From Candidatus Binatia bacterium (GTDB taxonomy: Bacteria > Desulfobacterota > Binatia > UBA12015): a DNA stretch of 44,777 bases. Position numbers and translations under genes: made by a program. The notes under the pieces were generated by a model. The model saw nothing but the letters and a program-made list of their open reading frames with translations. It ran no database searches and was not told the DNA's origin. Where the stretch lies: contig JAQWRY010000043.1 of assembly GCA_029243485.1 (NCBI GenBank), positions 1-44,777 of the forward strand. Reading direction: 5' to 3'. How positions within the stretch are numbered: position 1 is the stretch's first letter; each line of letters opens with the position of its first letter. Of this stretch, positions 1 through 44,777 are shown piece by piece.

Positions 1-1764
1 CCAGTGGAATCGCCGATCCCGGCCGCCGTCGTGCAAGCCACCTCCGAGCTGCCTCGTCTCGATCGACTGTCGATCGAGGGCGCCGAAGAGTCGGACCAAT
101 CGGCGCGACGTGGTGCTCTCGCGCACAGCCTCGGGCAACTCCTCGATGCGCAGCGGCTGCGCTGAAGCGATCCAGCGAAGATCCGCCAGGTTGGAGCCGA
201 GGCCGGTCGCCGCCAGAAGCGGCGTCGGGTCCGCCAAAATCCAGGTCACGCCCCGACTCGGCGAGATCAGCCTGCTGACGAAGTCGTACGTGTCGCGCGG
301 CGTGAGGACGTCGATCGAACGAAGGTCGCGAATCCCCATCGCACTCGACACGAGCGGCGGGGCCAACTCGACGGGTCCCGAGAAGCGCCCCGGGCGCTCC
401 TCTGCGAGACGCTGTAGCTCGACCGTCCAGGGCGCGGGGGCATAGACGTCCACCCGCTCGGCCCAGGTACGCGGCACGAGCCACAACATCTCCGCCGTGA
501 CGAGCACGAGCCCGAGGAGCGTTGCCGGAAACGGAAGCGAGTCCAGTCCCCGCGCCACGAGGAGCGCCAGAGCCAGATAGAGCGGAAAGCAGTATTTGAC
601 GTAGTTGATCGAGCCGAAGATCGGCACGTCGCCGAGGGGCACCGGGAGCGCGCCATGGATCCGCAGGACTTCGACGACCACGGTCAGAGCGAGCGCCCGG
701 GTGAGCCAGGACCGCCGTGTGTGCCAGAACCCCAAAGCCGCCCCCACGATGACCGTGAGCCCGGCGTAGGGCAGCCCCCGGGACGTGCCCTCCGCGGGCG
801 GCGTGGCGCCCCCGGTTGGGACGTACTGCAGCTCCTTCGCGAGACTGCCACCGAGACTCGAGAGAGATCCGACCGGCAGCGTCCATTGAGACTGGGTCGT
901 GCGTCCCGCGCGGACGAGCCCACTCGCTTGGCCGTACGTTTCCGCGAACGGCACGAGTGCGATCGCCGCAATCCCGGCGCCGAGTGCAACGCCACACACC
1001 CAGCCGCCGATCTGGCGGTAGAGCGGCATCGCGTCCGGGTCCGCTCCCTCTTCAGCAGCAGCGCTCGACCGGTCCGCGGCATCGGCGAGAAGCCACGACA
1101 AGCCGAACACCCCGGCCATGATCGCACTCTGCGGTTTCACTCCGAGGAGCCCGGCACTCACCGCAAGCGCGATCCAGGCGATGCCTCGATCGCCGTTGCG
1201 GCGAAGCGCCAACGCGGCCCAGAGCGTCGCGGGCACGAAGACATCCGTGTTGAGGGGATGATGCTCGATCCACTCCACGGTCTGCCCCGACAGCATCAAC
1301 GCGACGGCGGCCGCGAGCGCGCTCGCGAAACGGATCCCCAGTTCCCGCGCGAGCCCGAACGTGAAGAACCCGAGCAAGAAGACGCGGAGGAGCCACGCGA
1401 AGTCCTGCATGCCGGACGAAGGGAAGAGGTTCACGAGGAACTGCAGCGGCGACAACGCGCCCATGTTCGGATTGCCGAGAAGCGGGATCCCGAGCCCTTC
1501 GGCGTCGTTCCACAACGGGGCCTGCCCGGCCGCAAGGCCGCGGTGCACCAGATAGGGAGCCGGCTCGTCCACCCAGGTGGCCCCCTCGAGGTCGCGCACC
1601 GGGGCGGCGACGTCGGGCGGCCCGGCGACTCCGACCGGCCCGGTCGGGAGCGCTCCGGGCAACCAAGCCGCGCTGGAGAAGGTTCGCCCGCCGAACAGAA
1701 CGGAGGGAAACGCCGCGCACAGAAGCGCGGCGAGGAGCCCCGCCGCAGCGAGCCGGCCTACCAC
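1..1764 (-). CDS. YfhO-like polytopic membrane protein, C-terminus cut by window edge
   Basis: The frame is open from a GTG at 1764 to the left edge (588 codons visible). The product begins with a hydrophobic signal-anchor segment. A loop follows with the pattern PLWNDAEGLGIPLLGNPNMG at about residues 82-101, which resembles the 'PLWNP..G.G.P.L.NPQ' loop of bacterial YfhO / GT-C membrane proteins. Further on there are several hydrophobic segments and a stretch LPVPLGDVPIFGSINYVKY near residue 375. The gene overlaps the stop of the upstream KAS III gene by 7 nt, so the two are probably translationally coupled. Family knowledge: YfhO-type proteins are linked to glycosylation of cell-wall polymers or lipids; the exact reaction here is unknown. 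The end lies outside the window. Confidence is good for a real GT-C-like membrane gene and moderate for the family name. Confidence 0.75.
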   Translation of the reverse strand, partial: MVGRLAAAGLLAALLCAAFPSVLFGGRTFSSAAWLPGALPTGPVGVAGPPDVAAPVRDLEGATWVDEPAPYLVHRGLAAGQAPLWNDAEGLGIPLLGNPNMGALSPLQFLVNLFPSSGMQDFAWLLRVFLLGFFTFGLARELGIRFASALAAAVALMLSGQTVEWIEHHPLNTDVFVPATLWAALALRRNGDRGIAWIALAVSAGLLGVKPQSAIMAGVFGLSWLLADAADRSSAAAEEGADPDAMPLYRQIGGWVCGVALGAGIAAIALVPFAETYGQASGLVRAGRTTQSQWTLPVGSLSSLGGSLAKELQYVPTGGATPPAEGTSRGLPYAGLTVIVGAALGFWHTRRSWLTRALALTVVVEVLRIHGALPVPLGDVPIFGSINYVKYCFPLYLALALLVARGLDSLPFPATLLGLVLVTAEMLWLVPRTWAERVDVYAPAPWTVELQRLAEERPGRFSGPVELAPPLVSSAMGIRDLRSIDVLTPRDTYDFVSRLISPSRGVTWILADPTPLLAATGLGSNLADLRWIASAQPLRIEELPEAVRESTTSRRLVRLFGALDRQSIETRQLGGGLHDGGRDRRFHW

Positions 1765-2744
1765 CGCGCCACGAGGGCGCCGGCCGTCATGCCGCCGCCG
1801 ACCGCGTTCACCACGAGCACGTCGCCCGTCTTCAGCTTTCCGGCTCGGTGCGCCTCTTCCAGGGCAATCGGAATGGACGCGGCCGACGTGTTCCCACACC
1901 GGTCGAGGTTGATCCCGACGCGATCCGGCGAGATCTTCAACTGCGAGATCATCATCCGGATGATGCGCACGTTCGCCTGGTGCGGGACGAGAAGCTGGAC
2001 GTCTTCGGGGCGAAGTCCGGCCAGATCGAGCACCTCCCGGGTCAGCGCCACCAACTGCTCTACGGCGGCACGAAACACATCCTGTCCCTTCATCCGCATC
2101 CAGGGATCCTCGCCGCCCGGCGGAAGATCTTCGGGGCGCCGGGCGCCCGAACGAACGTAGAGAATCGGCCAGAGATCACCGAGCGCCCGCAACCGCGCGA
2201 CCAGGATCCCACTGCCGCCCTCCCCGGACTGCTCGTCCGCGACGAGGACGACGGCTCCGGCCCCGTCACCGAAGAGCGGACTCGTCATGCGATCGGTTGG
2301 TTCACAAAGCGCACTCAACCGATCGGCGCCGACCACGAGAACGCGCTGGTGATCCCCCGCTCGGATTCCCTGATCTGCGACGGTGACCGCGTAGGGAAAG
2401 CCGGCGCACGCGGCCGCGACGTCGAATGCCGGCGAGGTCCCGATCCCGAGACGCTCGTGCAGAAGACAAGCGAGGGACGGGAAGAGATAGGGGCCCGATG
2501 TCGTAGCCACTACGATCGCATCGACATCCTTCGGGGCGACGCTCGCCTGGTCCAGCGCGGCGCGCGCGGCGGCCGCCGCCAGGTCCACGAGCGAGTCACC
2601 GTCGGCAAGAATCCGCCGCTCTCGAACGCCGGTCCTGCCCTCGATCCAACCCGACTCGACCCCGAGTCGGGCTTCGACGGCGTCGTTACCGACGACCGTT
2701 TCGGGAAGTGCCGCCCCCACCCCCACGATCCGCGACCGGAGCAC
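1758..2744 (-). CDS. 3-oxoacyl-ACP synthase III (KAS III, FabH-like)
   Basis: The product of 328 aa matches the FabH/thiolase fold. The active-site Cys lies in DVAAACAGF, the catalytic His in VPHQANVRI and the Asn in RCGNTSAAS, so the Cys-His-Asn triad is intact. The family condenses an acyl-CoA or acyl-ACP with malonyl-ACP in the cytoplasm, either to start fatty-acid synthesis or to make specialised acyl chains. Nothing here shows the acyl preference, and no other fab genes are adjacent. An in-frame ATG at 2780 would add 12 residues, but it lies in the stem-loop at 2768-2795. The GTG at 2744 puts VLRSRIVGVGAALPE at the N-terminus as in homologues. The stop overlaps the YfhO-like gene. Confidence 0.85.
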   Translation of the reverse strand: MLRSRIVGVGAALPETVVGNDAVEARLGVESGWIEGRTGVRERRILADGDSLVDLAAAAARAALDQASVAPKDVDAIVVATTSGPYLFPSLACLLHERLGIGTSPAFDVAAACAGFPYAVTVADQGIRAGDHQRVLVVGADRLSALCEPTDRMTSPLFGDGAGAVVLVADEQSGEGGSGILVARLRALGDLWPILYVRSGARRPEDLPPGGEDPWMRMKGQDVFRAAVEQLVALTREVLDLAGLRPEDVQLLVPHQANVRIIRMMISQLKISPDRVGINLDRCGNTSAASIPIALEEAHRAGKLKTGDVLVVNAVGGGMTAGALVARW

Positions 2745-2767
2745 CCGGCATCCATACCGCACTCTTC

Positions 2768-2795
2768 GGAAGGCCGCCATTTGGCGGGGCCTTCC
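2768..2795 (-). terminator. Stem-loop between the CsgG-like gene and the KAS III gene
   Basis: An inverted repeat of 12 bp (7 bp, a 2-nt bulge, then 5 bp) closes on a two-base loop just after the stop of the upstream minus-strand gene. No T-tract follows, so it could be a weak terminator or an mRNA-processing hairpin rather than a classical rho-independent terminator. Confidence 0.4.
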
Positions 2796-2801
2796 GGGCG
2801 A

Positions 2802-5336
2802 TCAAAAGCGGGGCGTGCTCGCCGGGGTCGGGGTGGGCGTGCCGGTCGGGCGACCGGCCGGAGTCGGGCTCGGCGTCGGAACGGGCGACGCATCCGCCGA
2901 GAGGGCCGAGGAGCACGTCCCGCCGAGACACGAACCCGCACAGCAATCCTGGTCGCTCGAACACGCGCCGCTCGGCGCGGCACAGCAACGCCCGAGGACG
3001 CAGCCCGCACCGGCCCCGCAACACTCGCTCGCATCGGAGCACGCCGACTGGAGCGGAAGACAGCACGCCCCGTCGCAGCCCACGTTGGTCCCACAGCAGA
3101 TCGAGTCGTCGGCGCAGTTGTCGCCCAGCGGCGCGCAGCAGATGTTCTGGCCTGAGGTCGGGGTCTCTTCACAGTCGCTGCCCGGACAGCACTCGAACAC
3201 GGCATCGCACGTATTCCCCTGCGGCACGCAGAGGGGAGGCGTAGGAGCGGGCGTCGGTGTCGGCGGGGCACTGCCCTCACACGTCCCGCTCGCACAGCGG
3301 CCGGTACAGCACTCGGAGTCGTTCGCGCACGACAGACCATCGGGGAGACAGCAGCTACCCGCAGCACACGCCGCGCCGTCGTCGCAGCAATCGCTCGCGC
3401 CGGTGCACGAGACGCCCAGCGGCGCGCAGCACTGTTGGCCTCGACAGGCGTTGTCACTCCCGCAGCAATTCCCATCGATCTGGCAGGGCATCGTCAGACC
3501 GAGGCAACAGCGTGTGCCGCTGCCCGCCGGCGTGACGTCGCACTCGCGTGGGATGTCCTGGCAACATTCCGCCGGCGCGGTGCAACTCGCCCCGGTGCCC
3601 CCGCAGGTCGGTGGCGGGGTCGGGGTCGGCGGAGCCGAGGAAACGCTCAACGTCGCCGACTCGCTCGCGGTGTCGTTCGGCGGCCCACGGGAGGCCGTCG
3701 CGGTGAACGTCACGTCGACGGTCTGTCCTCCATCACTGAGAGTGGTCTGCCAACGGAACGTCCCCGTCGCCGGGTTGCCTCTCGAGGTGTCGAACGTCGC
3801 CGCACTGGGCGCACCCGACTGCGTGAGCGTGACCGGCGAGCCTTCCGGGTCCTGCCCTTCGATGTTCAGAACGATCAGGTCGCCGGCACTCACCGAGCGA
3901 TCCTGGACGCCGCTGAGCGTTGGCGGTCGAACGGGGTCGTTGTTGCCCCCTCCGCCCCCGCCGCCACCACCACCCGCGGCTGCCGCTGCGCCGCCGATCA
4001 CGACGACGAGCCCACCGCCGACGAGTGCGGCGGTCATGGGCGACATCCCGAGGATCGTCGTCTCCTCTTCCTCCACCGGCTCCGGCGGGGTGCCCGTGGT
4101 CGTAGCGGCCTTCTTCGATGCGGACGCCCCACCCGCGACGGCTCCAGCCGTGGCGGCGGTCGTGGTCGATGCGTCGGTCGTCCGGGCGACGACTTCGGGC
4201 TGCGCGTCGGTCGTGGGCGCTGCCGCAGGTGCCTCGGTCGTCACGCTCGGAGTCGCGATCGGTGCCGCGGCCACCACCGCTGGAGCCGCAACCGGCTCGA
4301 GCTCGGACTGAACCACGGTCGCAACCGCCGTCAGCGACATCGACGAAGCCGGCAGGGTCGCGAGGCGGAGACGCGCCAACCGAAAGGACGAATCGGCGCG
4401 CAACGCCTTTTCGTACTCGCGTCGGGCGTCGTCGAACTGGCCGCGGTCTTCGTGGTCGAGCCCACGACCGAACGCGAGTGCGGCATCGAGGCTCTCGGTG
4501 TGCACGGCCTGCATCCGCGCGGCCGAAGCCTTGGAAAGGGAACTCACCGGAGAACCGAGGCGATTCGAAATCCCAACGGCGGTGTCACGGATCGCGGCGT
4601 AGAAGCGATCGAGCGGGGCGAGGAACGAGCCCGACTCGAGCCGGAGGCCGGATTCCGTGTCGATCAACGCGGAGTCCACCTCGAGCGTCATCGGGTCCGT
4701 CGACGTATCGACGTGCGCACCGACGACGACCAGTCCAGCCCCGAGGAGCGCACCCACACGTCGCGCGGTCTTGGTATCGCTTCCTGCCTGGTCGGAGACC
4801 TCGTCGAGAAACGCTTCGACGCGGCCACGCTCGACGACTCGCGAGTTCGGAACACCACCCAGGCTGTCGGTCAGCATCGCCGCGATGGCCTTGCCGAGCG
4901 GCTCGTACTCCGGCGCGCCGACATTCCGAAAGGGCAGAACGGCGAGCACGTCGCCGGAAACGCGCGCCCCACGCCCCGCGGAGACGGCCGCTTTCGCACC
5001 CCGCCGGTTCGCCTCGCGAACCACGAGGGTCCGTAGTCGAGCGATATCGCCCGCAAGGGCGGTGTCCGGGGATGTCTTGATGAACTGCCCCCAGGCATCC
5101 GCCGCCCGAGCGGGTTGATCGAGTCGCAATTGGGCGAGCCCCAACAAAAGCGCGTCGTTCGGATCGCCGCCGGGCGCCCCCTGGAGGGCCGAAACCACGC
5201 CCCGGTAGTCTCCCGCGCCGTAGCGCTCATAACCGGTTTCGTAGGCAGCCGAGAGCGCGGCGAACGAAACGGAGGGCGGAGCCACGATGAGAGCAACGAG
5301 AAACAGCGCCAGGGATCGCGAAATGATGGACCTCAT
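2802..5336 (-). CDS. Exported CsgG/FlgO-like TPR protein with Ig-like domain and duplicated Cys-rich blocks
   Basis: The product is 844 aa. Residues 1-26 look like a signal peptide. Residues 30-110 hold TPR-like helices. Residues 128-260 resemble the CsgG/FlgO-type fold (VLAVLPFRNVG, then SRVVERGRVEAFLDE). Residues 280-325 are another TPR. An Ala/Thr-rich linker follows to about 420, then a hydrophobic segment (434-454) ending in ten glycines. Residues 470-560 look like a putative Ig/cadherin-type domain. The C-terminus has two blocks (578-686 and 703-808), each with 24 cysteines in the same order, set between Pro-Thr linkers. CsgG-like proteins act in the envelope, often at the outer membrane; the role of the Cys-rich tail is unknown. 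The gene is divergent from the TolC operon. The domain combination is unusual and I recognise no named orthologue. Confidence 0.75.
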   Translation of the reverse strand: MRSIISRSLALFLVALIVAPPSVSFAALSAAYETGYERYGAGDYRGVVSALQGAPGGDPNDALLLGLAQLRLDQPARAADAWGQFIKTSPDTALAGDIARLRTLVVREANRRGAKAAVSAGRGARVSGDVLAVLPFRNVGAPEYEPLGKAIAAMLTDSLGGVPNSRVVERGRVEAFLDEVSDQAGSDTKTARRVGALLGAGLVVVGAHVDTSTDPMTLEVDSALIDTESGLRLESGSFLAPLDRFYAAIRDTAVGISNRLGSPVSSLSKASAARMQAVHTESLDAALAFGRGLDHEDRGQFDDARREYEKALRADSSFRLARLRLATLPASSMSLTAVATVVQSELEPVAAPAVVAAAPIATPSVTTEAPAAAPTTDAQPEVVARTTDASTTTAATAGAVAGGASASKKAATTTGTPPEPVEEEETTILGMSPMTAALVGGGLVVVIGGAAAAAGGGGGGGGGGNNDPVRPPTLSGVQDRSVSAGDLIVLNIEGQDPEGSPVTLTQSGAPSAATFDTSRGNPATGTFRWQTTLSDGGQTVDVTFTATASRGPPNDTASESATLSVSSAPPTPTPPPTCGGTGASCTAPAECCQDIPRECDVTPAGSGTRCCLGLTMPCQIDGNCCGSDNACRGQQCCAPLGVSCTGASDCCDDGAACAAGSCCLPDGLSCANDSECCTGRCASGTCEGSAPPTPTPAPTPPLCVPQGNTCDAVFECCPGSDCEETPTSGQNICCAPLGDNCADDSICCGTNVGCDGACCLPLQSACSDASECCGAGAGCVLGRCCAAPSGACSSDQDCCAGSCLGGTCSSALSADASPVPTPSPTPAGRPTGTPTPTPASTPRF
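2913..3605 (-). repeat. Two copies of a 24-cysteine block, each of four CC-type repeats
   Basis: Within the CsgG-like gene, block A covers nt 3279-3605 and block B nt 2913-3230. Each has Cys groups of 7, 6, 6 and 5, in units of the type C-x5-C-CC-xn-C-xn-CC. The first unit has Cys spacings 7, 6, 1, 7, 11 in block A and 7, 6, 1, 5, 11 in block B. A Pro-Thr linker separates the blocks. The match points to duplication of a whole four-repeat block. Confidence 0.8.
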
Positions 5337-5434
5337 TTGGATTCGCGACCCTTACTCGGCCTGCCCCCAGCGGGCAAGCGCGCGGCCCGGGGCTGGCGCC
5401 AGAGCCGGACCCTGTAATAAGCCGAGAGTAGCCG
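5337..5434. promoter_or_regulatory. Divergent intergenic region between the CsgG-like gene and the TolC operon
   Basis: These 98 bp must hold the promoters for both directions. A plus-strand TGTAATAAG at about 5413-5421 could be an extended -10 for the efflux operon, but no good -35 box is seen. GC-rich short inverted repeats lie at 5370-5400. No operator was recognised. Confidence 0.35.
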
Positions 5435-6958
5435 ATGCAGCCAACGACCCAGCGACGGAGCCCCGGAGCCCACTTCAGGCGGCAGACCCTGGCCGTCCTC
5501 TTATGGACGGCCCTGCTCCTACCGGGCGCCGCCCGGGCTGCCCAGGTCGACCTCGCCGGATGCGTGAAGCTCGCCCTCGCCCGAAACCCCCAGATCCTCG
5601 ATGCAATCGATGCAGAATTGTCGGCGCGGCTCACGCTCGAGGTGGCCGAAGTCGAGTACGATCTTCAGGTAACTCCCACGATCGACGGCGGCCTGCAGGG
5701 CTCAAACACGACCAACCAGAACTTCGAGCTGCTGCTGCGGCGGAAGTTCCTCCCGACCGGAACGCAAGTCGACGTCAAAGGCAGCTCTCGCGTCTTCTCC
5801 ACCGTACCGCAGGTCTCGGTCCCCTACTTCAGCGAGGCCCGGGTGACCGTGGCCCAACCACTTCTTCAAGGCTGGACCGCAATCGAGAACCGATCGGGCC
5901 TCGACGAGGCCGAGCGACGCCTCGGCTCGAGCGAGCACGCGATCGAAGTCGCACGCGAAGAAACCGTGTTCCAGATCGTGCGCGCCTACTACGAGGTCGT
6001 CCGGGCCGAACAACTCCTCGAAGTCGCGCGGCGTTCGCGCACGCGCGTCCGGGCACTGAAGGACGCCGCCGAGGCTCGCCTCGAACTCGGCAAGGTCTCG
6101 AAGATGGACGTCTACCGAGCCGACATCCAAGAAGCGCGCGTCCTCAACACACTCGCCGACCAGGAGGCTCGTCGCGCGGGCGCACTCGACAACTTGAAGC
6201 TCCTCCTCGGGCTCGACCCGCGGGTCGACCTCCAGATCGACCCACGCCTCCAAGGTCCGACCGTGACCGAACTGAAGGGCGTGAACCTCGAAGACCAGGC
6301 CGACAACCAACGCCCCGAAGTTCGCGAGGCCCGGGCCGAGGTTGCCGACTCGGAACGCAAACTCGTTCTCGCGAAGTACGGGCTCTGGCCGGCACTCGAC
6401 CTCGTCGGGCACTACGCACAGCAGGGCTTCGGTGAGTCGTTCGGAGACTCGTTCAACCTCGACCGCACCGAATGGAACGTCGGCTTCCGCTCATCGGTCC
6501 CGCTCGACCGAACCATCCAGAAAGCTGCGCTGACGGAAGCCGAGATTGCGCTGCGCAGCCGCGAACGGAACTACCGCCAACTCCGCGGCCAGGTGGTGGG
6601 TCAGGTGCGACAGGCAGTGCGACAGCTCGACCGCGCTCGCGCCGAGTCGGAGCTCGCCGCGCGAATTGCGACACAGGCCTCCCAGCAAGAAGAACTCGCG
6701 CGATACCGCTACGAGAAGGGCCTCACGGACAACTTCGACCTCGTCCAGGCGGAGGAACAGCTCACCGAGGCCCGCGCGGGTCAGATCCTCGCCACGATCG
6801 ACCAGGCGGTCGCCGCCGGCGCCGTGCGCCGGGCCACGGGCACGCTCACCGCCGCCTTCCTGGATCTACCGCCTGCGGCGGCTCCGGCGGTTCGTGACAC
6901 CGGGCCGCCACCGGGCGGCGCCTGCGGCAAGGAAACCGAATGCGCTCTCGGCGAGTGA
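5435..6958 (+). CDS. TolC-family outer-membrane efflux protein
   Basis: The product of 507 aa starts with a basic N-region and a hydrophobic core ending in GAARAAQ, a Sec signal peptide. The mature part has the TolC/OEP pattern: LAGCVKLALARNPQI near the N-terminus, two long amphipathic helical hairpins rich in Glu, Arg and Ala, and a repeat of the family signature (DLVQAEEQLTEARAGQILA) near the C-terminus. TolC proteins form trimeric outer-membrane channels with a periplasmic tunnel. It is the first gene of a four-gene operon with a membrane-fusion protein, an ATPase and a permease, so it probably serves as the exit duct of a tripartite ABC exporter. It overlaps the next gene by 19 nt. Confidence 0.88.
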   Translation: MQPTTQRRSPGAHFRRQTLAVLLWTALLLPGAARAAQVDLAGCVKLALARNPQILDAIDAELSARLTLEVAEVEYDLQVTPTIDGGLQGSNTTNQNFELLLRRKFLPTGTQVDVKGSSRVFSTVPQVSVPYFSEARVTVAQPLLQGWTAIENRSGLDEAERRLGSSEHAIEVAREETVFQIVRAYYEVVRAEQLLEVARRSRTRVRALKDAAEARLELGKVSKMDVYRADIQEARVLNTLADQEARRAGALDNLKLLLGLDPRVDLQIDPRLQGPTVTELKGVNLEDQADNQRPEVREARAEVADSERKLVLAKYGLWPALDLVGHYAQQGFGESFGDSFNLDRTEWNVGFRSSVPLDRTIQKAALTEAEIALRSRERNYRQLRGQVVGQVRQAVRQLDRARAESELAARIATQASQQEELARYRYEKGLTDNFDLVQAEEQLTEARAGQILATIDQAVAAGAVRRATGTLTAAFLDLPPAAAPAVRDTGPPPGGACGKETECALGE

Positions 6959-8406
6959 CCGCGTCCCTGTTCGGGGTCGGCGCCATCGCACTGGTCGCCG
7001 CCGTCAGCGGGTGGGACGACGCCCCACGAGGAGACGGGGCCCCACCCACCGCGCGCGCGCTGCGCGGCGACGTCACGCAGAGCCTGGTCGAGCCCGGCAC
7101 TCTTCGCGCCGCCCGCTCGGTCACGTTGGCATCCGAGATCCGCAGCAACCGCGCCAAGATCGTGTCCCTCCTCCCCGACGGAACCTGGGTCGAGCCGGGC
7201 GACACCGTGCTGCGTTTCGATCCGACCCCGTTCGAGGAGGAGCGTTTGAAGGCGCTCGCAGACGTGCGAGATGCCGAAGCGGCCACTGTCCGCGCGGAGC
7301 AGGAGCGAAAGCTCCAGATCGCGAAGGCCGAGGAGTCGCTCGAGAGCACGCGCCACGCGGTCCGACTCGCCGAGCTGAATCTCGAAGCCTTCGAGAAGGG
7401 AACCGGCGCGCTGAACGTTCGCGAAGCGGAAGTCCGGGCGGCGGAAATGGGCGCGGAACTCTCTCGCGCGCGCGAAGACCTGATGGACATGGAACGCATG
7501 CTCCGCCAGGGATTCGTGAGCGCCGAAGAAGTCTCCCGTCAACGCGGTCGGGTCGAGAACCTCGGCCGTCAAGACGGGCTTCAGGGCGATCGCCTTCGTA
7601 CCGCCCGCGAGATCCACTACCCGCGAGACCTCGAACGGTCGCGGAACCAACTCGAGGAGGCTGAGGACGCGGTCGCCCGCGCCGAGGGCGTCCTGTACTA
7701 CACACGCGAGTACTACCGCGCCGTTCGAGAAAGCGCGCAACGCAAAGAGGAGTCGACGCGAACGGCCCTCGGTCGGGTCGACGAGCAACTCGCGAAAACG
7801 CAGATCACGACCCCGATCGCGGGCTTCCTGGTCTTGCAGGACATCCCACTGGAGAACGGCAAGCGGCGTCCGCAGGTCGGCGATTCGGTGTGGAGCGGCG
7901 TGCCGATTGCCACCGTGCCCGACCTCTCGAAGATGCAGCTCACCGCCTTCGTGCGCGAGGTCGATCTCCATCGAGTCTCCGTGGGGATGGCCGCCGACGT
8001 GGCCATCGAGGCCTACCCCGACCTCCGGCTCGAGGGTCGAATCGGCCACATCGGCAGTCTCGCCGAGAACGTCGTGGACTCCCCATGGAAGTTCTTCCCG
8101 GTCACCCTGACGCTCGCGACCACCGACGACCGACTACGCCCGGGCATGTCGGCACGCGTCGAATTCGAGCTCGCGCGATCCGAAGATGTAGTCCGGGTTC
8201 CGGCGGACGCCATTTTCACGCGCGGGGACAGACGGGTCGTCTACATCCGCCACGGGAGCTCGGTCGCCGAGCACGAGGTCTCGCTCGGACTCGCGAACGA
8301 GACCCACGTCGAGATCCGCGCCGGGATCGATGAAGGAGACGAGCTTCTCCTGGAATCGCCGGGCGGCTCTGTTGCATTCCAACCGCTTCCGGAGCCGCGA
8401 GCGTGA
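6940..8406 (+). CDS. Periplasmic adaptor (membrane-fusion protein) of a MacA/HlyD-like efflux pump
   Basis: The product of 488 aa has an N-terminal membrane anchor (residues 7-24), then a lipoyl/barrel half (VTLASEIRSNRAKIV ... WVEPGDTVLRFD). A long coiled-coil hairpin rich in Glu and Arg spans about residues 95-270, and the second barrel half follows (QITTPIAGFLVLQ). The C-terminal beta domain includes MTAFVRE-like LTAFVREVDLHRVSVGM and VVRVPADAIF. This order is that of RND/HlyD adaptors. The protein should link the inner-membrane permease to the TolC-like channel encoded just upstream. The gene overlaps its neighbours at both ends (19 nt and 4 nt), which indicates coupled translation. The substrate cannot be told from sequence. 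Confidence 0.85.
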   Translation: MRSRRVTASLFGVGAIALVAAVSGWDDAPRGDGAPPTARALRGDVTQSLVEPGTLRAARSVTLASEIRSNRAKIVSLLPDGTWVEPGDTVLRFDPTPFEEERLKALADVRDAEAATVRAEQERKLQIAKAEESLESTRHAVRLAELNLEAFEKGTGALNVREAEVRAAEMGAELSRAREDLMDMERMLRQGFVSAEEVSRQRGRVENLGRQDGLQGDRLRTAREIHYPRDLERSRNQLEEAEDAVARAEGVLYYTREYYRAVRESAQRKEESTRTALGRVDEQLAKTQITTPIAGFLVLQDIPLENGKRRPQVGDSVWSGVPIATVPDLSKMQLTAFVREVDLHRVSVGMAADVAIEAYPDLRLEGRIGHIGSLAENVVDSPWKFFPVTLTLATTDDRLRPGMSARVEFELARSEDVVRVPADAIFTRGDRRVVYIRHGSSVAEHEVSLGLANETHVEIRAGIDEGDELLLESPGGSVAFQPLPEPRA

Positions 8407-9097
8407 GCGATGCCGCACCCGAGGGCCGCCGAGCACCTTGCGCGGCCCTTAAAGGAATCGAGCGCCACTACCCACGTCGCGAAGGCACCGTCACCGCGCT
8501 CGAAGCCATCGACCTCGAAATCCAGCACGGCGAGATGCTGGCCCTGACGGGGCCTTCAGGCTCCGGCAAGTCGACGTTGCTCCACGTGCTCGGTCTTCTC
8601 GATACGCCCACCGCCGGCCGGTACCGCCTCGACGGCGAGGACGTCTCGACGCTCGAAGACGACGCTCGCGCGGCACGCCGCAACCGCAAAATCGGCTTCG
8701 TCTTCCAGGCCTTCCACCTGGTGCCGCATCTCACCCTCGAAGAAAACGTCGCGCTTCCCCTCGTGTACGGCGGCGTCGACGAGGACGGTCGCAGCCCGCG
8801 CGCTGCGACGGCGCTCCGCCAGGTCGGATTGGACCATCGTCTCACGCATCGGCCCGACGAGCTCTCCGGAGGGGAGCAGCAACGCGCCGCAATTGCGCGA
8901 GCCCTCATCTACGAACCGCCGCTTCTGCTCGCCACGAGCCCACGGGGAACCTCGACGAGGCGTCCGCCGAGGGCGTCCTCGAACTCATGCGCACCATCCA
9001 CTCCTTAGGCACGACGGTCGTGCTCGTTACGCACAACCCCCGGGTCGCGGCGATGGCCGAGCGAACGCTGGAAATCCGTCATGGCCGCTTCGTCTGA
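8403..9097 (+). CDS. MacB/LolD-type ABC transporter ATPase, interrupted by a 1-nt frameshift at Walker B
   Basis: Translation starts at a GTG (8403) overlapping the adaptor stop. Walker A is GPSGSGKS (residues 50-57), the Q-loop lies in GFVFQAFHLVPHLTL, and the signature is LSGGEQQRAAIARAL (154 on). After LLLA (nt 8933) one base is missing: where a GAC codon for the Walker B aspartate is expected, the frame slips and stops at 9008. In the shifted frame, EPTGNLDEASAEGVLELMR and the H-loop VLVTHNPRVAAMAE continue to a TGA at 9095-9097. Adding one base restores a normal 231-aa ATPase. The permease start at 9081 overlaps the true end. It is either a recent inactivating mutation or a sequence/assembly error; the intact neighbours favour an error or a very recent event. 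Confidence 0.8.
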
Positions 9098-10298
9098 GCC
9101 CGGCCGAATCTCCGCGCGTGACGTCGCCCGCGCCGCGCTTGGCGGCGTTCGGCTCTATCGCCTCCGATCCGCCCTCACGATCGCGAGTTTCGCCGCCGGG
9201 ACGGCAGCCGCGGTCGCGCTGCTGTCGATCACGGGCGGCGCTCGCCTGGAGCTGCTCGAGCGAATCCAGCGCCTTGGCGCGAATCTGGTGAGCGTGCATG
9301 CCGTCGGAGAAGCGGGGCGCGAGGCTCCGCCCGCCCTGACCATCGCCGACGCCACCGCGATCGCACAGGCGCTGCCATTCGCTCGTGACGTCGCGCCGGT
9401 GCGCGTCGTGCCCGCAAGCGTCCTCCTTCCCGATGAACAGCTGACGGTCCAAGTGGTGGGCACGACACAAGACTACTTCGCCCTACGCGGACTGTCGTTC
9501 GCCCGCGGACGCCCGTTCTCGGTCGAAGAGAGCGATGGAGGAGCCGCGGTCTGCGTCGCGGGAGACGAGACGGCCCGCCGACTTGCGCGCGAGGGCCCGG
9601 TCTACGGCTCGCACGTGAAGGTCGGCGAGCGATGGTGCCGGGTCGTCGGAATCCTGGAGCCAGAGGCCTCGACCACGGGCGAAGACACCGATCGCCGCCT
9701 CTACGTCCCGATCCTCACGACGCTACGCCACGACCTTTCCGAGCGACAAGGACTCGGCGAGATCCTGCTCCGAATCTCGGACGACGTCGATCCCGAACGC
9801 GCCGCGCAGGTCGTAAAGCGCGCGCTGCTGCGACGACACGACGGCGTCGAGCACTTCGCCATCGAGACCGCGCAGGCCCTCCTGCGTCAACAACGGAGCA
9901 CCCGGGGCTTACTGGATACGCTTCTCGCCGCCGTGGCGGTCCTGGCCCTCTGCCTCGGCGGCATCGCCCTCGGGAGCCAGGCGTGGCAAAGCGTTTCCCT
10001 GCGGCGGCGCGAGATCGCGATCCGCCGGGCGATCGGTGCGAGGCGGGAAGAAATCCTCGTGCAGTTTCTCCTCGAGGGGATCCTGCTCGCGTCCGCCGGG
10101 GCCGCGGTCGGTGTCGGCCTCGGCGTCGCCGGCGCGGCCCTCGCCGCCACCCTCGGCGAGTGGCCGTGGGTCGTGCCGGCCAGTAGACTCGCAAGCACAC
10201 TGGCGATCATCCTGTTCCTCGGCGTCGCAGCCACGATTTATCCGGCCTACCGGGCCGCGACGCTCGACCCGGTCGAGGCGCTCCGCAGCGAGCGCTGA
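9081..10298 (+). CDS. MacB/FtsX-type ABC transporter permease
   Basis: The product of 405 aa has the usual layout: one N-terminal membrane segment (LTIASFAAGTAAAVALLSI), a periplasmic MacB core domain (about residues 50-260), then three C-terminal membrane segments. Between these are the FtsX hallmarks LRRREIAIRRAIGARREEILVQFLLEG and the end motif YPAYRAATLDPVEALRSE. It should pair with the ATPase just upstream, whose last codons it overlaps by 17 nt, and with the adaptor and TolC-like channel of the same operon. MacB-type pumps move substrates from the periplasm outward without transporting through the membrane domain. Cargo is unknown. Confidence 0.88.
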   Translation: MAASSEPGRISARDVARAALGGVRLYRLRSALTIASFAAGTAAAVALLSITGGARLELLERIQRLGANLVSVHAVGEAGREAPPALTIADATAIAQALPFARDVAPVRVVPASVLLPDEQLTVQVVGTTQDYFALRGLSFARGRPFSVEESDGGAAVCVAGDETARRLAREGPVYGSHVKVGERWCRVVGILEPEASTTGEDTDRRLYVPILTTLRHDLSERQGLGEILLRISDDVDPERAAQVVKRALLRRHDGVEHFAIETAQALLRQQRSTRGLLDTLLAAVAVLALCLGGIALGSQAWQSVSLRRREIAIRRAIGARREEILVQFLLEGILLASAGAAVGVGLGVAGAALAATLGEWPWVVPASRLASTLAIILFLGVAATIYPAYRAATLDPVEALRSER

Positions 10299-10357
10299 TC
10301 CCAAGCGGTCCCGAAGCGCCAGGGGGATGCTATGCAAGCGCCACGGATGGAGCCCTC

Positions 10358-11806
10358 GTGAGCCAACGCACCTTCGTGATCTTCGTCCTCGGCCTCTTGG
10401 GGATGCGATTCGCCACCCTGCCGCTCCTCCCCGCCCTCGACCCGAGCGAGGCCCGCTATGCCGTCGTCGCGCGCGACATGCTGCAAAGCGGCGACTTCGT
10501 CACGCCGATGATCTGGGCGAACGGGGAGTACACCCCGTTCTTCAGCAAGCCTCCTCTCCTCTTCTGGTTGCAGGCCGGGACGATGGCGGCCCTCGGCGTC
10601 ACCGAACTGGCGGCGAGACTCCCTCCCTTCCTCGCTTCGGTCTGCGTCCTGCTGGTGACGTGGTTCACGCTCCGGCGCTATGTGGCGTCGGAGGTACTGC
10701 GGGGCTCGCTCCTCGTTCTCACGTCGTCGCCCCTCTTCTTCCTGAGCGCGGGTATCGGACTCACCGACATGCTGCTCTGCCTGTCCGTCGGCGGCGCCCT
10801 CTTCTCCCACTATGCGTTCACGCGTGAGGACGACCCGGTGCGCGCGCGGCGGTGGAGTCTCGTGACGTTCGCTTTGCTGGGAATCGGCATGCTCACGAAG
10901 GGACCGATCGCGCTGGTCGAGTTCGGCCTGCCGGCGCTCGCCTGGAGTGCCTGGAACCGGCGTCTCGACGATCTCGCGAGGCAGGCGTGGTGGCCCGGCC
11001 TCCTCGTGTTTCTGCTCCTCTGGGTTCCCTGGTTCGCCCTGACGGAGCGAGCCAACGCCGGATTCCTCGAGTACTTCTTTGTCAACGAGAACTTCCTGCG
11101 CTTTTTCGCATCGGAGTACGGCGATCGGTACGGCGGGGGACACAAGTTTCCGCCCGGCGCTGCGATCGTGTTCTTCCTTCTGGCGTTCCTCCCGTGGCTC
11201 GTCCTACTGGCCTGGCACTTGCGGGCGCCCGACGCGCGACGGCTCGCGAAACAACGTCTCGGGCGCAGTGATCTCCAGTTCCTCGGGTTCGCGGTGGTCG
11301 GCAACATTCTGTTTTTGAGCTTCTCTCGACACATCCTCGGCACGTATGTTCTGCCGGTGCTGCCCGCGGCGGCGGTCCTGCTCGCCGCGATCTTCGCGAG
11401 CCTCGGCCTCAGCGCTGCGCGACAGGGACGAATCGCGGTCGGACTCGTCGTCGTCTACTCGCTCGCGATGATCCTCGGCATGCCTCTGATCGAGGGCGGA
11501 TGGTCCTCGCAAACAATTCTCGCGCGGGCCGAGGCCTTCCAGGCCGAGCGCGGCGCGGAAGGCCGGATCGTCTTCGTGGAGAAGCGACCGTTCTCGGCCC
11601 GCTTCTACGGCGGGCCGAATATCGACCAAATCCCCTGGGATGCCGGGAACGAGCACTACGAGTGGTACCTCGATCCGCCGAACGGCCACCTCATGATCCT
11701 CAGGCGCCATCACCCGGACATCGTCGACCCGTACGTCACCGACCGACTACGCCGGGTGGAGGAGATCGGCCGCTACACGATCTGGGAGCCGATCGAGCCG
11801 AACTAG
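10358..11806 (+). CDS. ArnT-like GT-C (GT39/GT83 type) glycosyltransferase
   Basis: The product of 482 aa is highly hydrophobic, with roughly ten or more membrane segments. The first periplasmic loop carries DPSEARYAVVARDML with the acidic DxxE pattern of ArnT/PMT enzymes. The loop NGEYTPFFSKPPLLFWLQ matches the 'y..KPPL.yWl' signature of ArnT-like proteins. These enzymes transfer a sugar from a polyprenyl-phosphate donor to lipid A or other envelope acceptors on the periplasmic side. It begins at a GTG 59 bp after the MacB-like gene and could be read from the same transcript. It converges on the GT39-like gene at 11814. Donor and acceptor are unknown. Confidence 0.82.
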   Translation: MSQRTFVIFVLGLLGMRFATLPLLPALDPSEARYAVVARDMLQSGDFVTPMIWANGEYTPFFSKPPLLFWLQAGTMAALGVTELAARLPPFLASVCVLLVTWFTLRRYVASEVLRGSLLVLTSSPLFFLSAGIGLTDMLLCLSVGGALFSHYAFTREDDPVRARRWSLVTFALLGIGMLTKGPIALVEFGLPALAWSAWNRRLDDLARQAWWPGLLVFLLLWVPWFALTERANAGFLEYFFVNENFLRFFASEYGDRYGGGHKFPPGAAIVFFLLAFLPWLVLLAWHLRAPDARRLAKQRLGRSDLQFLGFAVVGNILFLSFSRHILGTYVLPVLPAAAVLLAAIFASLGLSAARQGRIAVGLVVVYSLAMILGMPLIEGGWSSQTILARAEAFQAERGAEGRIVFVEKRPFSARFYGGPNIDQIPWDAGNEHYEWYLDPPNGHLMILRRHHPDIVDPYVTDRLRRVEEIGRYTIWEPIEPN

Positions 11807-11817
11807 CGCATCGCTAG
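11803..11817. repeat. Perfect 6-bp palindrome (3-nt loop) carrying both convergent stop codons
   Basis: The sequence CTAGCG-CAT-CGCTAG contains the TAG stop of the plus-strand ArnT-like gene and the TAG stop of the minus-strand GT39-like gene. It has no T-tract. It could be a small bidirectional hairpin or a coincidence. Confidence 0.35.
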
Positions 11818-13682
11818 GAGCGGCCGCGCAACTCGAAGAGGTCCAGCGACGCCGGCCCGTCGATCGCCAAACGCAGGCGGACCTCGCCCGGGCGTCCGGT
11901 GATTTCGAATCCACGTCCGAGCCCCCTGGGTACGTCTTCGAGGACGCGGACCCGTGCGGGAGGTGCGACCTCGAGTTCCAGAACCCGACCCGGCCCGTCG
12001 AAACGCGCGAAGAGCCGCAGGACGACATCGTCGTCGCGCGAGAACCGCAGGGGGACGGACACGACCGGGTCGGGGCACGGCCACTGCATCCGGGGCAGCG
12101 CGCCGTCCCCGTAATCCAGTGGTGTCGCGCCGGGCCGAAGCGGCAAGGGTCCGCCTCCGCAGTTCACCAAGCGAGCCGCCGTCCGATCCAGCCAGGGCTC
12201 GTACCGCAGAAACTCGAGCGGCCCAGCGATGATTGGCGCCGGCTGCCCACTGCGCCATGCGGGCGGCACTTCACCGCGATACGTGACCACGACCTCGTGT
12301 GTACCGGAGGGCTCGTCCGCTCCGTGCACAGCTCTCGCAAAGAAGAAGCCGTTGTCCGTGTCGAGATCCGAGAAGCCCGGACCGTGTGCTCGTTGCCACA
12401 GGCCGGGAGGCGCGATGCCCAAACCGAACACCAACGTGTCCGCCGCCTGCCCACGGGTCGCGACGGTCGGTACGCGCGCGCGCGAATCTGGGAACGCCGC
12501 AGGAGGTCCGCCAAGGCGTAGCAACTCCAGGTTCGCACCGACGTACCCCGCGGTGTGGGCGGCGTGAATCCACCACACGAGGAGCGCCGCACGTCCGATG
12601 GCGAGACCCCCGAGCATCCACCAACCGGGTCGTCCAAGCACGGTTGCTACCACGAGCCCCACGACCAACGCGGCCGGGACGAGGCTCACATCGAGATAGT
12701 AGTGCCACGCCTCCCAAGGCAAGAGCAGCACCGCAAGGAACGACGACAACAACATACCCAGAACGGCGATCGTTGGACCGGCCGCGCCGTCCATCGGGAG
12801 GCGGACGATGAGGACAGCCACGCAAGCAAGCACGACGGCGATCCACGCCGTCTCGAGGCCGAGCCAGACCGAGATCCAGCCGGGCCACGCCGCCGGATCG
12901 AGACTCATCCCGGCGACCGCGCGACGGCCCACGAAAAGGAGGTCCAGGAGCCGACCCGACGTGACATCCGCGGGGCCGGCTGTCGTGGCCGCGTCCGTGA
13001 CCGGCGGAGAAAAGGTCGACGCCCAGAGCGTCGGCAGGACCACGAGAGCTCCGGACAGGCCGGATGCGAAAACACCGCGGACGCCGAGCCGCGTCGCTTG
13101 CGAGAGAACCGCGGCGACACCGACCAACACGACGGGCGCGGCCGCGATGTGGAGCTGCACCATCAGTCCCGCGAGGACCGCGGCCACGATGGCCGCCACG
13201 AGTGAAGCGCGTTCGAGCAGGAATACTATGGCCAGAAGGAACCCGCCGCACAGGGCCGGGAGGGCCGCCGGCGCCCACGCCACGCGGCCGTCGATCACGG
13301 CGAGCGGCATCGTTGCGAACACCAACGCTGCCGCGAGCCCCGCTGCACCCCCGGCGATCCGCCGGCCGACCTCGAAGGTCAACGCGGTCGCGAGAACACC
13401 GAGCAGCCCCGCAAAGACGTACGCGGCCGCCGGCTGGCTCGAGAAGAAGAACGGGACGGCCCAGAAATAGTAGTAGATCGCACCCAGATAGATGCGATTC
13501 CGCATCGCAGGGCCCAGGGTGGGGTATTCCTCCCCGGTTGCGATCCGTGCTCCCCAGGCGAGATCGCGCGCCTGATCCACGCCGAACCACCCCGCGTCTG
13601 GCCACAGCAGGCGCAGGCCTGCCGCAAGAGCCAGAACCGCGAACAGCCCGAACGCGATTCGAGCCGGCGCTTCTCGGCTCAG
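11814..13682 (-). CDS. GT39-like polytopic glycosyltransferase, apparently starting at CTG
   Basis: The product is 622 aa if read from CTG at 13682. The first GTG in frame (13580) would cut off the segment RIAFGLFAVLALAAGLRLLW and the loop WFGVDQARDLAWG. That membrane segment and the DQARD loop are just where GT-C enzymes have their first helix and catalytic Asp, so the longer form is probably real. Upstream of 13580 the frame is open to 13727 with no ATG, GTG or TTG. CTG 13682 overlaps the TGA of the BNR gene (CTGA). About nine or more membrane segments follow, then a soluble C-terminal region (about residues 420-622) that may bind sugar. The acceptor is unknown. Confidence 0.75.
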   Translation of the reverse strand: MSREAPARIAFGLFAVLALAAGLRLLWPDAGWFGVDQARDLAWGARIATGEEYPTLGPAMRNRIYLGAIYYYFWAVPFFFSSQPAAAYVFAGLLGVLATALTFEVGRRIAGGAAGLAAALVFATMPLAVIDGRVAWAPAALPALCGGFLLAIVFLLERASLVAAIVAAVLAGLMVQLHIAAAPVVLVGVAAVLSQATRLGVRGVFASGLSGALVVLPTLWASTFSPPVTDAATTAGPADVTSGRLLDLLFVGRRAVAGMSLDPAAWPGWISVWLGLETAWIAVVLACVAVLIVRLPMDGAAGPTIAVLGMLLSSFLAVLLLPWEAWHYYLDVSLVPAALVVGLVVATVLGRPGWWMLGGLAIGRAALLVWWIHAAHTAGYVGANLELLRLGGPPAAFPDSRARVPTVATRGQAADTLVFGLGIAPPGLWQRAHGPGFSDLDTDNGFFFARAVHGADEPSGTHEVVVTYRGEVPPAWRSGQPAPIIAGPLEFLRYEPWLDRTAARLVNCGGGPLPLRPGATPLDYGDGALPRMQWPCPDPVVSVPLRFSRDDDVVLRLFARFDGPGRVLELEVAPPARVRVLEDVPRGLGRGFEITGRPGEVRLRLAIDGPASLDLFELRGRS

Positions 13683-15127
13683 CGGCCGACGTCCACGCGG
13701 CGCACGAAGTTGTCCTTGGGCAGGACCTTATTGACGTCCGCGAAGCTCTTGATGTGCTTCTTCTTGTCGGGCCAGCGCTCCCAGAGCACGTAGGCCTCGT
13801 CGTCCGACACCGCGACCTGCGGGTGGCGAAGCTGGTTGCCCGCAGTGTCGGTCATGACGGTCGCATCGTTCAGAACCCAGGTCTTGCCGAGGTCACGCGA
13901 CACCGACAGAGCCACGCGCGTGTTTCCTTCCTGCCACGTGATCGCGACGTTGTCGCTGTCTTCGGCGAGCGCGATTCGCGGATGCAACGCGTTACCCGCC
14001 GGCGCCTTGTCCAGGCGAATGGGCGCCGTCCACGGAGCACGCCACGTCTTTCCACCGTCGTCCGACACGTTCCAGTAGATGCGTCCCAGCTTGTCGTCCT
14101 CGCCGCCGTGCCACGCAAGATAGAGCTGAGGGCCCTTGGTCTTCATATGGAAGAAGGCCTGGGTCTTTCCAGCGTAGATCTCGATCGGCCCGTCCCAGGT
14201 CTTGCCGCCGTCTCTGGACTGGCTCATCCACATCCAGCTGCGGTTCGTCTCGCCGGTGATACCGCCTGTCCACACGAGGGTGAGTAGACCGTCGTTGTAG
14301 ATGAGCTGCGGCCACATCGGACTCGGAAGCGGCTCCTCACCCGTGTCGACCGGCTCTGGCCGGGTCCACTTTGCGCCCATGTTTGCCGAGGAAGCCGTCG
14401 ACATGAACGGCAGGCCGCTTTCCTTCTGGCTGTGAGGCCGTTCTTCCCAAACGAGGTACGCCTCGTCGCCCTCACCGATCGCGAGCGCCGGAGCGCCCGC
14501 CTCGCTTCGTGGCAGCTTCGACACGAGCACATCCGGCTCGAGCCAGGTCTTGCCGCCATCGAGGCTTCGGTTCGCGTAGATGTCGCGGAAAACGTTGCGC
14601 TCATCGGTCCACGCAACGATCATCGCGCCGTCGGGCCGCTGCGCGAAAACCGGCAGAAAGGACTGTCTCCGAACGTTCAACGTCGTGATGTCGCCCCAGG
14701 TCTCGCCGAAGTCGGTCGATTGCCGCACGAGCACGAACTTCTGCCCGGCTTCGTTCCGACGTGCCTGCCACAGCGCGAGGATCTCGTTCTCAGCGGGCAA
14801 CATGTGAAGCGTCGGCACGACGGAGATCGTCCTGGAGAAGTCGGGCTCGTTCAGCGCGAACTCCGGAGACCAGGTCTGCCCACGGTCATTCGAGCGACGG
14901 AACATCGCGTTCCGGTTCTGCTTGCCGTTCTGGTTCATCCAGGCGACGGCCACGCGATCCCCATCTGCAACGAGCGATGTGTAATACGCCCACGAGAAGG
15001 AGCCTGCGCCGCCGTCACTCTCGTTGAGCTGCAGAACCGGCCCCATGCCCGGACCGCGGGTGCATGCCCCACCAAACAAGCTGGCAGCCAAGCCCAGCAC
15101 TACTGCAGCCACGACCAACGGCTTCAT
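13679..15127 (-). CDS. Sialidase-like (BNR/Asp-box) lipoprotein
   Basis: The product is 482 aa. The N-terminus has a lipoprotein signal ending in a lipobox LFGGAC, so it is probably anchored by its Cys. At least six Asp-boxes of the S-x-D-x-G-x-T-W type are seen: SNDRGQTW, STDFGETW, SLDGGKTW, SRDGGKTW, SDDGGKTW and SRDLGKTW, spaced as in a beta-propeller. This fold is shared by sialidases and by many non-enzymatic proteins; the catalytic Arg triad of sialidases was not confirmed, so the enzyme name is not secure. The ATG at 15127 is chosen because a GGAGG lies 6 nt before it; a GTG at 15142 would place that site inside the gene. The stop overlaps the CTG of the next gene. Confidence 0.78.
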   Translation of the reverse strand: MKPLVVAAVVLGLAASLFGGACTRGPGMGPVLQLNESDGGAGSFSWAYYTSLVADGDRVAVAWMNQNGKQNRNAMFRRSNDRGQTWSPEFALNEPDFSRTISVVPTLHMLPAENEILALWQARRNEAGQKFVLVRQSTDFGETWGDITTLNVRRQSFLPVFAQRPDGAMIVAWTDERNVFRDIYANRSLDGGKTWLEPDVLVSKLPRSEAGAPALAIGEGDEAYLVWEERPHSQKESGLPFMSTASSANMGAKWTRPEPVDTGEEPLPSPMWPQLIYNDGLLTLVWTGGITGETNRSWMWMSQSRDGGKTWDGPIEIYAGKTQAFFHMKTKGPQLYLAWHGGEDDKLGRIYWNVSDDGGKTWRAPWTAPIRLDKAPAGNALHPRIALAEDSDNVAITWQEGNTRVALSVSRDLGKTWVLNDATVMTDTAGNQLRHPQVAVSDDEAYVLWERWPDKKKHIKSFADVNKVLPKDNFVRRVDVGR

Positions 15128-15157
15128 AGAAAACCTCCGCACAAAAAACTACTACCC

Positions 15158-15193
15158 CAAAACGACACAAGGCCAGAGCGAATCGCCCTGGCC
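15158..15193 (-). terminator. Rho-independent-like terminator after the secreted unknown gene
   Basis: A stem with arms at 15171-15180 and 15184-15193 (GGCCAG plus inner GCGA/TCGC with one bulge) is followed on the minus strand by a T-rich stretch (TTGTGTCGTTTTGG). It lies 30 bp after the stop at 15223, and the BNR gene begins 30 bp further on. Confidence 0.7.
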
Positions 15194-15222
15194 TCGTGCC
15201 AACTCATGTCGGTGTTGCGAGC

Positions 15223-16206
15223 TTACTGATCAGTGCTCGTAATCGCGTACTTGCCGTAGTTGCTGCCGCCGAAGCTGCCAACAGCCTGGCCATGCACAGC
15301 GTAGACGAACTCGCCGTCCTGATTGTTCAGGTTCTTCAGGCGAAGGAAGCCGGAAGAGTCGACGGAGATCGAATTCGGGATGAGGCCGGCACCCGGAACC
15401 ATCGAGGTGAAGTCGGCACACTGGATCCTGTGATCAGGGAGCGACGTCGGGATCTCGAGGTTGTCGTAGAGAACCAGGTTGGCGGTGAGGCTGGCGGTGT
15501 TCGGGCCAACCTCAACGTCACCGGCGTCACCGGAGCCGGACCTCTCCTCGAGGGAGATGAAGGCAACCGAGGAAGCATCGACCGAAGTCGGGTTCAGGGT
15601 CAGAATGTCAACGTTGTCACCGGTGCCCGAAGGAAGCTCGGTGTAGTCGCCGCCGGCATCGAGACCGAGGCCGATGGCGTCGTTACCGAACGAGTAGCCG
15701 ATGCTCGTGTTCGCGCGTGTCGCGCTACCCACGATGGCGTTGTCGACCGGGATGAAGCCGCGGAGCGTACCGTCACTGCAGATCTCGTCCGTCTCGTAGG
15801 CCGTCACGACCACGAAACCACGCTGCCCCGTAAGGTCAGTCCGAGGACCGATCTGGGTGTTACCGACGTCGATCGCCGATACGTCGCCCGGATCAACGAC
15901 GATGGTGTCATTCAACGTGAGGCAAACCCACACGTCGACGAGGTGCTCACAGGAATCACTCCAGTAAGCCCAATGCGTCGTGACGCCAAGAATATCGCCC
16001 CCGCCGGCCTGCGACGTGCCAGCAATGTTGCTGACGATCATGAACGACACCCAATCCTCGGTGGCGTCAAACGGCATCACCAGCGCGTTCGCCGGCTGCG
16101 TGAAGCTCGTGTACGGGTCGTCAACCAATGCGTCCGCACGCGTAGGCCCTGCCATCACTACGGTCAACGCTACCGCTGCCACCCCAAGCTTATAAATCCC
16201 TCTCAT
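15223..16206 (-). CDS. Secreted protein of unknown function
   Basis: The product of 327 aa starts at ATG 16206, which has GGAGAGAGGGG a few bases upstream; the longer reading from 16296 has no such site. It has a clear Sec signal peptide (hydrophobic core VAAVALTVVMAG, cleavage near TRADA). The mature part is acidic and rich in Thr, Ser, Gly and Asp, with four or five Cys (for example DSCEHLVDVWVCL) and no recognised domain. It looks like a surface or extracellular beta-rich protein. It has its own leader region and a terminator, so it is probably a separate, possibly well-expressed unit. It lies downstream of the T2SS run on the same strand and may be T2SS cargo; this is inference from position only. 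Confidence 0.7.
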   Translation of the reverse strand: MRGIYKLGVAAVALTVVMAGPTRADALVDDPYTSFTQPANALVMPFDATEDWVSFMIVSNIAGTSQAGGGDILGVTTHWAYWSDSCEHLVDVWVCLTLNDTIVVDPGDVSAIDVGNTQIGPRTDLTGQRGFVVVTAYETDEICSDGTLRGFIPVDNAIVGSATRANTSIGYSFGNDAIGLGLDAGGDYTELPSGTGDNVDILTLNPTSVDASSVAFISLEERSGSGDAGDVEVGPNTASLTANLVLYDNLEIPTSLPDHRIQCADFTSMVPGAGLIPNSISVDSSGFLRLKNLNNQDGEFVYAVHGQAVGSFGGSNYGKYAITSTDQ

Positions 16207-16511
16207 AATCCCCTCTCTCCTTTCGCTTGACCGCCCAGTCGCTGGGTTAACAGCTGGCCCGAAGCGGCTACCGGTTGCCGAACAGGCACACGGCAAACCC
16301 TGTGAACCTCAACAACCTGAACTGCGCCCTATCCAGCCCCGTGACATCGTCGACGAGGCCCTAAAAACGTTTCTATGTTCGTCCCGCCACCCCTAACACA
16401 GGGAAATGGTGGGATAGCTTAAATATCCCCGTCGAGTCAACCGGAACGCCCCTTCGGCGCCGCCTGCTCGGCCGGGAAAAACCGCCTTTGCTGCTCTCCT
16501 TTCGCCCCACA
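16207..16511 (-). promoter_or_regulatory. Leader and promoter region of the secreted unknown gene
   Basis: This 305-bp stretch has no gene. On the minus strand a TTGACT (16435-16440) and a TATCCC (16411-16416) are 18 bp apart, a possible sigma-70 promoter with a leader of about 200 nt. In the leader are a 16-bp near-perfect palindrome (16265-16280), a 5-bp hairpin (16234-16246) and an AT-rich patch at 16415-16430. The promoter call is tentative. Confidence 0.35.
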
Positions 16512-16964
16512 TCAGCCATGCAGCTGGATGTACCAGCTTCCCTCTCTCAGGACCCAGTCTTGCGGGTCATCGAGTTCCCGCGGGATCCTCATCGTGCCAC
16601 CGCCGGGCTTCAGAACGGGGACGATGGTGTCCATCCTGGCCACCACCTGGCCTTCTTGGCCTTTTTCATCGACAGATATGATCTCGAAATCAACAATGTC
16701 GAAGGAAGATCTACGCTTTTCCATGAAGGCGGTACGTTTGAGACCCTCTCGGACCTGCGGATCGATCATCCCGGTCCAGATGGCGTCCCAACTGCCCTTC
16801 TGGCGAAGATCCATGTAGCTCTGCGCCCGGGTTACGAGATCTTCTGGCGTTTCACCGGCCGAACAGCCGCCGAAGGACAGCAGCCCCACGACGGCGACCG
16901 CACAAAACGCCACGCCACGGAGAGACCGGGGTGGGCGACGGGAGACCGGCGCTCCTCTACGCAT
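16512..16964 (-). CDS. Small lipoprotein of unknown function
   Basis: The product of 150 aa has a basic N-terminus, a hydrophobic segment and a lipobox LSFGGC near residue 34, so it should be lipid-anchored. The mature region of about 115 aa is mixed alpha/beta (TPEDLVTRAQSYMDLRQKGSW, then VDEKGQEGQVVARMD and a C-terminal GSWYIQLHG). The ending 'REGSWYI' is common in small NTF2-like or DUF4878-like lipoproteins, which is only a suggestion. The start overlaps the stop of the Wzt-type ATPase by 8 nt and has GGGGGAG just upstream. It is therefore the last gene of the T2SS-glycan export run and may assist export or anchor a component. Confidence 0.72.
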   Translation of the reverse strand: MRRGAPVSRRPPRSLRGVAFCAVAVVGLLSFGGCSAGETPEDLVTRAQSYMDLRQKGSWDAIWTGMIDPQVREGLKRTAFMEKRRSSFDIVDFEIISVDEKGQEGQVVARMDTIVPVLKPGGGTMRIPRELDDPQDWVLREGSWYIQLHG

Positions 16965-18183
16965 GGTCTCCCCCGCCTTCGTCCATCCCCGCGACGTCCA
17001 GACCTTCGTGGGTCCAGATGTGCGGCAACCGACTCACTCCCCAATCCGTTTTCGGATTCGTCACCGAGAACGGCGCCTCCCCCTCCCTCACATCGAGCAT
17101 GATCAGTGGCCGACGATTGTCGATCGCCGCCACATTGAAGTGATACGAGCCTCCGAACAGCGGAAGCTCCTGGAATTGCAGGGAAATATAGTATTCGTCG
17201 CCGCCCACCGAACGCGGCGTCGCGCCGTCGAGATCGGTCGAGCCGCAGTGGCATACGAGGCCGTCGCTGCGTACGACGCCGACCGCGACACCCGGGTCGA
17301 CATTCGCGGCCTCTGCGCGCCGCAGCCACACACGTAACGTGGCCGAATCACCAGTCTGGATCTGGTGAAGGGGCTCACCCGACGCGTCGAGAGCTTCGAC
17401 CCGCGTGACCTCGACCAGCGGGGACACACCGTCAGCAACGCCGAGCTTGTGGGCCAGCACCCGGCCGCGGCTGCGGTCGATGTAGGCATCACAGACCTCG
17501 GCTGCCGGCCCGGCTCGCTCGACGCGGCCATGGTCGAGCCAAAGCGCCTGACGACAGAGCTTTTTCACCTGGTAGAGGTTGTGCGAGCAGAAGATCAGCG
17601 TCCCGCCACGGCGCACGAAAGCGTCGATCCGCTCGGTGCACTTGGCCTGGAACCGCTGGTCACCCACGGCCAACGCCTCATCGATCACGAGGACGTCGGG
17701 CTGGACGGCTGTGGCGACGGAAAATGCCAGTCGCAGGAACATGCCCGACGAATAGGTCCGCACCGGCTGGTCGATGAATTCTCCGAGTTCGGAGAATTCG
17801 ATGATCCCGTCGACCTCGGCCGCGATCTCCTCGCGCCGCAGGCCCTGGGCCTGACCGGCCAGGAAGATGTTCTCGCGCCCGCTGAACTCCCCGTGAAGTC
17901 CCGCACCGAGCTCCAGAATCGAACCGACGCGACCTTCGACCGTGAGAGTCCCCTCGGTCGGGGTCGAAGCGCCCGCCAGCATGGCCAGCAGGGTGGTCTT
18001 CCCCGCCCCGTTGTCACCGACCAAGCCCAGGGTTTCGCCGCGCTCGAGGTCGAACGTGACGTCTTGGACGGCCTGGAAGAGCTCATGGCGATTGCCACGA
18101 CCGGCCCACTCGAGCGCCCGATCAAACGGGCGGGAGTATCGGCGATAGCTTTTTCCGAGGTCTTTTGCGCTGACGGCTTTCAT
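16957..18183 (-). CDS. wzt: Wzt-type ABC transporter ATPase for polysaccharide export (copy 1)
   Basis: The product is 408 aa from ATG 18183, which overlaps the permease stop (ATGA). Walker A is GDNGAGKT (56-63), the signature is YSSGMFLRLAF (144 on), Walker B is VLVIDE (164-169) and the H-loop is CSHN. The insertion between N-terminus and Walker A (YSRPFDRALEWAGRG) is typical of Wzt/TagH ATPases. Residues from about 255 form a Wzt_C-like beta domain that in the family binds the modified end of the polysaccharide and sets export specificity. With the permease it should move an undecaprenyl-linked glycan across the inner membrane. The substrate is unknown. Confidence 0.87.
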   Translation of the reverse strand: MKAVSAKDLGKSYRRYSRPFDRALEWAGRGNRHELFQAVQDVTFDLERGETLGLVGDNGAGKTTLLAMLAGASTPTEGTLTVEGRVGSILELGAGLHGEFSGRENIFLAGQAQGLRREEIAAEVDGIIEFSELGEFIDQPVRTYSSGMFLRLAFSVATAVQPDVLVIDEALAVGDQRFQAKCTERIDAFVRRGGTLIFCSHNLYQVKKLCRQALWLDHGRVERAGPAAEVCDAYIDRSRGRVLAHKLGVADGVSPLVEVTRVEALDASGEPLHQIQTGDSATLRVWLRRAEAANVDPGVAVGVVRSDGLVCHCGSTDLDGATPRSVGGDEYYISLQFQELPLFGGSYHFNVAAIDNRRPLIMLDVREGEAPFSVTNPKTDWGVSRLPHIWTHEGLDVAGMDEGGGDHA

Positions 18184-18971
18184 ACCAGATCTGAAATCTC
18201 GGACCGTGCCCGGTCGATGGCGAAGGCGCCTACCAAGAGAGCTGCCAACGCCCATGCCGCGCTGTAGGCCAGGGCTCCCCACGACACCGGCGCTCCGACC
18301 GCAAACCCCCGAAATCCCTCGACTATTCCGCACAGCGGATTGAGAGAAAGGAGTCCCCGGAGAGAGGCTGGAGCAACCTCCAAGGTGTAGACGATGGGCG
18401 TCAGGTAGAACCATGCCTGCAGAGCGGCCGTAACGACTTGGGCCGTATCGCGGAAATAGACGTGCAATACCCCCAGAATCCAACCGATTCCGATGCCAAA
18501 GGCGATCTGGATCATCAATGGGATGATGCAGAGCAGCACGGAGGCCGAAACGCCGTCCCCCAACAGGGGCATCACGGCTATCAAGAGCACCAATCCGACC
18601 ATCTGCTGGATCACCGCGGCCAGAACCGGCTGGACCACCACGATCTCAGGGCGGAAGGCCATCCGACGGACCAGGACGCCCCCATCCACCAGGGAAGTCG
18701 TGGCTTTTGCGAGCCCCTCCTGCAGGGCGAGCCAGGGCAGAAAGCCCCAGGCCAGCGTGACGGCAAACGGAACCCCCGTGGGCCCGCCGAGGCGGATCTG
18801 GAGAACCAGTGAGAATACCGTGGTGAGGATCGCGAGCTGAATCAGGGGGTTCAGGACCGCCCAGAGCAGGCCTGCGCTCGAACCCGCGTAGCGGGAGCGC
18901 AGATCCCGCACGGTGAGAGACGCCAGGAGCTCCCGTTGCCGCCAGAGTTCCCCGAGGGGTTGAGTCGTCAT
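18180..18971 (-). CDS. wzm: Wzm-type ABC-2 permease for polysaccharide export (copy 1)
   Basis: The product of 263 aa has a short cytoplasmic N-terminus with TVRDLRSRYAGSSAGLLWAV, the family's conserved interfacial motif, followed by six membrane segments. The conserved loop SLNPLCGIVEGFRGF precedes the last segments. It belongs to the ABC-2/TagG-RfbA permease family, which forms the channel for lipid-linked O-antigen or teichoic-type glycans. Its start overlaps the stop of the TMTC-like gene and its stop overlaps the Wzt start, both as ATGA, so the three genes should be translated together. Confidence 0.88.
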   Translation of the reverse strand: MTTQPLGELWRQRELLASLTVRDLRSRYAGSSAGLLWAVLNPLIQLAILTTVFSLVLQIRLGGPTGVPFAVTLAWGFLPWLALQEGLAKATTSLVDGGVLVRRMAFRPEIVVVQPVLAAVIQQMVGLVLLIAVMPLLGDGVSASVLLCIIPLMIQIAFGIGIGWILGVLHVYFRDTAQVVTAALQAWFYLTPIVYTLEVAPASLRGLLSLNPLCGIVEGFRGFAVGAPVSWGALAYSAAWALAALLVGAFAIDRARSEISDLV

Positions 18972-20623
18972 CCGGATCTTCCCCTTTGGCCCAGGTGATC
19001 TCGTTGCCGCTCGCGCTCGCGAAGCTGCCTCAAGCCACGCCAGGCGTCAGCGTTCCCGCGATCTTCGCGGGTGACACGCCGGAAGGTCCGACGCGCATTC
19101 GATTCCTCACCGACCGAGAGCTGCACCCACCCGAGAAAGAGCAGACGTTCCGGACTCGGGTCGATCCGCACAGCGCGCTTGGCCAAAGCCAGCGCGGCGT
19201 GATCGTTGCCCATTCGCCCCTCGATCGTAGCCAGGGACTCGAGCACTTCGACATCGCGAGGCCCTTGCCTACGAGCTTCGCGGAGAAGTTCCCGCGCCGG
19301 CCTCAGCCGTCCGCGACGTGCCAAGGCGGAGGCGAGATTGTGCTTTGCCCGAATCGAGGCCGGGAGTTGCTCGAGTGTCACCGTCCACAAAGTCTCATCA
19401 TCACGCCAGTCCGCGGTGCGCGCGTGTGCCCTCACGCCGAGAAGAGCGAGCAACAACACCGCGACGAGCGCTACGTTTCGCGGCCACCGGCGGGCGAGCA
19501 CCGCGGCCCCGTCGCCCGCCGCGAGGGCGAGACCGGCGAGCGGCAGGTACGCGTTGTGTTCCGCCACGACCTCTCGATAAGGCACGATCTGGAGGACGGG
19601 CAGCAGAGCCACCGGAAACCACAGGAGACCGGCACCTGCGATCCGACCCCGCCAGGCGAGCCAGGCGCCCAGCGCAACGGTAACGGCGAGAAGGAGAAGC
19701 GTCGCGACGGACGCACTGTCGAACCCGGAAACCGGCAGCGGCCAACCCGGCGGCCGATAGTCCGCGTACAGATGAACGGGCCACACCGAGAGAAGTCCGT
19801 AGCGACCGAGAACGTTGAGACTCAGGGCGGGCTGCGGCCCGAGCGGGTCCCCCTGTAGACGCGCGAGGGCCTCGTAGACACGCTCGAGATAGAATCGGTC
19901 GACGACTACGTACAGAGCGATCGCCGCGAGTGCGAGTCCGGCCCACGTCCCGACGGCCACGCCGCCCGCCTCCGGGTGCCGCCGCGACTGCACGACAAAC
20001 AACAGCAACGCGAGCGCCGGAAAGACGGCCGCATTCTCCTTCGCCCCGAGAGCGAGTCCGGCGGCAACGATGGTGACCAGCAAGGCACCCGCCCGGCGGA
20101 GGGCGAGACCGCGGCCCTGCGTGACGAAGCCCGCCTCACAGAAGCTCCACCACGAAAGGAGCCCGAGAAGCGCGAACATCCCGGAGAGAAGGTCACGTCG
20201 CCCCGAAACATAAACCACCGCCTCGGACCCGAGCGGATGAATCGCGAACAGCGCCGCCGCAAACAGCGCTGGTCCGACCTTGCCGATCGTGCGAACGGCG
20301 AGCGCGTAAAGCAGAAGCGTCGCGATTGCGTGATACGCGAGGTTGCTCGCGTGGAAGACCCGAGCGTTCACTCCGTCCCCGAGCCAGTGATCGACCATGT
20401 ACGAGATCATACGCACCGGTCGGTAAGAGACGCCGCCGGGCCGGTGTTCGAACACATCCATCGCTCGCGACAGCGGCCAGGTCACCACCCCGTTGCCGAC
20501 GACGAGCTCCCAGTCGTCGAAGACGAACTCGTGGCTCACGGATCCGCCGTAGACCACCACCACGAGCGCCACCAGGCCGAGGCCGGCGACGGCGTGGCGA
20601 CCGAAGAGGCTCAGTCCTCCCAA
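18968..20623 (-). CDS. TMTC-like membrane glycosyltransferase with C-terminal TPRs
   Basis: The product is about 551 aa. After a first membrane segment (VAGLGLVALVVVVYGGS) comes the loop EFVFDDWELVV, where the paired Asp is typical of TMTC/GT-C proteins. About ten membrane segments follow, then a soluble region (from about residue 420) with TPR-like repeats (AKHNLASALARRGRLRPARELL and others). Eukaryotic TMTC proteins are O-mannosyltransferases; bacterial ones are mostly uncharacterised. The start is uncertain: TTG 20623 is used here, a CTG at 20614 overlaps the gspD stop (CTGA), and an ATG at 20758 would add residues that only mirror gspD coding. It sits between gspD and the Wzm gene with overlaps on both sides. 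Confidence 0.75.
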   Translation of the reverse strand: MGGLSLFGRHAVAGLGLVALVVVVYGGSVSHEFVFDDWELVVGNGVVTWPLSRAMDVFEHRPGGVSYRPVRMISYMVDHWLGDGVNARVFHASNLAYHAIATLLLYALAVRTIGKVGPALFAAALFAIHPLGSEAVVYVSGRRDLLSGMFALLGLLSWWSFCEAGFVTQGRGLALRRAGALLVTIVAAGLALGAKENAAVFPALALLLFVVQSRRHPEAGGVAVGTWAGLALAAIALYVVVDRFYLERVYEALARLQGDPLGPQPALSLNVLGRYGLLSVWPVHLYADYRPPGWPLPVSGFDSASVATLLLLAVTVALGAWLAWRGRIAGAGLLWFPVALLPVLQIVPYREVVAEHNAYLPLAGLALAAGDGAAVLARRWPRNVALVAVLLLALLGVRAHARTADWRDDETLWTVTLEQLPASIRAKHNLASALARRGRLRPARELLREARRQGPRDVEVLESLATIEGRMGNDHAALALAKRAVRIDPSPERLLFLGWVQLSVGEESNARRTFRRVTREDRGNADAWRGLRQLRERERQRDHLGQRGRSG

Positions 20624-23076
20624 GCCCGGTTCGGGAGCAGACCGCGCGGCTTCTCCGCGGTGGTCGTGCGGCTGCGCAGACGCTCCACCGCCCCAAGCTG
20701 CTGCTTCGTCGGCAGCTGGAGGCCCTTGGTTCGCTCGATCTCGTCCACCACGTCCCACAGGCGATCCTTGTAGCCCTGCGTGACCTCGAGCGCTTCGGCC
20801 CGGTTCCGCACGACCTGCGGGGTGAGGAGGATGATGAGCTCGACGCGCTCGACGTCATCCTGGTCGAACCGGAAGAGTCGGCCGAGGACGGGAATGTCCA
20901 TGAGGTACGGGATACCATTACGGACTCGGCGGGTGTTCTCCTGGATGATGCCGCCGATGAGGAGAGAATCCCCATCCTGCACGACGGCAGTCGTCTCCGC
21001 TTCCCGCGTGATGAACGACGGCGAGCCACTCGAACCGAAGGACTCCGTGCCGACTTGGCTGACTTCCTGGCGGATCTGAAGGTTCACGAGGCCGTCTGCG
21101 TTGACCTGCGGCAGGATGTTCAGGATGACGCCGGTGTCACGATACTGAACCGAGTTCAGGACGTTGGCCGTCGCGAGGGTCGATTGCTGTGTCGACGTGA
21201 TGATCGGAATCGACTGGCCGATGTTGATGGAGGCTTCGCGGTTGTCCGCCGTGAGGATGTGCGGGCTCGCGAGCACTTTCAGCCGCCCCGCCGTGGCGAG
21301 CGCGGTCAGGGTAAACCGGAACGACGACTGATCGGTGATGATCGCGGTGAGCGCCCCGTTGTCGGCAACGTTCCACAACCGCTTCAGCATGTCGTCGTTG
21401 ACCCCGGCCGCCTGCGACACCGCGCCGAGCATCCCGGCCACACCATCGGCCGATTCGGTCGGTGCGGGCGGGGACGGAACGGAACCGATGGCGCCGGAGT
21501 TCGCGATTACCGACTGCAGGCCCATGTCCATGGTCTTGTTCAGGCTGATCTCGGCAATGAGCACTTCGATCACGACCTGGCGCGGCACGACGTCGAGGTC
21601 GCGAAGCACCTTTCGAATCTCTTCGTAGTCCTGCTTGGTCGCGAGAATCACGAGTGAGTTCGAGACCTCGTCGGCCACGATGCGCACTTCTTCTTTGAAG
21701 AACGCGAGAGGGCCGGTGCCGCCGGCGAGAATGACACTTCCCGGACCGCCGCCACCAAGACCGCGCCCCGGCTGGCCGCCGAGAACTCCGGCCGGTCGCG
21801 CACCGCCGCGGCCGCCGCCGAAGCCGCCGCCACCACCGGAATTGCGTCCGCCTCGTCCGCCGCCGCCCTGGTTCGCCTGAGAGGCGCCGCCGAGTCGGCC
21901 GGCCGCAGCCGCGGCTCGCCCGCCACCTCCACGGCCCCCGCTCGCAAGGCGCCCGCCGCTGGCGCGGCCGAAGAGCCCACCAAAGCCGGCCTGCCCCGCC
22001 TGGCCCCGGCCCCCACCGGCGGCACCCTCGCCACCGCCGTAGAGCTCGTTCAGGACGGTCGCGAGGTCCGCGGACTTCGCGTTCTGGACGTTGTAGACGC
22101 GCACCGCGCGAGCCGAGTCTTCGTCGGGCGGCACGTCGAGCAGATTCAGCCAATACGACACGGCTTCGAACGCGTTGTCGCTGAACGCAAGGACTGCAAT
22201 CGAGTTCAGACGGAGGAGGGGAATCGCGTACACGCCCCTCTCGTTCGCGGCTTCGCCGGTGATACCGTACGTATCGAGGACCGCGCTCAATTCCTGACCC
22301 AGGTCTTCGATGTTGGCGTTTTCGATCTTGTAGATCTTCGCCTTGAGGTCCTTGAAGCTGTCCCGGTCGAGCAGCTGGATCATCTCGCGCAGGCGATCGA
22401 CGTTCGTCGCGATGTCCGTGATGATCAAGAAGTTGGCGCGCTGATAGGGAATGACGTCGCCACCGGGAGTGATGAACGGCTGCAGGAGATTCGCCATCTC
22501 CTCCGCGGCAATGTTGCGGACCTTCACGATCTCGACGACGAAGAGGTCGTCGGCCGTCATCTGACTGAGCTGCGACCGAGAGACGATGACCCGGGTCTTC
22601 GCGTCGGCGATGGGAACGATGTTGTAGACCTCACCGACCTTCACGGCGGCGATGCCGATGCTGCGCAGAATCTGGTTGAAGATCGGAAACAACTCGCTGC
22701 GCGGGATTTTACCCGTCGTGCGGATCGTCACCTGGCCCTCGACGCGGGGGTCGATCAGGTAGTTGATCTCGAGCGCACTCGCGAGGCTATGCACGACTTC
22801 GCGGATGTCGGCCGCCTCGAAGTTGAGGACGATCGCATCTTCGGCGGGCATGTCCGCAGCCATCGCCGCAGCCGGCGCGACGGCGGGAGCGGGAGCGGGA
22901 GCGGGAGCGGGCGCGGGCGCGCCGTTGGCGCCCACGGGACCAGCAGGCTGTGCGTCGGCCGGCAGAGACACCACCGCGATGCAAAGAATGAGGAGCGCCA
23001 GCTGCGCTACGCCACGGAAACCCCACCCCGACGTGCACACCTCGGCCAGCCTCGTACCTGGACTCGTGCGACCCAT
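20611..23076 (-). CDS. gspD: Type II secretion secretin GspD
   Basis: The product is 821 aa from ATG 23076, which has GGGAGG 5 nt upstream; the frame extends to 23142 without support. After the signal peptide comes a Pro-Ala run, then the N0 domain (VLNFEAADIREVVHSLA), N1-N2 domains, a Gly-rich insertion (residues 345-451), the N3 domain and the secretin beta-barrel region (VVQDGDSLLIGGIIQENTRR, then PYLMDIPVLGRLFRF and LIILLTPQVVR). GspD forms the outer-membrane channel through which folded proteins leave the periplasm. It is the last T2SS gene of the run; the TMTC-like gene overlaps its end. The barrel part looks complete. Confidence 0.93.
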   Translation of the reverse strand: MGRTSPGTRLAEVCTSGWGFRGVAQLALLILCIAVVSLPADAQPAGPVGANGAPAPAPAPAPAPAVAPAAAMAADMPAEDAIVLNFEAADIREVVHSLASALEINYLIDPRVEGQVTIRTTGKIPRSELFPIFNQILRSIGIAAVKVGEVYNIVPIADAKTRVIVSRSQLSQMTADDLFVVEIVKVRNIAAEEMANLLQPFITPGGDVIPYQRANFLIITDIATNVDRLREMIQLLDRDSFKDLKAKIYKIENANIEDLGQELSAVLDTYGITGEAANERGVYAIPLLRLNSIAVLAFSDNAFEAVSYWLNLLDVPPDEDSARAVRVYNVQNAKSADLATVLNELYGGGEGAAGGGRGQAGQAGFGGLFGRASGGRLASGGRGGGGRAAAAAGRLGGASQANQGGGGRGGRNSGGGGGFGGGRGGARPAGVLGGQPGRGLGGGGPGSVILAGGTGPLAFFKEEVRIVADEVSNSLVILATKQDYEEIRKVLRDLDVVPRQVVIEVLIAEISLNKTMDMGLQSVIANSGAIGSVPSPPAPTESADGVAGMLGAVSQAAGVNDDMLKRLWNVADNGALTAIITDQSSFRFTLTALATAGRLKVLASPHILTADNREASINIGQSIPIITSTQQSTLATANVLNSVQYRDTGVILNILPQVNADGLVNLQIRQEVSQVGTESFGSSGSPSFITREAETTAVVQDGDSLLIGGIIQENTRRVRNGIPYLMDIPVLGRLFRFDQDDVERVELIILLTPQVVRNRAEALEVTQGYKDRLWDVVDEIERTKGLQLPTKQQLGAVERLRSRTTTAEKPRGLLPNRAWED
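21724..22044 (-). repeat. Gly/Ala/Arg-rich low-complexity insertion in GspD
   Basis: About 107 residues composed almost entirely of Gly, Arg, Ala, Ser and Gln (for example GGGGRGGRNSGGGGGFGGGR) lie between the end of N2/N3 entry (NELYGGG) and the next conserved part (LAFFKEEVRIVADE). Loops at this place are common in secretins but are usually shorter. Confidence 0.8.
22883..22918. repeat. Hexanucleotide repeat (gcggga/gcgggc) in gspD
   Basis: Four perfect gcggga units are followed by two gcgggc units in plus-strand reading. On the coding strand they give the Pro-Ala run after the GspD signal peptide. In-frame hexamer slippage would change the linker length by two residues. Confidence 0.75.
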
Positions 23077-23138
23077 GCCCCCTCCCGCAGAGCCGGTGTA
23101 ACCGAGTTGACTATCCGTTGTAAAACCCACCCGTACCC

Positions 23139-23861
23139 TCAACGATTCTTAGCGGCCTCGGCGCGCAGCCGTTTCAGGCGCTCCCGGGCTCTTTCGGCTC
23201 GCCGACGCGCGTCCTCGCGGCGGCGTTCGGCTTCGGACTGGGCGTCCTGGTTCGGGGCGAATGATCCTGGATTCTTCTTCCCAGCGGCCTTCACCGCCCG
23301 CTGCCCGCTGGATCGCCGAGCCGCGGCTCCCCTCGGCTGCGGCGTCTGGCGCCCACCGGGACCAAAGGACGCCTTGCCCTTCTTCGCCGTGTCGATCAGG
23401 AGCGACAGGACCACCTCTTCGCCCGTTCCTGCGACCAATGCGATGGTCTCGGTCGAGATCCGGTCGACCTTGTACCCGGAGATCTCCTCACCGACGCGAA
23501 GCCGGATCTGCTTGTTGCCCTGGGCGCTATCCATCAGCACGGCCTCGGGCTCGAGCCCGATGAACAGCACACCCGCCAGCTTCAGGGTCGGCGGAGGCGG
23601 AGGCGTCGCTTCAGGCGCAGGCGTGTCCTGGTTGTCCCCCTCTTTGCGCGAAGCATCGAAGAGATCTTGTTGAGCAATTGCGTTCACAACCTGAGGAATG
23701 GGCGGCTTCCGACTGCGGGGGGGGAGCCCTTCGAGCGGGCGGGCGGCCTCTCCGCCGGCATCGACGACTGGCGCCTGGCGGCGCCACACGTCGACCGTCC
23801 GCCAACCCGCCAAAGCGACGAGGGCCAGCAGTAAGACGTTGAGGAGACGGAATCGCTTCAT
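23139..23861 (-). CDS. gspC: Type II secretion inner-membrane protein GspC
   Basis: The product of 240 aa has a short cytoplasmic tip, one membrane segment (LLNVLLLALVALAGW) and a linker. An HR-like domain follows (LAGVLFIGLEPEAVLMDSAQGNKQIRLRVGEEISGYKVDRIS, residues about 94-145), which in the family contacts GspD. A PDZ or coiled-coil domain usually comes next; here there is instead a basic, Pro/Gly-rich stretch and a final Arg/Glu/Ala-rich helix (ERRREDARRRAERARERL). GspC links the inner-membrane platform to the secretin. Its start overlaps the GspM stop (ATGA). Confidence 0.85.
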   Translation of the reverse strand: MKRFRLLNVLLLALVALAGWRTVDVWRRQAPVVDAGGEAARPLEGLPPRSRKPPIPQVVNAIAQQDLFDASRKEGDNQDTPAPEATPPPPPTLKLAGVLFIGLEPEAVLMDSAQGNKQIRLRVGEEISGYKVDRISTETIALVAGTGEEVVLSLLIDTAKKGKASFGPGGRQTPQPRGAAARRSSGQRAVKAAGKKNPGSFAPNQDAQSEAERRREDARRRAERARERLKRLRAEAAKNR

Positions 23862-24655
23862 TGCGCATTCACCGTTTGTGCGGTGCCCAGAGGGTCCTGC
23901 GGGATCTCCTCCCGATCTGCAACCGGGACCGCCACGGGAACCGAGCGTGCCGCCGCCTTCGCCACCGGTGCAGGCGGGGCCGCCTCCCCTGCGCCCGCAG
24001 CCGTCTGAGCCGTCTGAGCCGTCTCGGGAGCACCCTCCTCCGCCAGCCCCGCGCTACCAGCCACGACCCCGGCGATCTGGAAAGTCGCCGAAACGGCCCG
24101 CGCCTGGGGGCTCTTCGTCCGCCTGCGGATCGCCGCGCCACGCCGGCTCAGTTCGAGGAAGGGAATCGTCACACGCAGATTCCCTAACTCGAGCTCGGAG
24201 AGAAGCCCGGCGAGGTCGCGGATGTCGCCTGAAGCCGTTACCCGCAACGAAACTTGTCGGAAGGGGCCAACAGCCTCGTCCTTCAAGACCTGGGTCGTCT
24301 GAATCCGGACATTGTTCTTGGCAGCGAGGTTGGAAACGCGATCCTGCAGCTCGGCCGCGGCCAGAGTCGGCGTCGCGCCGGGGACGAGCTGGGAAACTGT
24401 GCTCCGGTAGCGTTTGCGAAGCCCCTTGAGCTGCTGCTGAATTTGGGGGGCGCGCTCGAGAAGCTTCTCGGCGCCGGCGAGACGCTGCGCGGACAACTTG
24501 ATGTCGGCCTTCACGCCCGCCCGGTAGTCGAAGAACCAGGTCGTTCCGTACCGCAACAGCACCACCGCCGCGAGAATGCCGACGGCCATGTACAACCGCT
24601 GCTGGCGGTTCGTCGCCTGCAGGCGAGCGAGGAGATCGGCAATGAAATCTCTCAT
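23858..24655 (-). CDS. gspM: Type II secretion protein GspM (PilO-like)
   Basis: The product of 265 aa has a cytoplasmic N-terminus, one membrane segment (LYMAVGILAAVVLLRYG) and a coiled coil (LAGAEKLLERAPQIQQQLKGL). A ferredoxin-like periplasmic domain follows (VSNLAAKNNVRIQTTQVL ... SGDIRDLAGLLSELELGNLRVTI), the layout of GspM/PilO. The C-terminal 80 residues are an Ala/Pro-rich tail without a known domain. GspM pairs with GspL in the inner-membrane assembly platform. Start and stop overlap gspL and gspC by 4 nt each, so the genes are tightly coupled. Confidence 0.85.
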   Translation of the reverse strand: MRDFIADLLARLQATNRQQRLYMAVGILAAVVLLRYGTTWFFDYRAGVKADIKLSAQRLAGAEKLLERAPQIQQQLKGLRKRYRSTVSQLVPGATPTLAAAELQDRVSNLAAKNNVRIQTTQVLKDEAVGPFRQVSLRVTASGDIRDLAGLLSELELGNLRVTIPFLELSRRGAAIRRRTKSPQARAVSATFQIAGVVAGSAGLAEEGAPETAQTAQTAAGAGEAAPPAPVAKAAARSVPVAVPVADREEIPQDPLGTAQTVNAQ

Positions 24656-26085
24656 TGCGCGATGTCCGTCGTCAGCGAGAACCGCTCTTGGTTGTTCTGG
24701 ACCTTCGTTACCGGTGAGGTGAACTGGGCATTCTTGAACAGGCGCGACTTCTCGAGCAGCGGCACGAGATCGGCGGCCGACGCAGCGAAACCCTCGAGTT
24801 CGACCCGACCGTTGCGCATTCGGAAGGTGGTGAGGTACGCGTCCGCGGGAACGACCTTGGTCAGTTCCTGAAGGAACATCGAGTTCCGCAGACTTTCACC
24901 CTGCGTCAGAAGGTCGATATTCTGCCGTAGCCCCTCCGACTCGCCGACGTTCGCATGAACACGCCGGATCTGGGGCTCGAGTCGGGCGAGCTCTGCGTGC
25001 AGGTCGCCCAGGACCACATGGTCCTTCACCATCGCACTGGTCACCCAGACGAGAGTCACGACGACGAGGACGGCTGCGAGGAAGAACGTCACGACCGGCA
25101 CGCCCTCCTCGACCGCGCGGCGCTCCTCGGCCGGGAGGAGGTTCAAGCTGGTCGAGCCCTCTCGAACCGCAGCGAGAGCCGCGCCGATGGCGGGGACGAG
25201 GCGGGGAGGCGCGGTGTCGAAGAAGTCGTCCGGCGCTACGAGCGCGCCTTTGGCGGTGCTCACAAGGTCGCGGCCTTTCGCCAGAATCTCCGCCGGAAGC
25301 AGGCCACCCCCCTCCCCCGGTTCGTCGTCGGTCGCGAAACCGTACACGCGAGTCTCGGTGTCCGTCCCGCCCATGGCCGCGACTTCTCTTGCGACGAGCC
25401 CCTCGACGGCCGCCTCAGAGGCGATCTCGGAGGGCTGGAGAACGTGACTGGCCGTGATCGCTCCGTTGGACATCTGGTCCAACTCGACGACTCCACCATC
25501 ATCGACCAGCGTGACGACGGAATCGTCGATACCGCTCGGGCCGAAGCTCAGGAAGTCGTGTAGCGCGATCGGAGTCGAGACGAGGCTACGGACGCGGGCG
25601 CCGCCCTCTTCGAGGGCATCGAGGATTTCGGCGGCCGTCCTTCGTGGCATGCTCATCAGGAGCACTTCGATCTTGTCCCCGGCTTCGCGGACGAGATGAT
25701 CGAAGTACACCTCGTCCCTCTCTAGCGGCAGCAGGCGGTCGATCTCGAACTCAATCACCTGCGCGAGATCGCCCTTTACCGCAGCCGGCAGGCTCATCCG
25801 CGAGATGATGGCCTGACTGCGCGGCACGCTCACGTAGACACGGTCGGTATCGAGCTTGGTGTCGGTAAGGAAAGAGCGAACGGCAGCGGTGAGAGCCGCG
25901 CGGCGGGCGGGGCCATCTTCCACAGTGGGCAGGGGCACGACTCGATGCTCGTGCAGAGTCACGGTTGCGAGCCTCTTCACGAGTCTTACGAAGGCCACGC
26001 TCCGCAGGCCGATCGAGATCCCGAGCCCATCGAGGAAGTCGAGGCGCGTGGCCCGGCGGAGCATCCGATTTGCCGGGCTGCTCAC
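24652..26085 (-). CDS. gspL: Type II secretion protein GspL (PilM-PilN-like)
   Basis: The product of 477 aa has a cytoplasmic actin-like part (residues about 15-330; SIGLRSVAFVRLV and VYVSVPRSQAIISRMSLPA resemble PilM/GspL). It is followed by LNLLPAEER, one membrane segment (VTFFLAAVLVVVTLVWVTS) and a periplasmic ferredoxin-like PilN/GspL domain (LTKVVPADAYLTTFRMRNGRVELEG). GspL recruits the GspE ATPase to the membrane in known systems. No gspE is found in this window, so the ATPase must be encoded elsewhere or shared with a pilus system. Start and stop overlap gspK and gspM. Confidence 0.87.
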   Translation of the reverse strand: MSSPANRMLRRATRLDFLDGLGISIGLRSVAFVRLVKRLATVTLHEHRVVPLPTVEDGPARRAALTAAVRSFLTDTKLDTDRVYVSVPRSQAIISRMSLPAAVKGDLAQVIEFEIDRLLPLERDEVYFDHLVREAGDKIEVLLMSMPRRTAAEILDALEEGGARVRSLVSTPIALHDFLSFGPSGIDDSVVTLVDDGGVVELDQMSNGAITASHVLQPSEIASEAAVEGLVAREVAAMGGTDTETRVYGFATDDEPGEGGGLLPAEILAKGRDLVSTAKGALVAPDDFFDTAPPRLVPAIGAALAAVREGSTSLNLLPAEERRAVEEGVPVVTFFLAAVLVVVTLVWVTSAMVKDHVVLGDLHAELARLEPQIRRVHANVGESEGLRQNIDLLTQGESLRNSMFLQELTKVVPADAYLTTFRMRNGRVELEGFAASAADLVPLLEKSRLFKNAQFTSPVTKVQNNQERFSLTTDIAQ

Positions 26086-27104
26086 GCGGCCTCCTGGAAC
26101 TCAAGCTGGCCGCGATCCACGTCGGCGAAGGGGAGTTGGTCGAACCAGCGCAGAATGTAGACGCCCTCGTTGGACTCGCCGAGATCGATCACGGCCGCGA
26201 TGTGCGCGCCGACCCTGGAGCCCGGAACCTGCGCCTGCACCTCGACGAACAGGATGTTCGGAGGCTCGTCACTCAGAAGGTCTGCCAGACTCGGGTCCGG
26301 CAGCATCGGCTCGATCAGGCCGAACAGCGAGCCCGTGCCGGTGTTGCGAATCTCAAGGATCTGGCCGAGCTGCTCTTCGTCCAGCCCGAACAGTGCCTGC
26401 AGCACCTCGGGAGGCGACGAGCGTATGTTCAAGACGGGCCGCGGGTTGAAGACCGTGAAAATGTGCTTCAGCCCGATCGGGTAGTCCTCGGTCTCTCCGT
26501 GGTACAGATCCCAGGTGACGCCTCGGATGAGCAGCAGTTCCTCGAGCGAATCCATCTTGGCGTTCTTGGCCGCGTACGGCCGCGGCTGATCGAGGTAGTA
26601 GTCGGTCTCCGCGCCGTTCACGCGAACCTCGTCGTCTTCGTCGCGCCAGTCCAGGATTCCCGCGGCGATCTCATCGGCCTGTTCGGCATCCAGGCCGAGA
26701 TGCCCGAGGATTTGACGAAGCAATCCATCGGTCACCAGATTGACCGGGATCTTGCCCGACTCGTCGCTAATCCTCACCCACACCGGCGCACCCCACAGCT
26801 CCTGACGGTGCCACTGCCCGTCCACTCGGATCAGGGGCTCCTCCTCCTGCTCCTCGAGTGGAATGTCGATCGAGGCTTCGTCCCGAGCGATCAACGCGCG
26901 ATAAAACGTGCGATTGGCCGCTGCGGTAGCAAGATAGTAGCTCTGGGTCTCTCCTGCAAAGTTCATGGTCGCGGTCACGTCCTGCCGCATCGCTGCGGAG
27001 AACTCCGCCCCGACGGCGATCAGGACGATGAAGATCCACAGAACGATGAGGAGAGCAAAGCCGCGCTGGTCCCTCGGCGACTCCAGTGGCGACTCAGGGA
27101 CCAT
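26082..27104 (-). CDS. gspK: Type II secretion minor pseudopilin GspK
   Basis: The product is 340 aa from ATG 27104, preceded by GGAGGA; the longer frame to 27167 only mirrors gspJ. The prepilin motif is QRG/FALLIVLWIFIVLIAVGAEFS. The Glu at +5 is absent, as is normal for GspK, which caps the pseudopilus tip. Then come the large alpha/beta body with DESGKIPVNLV and LDWRDEDDEVRVNGAETDYY, and a C-terminal SAM-like domain (NIRSSPPEVLQALFGLDEEQ). Acidic pairs in the body may bind calcium, as known for this family. It overlaps gspJ by 11 nt and gspL by 4 nt. Confidence 0.92.
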   Translation of the reverse strand: MVPESPLESPRDQRGFALLIVLWIFIVLIAVGAEFSAAMRQDVTATMNFAGETQSYYLATAAANRTFYRALIARDEASIDIPLEEQEEEPLIRVDGQWHRQELWGAPVWVRISDESGKIPVNLVTDGLLRQILGHLGLDAEQADEIAAGILDWRDEDDEVRVNGAETDYYLDQPRPYAAKNAKMDSLEELLLIRGVTWDLYHGETEDYPIGLKHIFTVFNPRPVLNIRSSPPEVLQALFGLDEEQLGQILEIRNTGTGSLFGLIEPMLPDPSLADLLSDEPPNILFVEVQAQVPGSRVGAHIAAVIDLGESNEGVYILRWFDQLPFADVDRGQLEFQEAA

Positions 27105-27810
27105 CGTCTTCCTCCAGATCACCCCCAAAGCCGCCTTCGTCGTCGTCCAGCCCCACGTCCGAATCATAAGCCCCGAGCGCGTAGATCACCGTCATCACCG
27201 GGATCTCCTGCACCCAGTAAGAATCACCGAGCCCAACCCCGTCCAACGTCACGCGGATAGCTGCCGGAGGACTTTGCTCCTCCATCCCATCCCAGGCATC
27301 GAGCCACTCCGGATCGCTCCCGTCGAGACGGAGATACTGAAATCGTACCCCCTTCAGCCCCCCGAGCAAGATTGCCTCGGCCGACTCTTCGGGCGCCTCC
27401 TCGGAGACGGCGCCCTGCGAGAAGATCAGTCGCTCGGCCATTCCTAGTTGTTGGCCGTCCGAGGCGTAGGTGACCCACCCGAGCCCCTCCCCACCCCCAA
27501 GCTGCGGCGCGGCCGTGACGAAGCTGAAGGTCTGCTCGTCTCCGATGAAGTAGGAGTGGACCTCGTCGTCCGTCTCCGCCGGGTAATCGACCATCGAGCG
27601 CACCTGGCGGGTCAGCAGCGCGGTAGCCATCCGCAGGCGGGCGGACCGATCCGCGGCCTCCTCACCACGAGGAACCGCCGTCATGGCGGTCTGAAAGACG
27701 CTGTACGTCATCGTCATCATCACGACGAGGAGGCTCATCGCGATGAGCAGTTCGAGCAACGAGAAGCCGGCTTCCCCCCCGGTGCTGATTTTGGCTGCGG
27801 CGGTCCGCAC
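27094..27810 (-). CDS. gspJ: Type II secretion minor pseudopilin GspJ
   Basis: The product of 238 aa carries the prepilin motif GEAG/FSLLELLIAMSLLVVMM with Glu at +5, so it is a substrate for the prepilin peptidase GspO (not in the window). The body includes KGVRFQYLRLDGSDPEW, which resembles the GspJ core, and ends in an acidic tail (DDDEGGFGGDLEEDDGP). GspJ forms the pseudopilus tip with GspI and GspK. Translation starts at a GTG that overlaps the gspI stop (TGAGTG context), and the acidic tail overlaps the gspK ribosome-binding site. Confidence 0.9.
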   Translation of the reverse strand: MRTAAAKISTGGEAGFSLLELLIAMSLLVVMMTMTYSVFQTAMTAVPRGEEAADRSARLRMATALLTRQVRSMVDYPAETDDEVHSYFIGDEQTFSFVTAAPQLGGGEGLGWVTYASDGQQLGMAERLIFSQGAVSEEAPEESAEAILLGGLKGVRFQYLRLDGSDPEWLDAWDGMEEQSPPAAIRVTLDGVGLGDSYWVQEIPVMTVIYALGAYDSDVGLDDDEGGFGGDLEEDDGP

Positions 27811-28206
27811 TCATTCCCCGTAGTTCGGCTCGACACGCATTGTCGCCAGCTCGTATGTCTTGACGCCTCCGGGCTCGTCCCATTCAACGACGACGGTCAC
27901 GACGGCCAAGCGAACGTCGGCACGGGGCTCCCCATCGAGCTCTTCCTCGATGCCGCCCTCGCGGATGTTGCGCTCCCAACGGAAGCCGTCGCCGATCTCC
28001 CCGCCGGAAACCGAGTGCGCGAGCTCGGGCGCCCACAGCGTCGAATCCATGAGCGCCTTCGCGTGCATTACGCCCTCGGTTCGCTTCGACGCGCCGCGCG
28101 CAAGCTGGAGCGCGCCCCCGAACACCTGAAGAGCGCTGGCGACGCCGAGCCCGAGCACGGCCATGCCGATCGCGATCTCGATGAGAGTGAAGCCGCGAGA
28201 CTTCAC
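27811..28206 (-). CDS. gspI: Type II secretion minor pseudopilin GspI
   Basis: The product of 131 aa begins with MKSRG/FTLIEIAIGMAVLGLGVASALQVF, a standard prepilin leader with Glu at +5. The body (MDSTLWAPELAHSVSGGEIGDGFRWERNI) resembles GspI, which nucleates the pseudopilus tip complex with J and K. Its length is normal. The start overlaps the gspH stop by 4 nt. Confidence 0.9.
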   Translation of the reverse strand: MKSRGFTLIEIAIGMAVLGLGVASALQVFGGALQLARGASKRTEGVMHAKALMDSTLWAPELAHSVSGGEIGDGFRWERNIREGGIEEELDGEPRADVRLAVVTVVVEWDEPGGVKTYELATMRVEPNYGE

Positions 28207-28739
28207 GAGGCGGACTCGTCAAGAACTTCGACCGACCCGATCAGAGGATCGAGCCTGACGACGTAGCCGAGATTCTGCGGATTCTCCGCATCGTCGACCA
28301 GAACCGACACGCCGCTGTTGCTCCCATTTGGAAAGAAGCGCACCCGCGCCACGCCCATCGCATCGATCATCACGTCACCAAATTTCGCAAGACGTACGAC
28401 GTCTCCGAGGCCAATGCTCCGCTCCGTCCCTTCGACCACGAGCTGGTTCTCCACCGGGTCGATGAGCAGGACCTGCACCTTGCCGCTCTGGATCGCCTCG
28501 CTCTGCATCGTCTTGAACGCGCCCGCGAGCGCACGCACACCGCTGCGGACCTCGCGCGTTCGCATCCCCGAGTTGATCGCGGGTGCGACGAGGGCGGCCC
28601 CCATCCCGACGATCACGAGCACGATGACGAGCTCGATCAGAGTGAACCCGGCGGCACCGCGCCGCCCGGTTCGATCGAGTCCGCCGTCAGCCGGAGATGA
28701 CGATGTCGGCGCCGGTTTCTCCACCACCTGAACGACCAT
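28203..28739 (-). CDS. gspH: Type II secretion minor pseudopilin GspH
   Basis: The product of 178 aa has the prepilin motif GAAG/FTLIELVIVLVIVGMGAAL at about residue 32, giving an unusually long and hydrophilic leader. The body (RSGVRALAGAFKTMQSEAIQSGKVQVLL) fits the GspH/FimT fold. The start chosen is ATG 28739, inside gspG by 53 nt; GTG codons at 28727 and 28724 are alternatives, and no start codon occurs in frame after the gspG stop. GspH is a minor pseudopilin near the tip. Confidence 0.87.
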   Translation of the reverse strand: MVVQVVEKPAPTSSSPADGGLDRTGRRGAAGFTLIELVIVLVIVGMGAALVAPAINSGMRTREVRSGVRALAGAFKTMQSEAIQSGKVQVLLIDPVENQLVVEGTERSIGLGDVVRLAKFGDVMIDAMGVARVRFFPNGSNSGVSVLVDDAENPQNLGYVVRLDPLIGSVEVLDESAS

Positions 28740-29133
28740 CGGAGCCGTGGCTGCCGATGTCGTACCCCGAGCCGCCCTCACCAGGGCTGCGATAGAAGTA
28801 GGAATTGCCCCAAGGATCGAACGGGAGCTCGTCGCGCAGATAGGGGCCGGACCAGCGCGCCGCCGTGCTGGGGCGACCGCGCAGGGCCTCGAGACCTTCC
28901 TGCGTCGACGGATAACGGCCCACGTCGAGCTGGAACATGTCCAGCGCGTTGCGCAGATTTTCGAGCTGCACGCGCGCCGTCTTGGGCTTGGCTTTCTCAC
29001 TCTGCCCGATGAAATTCGGAGCGACCAACGTCGCCAGGAGACCGATGATGACGAGCACGACCAGCAGCTCGATCAGCGTGAACCCCGACTCCCGAGCGAG
29101 TAGCGCTCTTTTCCCTTCCGCATTCACTTCCAT
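28687..29133 (-). CDS. gspG: Type II secretion major pseudopilin GspG
   Basis: The product of 148 aa has the motif RESG/FTLIELLVVLVIIGLLATLVAPNF with Glu at +5. The conserved GspG body follows: ALDMFQLDVGRYPSTQEGLEAL, then a beta hairpin and GPYLRDELPFDPWGNSYFY. The C-terminal GYDIGSHGSDGRSGG holds the calcium-binding loop seen in GspG proteins. It is the main subunit of the pseudopilus piston. The length and motifs are complete. It lies 23 bp after gspF. Confidence 0.94.
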   Translation of the reverse strand: MEVNAEGKRALLARESGFTLIELLVVLVIIGLLATLVAPNFIGQSEKAKPKTARVQLENLRNALDMFQLDVGRYPSTQEGLEALRGRPSTAARWSGPYLRDELPFDPWGNSYFYRSPGEGGSGYDIGSHGSDGRSGGGETGADIVISG

Positions 29134-29156
29134 GAACTCCTTCGCGAACCTCGCAC

Positions 29157-30383
29157 TCAGAACGGCATGTTGTTGACACTGGTGATCGCCGAGAACATCG
29201 ATAGCACCACGAAGGCAACGACGACGCCGCCGACGAGGAGCATGATCGGCTCCAGCAGAGATGTGAGAGACTTAACGGTAGTACGCACTTCGCGGTCGAA
29301 ATAGTCTGCCACCTGCACGAGCATGTCGTCGAGGCGACCAGTCTCCTCGCCAACGCTGATCATTTGCAGGGCAAGCGGCGGAAAAACGCCGGTGAGACTG
29401 AGCGGGCCGGAAACCCCGGACCCACCCCGGACCCCCACCTTTACTTCGTCGACGGCTTCCGCCAGCACGACGTTACCCGAAACATCGCGCACGATGTCGA
29501 GGGCCTGCAGCATCGGCACGCCGCTGCGCAGCAAGGTGCCGAGGGTACGCGAGAACCGTGCGACTGCAACCTTCCTGGTGAGGTCGCCGATCAGGACCAC
29601 ACTCAACTGAAAACGATCCCACTGGAGCCGACCCGCCGGCGTCCGCACCCAGTGCGTGAAGCCGACACCGATCGCGACCGTCAGGAGCAAGCCGATCCAC
29701 CAATACGACCGCATCCCGTCGGACATGTTCATGAGCATGCGGGCGCTGAACGGCAGCGTCTGGCCGCCCTGCGTGAAGATCGTCTGGAACTTCGGCAGAA
29801 CGTAGGTGAGCAGAATCGTGACGGAGCCGAACGAGGTGAGAAGCAGGATGCAGGGATAGACCAGCGCCGACCGCACTTCGTCACGGAGTTCCGTCGCGCT
29901 CTCCAGGTACTCCGTCAGCCGTTGCAGGACCGTGTCGAGCATGCCGCCGAGCTCGCCGGCCTTCACCATGTTGATGTACAACGGCTCGAAGACCTTCGGG
30001 TGTTCCGCCAGAGACTCCGCGAGGGACTTGCCCCGCTGAACCGACTGCAGGATGTCGACGACGACGATCTTCATCTCGGGGTTTTCTGCGAGTTCCGAGA
30101 GGATCGAGAGACTACGGTCGAGCGGCAGTCCTGCCCCGAGCAGGGTGCTCAGCTCGTGGGTCAGGATCAGGAGGTCCTTGTGCTTGACCTTCCGCTTGAA
30201 GCTGATCTCGGGCAGCGACAGGCTCGCCAGGCCGCTGCGCTCCGGACTCGGGGTGGCCACCTTGAGCGGAACCAGGCCCCGTTCCTGCAGGCGAGACACC
30301 GCCGCCGAAACTTCGGCCGCCTCGATCATGCCTTCGAGGACTTTCCCTTCGCCGTCGGCGGCGCGGTACTGAAACTGGGGCAT
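29157..30383 (-). CDS. gspF: Type II secretion platform protein GspF
   Basis: The product of 408 aa has the N-terminal cytoplasmic segment MPQFQYRAADGEGKVLEGMIEA, two T2SSF domains, and three membrane segments (near residues 170-195, 220-240 and 375-400). The family signature GELGGMLDTVLQRLTEYLE is repeated as GEETGRLDDMLVQVADYFD in the second domain. GspF is the multispanning inner-membrane core that couples GspE to pseudopilus assembly. It is the first gene of the T2SS run, with a 186-bp gap upstream. Confidence 0.94.
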   Translation of the reverse strand: MPQFQYRAADGEGKVLEGMIEAAEVSAAVSRLQERGLVPLKVATPSPERSGLASLSLPEISFKRKVKHKDLLILTHELSTLLGAGLPLDRSLSILSELAENPEMKIVVVDILQSVQRGKSLAESLAEHPKVFEPLYINMVKAGELGGMLDTVLQRLTEYLESATELRDEVRSALVYPCILLLTSFGSVTILLTYVLPKFQTIFTQGGQTLPFSARMLMNMSDGMRSYWWIGLLLTVAIGVGFTHWVRTPAGRLQWDRFQLSVVLIGDLTRKVAVARFSRTLGTLLRSGVPMLQALDIVRDVSGNVVLAEAVDEVKVGVRGGSGVSGPLSLTGVFPPLALQMISVGEETGRLDDMLVQVADYFDREVRTTVKSLTSLLEPIMLLVGGVVVAFVVLSMFSAITSVNNMPF

Positions 30384-30569
30384 CTCTACCTGTGTCCGTT
30401 CGGGCGGCGGCGGGCGAGCCTCGACTTGACCCTCATAGACGGCATCATCACCGCCCTATTCAGCCAAGACCACTCCCCCGCGGCCCCACCCCACTAGAAC
30501 TAGCCGAATCGGCCCGACCTGGACAACCGGGGGCCGCGCCAAACCGTTCCGAGAATCGCCTCCCGGACC
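30384..30569 (-). promoter_or_regulatory. Upstream region of the T2SS run, with a possible 20-codon leader ORF
   Basis: This 186-bp stretch separates the glycosylase pseudogene from gspF and should hold the operon promoter unless transcription reads in from the glycan genes. A minus-strand reading frame from ATG 30448 to TAG 30386-30388 (20 codons, very Arg-rich) ends 2 nt before the gspF ATG. It may be chance. No clear -35/-10 pair was found. Confidence 0.3.
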
Positions 30570-31242
30570 TCAAATCTCATCGATCGAGCGAGGCCAATCC
30601 GCCTTCAGGAGCCGGGACAGCGCCCGGTCCCGCAGGAGCTTCCCGCCCGTCTGGCAGGCCGCGCAGTAGATTCGTCTCATTGTCGGCGTACCCGATCCGC
30701 TGGACCAGATGGCCGCAATCCGGGCAAGGCTTGCCGTGCCCGCCATGGACGGCGAAATCGTCCCGCAAGGCCGTCACGTCACCCGCACCGGGGAATCGAC
30801 CTTCGAATTTTTGCTCGAGTCGATCCACCCAGCGGCGGAGAACCTCCTGAACCGCCGCCTGCAGGCGGCCGACCTCCTCGTCGGCCAGCTTCTGAGAATA
30901 CTGAATCGGTGACAGCCAAGCGGCGTGAAGAATCTCGTCCGAGTTAGCCGTTCCCGATGCCCCTGAACGTGTTGGGGTCGGTCAGCGCTCGCTTAAACGT
31001 GTGACTCTCAGCCCGCACAGCGCGCGCGGACTTTTTCTCGGACAGGCCCAATACCTCCAACCCGCCCGGATCGTGCTCCGAGAGCCCGGGTTCGCTCCGG
31101 GCTTCGCCCACCGGAAACGACCAGCCACCATGAGGTGGATCACGACGAAGAGGTCCCGCTCCAACTCGAGCGTGAGCGGCTCCCCGCGGAGCTTTTTCCG
31201 GAGCTTCGAACGATACAGCTCGAGGTCGGGGACCTCCGGCAT
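30570..31242 (-). pseudogene. Decayed Fpg/Nei-family DNA glycosylase
   Basis: Three frames together match a formamidopyrimidine-DNA glycosylase. ATG 31242 gives MPEVPDLELYRSKLRKKL with the catalytic Pro2-Glu3, then LFVVIHLMVAGRFRW. After about nt 31080 a second frame gives DPGGLEVLGLSEKK and HTFKRALTDPNTFRGIGN. At 30949 an extra base shifts to NSDEILHAAWLSPIQYSQKL and on to the zinc finger start [21 protein letters not shown]. At 30669 a further extra base shifts to [21 protein letters not shown], ending at TGA 30570-30572. Two blocks of the normal protein (about 40-50 residues each) are also missing near the N-terminus. The gene is therefore dead. It follows the degenerate GT2 gene by 4 nt. 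Confidence 0.85.
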
Positions 31243-31246
31243 GATG

Positions 31247-32548
31247 TCACGGTAGTCCGGCGAGGTAGTCGCGACGATGCGACCACCTCCGCCGCAGTTC
31301 CTTCTCGAGCAACCGGTCCGTAGGCGCGTCGTCCCGTTCACCACCACGAAGGCCCAGCGGCGGGCAGAGGGCGAGACCGAAACCGAGTTCGCGAATCCGG
31401 AAGCTCAACTCGACGGCGGAGAGACCGCCGGGCTCCAGGCTTTCGTCAAACCCACCCACACGCCGCAGAACCGCCCGCGGAGCGACGAGGCCGAGTCCGT
31501 CGAGTGCCGCGACGCGAAGCGCCTCAGCCCCGAGCCTGGACTTCACCTCGCCGAGGGCTCCGGGGGGAAGCAGCGGACGAAGTCCCACGGCACCGGTCTC
31601 GCGCTGCGTCGCCAGGGCTTCGAGCGCGGGCGTGAGCCAACCCGCACCGTCGGGGCGCTGGCTCGCGTGTGCCAGTGCGACGATCTCGCTCCGCGTAGCC
31701 GAAAGACCGAGGTTCCACGCAGCGACGCGGCCGTCACGGGCGCTGCGGTAGAGGGTGACCCGACCCTCCTCTTCCAATTCATCCAGGGCGTCGGACGCAG
31801 GATCCCGCGCTGCGGCGATCACTGCCAGGCGGTACGCGCCATCGGAGCGCGCGGCTTCGAACGCGTTGACCGCTTCGATCGTCGCGACCGGATCCGGTCC
31901 GGTCGCGAGCAACACCGACACCGACGGCCGAGGGGCAAGTGCAGCCAGACTATCCGCTGCAGCCGCCCACGCGGCCGGATCGCCGGCATCGGGCACCATG
32001 TGCACGAGGCGACGCCCGCCGGCTTGCACGGACACATGCCGCATCGTTCGCGCATCCGAGCCGACGAGATCTTCGACGGTATCGATGAGAGCTCGCTCGG
32101 TCTGCGCATCGTAGGAGAGAGGGCCGGGTAGATCGCCCGTGGGTGCCGGCGCGTCGTACGCGACGCGCGCACCGTACTCCGCCAGGTCCCGCGCGAGGGC
32201 GATTGTCTCTGCGTCCGCGACTCCGACGAGGACCCGAAGCCGGTTCGTGCGGCCCATGTAGTCCTCGCGCAACGCGGACAGGTCCCAGGAAGAAAGTACG
32301 CGGAGCCCCTCTGCCGCGGGCGGCGCGCCGCCGTCCGCTTCGCGCGACACGTAGGTCGTCGCGCGCCCGCTTGCAGCCAGGGCCGACGCCAGGTGCGCGG
32401 CGCGCTCGCCACCGTTCCCGACCACCAACCACTCCTCCGTGCGCGCTCCCGCCGCGACGGCTGCGGCCGGCGGCGACTTCCGGTCGATGACACGAGAGGA
32501 AGAAGACCGGCGGAACACGCGCGCCAGAAGTGAAGGTCGTCTCGTCAT
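31247..32548 (-). CDS. Degenerate GT2-like protein with unknown N-terminal domain
   Basis: The product is 433 aa from ATG 32548, which overlaps the upstream GT2 stop (ATGA). Residues about 40-190 form a Rossmann-like domain of unknown type (EEWLVVGNGGERAAHLASALAASG). Residues about 200-400 resemble a GT2 fold: VSVLLATGPDPVATIEAV, GRVAAWNLGLSATRSEIVALAH, then VGGFDESLEPGGLSAVELSFRIRELGFGL. Where active GT2 enzymes have a DxD-type motif ('ivflDdD'), this protein has ALAHASQRPD, so metal binding is doubtful. It may be a non-catalytic partner or a diverged enzyme. It is in the glycan operon. Confidence 0.7.
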   Translation of the reverse strand: MTRRPSLLARVFRRSSSSRVIDRKSPPAAAVAAGARTEEWLVVGNGGERAAHLASALAASGRATTYVSREADGGAPPAAEGLRVLSSWDLSALREDYMGRTNRLRVLVGVADAETIALARDLAEYGARVAYDAPAPTGDLPGPLSYDAQTERALIDTVEDLVGSDARTMRHVSVQAGGRRLVHMVPDAGDPAAWAAAADSLAALAPRPSVSVLLATGPDPVATIEAVNAFEAARSDGAYRLAVIAAARDPASDALDELEEEGRVTLYRSARDGRVAAWNLGLSATRSEIVALAHASQRPDGAGWLTPALEALATQRETGAVGLRPLLPPGALGEVKSRLGAEALRVAALDGLGLVAPRAVLRRVGGFDESLEPGGLSAVELSFRIRELGFGLALCPPLGLRGGERDDAPTDRLLEKELRRRWSHRRDYLAGLP

Positions 32549-33495
32549 TCCCACCCCCTCGTGCCGGCAGGGAGCCCACCCCAGTCGCCGGGCCGCGCGA
32601 GCTCCGGCGCCTCTTGGAGCAACGAGGTCAGTTCCGGATGAGACCCTACAGACTCACCGGCAGTTCGTGCCGAGACGAGCGACGCGCGGGCGAATGGGCG
32701 CGCTTCGCGCAGTCCCGAGGCGACGAGCGCCGCGGCCAGCGCGACCCTGCTCTGGAATCGATCGGTCCACCACTGCATTCCACGACGAACCAGAGCCCCG
32801 ACGAGTGCATAGGCGCGCTCGGCTTCCGTCGCTTCGGTGGCCTGCGCGCTCTGATTGCCGCCGTGCCAACGGACGCGCACCCTCCGTTCGGGGACGAGAC
32901 GGCCGGTCCCCGCTTGAAGGAGCCGGAACCAGAGATCGTAGTCCTGCGCGACGCGCAACGACGGATCGAAGCCTCCGACGCGCACTGCCAGCTCGCGATC
33001 GAACAGCGCCCCGGGGGCGCACAGCGGGTTTCGCGGCACCATCGCGCGCAGGATCTCCGCGGAATCGCTCGCGGGCAGATCGAACCACGCCTGGGGCCCC
33101 GGTTCGCCGAGAGGCTGGTCCGCGGCGTCGACCACGGTCGGCAAGCAGAACACGACGGCACTCCCGGAGGCGTCGGCCTGTTGCACCTGCGCCGCCAGCG
33201 CACCCGGTTCGAGCAGATCGTCTGATGGCAACATCTTCACCCAGCGCCCGCGCGCCAGCTCGAGGCCCCGATTCAGCGTCCGCGACAGGCCGCAGTTCTC
33301 CTGACGCACGACCACCAACCGAGAATCCTCGATCTCTTCGAGCCGAGCGACGCTGCTGTCGTTCGAGCCGTCGTCGATCGCAATCACCTCGAAGGCGGCA
33401 GCGGTCTGCTCAAGAACGCTTCGCACCGCGGACGCCACGAAGACCTCGTGGTCGTAGCTCGGTACGATGACGCTCACCTGGATGTCTTCGCTCAT
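32545..33495 (-). CDS. GT2 family glycosyltransferase
   Basis: The product of 316 aa is a classical GT-A fold. It has the N-terminal QVSVIVPSYDHEVFVASAVRSV, the nucleotide-binding IDDGSNDSS, ENCGLSRTLNRGLELARG, a DxD-like SDD in MLPSDDLLEPG, and the acceptor-side motif QDYDLWFRLLQAG. It probably adds one sugar to a lipid-linked or growing glycan on the cytoplasmic face. About 70 residues at the C-terminus are variable. It overlaps the GT4-GT2 fusion and the degenerate GT2 by 4 nt each. Donor and acceptor are unknown. Confidence 0.88.
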   Translation of the reverse strand: MSEDIQVSVIVPSYDHEVFVASAVRSVLEQTAAAFEVIAIDDGSNDSSVARLEEIEDSRLVVVRQENCGLSRTLNRGLELARGRWVKMLPSDDLLEPGALAAQVQQADASGSAVVFCLPTVVDAADQPLGEPGPQAWFDLPASDSAEILRAMVPRNPLCAPGALFDRELAVRVGGFDPSLRVAQDYDLWFRLLQAGTGRLVPERRVRVRWHGGNQSAQATEATEAERAYALVGALVRRGMQWWTDRFQSRVALAAALVASGLREARPFARASLVSARTAGESVGSHPELTSLLQEAPELARPGDWGGLPAGTRGWE

Positions 33496-35714
33496 GACTT
33501 GGAACCGGTCGAGTCCGGCATCCTATGCATCGAGAGCCGGTCCGGCACCCCGGGCGGGAGCCATTTTGTATGCGATCCCAACCAGCGGCCGGTGAAGGCG
33601 CCGAGATGGTAGAGCGTCGCCGGCACCCCCCAACGCAATGCCACCGCCGCCGCGGAGCGGCCGGTGTGGTCGGACCAGAAACGCAGATCGTTGCGAGCTT
33701 CTCGAGCAGAAGCACGCCAGCCCTGCATCAAGGTGAATCCATCGGCCTGCCCGAGTTCTTCTGCCATCGCACGCCAGTGGTCGAAGTTCCGCCTCAGATT
33801 GACCCAGGCGGAGTACGAATGCGAGTGCCGGAGGATCGAGTCCCGCACCAAGACCGTGCGCCAACCCGCCTCCAGGGCGTCGCGTGCCCAGGCTCGATCC
33901 TCGGCGAACGACACGTCGGGAAACGGTCGATGGAGTAGATCCTCTCGACGGTACGCCGCTCCGTTGTTGGACAGCGAGCACTGGCCGTCCGGGTTTGCCG
34001 CGTAGTCCGGATTGCCACGCGCCGATTGAATCGCGGAAACGCCCGGACGAAACGGCGGATGCTCGGTCAACATTCGCCATTCCATCGGATGACACTCGGG
34101 CCGCGGGACATGGCGACTCCACGTCGCGGCACACAGGGGATCTTCCTCGAGCGGCCCGATGAGCCGGCCGAGCCAGTGCTCGTCGGCAGGAGCTGCATCC
34201 TGCGTGAGGAACGCGACCACGTCTCCCTTCGCCTCACGTGCAGCCAGGTTCCTCGTACGCCCGTGGCCAAACTCATCAGGAGAGATCTGCACGACATGTG
34301 CGCCGTGCCTCGAGAGGACGCCCAGGGTCTCGTCGGTCGAGCCGGAATCCACAGCCAGGATTTCAACCAGTTCAAAGGGGCCCTTCTGCGCACGAACGGC
34401 ACGGAGGGACTCCTCGATGCACGACCCGCCGTTTTTCGTGACGTACGCGACCGTCACCCGAGTCGGCGCGAGTGGCGCCGTTCGCCCTCGGCTCGAGATC
34501 ACCTGCGCGAACGCGCCCTCGAGGATCGTGGCGGCCTCCGCCACAGTGGGCACACCCGTCACAGGCGACGACAAGGCCGCCCGCAGCTCGGGATCCGCTC
34601 GCAAGCGCGCGAGCGCCGACACGAGTGCCGCGACGGAGCCCGGTTCGACGAGCAGTGCGTCCTCGCCGTCGCGCAACCAGTCTGCCGGACCACCGGTCTT
34701 CGGCGCCACGACCGCAAGCCCTGCCACGCGCGCCTCTCGAACGACGCGCGACCACGATTCGTCGCACCGCGAAGGGAGCACCAGGACGTCGGCTCGGCCC
34801 AACACGCCTGCCAGCTCCGAGGGTGGGAACGCCCCGCGCCAATGCACCGCCCGATTGGCGGTCCGGTCTCGAAGCTTTTGCGCCCACGTGTCCCCCACGG
34901 TCACGTCCTCGCCGTGCACCGTGAGCTCGAAGTCGGCTTCCGACAGACGGTCGAACGCGTCGATCAATACGTCGAGTCCCTTGTGCGGCATCAACGTGCC
35001 CGCGAAGAGCAATCGAAGCGGTGTCCCGTCGTCACGCCGTTCGCGCGGCTCGACGGGCGGCCTCTGGGAAATACCCGGCTCGACGATCTCGATCCGGCCG
35101 CGAAGGAACGGAAACTCCTCTTCGTACCGAGCGCGAAGCGAGGGCGACGGCGCCGTGATTTTCTCCACGCGATCGAGCCGTCTCGCCATGGCATCGAACC
35201 GCTGTCGCACCAGATCGCCCACACCGTGCTCCGCGAGACAGCCGACACAGCGGAGGCCGGCGTCCGGGCCAGGACAACGTTCGCCCTGCGCGTCGATCAA
35301 GAAGAGGCGGTGACAGAGAAAGTACGCGTCATGCAGAGAGAGAACGACCGGGATCCCAGCCTCGCGGGCCACATCGAGCAGCCGCGTCGAGAGCGAGACG
35401 AGGTGCTGAACATGCAAGACGTCGGGACGGACGTCCTCGAGGAAACGGCGAAACGAGCGGTCGAGGAAGTCGCCTTCATAGTACTCGGAGAATGAGCTCC
35501 GCGCCCCGTCCCGCACGACGACGCGGCGCACGCTCACACCGCCGACCGTCTCGTCCCGGGTCGCGCCCTCTTCCCCGTCGCCGATCGGATCCCGACAGAA
35601 CACGAAGAGCGAATGGCGACGTGCCGCGAGCGCCTCGGCTTGCTCGGAGGCTACACGTTCGACGCCGCCGCAACCTGCGGGCGGGTAGCCGTGCACCGCG
35701 ACCGCGATCCGCAC
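33492..35714 (-). CDS. Bifunctional GT4-GT2 fusion glycosyltransferase
   Basis: The product is 740 aa from GTG 35714, 10 nt after the upstream stop; the frame upstream of it only mirrors the neighbouring gene. Residues 1 to about 405 are a GT4 (GT-B) enzyme: VHGYPPAGCGGVERVASEQAEAL, LFAGTLMPHKGLDVLIDAF and the C-terminal PSRCDESWSRVVREARVAG. Residues about 420-660 are a GT2 (GT-A) enzyme: VTVAYVTKNGGSCIEESLRAV, AVDSGSTDETL, GHGRTRNLAAREAKGDVVAFLTQDAAP and FAEDRAWARDALEAG, like rhamnosyltransferases. A fused pair may add two sugars in sequence. The last about 80 residues are unassigned. Confidence 0.85.
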   Translation of the reverse strand: MRIAVAVHGYPPAGCGGVERVASEQAEALAARRHSLFVFCRDPIGDGEEGATRDETVGGVSVRRVVVRDGARSSFSEYYEGDFLDRSFRRFLEDVRPDVLHVQHLVSLSTRLLDVAREAGIPVVLSLHDAYFLCHRLFLIDAQGERCPGPDAGLRCVGCLAEHGVGDLVRQRFDAMARRLDRVEKITAPSPSLRARYEEEFPFLRGRIEIVEPGISQRPPVEPRERRDDGTPLRLLFAGTLMPHKGLDVLIDAFDRLSEADFELTVHGEDVTVGDTWAQKLRDRTANRAVHWRGAFPPSELAGVLGRADVLVLPSRCDESWSRVVREARVAGLAVVAPKTGGPADWLRDGEDALLVEPGSVAALVSALARLRADPELRAALSSPVTGVPTVAEAATILEGAFAQVISSRGRTAPLAPTRVTVAYVTKNGGSCIEESLRAVRAQKGPFELVEILAVDSGSTDETLGVLSRHGAHVVQISPDEFGHGRTRNLAAREAKGDVVAFLTQDAAPADEHWLGRLIGPLEEDPLCAATWSRHVPRPECHPMEWRMLTEHPPFRPGVSAIQSARGNPDYAANPDGQCSLSNNGAAYRREDLLHRPFPDVSFAEDRAWARDALEAGWRTVLVRDSILRHSHSYSAWVNLRRNFDHWRAMAEELGQADGFTLMQGWRASAREARNDLRFWSDHTGRSAAAVALRWGVPATLYHLGAFTGRWLGSHTKWLPPGVPDRLSMHRMPDSTGSKS

Positions 35715-35724
35715 GCCACTGGGC

Positions 35725-36861
35725 CTATGGAAAAACAGGCGCGTGCACAATCGCCTCGAGCTCATCGACGAGCCCGGAGAACGAAGCGGCGCCGTGCGCC
35801 CGGCCGATGGCCTCGGCCGAGAAGCACTGCCCGTTCCGCACGTCCTCGAGAGCCGCCGCCAGGGCGTCCACGTCGCCCGGCGCGACCAGGCGCCCGGTTT
35901 CGCCTTCCACGACGGCTTCGGCGAGCCCCCCGACGCGCGTGGTCACCACGGGCCGACCATAGGCGTACGCGAGCGGGACAACTGCCGATTGCGTGCCCGA
36001 AACATAGGGCAGGACCGCGATCGTGGCCGCGCCGAAGTACTCGTCGACCTCGGCGGCCGCAACGAATCGATCGTCGATCCGCACGCGATCTCCGAGACCG
36101 GCCTTGGAGATCAGCGCGTCGCTCGGCCCGCGATCGACGTACCACTCCCCGGCGAGGACCGCGCGCCACGGCGGCCCGTCCGCGGGAAGCCGCGCCAGCG
36201 CCTCCAACAGAACCTCGACGCCCTTGTACCGCCGAACGTGGCCGAAAAAGAGGAACACGATCTCACCTTGCGAGAATCCCAACCGCGCGCGCGCCTCGGA
36301 GGCATCGACGCGCGAAACCTCGCTCGGCGTCGGCATCGGGACACGCCGCACCCCCGCCCGAACCCCCAGTGCCCGGAGCGCCTCTGCCTCTGCCTCGGCG
36401 TGCACGAGGCAGAGATCACCGTCGTGTAGCCCGAACCGAAGCAGCGGCCCCCAGGGCACACCATCTTCGTGGGGCCGGGCGTTGTGCACCATCCACGCGA
36501 CCCGCGCCCGGCCGCGGAGCCGACGAGCGATCACCGCAAGGGGCGGCGCGAAGAACGGGTGCCAACGTTGCAGCAGGACGAGGTCCGGCTCGAACGCGGC
36601 GGCCTCTGCAGCGGCGCGATACCAGGTCCACGGCGCCAACGAGTCGATCGGCGACGACACGCCGTGCGACGTTTCCGGCGGAGCGGCGCCGGGATCGAGC
36701 TGCGTGCGACCCGGAAAGAGTATGTCCGGATACTGTCGTCGGTAGGACAGCACGCGCACATCGTGATTGCGCGAGCGCGCCTCCCGGAGGATCCCCGTCG
36801 TGTGTTGCGCGATCCCTCCGCGAAGCGGGTGAACCGGGCCGACGATCGCGATGCGACTCAT
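35725..36861 (-). CDS. GT4 family glycosyltransferase
   Basis: The product is 378 aa from ATG 36861, overlapping the stop of the O-antigen ligase-like gene (ATGA). The N-terminus has RIAIVGPVHPLRGGIAQHT, a glycine-rich acceptor loop. The C-terminal half has FLFFGHVRRYKGVEVLLEAL, the nucleotide-sugar region VDEYFGAATIAVLPYVSGTQSAVVPLAYAYGRPVVTTRVGG, and GLVAPGD-like GRLVAPGDVDALAAAL. All are typical of GT4 retaining enzymes. It acts in the cytoplasm on a lipid-linked or nascent glycan. The specific sugar is not known. Confidence 0.9.
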   Translation of the reverse strand: MSRIAIVGPVHPLRGGIAQHTTGILREARSRNHDVRVLSYRRQYPDILFPGRTQLDPGAAPPETSHGVSSPIDSLAPWTWYRAAAEAAAFEPDLVLLQRWHPFFAPPLAVIARRLRGRARVAWMVHNARPHEDGVPWGPLLRFGLHDGDLCLVHAEAEAEALRALGVRAGVRRVPMPTPSEVSRVDASEARARLGFSQGEIVFLFFGHVRRYKGVEVLLEALARLPADGPPWRAVLAGEWYVDRGPSDALISKAGLGDRVRIDDRFVAAAEVDEYFGAATIAVLPYVSGTQSAVVPLAYAYGRPVVTTRVGGLAEAVVEGETGRLVAPGDVDALAAALEDVRNGQCFSAEAIGRAHGAASFSGLVDELEAIVHAPVFP

Positions 36862-38126
36862 GTCGTCTGCGCCGGGACCCGACGTGCGACGGCCACGACG
36901 GTGCCCAGCAGCAGCCCCGTCACGATGCCGTCGACCGCGTCGCGCAAGAAGTAGTGCACGAAGTCGTGGGCGAAGAGCCCCGCAACCGCGAACGCCGCAC
37001 CGACGCCGACGCCGTACCACTCCGCCGGGACGGCACTGAGGCGCCGCACACCGGACCACAGCGGCACGAAGAAGAAGACGAGGAGGAAGCCCACTCCGAT
37101 GACGCCCAACTCGGTGGCGACATGGAGCGGCAACGAATGGGCATGGCCGCGGAACCAATACCGGCTGACATCGAGAGAAGCCTGCCCTACCAGGAGCGAC
37201 CAGTTTCCGGCACCGAAGCCGAGCCACGGTCGTTCGGCAATCCGGTCGGCTGCGAAGCCGAAGACCTCCGCGCGGGGGCCCAACCCGCCGTGGAGTTCAA
37301 ACGCCGCCACGGCCACTCCGACCGACAAACCAAGGGCGAGAACGATGCCGGCCGTCGTCTTGCGCCGAGCCCCCGCACTCATGTGGCGACCCGCGAGCAT
37401 CCAGGCGCCCACGAGCGCGAGCCCACCCACCAGGGTCGCAAAGCTCCCCATCGAGCCGGTCCCCCAGACACCGGCAGCCGCGACGACGACGCCGGCGAGG
37501 CAGAACCACGGGAGGACGCCACCCAGCCCGGCGCCCCCGAGGAACAACCCGATCTGCTCGACGTACTCGCCCAGCCGGTTCGGATGCCAGAACAGGGCAC
37601 GGCCCCGGACTTCGCCGGTCGCACGACGAACGATGACCCGGTAGTTCAGCTCGTGGGTATCCCCGAGCGGGTGGACGAGTTGGAAGCGCTCCGCCGCCCC
37701 CCAGGCAGCGTGCGGGATCATCGAGACCAGGGCGCCTCCGACGAGCAGGCGGGGATCGCGTGTCGAGTCCGCGGCAGCGAGCCACGCAGCGAGCACCACA
37801 ATCAGCCACTTTGCGAGGAGCCCCCCGACGAACGCCGGCTGCTGCGCCCACAACGCCGAGAGGAGAATCCAAGCAGGAAGGCCCGCGGTCGCCAGAGCGA
37901 ACACGGCCTCGCCACGCAGGACCCGAAGGATCGCGTCCGCCCGCCCCAGCACGGCACCGCAAAGGACGAGCGTCGCGAGATGTACCGCGGGGAAGAACTC
38001 GATGCGCAGCGGCGCCAGGGCCAGGACCGCAAGCAACGCCCAGGTCGAAGCCCACCGGCCCAGAACGATCCCGAGAACGACGACGGCGGCACCGCCGCCG
38101 AAGAGAATGGCCTGGTCCGCGGTCAT
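36858..38126 (-). CDS. O-antigen ligase/polymerase-like membrane protein (Wzy_C type)
   Basis: The product is 422 aa from ATG 38126, overlapping the epimerase stop (ATGA). It has about ten to twelve membrane segments. The large periplasmic loop contains ERPWLGFGAGNW and RGHAHSLPLHVATELGVIGVG, the pattern of the Wzy_C/WaaL family, including the conserved 'H..pL...telG' and RGHAHS. Such proteins polymerise O-units or ligate glycans to lipid A. With ABC (Wzm/Wzt) export present, a ligase role is somewhat more likely than a Wzy polymerase role. This is inference. Confidence 0.82.
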   Translation of the reverse strand: MTADQAILFGGGAAVVVLGIVLGRWASTWALLAVLALAPLRIEFFPAVHLATLVLCGAVLGRADAILRVLRGEAVFALATAGLPAWILLSALWAQQPAFVGGLLAKWLIVVLAAWLAAADSTRDPRLLVGGALVSMIPHAAWGAAERFQLVHPLGDTHELNYRVIVRRATGEVRGRALFWHPNRLGEYVEQIGLFLGGAGLGGVLPWFCLAGVVVAAAGVWGTGSMGSFATLVGGLALVGAWMLAGRHMSAGARRKTTAGIVLALGLSVGVAVAAFELHGGLGPRAEVFGFAADRIAERPWLGFGAGNWSLLVGQASLDVSRYWFRGHAHSLPLHVATELGVIGVGFLLVFFFVPLWSGVRRLSAVPAEWYGVGVGAAFAVAGLFAHDFVHYFLRDAVDGIVTGLLLGTVVAVARRVPAQTT

Positions 38127-39250
38127 CCGTCCGCGGAGAACGGTTCCCACGGCTCGCCGCGCAGGATCGACACGATCCGCTCCGAGGCACGGCCGTCTCC
38201 GTACGGGTTCACCGCGCGCGCCATCTTCGCGTGCGCGTCGTCATCCTCGAGGAGCCGATCGGCCGCCGTGACGATCGCCTCTTCGTCGGTGCCCACCAAC
38301 TGCACGGCGCCCGCCGCGACGGCTTCCGGACGTTCGGTGATCTTGCGCAAGACGATCGCGGGAATACCGAGCGACGGTGCCTCTTCCTGCACGCCGCCCG
38401 AATCGCTCAGGATGAGATGGGCGCTCGACATCAACTCGACGAACTCCGGATACTCGAGCGGTTCGATCAGGTGGACCCGAGGAACGTCGCCGAGCACGTC
38501 CCGCATGACGCTCTGGACGTTCGGATTCGGGTGCACGGGGTACACGATGCACAGGTCGTCGTGCTTGCGCGCGATACGAGCGATCGCGCGCGCGATCCCG
38601 CGCATGCCTTCGCCGAAGCTCTCGCGCCGGTGCGCCGTGACGACGACGCGCCGCTGCCCCGGTTCGCAACCGGTGAACCCGGCGGCGCCCGCACTGCCGC
38701 TCGCCTTCGCCTGAATCTCGCGCAACGCATCCACGACGGTGTTGCCCGTGAGATGGAGTGTCTCTTCACTGAAGCCTTCGCGGAGCAGGTTCTCGCGCGA
38801 AGCTTCGGTCGGAACGAAGTGCGCGCCACTCACGCGGTCCGCGATGATCCGATTCAATTCCTCGGGAAACGGATGGGCCAGGTCGTGCGTGCGAAGCCCC
38901 GCCTCGATGTGCGCCACAGGCACCTGTCGGTAGAACGCCGCCAGAGAAGCGACCATCGCGGTCGTCGTATCCCCTTGGACGAGGAGCCAGTCGGGCCTCA
39001 CCTCGTCCAGGACCGTGTCGAGCGCCGTGAGGGCTCGCGCCGTGAGCCCCGCCAAGGTCTGGTCGGGGCGCATCAGGTCCAGGTCGTGGTCGGGCGTGAT
39101 CTCGAAGCGACGCAGGACCTGGTCGAGCATGTGGCGATGCTGCGCCGTGGCGCAGACCTCGACCGAGCAACCGCGCCGGCGTGCCTCACCGACGACCGGC
39201 GCCATCTTGATCGCCTCGGGGCGAGTGCCGACGACCGCAAGAAGCCTCAT
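38123..39250 (-). CDS. wecB: Non-hydrolysing UDP-N-acetylglucosamine 2-epimerase
   Basis: The product is 375 aa from ATG 39250, whose A is shared with the upstream stop (TGATG). Motifs are complete: GTRPEAIKMAPV, QGDTTTAMVASLAAFYRQVPVAHIEAGLRT, PFPEELNRIIADR, HRRESFGEGMRGI, and SDSGGVQEEAPSLGIPAIVLRKITERPE. The enzyme interconverts UDP-GlcNAc and UDP-ManNAc in the cytoplasm. No UDP-ManNAc dehydrogenase or ManNAc transferase is obvious in the window, so the final sugar is not settled. It lies inside the glycan operon and supplies a precursor for the surface polysaccharide. Confidence 0.94.
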   Translation of the reverse strand: MRLLAVVGTRPEAIKMAPVVGEARRRGCSVEVCATAQHRHMLDQVLRRFEITPDHDLDLMRPDQTLAGLTARALTALDTVLDEVRPDWLLVQGDTTTAMVASLAAFYRQVPVAHIEAGLRTHDLAHPFPEELNRIIADRVSGAHFVPTEASRENLLREGFSEETLHLTGNTVVDALREIQAKASGSAGAAGFTGCEPGQRRVVVTAHRRESFGEGMRGIARAIARIARKHDDLCIVYPVHPNPNVQSVMRDVLGDVPRVHLIEPLEYPEFVELMSSAHLILSDSGGVQEEAPSLGIPAIVLRKITERPEAVAAGAVQLVGTDEEAIVTAADRLLEDDDAHAKMARAVNPYGDGRASERIVSILRGEPWEPFSADG

Positions 39251-40524
39251 CACTTCTCGTCGGGATGCCACTCTGTGGCCAAGCGCACAAGGCCCGCGTC
39301 GGCATCGTCTCCGGCAACCGCGAAATCGACCTCCACGGTGTCGTACAAACGAGTGGCGGTCTCATCGAGGGCGTGCGCGCGAAGCCGGTAGTTGCCTGCC
39401 GTGAGCGGGAGCCGGTCGAAGCGGATCCTGTATCGGAAACGGCCGTCACCAAGATTTTCGGGGACGGCGTCGCCCATGTCGCTCGACACGCCGAAGATGG
39501 GCGTGAGATCTTCTCGGGTGATCCCGACATGCAATTGCGGAACGCCACCCGGAGCCAGTATCTCGACGTCGACGTCGACCGTCGCATCGACGGGCAGCAG
39601 CCGCAATTCACGTCCTTTCTCGTCACGGATCCGAAGATCGACAACCTCGAAGGGTAAGCCCGCGGGCTGGCCGACCGCATGCTTCGTACCCGAGTCCCCC
39701 CCGCCCTCTTCTCCGCCCGCGACGGCAGCACCGACGGCTTCTCGGTAGTGACGTATCACCTCGCGGGAGTCTCCGATCTCCGCGACCCGCCCCCGGTCGA
39801 GCCAGAGAGTCCGCCCACAGAGACGTTGCACCTGGCCGAGATCGTGCGCGCACAGCACGAGACTCCCGCCCCGACCGAGGAAGGCCTCGAACCATTGACT
39901 GCACTTGCGCTGGAAGGCCTCGTCCCCAACCACGAGGACCTCGTCGGTGATCAGGACCTCCGGGTCGAGCAGGGTGATCGTTGCGAACGCCAGTCGAAGT
40001 CGCATGCCGTCGGAGTAGGTCCGGATCGGGCGGTCGAAGAACTCTCCGATCTCGGCGAAAGCCTCGACCTCTGCGATGCGCGCCCGAGCCTCCGTTCGCG
40101 ACATGCCCGCCTGCAGCACCAGAAGGGTCTCCGCATTCTGGCGACCCGTCTCGAGTGCGTTGAAGCCAACGCCGAGGTCGAGCAGGCATGCGAGCCTGGC
40201 ATGGACCTCGACGTGCCCAGTCGTCGGCCGCGCGGTGCCCGCGAGCAAGCGCAGCAAGCTCGACTTGCCGGCCCCGTTGCTTCCCACCACGCCGAGAGAG
40301 GCGCCCTGATCGAGAGAGAAGGAGACGTCTCGCACGGCCCAAAAAGAGTTCGGGCGATCTTCGGTCGCTCCCCCGCCGCGAAGTTGGGCGAGGAGCCGCC
40401 GAATCCGCGAAGGACCGAGCTCGTACCGCTTGCCGAGGTCCCGGGCCGCGAGGACGACAGGGGCTCGCCCCCCATCAACGGTTCGGCTCAGGGCTCTGGA
40501 TTCCTGCCCCAGGTCTGCTCCCAC
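39250..40524 (-). CDS. wzt: Wzt-type ABC transporter ATPase (copy 2), without adjacent permease
   Basis: Motifs are intact: Walker A GSNGAGKSSLL, signature YSDGMRLRLAF, Walker B VLITDEVLVVGD and H-loop LCAHDLGQVQRL. A C-terminal region of about 130 residues (from FEVVDLRIRDEKG) forms a Wzt_C-like beta domain for glycan recognition. The start is uncertain. GTG 40524 overlaps the ppiC-like gene by 37 nt. A CTG at 40491 overlaps its TGA (CTGA), and no ATG, GTG or TTG lies between the ppiC stop and the first conserved motif. No Wzm permease adjoins it; it may share copy 2 of the permease at 42663. Confidence 0.85.
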   Translation of the reverse strand: MGADLGQESRALSRTVDGGRAPVVLAARDLGKRYELGPSRIRRLLAQLRGGGATEDRPNSFWAVRDVSFSLDQGASLGVVGSNGAGKSSLLRLLAGTARPTTGHVEVHARLACLLDLGVGFNALETGRQNAETLLVLQAGMSRTEARARIAEVEAFAEIGEFFDRPIRTYSDGMRLRLAFATITLLDPEVLITDEVLVVGDEAFQRKCSQWFEAFLGRGGSLVLCAHDLGQVQRLCGRTLWLDRGRVAEIGDSREVIRHYREAVGAAVAGGEEGGGDSGTKHAVGQPAGLPFEVVDLRIRDEKGRELRLLPVDATVDVDVEILAPGGVPQLHVGITREDLTPIFGVSSDMGDAVPENLGDGRFRYRIRFDRLPLTAGNYRLRAHALDETATRLYDTVEVDFAVAGDDADAGLVRLATEWHPDEK

Positions 40525-41444
40525 CCTTGCGGGACCGGAACGGCCCGCAACGCGGCGATGAAGGCGTCGATGTTCATCGATGCGTCCAACTCCTCGGCAA
40601 GTTCGTCGACACGGCGGTGCTTGATGTCCCCCGCGAACTGCCTGGCAAGAGAGGCTTCGAGCGCGGGACGACATTGCTCGAACGATACGACCGCCGACTC
40701 ACGACGGTCGAGCATTGCGTACACCACCTTCCCCTGCGGCGTATCGACCAGACCCGTTTGCTCTCCCGCTTTCAGCGCCGTGATCTCCTGTACCCCGGCG
40801 GCGCCTCCGAGATCGGCCTCTGTCATCCAACCGATCTCACCGTTGGGCAACTTGCTCTTCAGGTCGGACAGCTCCTCCGCGACCTCGCCCAGTGGGTCCC
40901 CCGCCGCCAACCGTTGCGCGATCTGATCCATGCGTCCGAGTGCGGCGGCGCGCTCGGCGTCGCCCGCCTTCGCGCCGATCACGACACCCACACGAGCGAG
41001 ACGGAATGCCGCAGGCGCCGTGCAGAGTTTTTCCTTGGCGAGCGCGTAAAGCTGCTGGAGTTCCTCTTCGCTGGTCGCGTACTCCCGCGTTTCGAGGTCT
41101 TTTTGGTACTCGAGGCTGACGAATCGGCGCGCAACTGCTTTCGAGGCGGCCTGCAAACCGGGCCGACGCCGGTAGAGCCCGTTGCGGGACGCATCGGTCG
41201 CGAAGAGCAGGCCGGCGTACCACTTCACGGCAAAGATCCGCGCGGCGTTGTCGTCGGAATGGAGCGAAGCAAGTTGGGGGGGCGGCAGGAAGGAAAATTC
41301 GCGAGCGAGCGCCGGCCCAGTGTATTTGATCTCTCCAACCTGAACGACCGGGGACTCGTTCTTACCTTCCGCTGTGTCCTCTGCCCACGCCAGGAGGCTT
41401 GAGAACGAAACTAAGAAAACGACAAATTGAACGACGATTCTCAT
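40488..41444 (-). CDS. Parvulin-type peptidyl-prolyl isomerase (PpiC/SurA/EpsD-like)
   Basis: The product is 318 aa from ATG 41444. A signal peptide (MRIVVQFVVFLVSFSSLLAWA) leads into a SurA-N-like helical region and a PPIase domain in the second half (KLCTAPAAFRLARVGVVIG, LSDLKSKLPNGEIGWMTEADL, LKAGEQTGLVDTPQGKVVYAMLD), the typical parvulin pattern. These periplasmic proteins help fold outer-membrane or exported proteins; EpsD-type members are found in exopolysaccharide loci, as here. The frame runs on to 41558 with a second hydrophobic segment, but the signal peptide and position fit 41444. It overlaps the Wzt copy 2 gene. Confidence 0.82.
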   Translation of the reverse strand: MRIVVQFVVFLVSFSSLLAWAEDTAEGKNESPVVQVGEIKYTGPALAREFSFLPPPQLASLHSDDNAARIFAVKWYAGLLFATDASRNGLYRRRPGLQAASKAVARRFVSLEYQKDLETREYATSEEELQQLYALAKEKLCTAPAAFRLARVGVVIGAKAGDAERAAALGRMDQIAQRLAAGDPLGEVAEELSDLKSKLPNGEIGWMTEADLGGAAGVQEITALKAGEQTGLVDTPQGKVVYAMLDRRESAVVSFEQCRPALEASLARQFAGDIKHRRVDELAEELDASMNIDAFIAALRAVPVPQGWEQTWGRNPEP

Positions 41445-41772
41445 TGCGCGCTTCACCTGATCCCCCGTTTCCGCCGCGCCAAGCGGCACGACGATGAGGC
41501 TCGCATACCGTTTCCTCCACAGGAACGCCAGAACATGCAGCAAACGCCAATATTTCATCGCACGACCGGCACTGCAGTGACGATCGTGGCCCCGAAAAAG
41601 CCCGCCCTATGACGCTCTGGACGCGGTATGACTCTTGCGGGGGAAGCTCTCCGGGTGCCCCGTGTCGGTTGACGGCCCGCCCATCGCATCATAGAAATAT
41701 AGTGAACGATCGTGGGGGGGCGGTCGCAGGCTCAGCGCGTGAGCTGCGCCTGCTTACGGAGGAGGTGGATTC
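41445..41772. promoter_or_regulatory. Divergent region between the PPIase gene and the Cys-rich secreted gene
   Basis: This 328-bp stretch holds no clear gene. For the plus strand there is TTGACG (41669-41674) with a weak TAGAAA at 17 bp, and a better TATAGT at 41698-41703 that has no matching -35. Close to the start is a hairpin (41726-41753) and an SD of GGAGGAGGTGG. No convincing minus-strand promoter was found. Confidence 0.4.
41726..41753 (+). promoter_or_regulatory. 5'-leader hairpin just upstream of the ribosome-binding site
   Basis: Arms GCAGGC and GCCTGC plus inner CAGC/GCTG (one mismatch) close on the loop GCGTGA. The hairpin ends about six bases before the GGAGGAGG site of the Cys-rich gene. 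It may stabilise the mRNA or tune translation; this is not tested. Confidence 0.5.
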
Positions 41773-42567
41773 ATGAGAGAGACACCAATGAAGATGTTGA
41801 TCGCGAGCGCGGTCGTCGCGACGCTGGCGATTCCCGCCTTGAGCGGGGCAATCGTGCTCAACGGGGTGAGTTGCGAGGACTTCACGATCACGGGCACGAC
41901 GACCAACGGACAGCTGCCAAGCAACGGCCTGAACCTCGAAATTCATGACTGCGGCCCCGAAGGGGTCTCGCCGTTTGCCGGAGGTAACAATAGCTCCTGC
42001 GGCAATGGCGCAATCGACGGAGTCGAGCAGTGCGACGGCGCTCAGTTGAACGGACAGAGCTGCCAAAACCGCGGCTTCGACGGAGGCACGCTCCGCTGCA
42101 ACAACGTCTGTTCATTCGACGAAGGCGGTTGCACCTCGTCCCCACCCCCAACTGGAAATGGAAACTGCCCTGACGGTTACCTGACGGAGTCGGTCTTCAC
42201 TGGCCAAAACACCGTCGGCCTGAAGAACGTTTCGATTCCTCCCGGAACGACCAAGCGCTACTGCCTCGATGTGGGCGAGCCTCTCGTAGGGTCATCTGTG
42301 GACATCAGCCGCATCATCGTGAGCTGGGGCGATGCGACAGATTACGTTTGCGGTGCCGTAGAAGTGAAGATGTCGCAGTTGTTCGGAAGCTACCAATCCA
42401 CGAAGGCCTCGACCGGGACGAGTGGCAGCGTGCGCTTCACTTCCGGACGCAGGTGCTCGGGTTGCGTCGACCGCGGAGTCTACCAAATCACAATCGAAGG
42501 AAAAAAGCTGTACAATCCTCAGGATCCGAACTGCAAACTGTTCCACATCACTGCAGGTATAAGCTGA
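41773..42567 (+). CDS. Secreted protein with a myxococcus-type Cys-rich repeat
   Basis: The product of 264 aa starts at ATG 41773, with a strong SD (GGAGGAGGTGG). A signal peptide (KMLIASAVVATLAIPALSGA) is followed by a short N-domain and, at residues 76-120, one copy of the Cys-rich repeat of the type CGNGAIDGVEQCDGAQLNG ... CNNVCSFDEGGC, common in Myxococcota (DUF4215-like). A Pro-rich linker and a C-terminal domain of about 135 aa follow (GYLTESVFTGQNTVGLKNVS ... ITIEGKKLYNP), which has six or so Cys and no known family. It is the only plus-strand gene in the right half and is likely exported, perhaps by the T2SS encoded nearby (inference). Confidence 0.82.
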   Translation: MRETPMKMLIASAVVATLAIPALSGAIVLNGVSCEDFTITGTTTNGQLPSNGLNLEIHDCGPEGVSPFAGGNNSSCGNGAIDGVEQCDGAQLNGQSCQNRGFDGGTLRCNNVCSFDEGGCTSSPPPTGNGNCPDGYLTESVFTGQNTVGLKNVSIPPGTTKRYCLDVGEPLVGSSVDISRIIVSWGDATDYVCGAVEVKMSQLFGSYQSTKASTGTSGSVRFTSGRRCSGCVDRGVYQITIEGKKLYNPQDPNCKLFHITAGIS

Positions 42568-42594
42568 AGAGTGGTTACATGCTACTCGCCGAGA

Positions 42595-42630
42595 AGGGGG
42601 GCGTCGCAAACCGCGGCGCCCCCTTTTTTG
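42595..42630 (+). terminator. Rho-independent terminator of the Cys-rich gene
   Basis: The stem GGGGGCG/CGCCCCC, extended by CGC/GCG around the loop AAACC, is followed by TTTTTT. It lies 28 bp after the stop at 42567. Confidence 0.88.
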
Positions 42631-42662
42631 CGGGAGATGCTCTTCTTGCGGGGCGGTCCCAC

Positions 42663-43454
42663 TCACCAGTACTCGTCAAGGAGTCGTTCGAGGCGAGAGA
42701 ACAAGATGCGGGCTAGGAGGAGGCTGCCCGCGACAGCCACAACGAGCGCACCGAGCGCCGTCCCGGAGGGCCACGGGGACCCCAGAACCACGGTGCGATA
42801 GAGGCCCAGCAGTCCCGTGAGGGGGTTCAACGACGCGACACCACGCACGCCTTCGGGAAGCCAGTCGCTCGCGTAGAGCACCGGCGAGACGAAGAAACCG
42901 ATCGTCAGGACCGCCGCGACCACATGAAGCGTGTCGCGCACGACGAGATACAGCGGCGCCAGAACGAGGGCCAGCCCGGTCGTGAGCAGCCAACCGACGA
43001 CGACCACGACGGGCAGCCCCAGCCACGATAGACGCGGCGGCGCGAGGCCGATCGCGCCAAAGATGGCCAGGAAGAGCAGAAAGCCCACGAGTTGCAGGAA
43101 GATCGAAGCGGTCACTGCGGCAACGACGACCGCCGATGGTGGGATCGGCACCTTGCGAAGTAAATGCCCCTGGTCCACGAGGGCACTCAGGCCCCGCATG
43201 ACGCCCTCGTTGAAACCCCACCACGGCCATAACCCGCAGAAAAGCGAAGCGATGAACGGCACCTCGCCGTCACCGGCCACCGGCGCCGCGTAGAGGTAAC
43301 CAAAGATGAGCGTGTACGACGCCAGCTGAATCGCCGGATTCAGCAACGACCACACCAGGCCAAACCGAGCCCCGACGAAGCGGGACCGAATGTCACGGCG
43401 TACGAGTTCGAGAAGCAGGGCTCGATTCTCCACCAGCGACTTCAGGACCCCCAC
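42663..43454 (-). CDS. wzm: Wzm-type ABC-2 permease for polysaccharide export (copy 2)
   Basis: The product is 263 aa, the same length as copy 1. It has the same motifs: LVRRDIRSRFVGARFGLVWSLLNP near the N-terminus, six membrane segments, and ASLNPLTGLLGLYRTVVLG before the last ones. The start is GTG 43454, with GGAGG 4 nt upstream; the frame further upstream only mirrors the ATPase gene. It overlaps the ATPase end by 13 nt. The pair forms the second polysaccharide exporter of the window. The two permeases are clearly homologous but far from identical, so they are not recent duplicates. Confidence 0.88.
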   Translation of the reverse strand: MGVLKSLVENRALLLELVRRDIRSRFVGARFGLVWSLLNPAIQLASYTLIFGYLYAAPVAGDGEVPFIASLFCGLWPWWGFNEGVMRGLSALVDQGHLLRKVPIPPSAVVVAAVTASIFLQLVGFLLFLAIFGAIGLAPPRLSWLGLPVVVVVGWLLTTGLALVLAPLYLVVRDTLHVVAAVLTIGFFVSPVLYASDWLPEGVRGVASLNPLTGLLGLYRTVVLGSPWPSGTALGALVVAVAGSLLLARILFSRLERLLDEYW

Positions 43455-44631
43455 AAAGCCTCCGGCGCTGCCTTTGATGAAGTACGGTGCCAGCGATGGC
43501 GAAGAAGGACGGAGCCGATCTCTCGCCGGGCGCCGACGCATTCGACCCATAGAGTCTCCTGTGCCGCCGACGTGCTCGGGTCCGACAAGCGCAGCCGATA
43601 GCGACCCGGCAGGATGCTCCCTGCCGGGATCGTCAAGACCCCGCCCCTCCACCCATCGACGGGAATCCGGGCGACCACTGCGCCGTCGGGCCGATCGATC
43701 TCGACCTCACGCACCGCGGCGCTCTTTTCGGCCGCAAACGGCACCGAAATCTCCCAGGGATCCTCGAAGCGCATGCGCACGTGTCCCCCGGTCGTGACCG
43801 AGGCTCCAGAAAGAACGGCCAGAGCCCGCCCCCCAGCGGGGATCGAACTCTGTTCGGCCCGCACCGCCGACCTCCGAGGTTCGCTCCAACCCCCGGCGAG
43901 CGAATCCCGGTAGGCCTTGGCCACCTCGCCCGCGGGCCCGACAGCGCGCTCGCGCCCGCGCTCGAGCCACAGAGCCGTCCCGCAAAGCTTTTCGGCGAGG
44001 TACAGATTGTGGGTCGCGAGCACCAGCGTCCCGCCCCCCTCTACGAAATCGACCATATGGCGAGAGCACTTCCTCTGAAACGACTCGTCGCCAACCGCCA
44101 GGACCTCGTCCGTAATCAGAACCTCGGGTTGGGTCGCGATCGCGATCGCGTAGGCGAGGCGCAAACGCATCCCCTGGGAATAGACTCTCACGGTCTCCAG
44201 CAGAAACGAGCCCAGGTCGGCAAAGCCGGCCACGAACTGTTCGGCCGTCGCGAGGTCGCGACCTCCGAGGCCGAGTAATCGGAGCGACGCCCGAACATTC
44301 TCCGCGCCGGTCATCTCATCAACCAGGCCCGAGCCCAGATCCAGCAACAGGCCACGCGCCCGCAAATCCGCAGCGACCCGCGTGTCGGCAGGGCCGTGCC
44401 TGCGAGCAAGCGCAGCAAGGTACTCTTACCGGCGCCATTACGGCCAAGCACCGCTAGAGCCGCCCCTACCGGCAAGGAGAACGTGACTCCGGCGAGGGCC
44501 GGATCCTGAGCGCGCACCGCTCTGGGCGAGAGCAGCGCACCAAGGCCCGCCCCATAGGCCTTCTCCAAGTCGACCGCCTCGATCGCGACGGACGACGCTG
44601 GTGACGGGACGTTGGTGGGGGCCTCGTTCAT
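43442..44631 (-). CDS. wzt: Wzt-type ABC transporter ATPase (copy 3), interrupted by a 1-nt frameshift
   Basis: The N-terminal part from ATG 44631 carries Walker A GRNGAGKSTLLRLLAG and runs to LRICGRVA, then goes out of frame at about 44350-44353 and stops at 44311. The second frame resumes at LLLDLGSGLVDEMTG with the signature YSQGMRLRLAY, Walker B VLITDEVLAVGD, H-loop ATHNLYLAEKLCG and a Wzt_C-like domain to TGA 43442. One extra C in the GTGGCC run restores a normal 396-aa protein with no residue lost. As the permease next to it is intact, this may be a sequencing error at a short C-run or a recent mutation. Confidence 0.82.
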
Positions 44632-44640
44632 TGGGCAAGA

Positions 44641-44676
44641 AAAAGGGGAGGCCCGCGTGAGCGAGCCTCCCCTTTT
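44641..44676. terminator. Strong bidirectional terminator
   Basis: GGGGAGGC (44645-44652) pairs with GCCTCCCC (44665-44672), with inner CGC/GCG and a GTGA loop. The stem is flanked by AAAA and TTTT, and five T follow on the minus strand. It ends the right-edge gene before the Wzt copy 3 gene. Confidence 0.88.
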
Positions 44677-44698
44677 ACCGGTTCCTAGCTGAAGTGAA

Positions 44699-44777
44699 TC
44701 AGCTCTCGCCGGGACGGAGCAGAGTCTGCTCGTACAGAGGCGGTACGGTGTTGCCGTAAACGCCGCCGACGCTCCCG
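44699..44777 (-). CDS. C-terminal 25 codons of an unknown gene
   Basis: The frame GSVGGVYGNTVPPLYEQTLL, followed by RPGES, ends at TGA 44699-44701 and runs off the right edge. It is followed by a strong terminator, which supports a real gene. The stretch is too short to assign; the Gly/Pro/Tyr-rich end could be part of a surface protein. Confidence 0.6.
   Translation of the reverse strand, partial: GSVGGVYGNTVPPLYEQTLLRPGES

What the first reader, a model, noticed from the sequence alone, without database searches (positions are those of the whole stretch)
2913..3605. Two 24-cysteine blocks with matching 7-6-6-5 layout fused to a CsgG/FlgO-like protein
Each block has four CC-type units in the same order and nearly the same spacings. 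This indicates block duplication and probably a disulfide-rich rod or ligand-binding surface. I know of no described CsgG-like protein with such a tail, and the central poly-Gly membrane segment places it across or outside a membrane.
Basis: seen in the sequence. Interest (0 to 1): 0.6.

Follow-up and report, generated by a model that had tools for sequence, protein, structure and literature searches.

The report
Bacterial envelope protein with knottin tail
A bacterial protein, probably of the cell envelope, ends in eight tiny disulfide-type "knottin" units, a fold best known from spider and cone-snail venoms but here more likely a tough rod or binding array, and strings of the same unit recur in other bacteria.

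Summary
Gene 2802-5336 (minus) encodes 844 residues; all 48 cysteines lie in residues 578-808 and parse exactly as eight units C-x6-C-x5-CC-x(3-6)-C-x(3-10)-C, i.e. 6-6-6-6 per block, not 7-6-6-5. Units abut without linker inside a block; a Pro/Thr linker separates the blocks. Block duplication is supported. A same-genus relative keeps all 48 cysteines (tail dN/dS about 0.10).

Spacing, a unit profile against the PDB, and a confident model of one block (pLDDT 90.8) all point to inhibitor-cystine-knot (knottin) units. Net charge -21 and no lysine speak against a venom-like role. The N-terminal part is TPR plus a TolB-N-type domain; "CsgG/FlgO" holds only at superfamily level.

Knottin units occur in 30 of 192 genomes sampled from another class; 26 of 29 loci read there have three or more. 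Single bacterial knottins were published in 2013; ten searches showed me no paper on bacterial arrays. The TolB-N fusion was seen in two species of one genus only. Best reading: an exported protein displaying a protease-resistant, acidic knottin rod for binding or adhesion. Export, disulfides and function are inferred, not shown.

The parts
2802..5336 (-). whole gene, 844 aa, ATG start
   Evidence: ORF and translation; same-genus relative 70% identical over residues 2-844
5259..5336 (-). signal peptide, residues 1-26 (cleavage site judged by eye)
   Evidence: hydrophobic stretch, Kyte-Doolittle up to 2.2 over 19 residues; no signal-peptide program was run
4302..5258 (-). residues 27-345: TPR-like helices, TolB-N-type alpha/beta domain, TPR
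   Evidence: Pfam TPR_2 at residues 286-315, 27.4 bits against cut-off 27; model pLDDT 90.8, pTM 0.88
4500..4955 (-). TolB-N-like (CsgG superfamily) domain, about residues 128-279
   Evidence: TolB N-terminal domain Z 14.5, rmsd 2.2 over 124 residues; Pfam CsgG 15.0 bits, below cut-off 20.8
3945..4058 (-). hydrophobic Ala/Gly/Val segment and run of ten Gly, residues 427-464
   Evidence: Kyte-Doolittle up to 2.08; residues 426-464 are the most conserved of the regions compared with the relative, 92% identity, dN/dS 0.038
3627..3944 (-). Ig/cadherin-like spacer, about residues 465-570 (weak evidence)
   Evidence: 32-38% identity to parts of three other proteins of the class that look exported by eye; PDB matches only at E 0.17 and worse, best protocadherin; no Pfam match there
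3279..3605 (-). knottin block 1, units 1-4, residues 578-686
   Evidence: model pLDDT 90.8, pTM 0.72
3231..3278 (-). Pro/Thr-rich linker between blocks, residues 687-702
   Evidence: sequence
2913..3230 (-). knottin block 2, units 5-8, residues 703-808
   Evidence: 41% identical to block 1 with the cysteines counted; not modelled itself
2805..2912 (-). Pro/Thr/Ser-rich C-terminal end, residues 809-844
   Evidence: sequence

Best explanation
An exported, envelope-attached modular protein. Well supported by computation: the tail is eight knottin (inhibitor-cystine-knot) units in two duplicated stacks of four, joined by a Pro/Thr hinge, on a module of TPR helices and a TolB-N-type domain. Inferred: the tail lies outside the cytoplasm, where each unit closes three disulfides of its own; because units abut with no linker, each stack is a short stiff rod; the acidic, protease-resistant surface of the eight units serves as a binding or adhesive display, with the TolB-N/TPR part as the periplasmic base that contacts other envelope proteins. 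The unit is of the kind used in tandem in many other bacterial proteins, and it was joined to this gene, as far as sampled, within one genus.
For: Knottin: exact spacing in 8 of 8 units. A profile of 43 bacterial units (16 of them from this gene and its relative) against the PDB gives 28 sequences at E<=1, 26 of which I read as venom peptides by name, best E 0.0017. In the predicted block, stretches of 24-25 residues superpose on 1hvw (rmsd 0.8, TMt 0.81) and 5fzv (rmsd 0.6, TMt 0.74). No gap of 1 or 2 between any cysteines, so no CxC or CxxC metal motif. Conserved: 48 of 48 Cys, tail dN/dS 0.096. TolB-N module. Not toxin-like: net charge -21, 0 Lys, 1 aromatic in 231 residues. Rod: 6 of 7 junctions have no linker, against 5 of 247 in 35 other bacterial proteins. 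Lineage-bound fusion: 2 of 148 genomes of the class have the block profile, and the same-genus G003 relative stops before the hydrophobic segment and tail, with no knottin pattern in any frame of its locus. Related arrays: 30 of 192 genomes; 26 of the 29 loci read there have 3 or more units, up to 21.
Against: All structure is predicted; I could not read coordinates, so disulfide pairing was not checked. No Foldseek row for the block reaches E 0.001 (best 0.036, a Dickkopf domain; the cited knottins 0.5 each); VIA-align Z is at most 3.4, with rmsd 2.3 for 5fzv there. A stop-transfer reading of the hydrophobic segment after a cleaved signal peptide would put the tail in the cytoplasm, against disulfides. 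No ligand, expression or phenotype evidence exists. Only block 1 was modelled, so the shape of the whole tail is not known.
Confidence: 0.6

Rival explanations
1. A purely mechanical stalk: the two stiff stacks and Pro/Thr hinges only hold another part away from the membrane and bind nothing themselves.
For: Units abut without linkers and lie beside a spacer domain and Pro/Thr-rich linkers.
Against: The tail is C-terminal with nothing but a 36-residue Pro/Thr-rich end beyond it, so it has no cargo to hold out. Non-Cys positions of the tail are conserved against the relative (130 of 183 identical, dN/dS 0.195).
Confidence: 0.2
2. An array of protease inhibitors in the manner of squash-type knottins, protecting the cell surface from its own or foreign proteases.
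For: Knottin inhibitors are a classic use of the fold (established knowledge); the trypsin inhibitor EETI-II is among the matches (TMt about 0.6; Z 2.1).
Against: No Lys or Arg in the first loop of any of the eight units, and in one of eight in the relative, which speaks against trypsin-like targets; the EETI-II match is weaker than several venom peptides.
Confidence: 0.1
3. A venom-like toxin array that is cut into single knottins acting on ion channels of prey or competitors.
For: Closest solved structures by profile are venom peptides.
Against: Net charge -21, no Lys, one aromatic residue; units abut, leaving no evident cutting site inside a block; fusion to a TolB-N/TPR module.
Confidence: 0.05
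4. A reduced, cytoplasmic metal-binding cysteine array, with the hydrophobic segment acting as a stop-transfer anchor.
For: The signal-peptide plus hydrophobic-segment order would by default place the tail inside.
Against: No CxC or CxxC spacing anywhere and no His in the tail; strict knottin spacing in 8 of 8 units.
Confidence: 0.05

Closest known systems
Bacterial ICK domains HoHP-ICKD (Haliangium ochraceum) and KrICK (Ktedonobacter racemifer), PMC3694633 (passages read)
   Same: Inhibitor-cystine-knot domain in a bacterium; in HoHP a C-terminal domain fused to an exported protein
   Different: One ICK domain each, on a subtilisin-type protease or as a free peptide; here eight units in two stacks on a TolB-N/TPR protein
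Venom knottins (omega-atracotoxin, omega-conotoxins, scytotoxins)
   Same: Six-Cys order matched by profile and, in the model, rmsd 0.6-0.8 over 24-25 residues
   Different: Animal, single units; here acidic, tandem, part of a larger bacterial protein
Pfam Conotoxin_I2 (PF17557)
   Same: Profile positions 1-26 align to residues 663-688, i.e. unit 4; the profile also matches 17 of 35 other bacterial knottin proteins at E<=0.001
   Different: This protein is below the cut-off (17.2 against 27 bits); that family's framework has eight cysteines per peptide (recalled)
Tandem knottin proteins such as L009 (17 units) and L010 (16 units), deltaproteobacterial MAGs
   Same: Same unit and spacing, many copies in one protein
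   Different: No TPR, CsgG or TolB match at E<=0.001 in 35 such proteins scanned, some of them cut at locus ends; 169 of 247 linkers are 3-6 residues, 5 are zero
TolB N-terminal domain / CsgG superfamily (TolB, FlgT, PelC, GNA1162, LpoB)
   Same: Predicted fold of about residues 128-279
   Different: TPR helices follow instead of TolB's beta-propeller; no long pore hairpins as in CsgG are evident in the model's element list
Dickkopf / colipase fold
   Same: Cys-rich domains of related kind; best Foldseek row by E is the Dkk4 N-terminal region (E 0.036)
   Different: Poor superposition (rmsd 8.5 over 63 columns); no Pfam Dickkopf_N row up to E 10

Membership tests
Knottin / inhibitor cystine knot | six Cys in the order C..C..CC..C..C with knottin spacing | tested here: met
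   8 of 8 units
Knottin / inhibitor cystine knot | knottin fold | tested here: met
   In prediction only, block 1 only: pLDDT 90.8; TMt 0.81 and 0.74 on 1hvw and 5fzv, though E is 0.5 for each and no row reaches 0.001; VIA Z up to 3.4
Knottin / inhibitor cystine knot | C1-C4, C2-C5, C3-C6 disulfides with the knot | not testable with these tools
   coordinates of the model were not readable; needs mass spectrometry or a structure
Pfam Conotoxin_I2 | score above the curated cut-off | tested here: not met
   17.2 bits against 27; 19.7 in the relative
CsgG (curli secretion pore) | score above the Pfam cut-off | tested here: not met
   15.0 bits against 20.8
CsgG (curli secretion pore) | inserted beta-hairpins that build the pore | tested here: inconclusive
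   model lists strands 101-107, 174-185, 191-200, 206-215; CsgG only at Foldseek E 0.007 with rmsd 17
FlgO | profile match | tested here: inconclusive
   no FlgO row among Pfam matches up to E 10; HMMER filters drop most weak matches
TolB | TolB N-terminal domain fold | tested here: met
   in prediction: Z 14.5, rmsd 2.2 over 124
TolB | C-terminal beta-propeller | tested here: not met
   no propeller family among Pfam rows; the domain is followed by TPR helices
Metallothionein-like cysteine array | CxC / CxxC clusters | tested here: not met
   no gap of 1 or 2 between cysteines
Dickkopf_N | profile match | tested here: inconclusive
   not among Pfam rows up to E 10, but a Dkk4 structure is the top Foldseek row

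The most novel reading that the evidence does not exclude
Bacteria of more than one lineage use tandem knottins as a general surface repeat scaffold, overlooked because profile libraries label it as conotoxin. This gene is a distinct variant in which units are packed edge to edge, duplicated as a block, and mounted on a TolB-N/TPR module, making a knottin rod coupled to the cell-envelope machinery.
Probability: 0.45. Interest if true: 0.7.

Novelty: new variant of a known kind. Interest (0 to 1): 0.5.

Why it matters
Knottins are known mainly as single animal and plant peptides (general knowledge). Rods made of abutting knottins in bacteria would be a very stable natural repeat scaffold, would extend the 2013 report of single bacterial ICK domains (PMC3694633), and would show that Pfam's Conotoxin_I2 label on bacterial proteins misleads. 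The same-genus relatives with and without the tail offer a natural comparison.

Tried and rejected
Metal-binding array: rejected on spacing. Mobile origin: no match of the tail in 72,556 plasmid or 50,697 phage records; in viral contigs 37 stretches matched a pattern and none encoded a relative; no PHROG match up to E 0.1. RNA features in window 1-9000: none at Rfam gathering scores. PDB sequence search with the whole tail gave only granulin-2 at E 0.08. A weak third match in the window's own genome (E 0.37) has no knottin pattern in six frames. Profile A2 in a phylum sample found only the window's genome, 1 of 395; profile A3 likewise, 1 of 395 at E<=1e-5.

Rows dropped: profile A3 used 43 of 49 units at hand (8 of 8 of the window, 8 of 8 of the relative, 16 of 17 of L009, 11 of 16 of L010). 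The first block alignment (25 rows) was set aside because overlapping windows misregistered it, and replaced by 11 non-overlapping rows. L042 was dropped from the N-terminal alignment. Unit counts for loci are lower bounds where the frame runs off the locus; a looser pattern was used there than; and these loci were chosen by a knottin profile, so they say nothing of proteins that lack it. The lipobox flag is a crude pattern that can match anywhere and was not used as evidence.

Papers: ten searches. I saw no paper on tandem bacterial knottins, but only listed rows were seen (for instance 12 of 435, 12 of 58), and the library lacks most subscription journals. Only PMC3694633 was opened, and only passages of it were read. 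All others were seen as search listings.

Full report
What is there. The ORF 2802-5336 on the minus strand encodes 844 residues. All 48 cysteines lie in residues 578-808, window 2913-3605. They parse without remainder into eight units C-x6-C-x5-CC-x(3-6)-C-x(3-10)-C, four per block. The pattern occurs nowhere else in the six frames of the window, and composition alone does not give it: of 20,000 shuffles 70 contain one unit and none two.

Duplication. Block 1 and block 2 share the order of loop lengths: the long 10-residue loop in unit 1 of each, the short 3-residue loop in unit 4 of each. Outside cysteines 20 of 82 positions agree, against a shuffle mean of 8.5. Matching units in order is the best of 24 orders by identity, narrowly, and by BLOSUM62 more clearly, in both species. 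I take block duplication as likely. The shuffles do not remove the common knottin consensus; the order test does, but its best possible rank is only 1 of 24, and the two species are not independent.

A real and constrained gene. All 48 cysteines are kept although half of their codons differ; tail dN/dS is about 0.10 with near-saturated dS. Another same-genus genome (G003) has a 378-residue relative that stops before the hydrophobic segment and tail, and its 4.1-kb locus holds no knottin pattern in six frames. G002, 87% complete, had no match to the full protein. Among 58 relatives the full protein matched 4 genomes: its own, G001, G003 and, over residues 131-335 only, G018. Of 148 genomes of the class, 2 matched the block profile; of 395 sampled from the phylum, 1, the window's own.

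What the units are. A profile of 43 bacterial units (16 from this gene and its relative, 27 from L009 and L010) searched against PDB sequences gave 28 distinct sequences at E<=1. I read 26 of the 28 names as venom peptides; the others are liver-expressed antimicrobial peptide 2 and 'MK1-3.6.10'. The best E is only 0.0017, with 24 positions to score. AlphaFold2 on block 1 with 11 rows gave pLDDT 90.8 and pTM 0.72. Foldseek placed 24-25 residue stretches on 1hvw (0.8 A, TMt 0.81) and 5fzv (0.6 A, TMt 0.74), with E 0.5 for each; no row reached E 0.001, and the top row by E was the Dickkopf-4 N-terminal region (0.036) with poor superposition. VIA-align gave Z up to 3.4. Spacing, profile and model agree on the inhibitor cystine knot, though no single score is decisive. 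Disulfide pairing was not checked.

What the rest is. Residues 27-345 were modelled with pLDDT 90.8, pTM 0.88. The alpha/beta part has the TolB N-terminal fold: Z 14.5, rmsd 2.2 over 124 residues, then FlgT 12.7 and PelC 11.7. Helices flank it on both sides; Pfam TPR_2 passes its cut-off on the C-terminal side. Matches in three other proteins of the class run through this domain towards the TPR part (L007, L033, L043). NCBIfam's peptide-modification cyclase model matches residues 185-337 far below its cut-off (32.8 against 400 bits). Residues 427-464 are a hydrophobic Ala/Gly/Val stretch and ten glycines; 426-464 is the most conserved region against the relative (92%). Residues 465-570 resemble, at 32-38% identity, parts of three proteins of the class that look exported by eye (L080, L081, L084); calling them Ig/cadherin-like rests on weak matches (E 0.17).

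Wider family. Arrays of the same unit were found in two MAGs named as deltaproteobacteria, L009 with 17 and L010 with 16 units, and then in 30 of 192 genomes sampled from the class of L009's genome at E<=1e-5. That class is another one than the window's, because it holds more than the 148 genomes of the window's class; the tool does not name it. One locus was read from each of the other 29 genomes: 26 of 29 have three or more units, up to 21. In the window's own class 5 of 148 genomes match at E<=1e-4, 3 of them at 1e-5. Outside the genus these are G005 and G111 with one unit each, and G039 with a one-unit and a five-unit protein. Across 35 such proteins, 17 match Pfam Conotoxin_I2 and none matches a TPR, TolB or CsgG family at E<=0.001; some are cut at locus ends. 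One of the 35 is a subtilase with a PA domain, probably L049, whose single unit is C-terminal; this is the type published for Haliangium ochraceum (PMC3694633, passages read). The window's tail stands out by packing: 6 of 7 junctions without a linker, against 5 of 247 elsewhere. The other units are acidic on average too (-1.8 per unit against -2.5).

How it probably works. The tail is acidic (net -21), with no lysine and one aromatic residue, unlike the mostly basic channel-blocking knottins of venoms (general knowledge). Without linkers each block should be a stiff stack. The most likely role is a tough, protease-resistant display rod for binding or adhesion, based in the envelope through the TolB-N/TPR part. 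The export, the disulfides and the rod are inferences. The main difficulty is topology: if residues 427-457 act as a stop-transfer helix, the tail would be inside. I favour a tail outside because 48 conserved cysteines with knottin spacing make sense only where disulfides form, and because the neighbouring domain type occurs in proteins that look exported.

Novelty. Single bacterial knottins are in print since 2013. In ten searches of the paper library I saw no report of tandem bacterial knottins nor of this fusion, with the limits given under Tried and rejected. I rate it a new variant of a known kind.

Noticed in passing
window 5435-10298 (+): Divergently transcribed TolC-like outer-membrane efflux protein, HlyD-type fusion protein and MacB-type permease (Pfam) with an ABC ATPase between them (by eye), starting about 100 bp from the start of the knottin gene. 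Whether they work together is unknown.
   Followed up: partly
window 8403-9008 (+): The ABC ATPase ORF ends early, after what looks like an intact ABC signature motif, and its last stretch no longer looks like an ATPase (by eye); possibly a frameshift or sequence error.
   Followed up: no
window 1758-2780 (-): KAS III (FabH-like, Pfam) gene begins 21 bp after the stop of the knottin gene on the same strand; a closely similar ORF follows the gene in the same-genus relative L005.
   Followed up: partly
L053 1-2820 (+), and L049-L077 generally: Proteins with up to 21 knottin units in the class of L009's genome; Pfam labels 17 of 35 scanned knottin proteins Conotoxin_I2.
   Followed up: partly
L006 2632-4137: Downstream of the tail-less relative in G003 lies a different reading frame that by eye encodes an exported protein with beta-helix-like and Asp-rich repeats, so the gene neighbourhood differs.
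   Followed up: no
window 10358-11806 (+): PMT-type mannosyltransferase, which could in principle glycosylate Thr/Pro-rich linkers such as those of the knottin protein.
   Followed up: no
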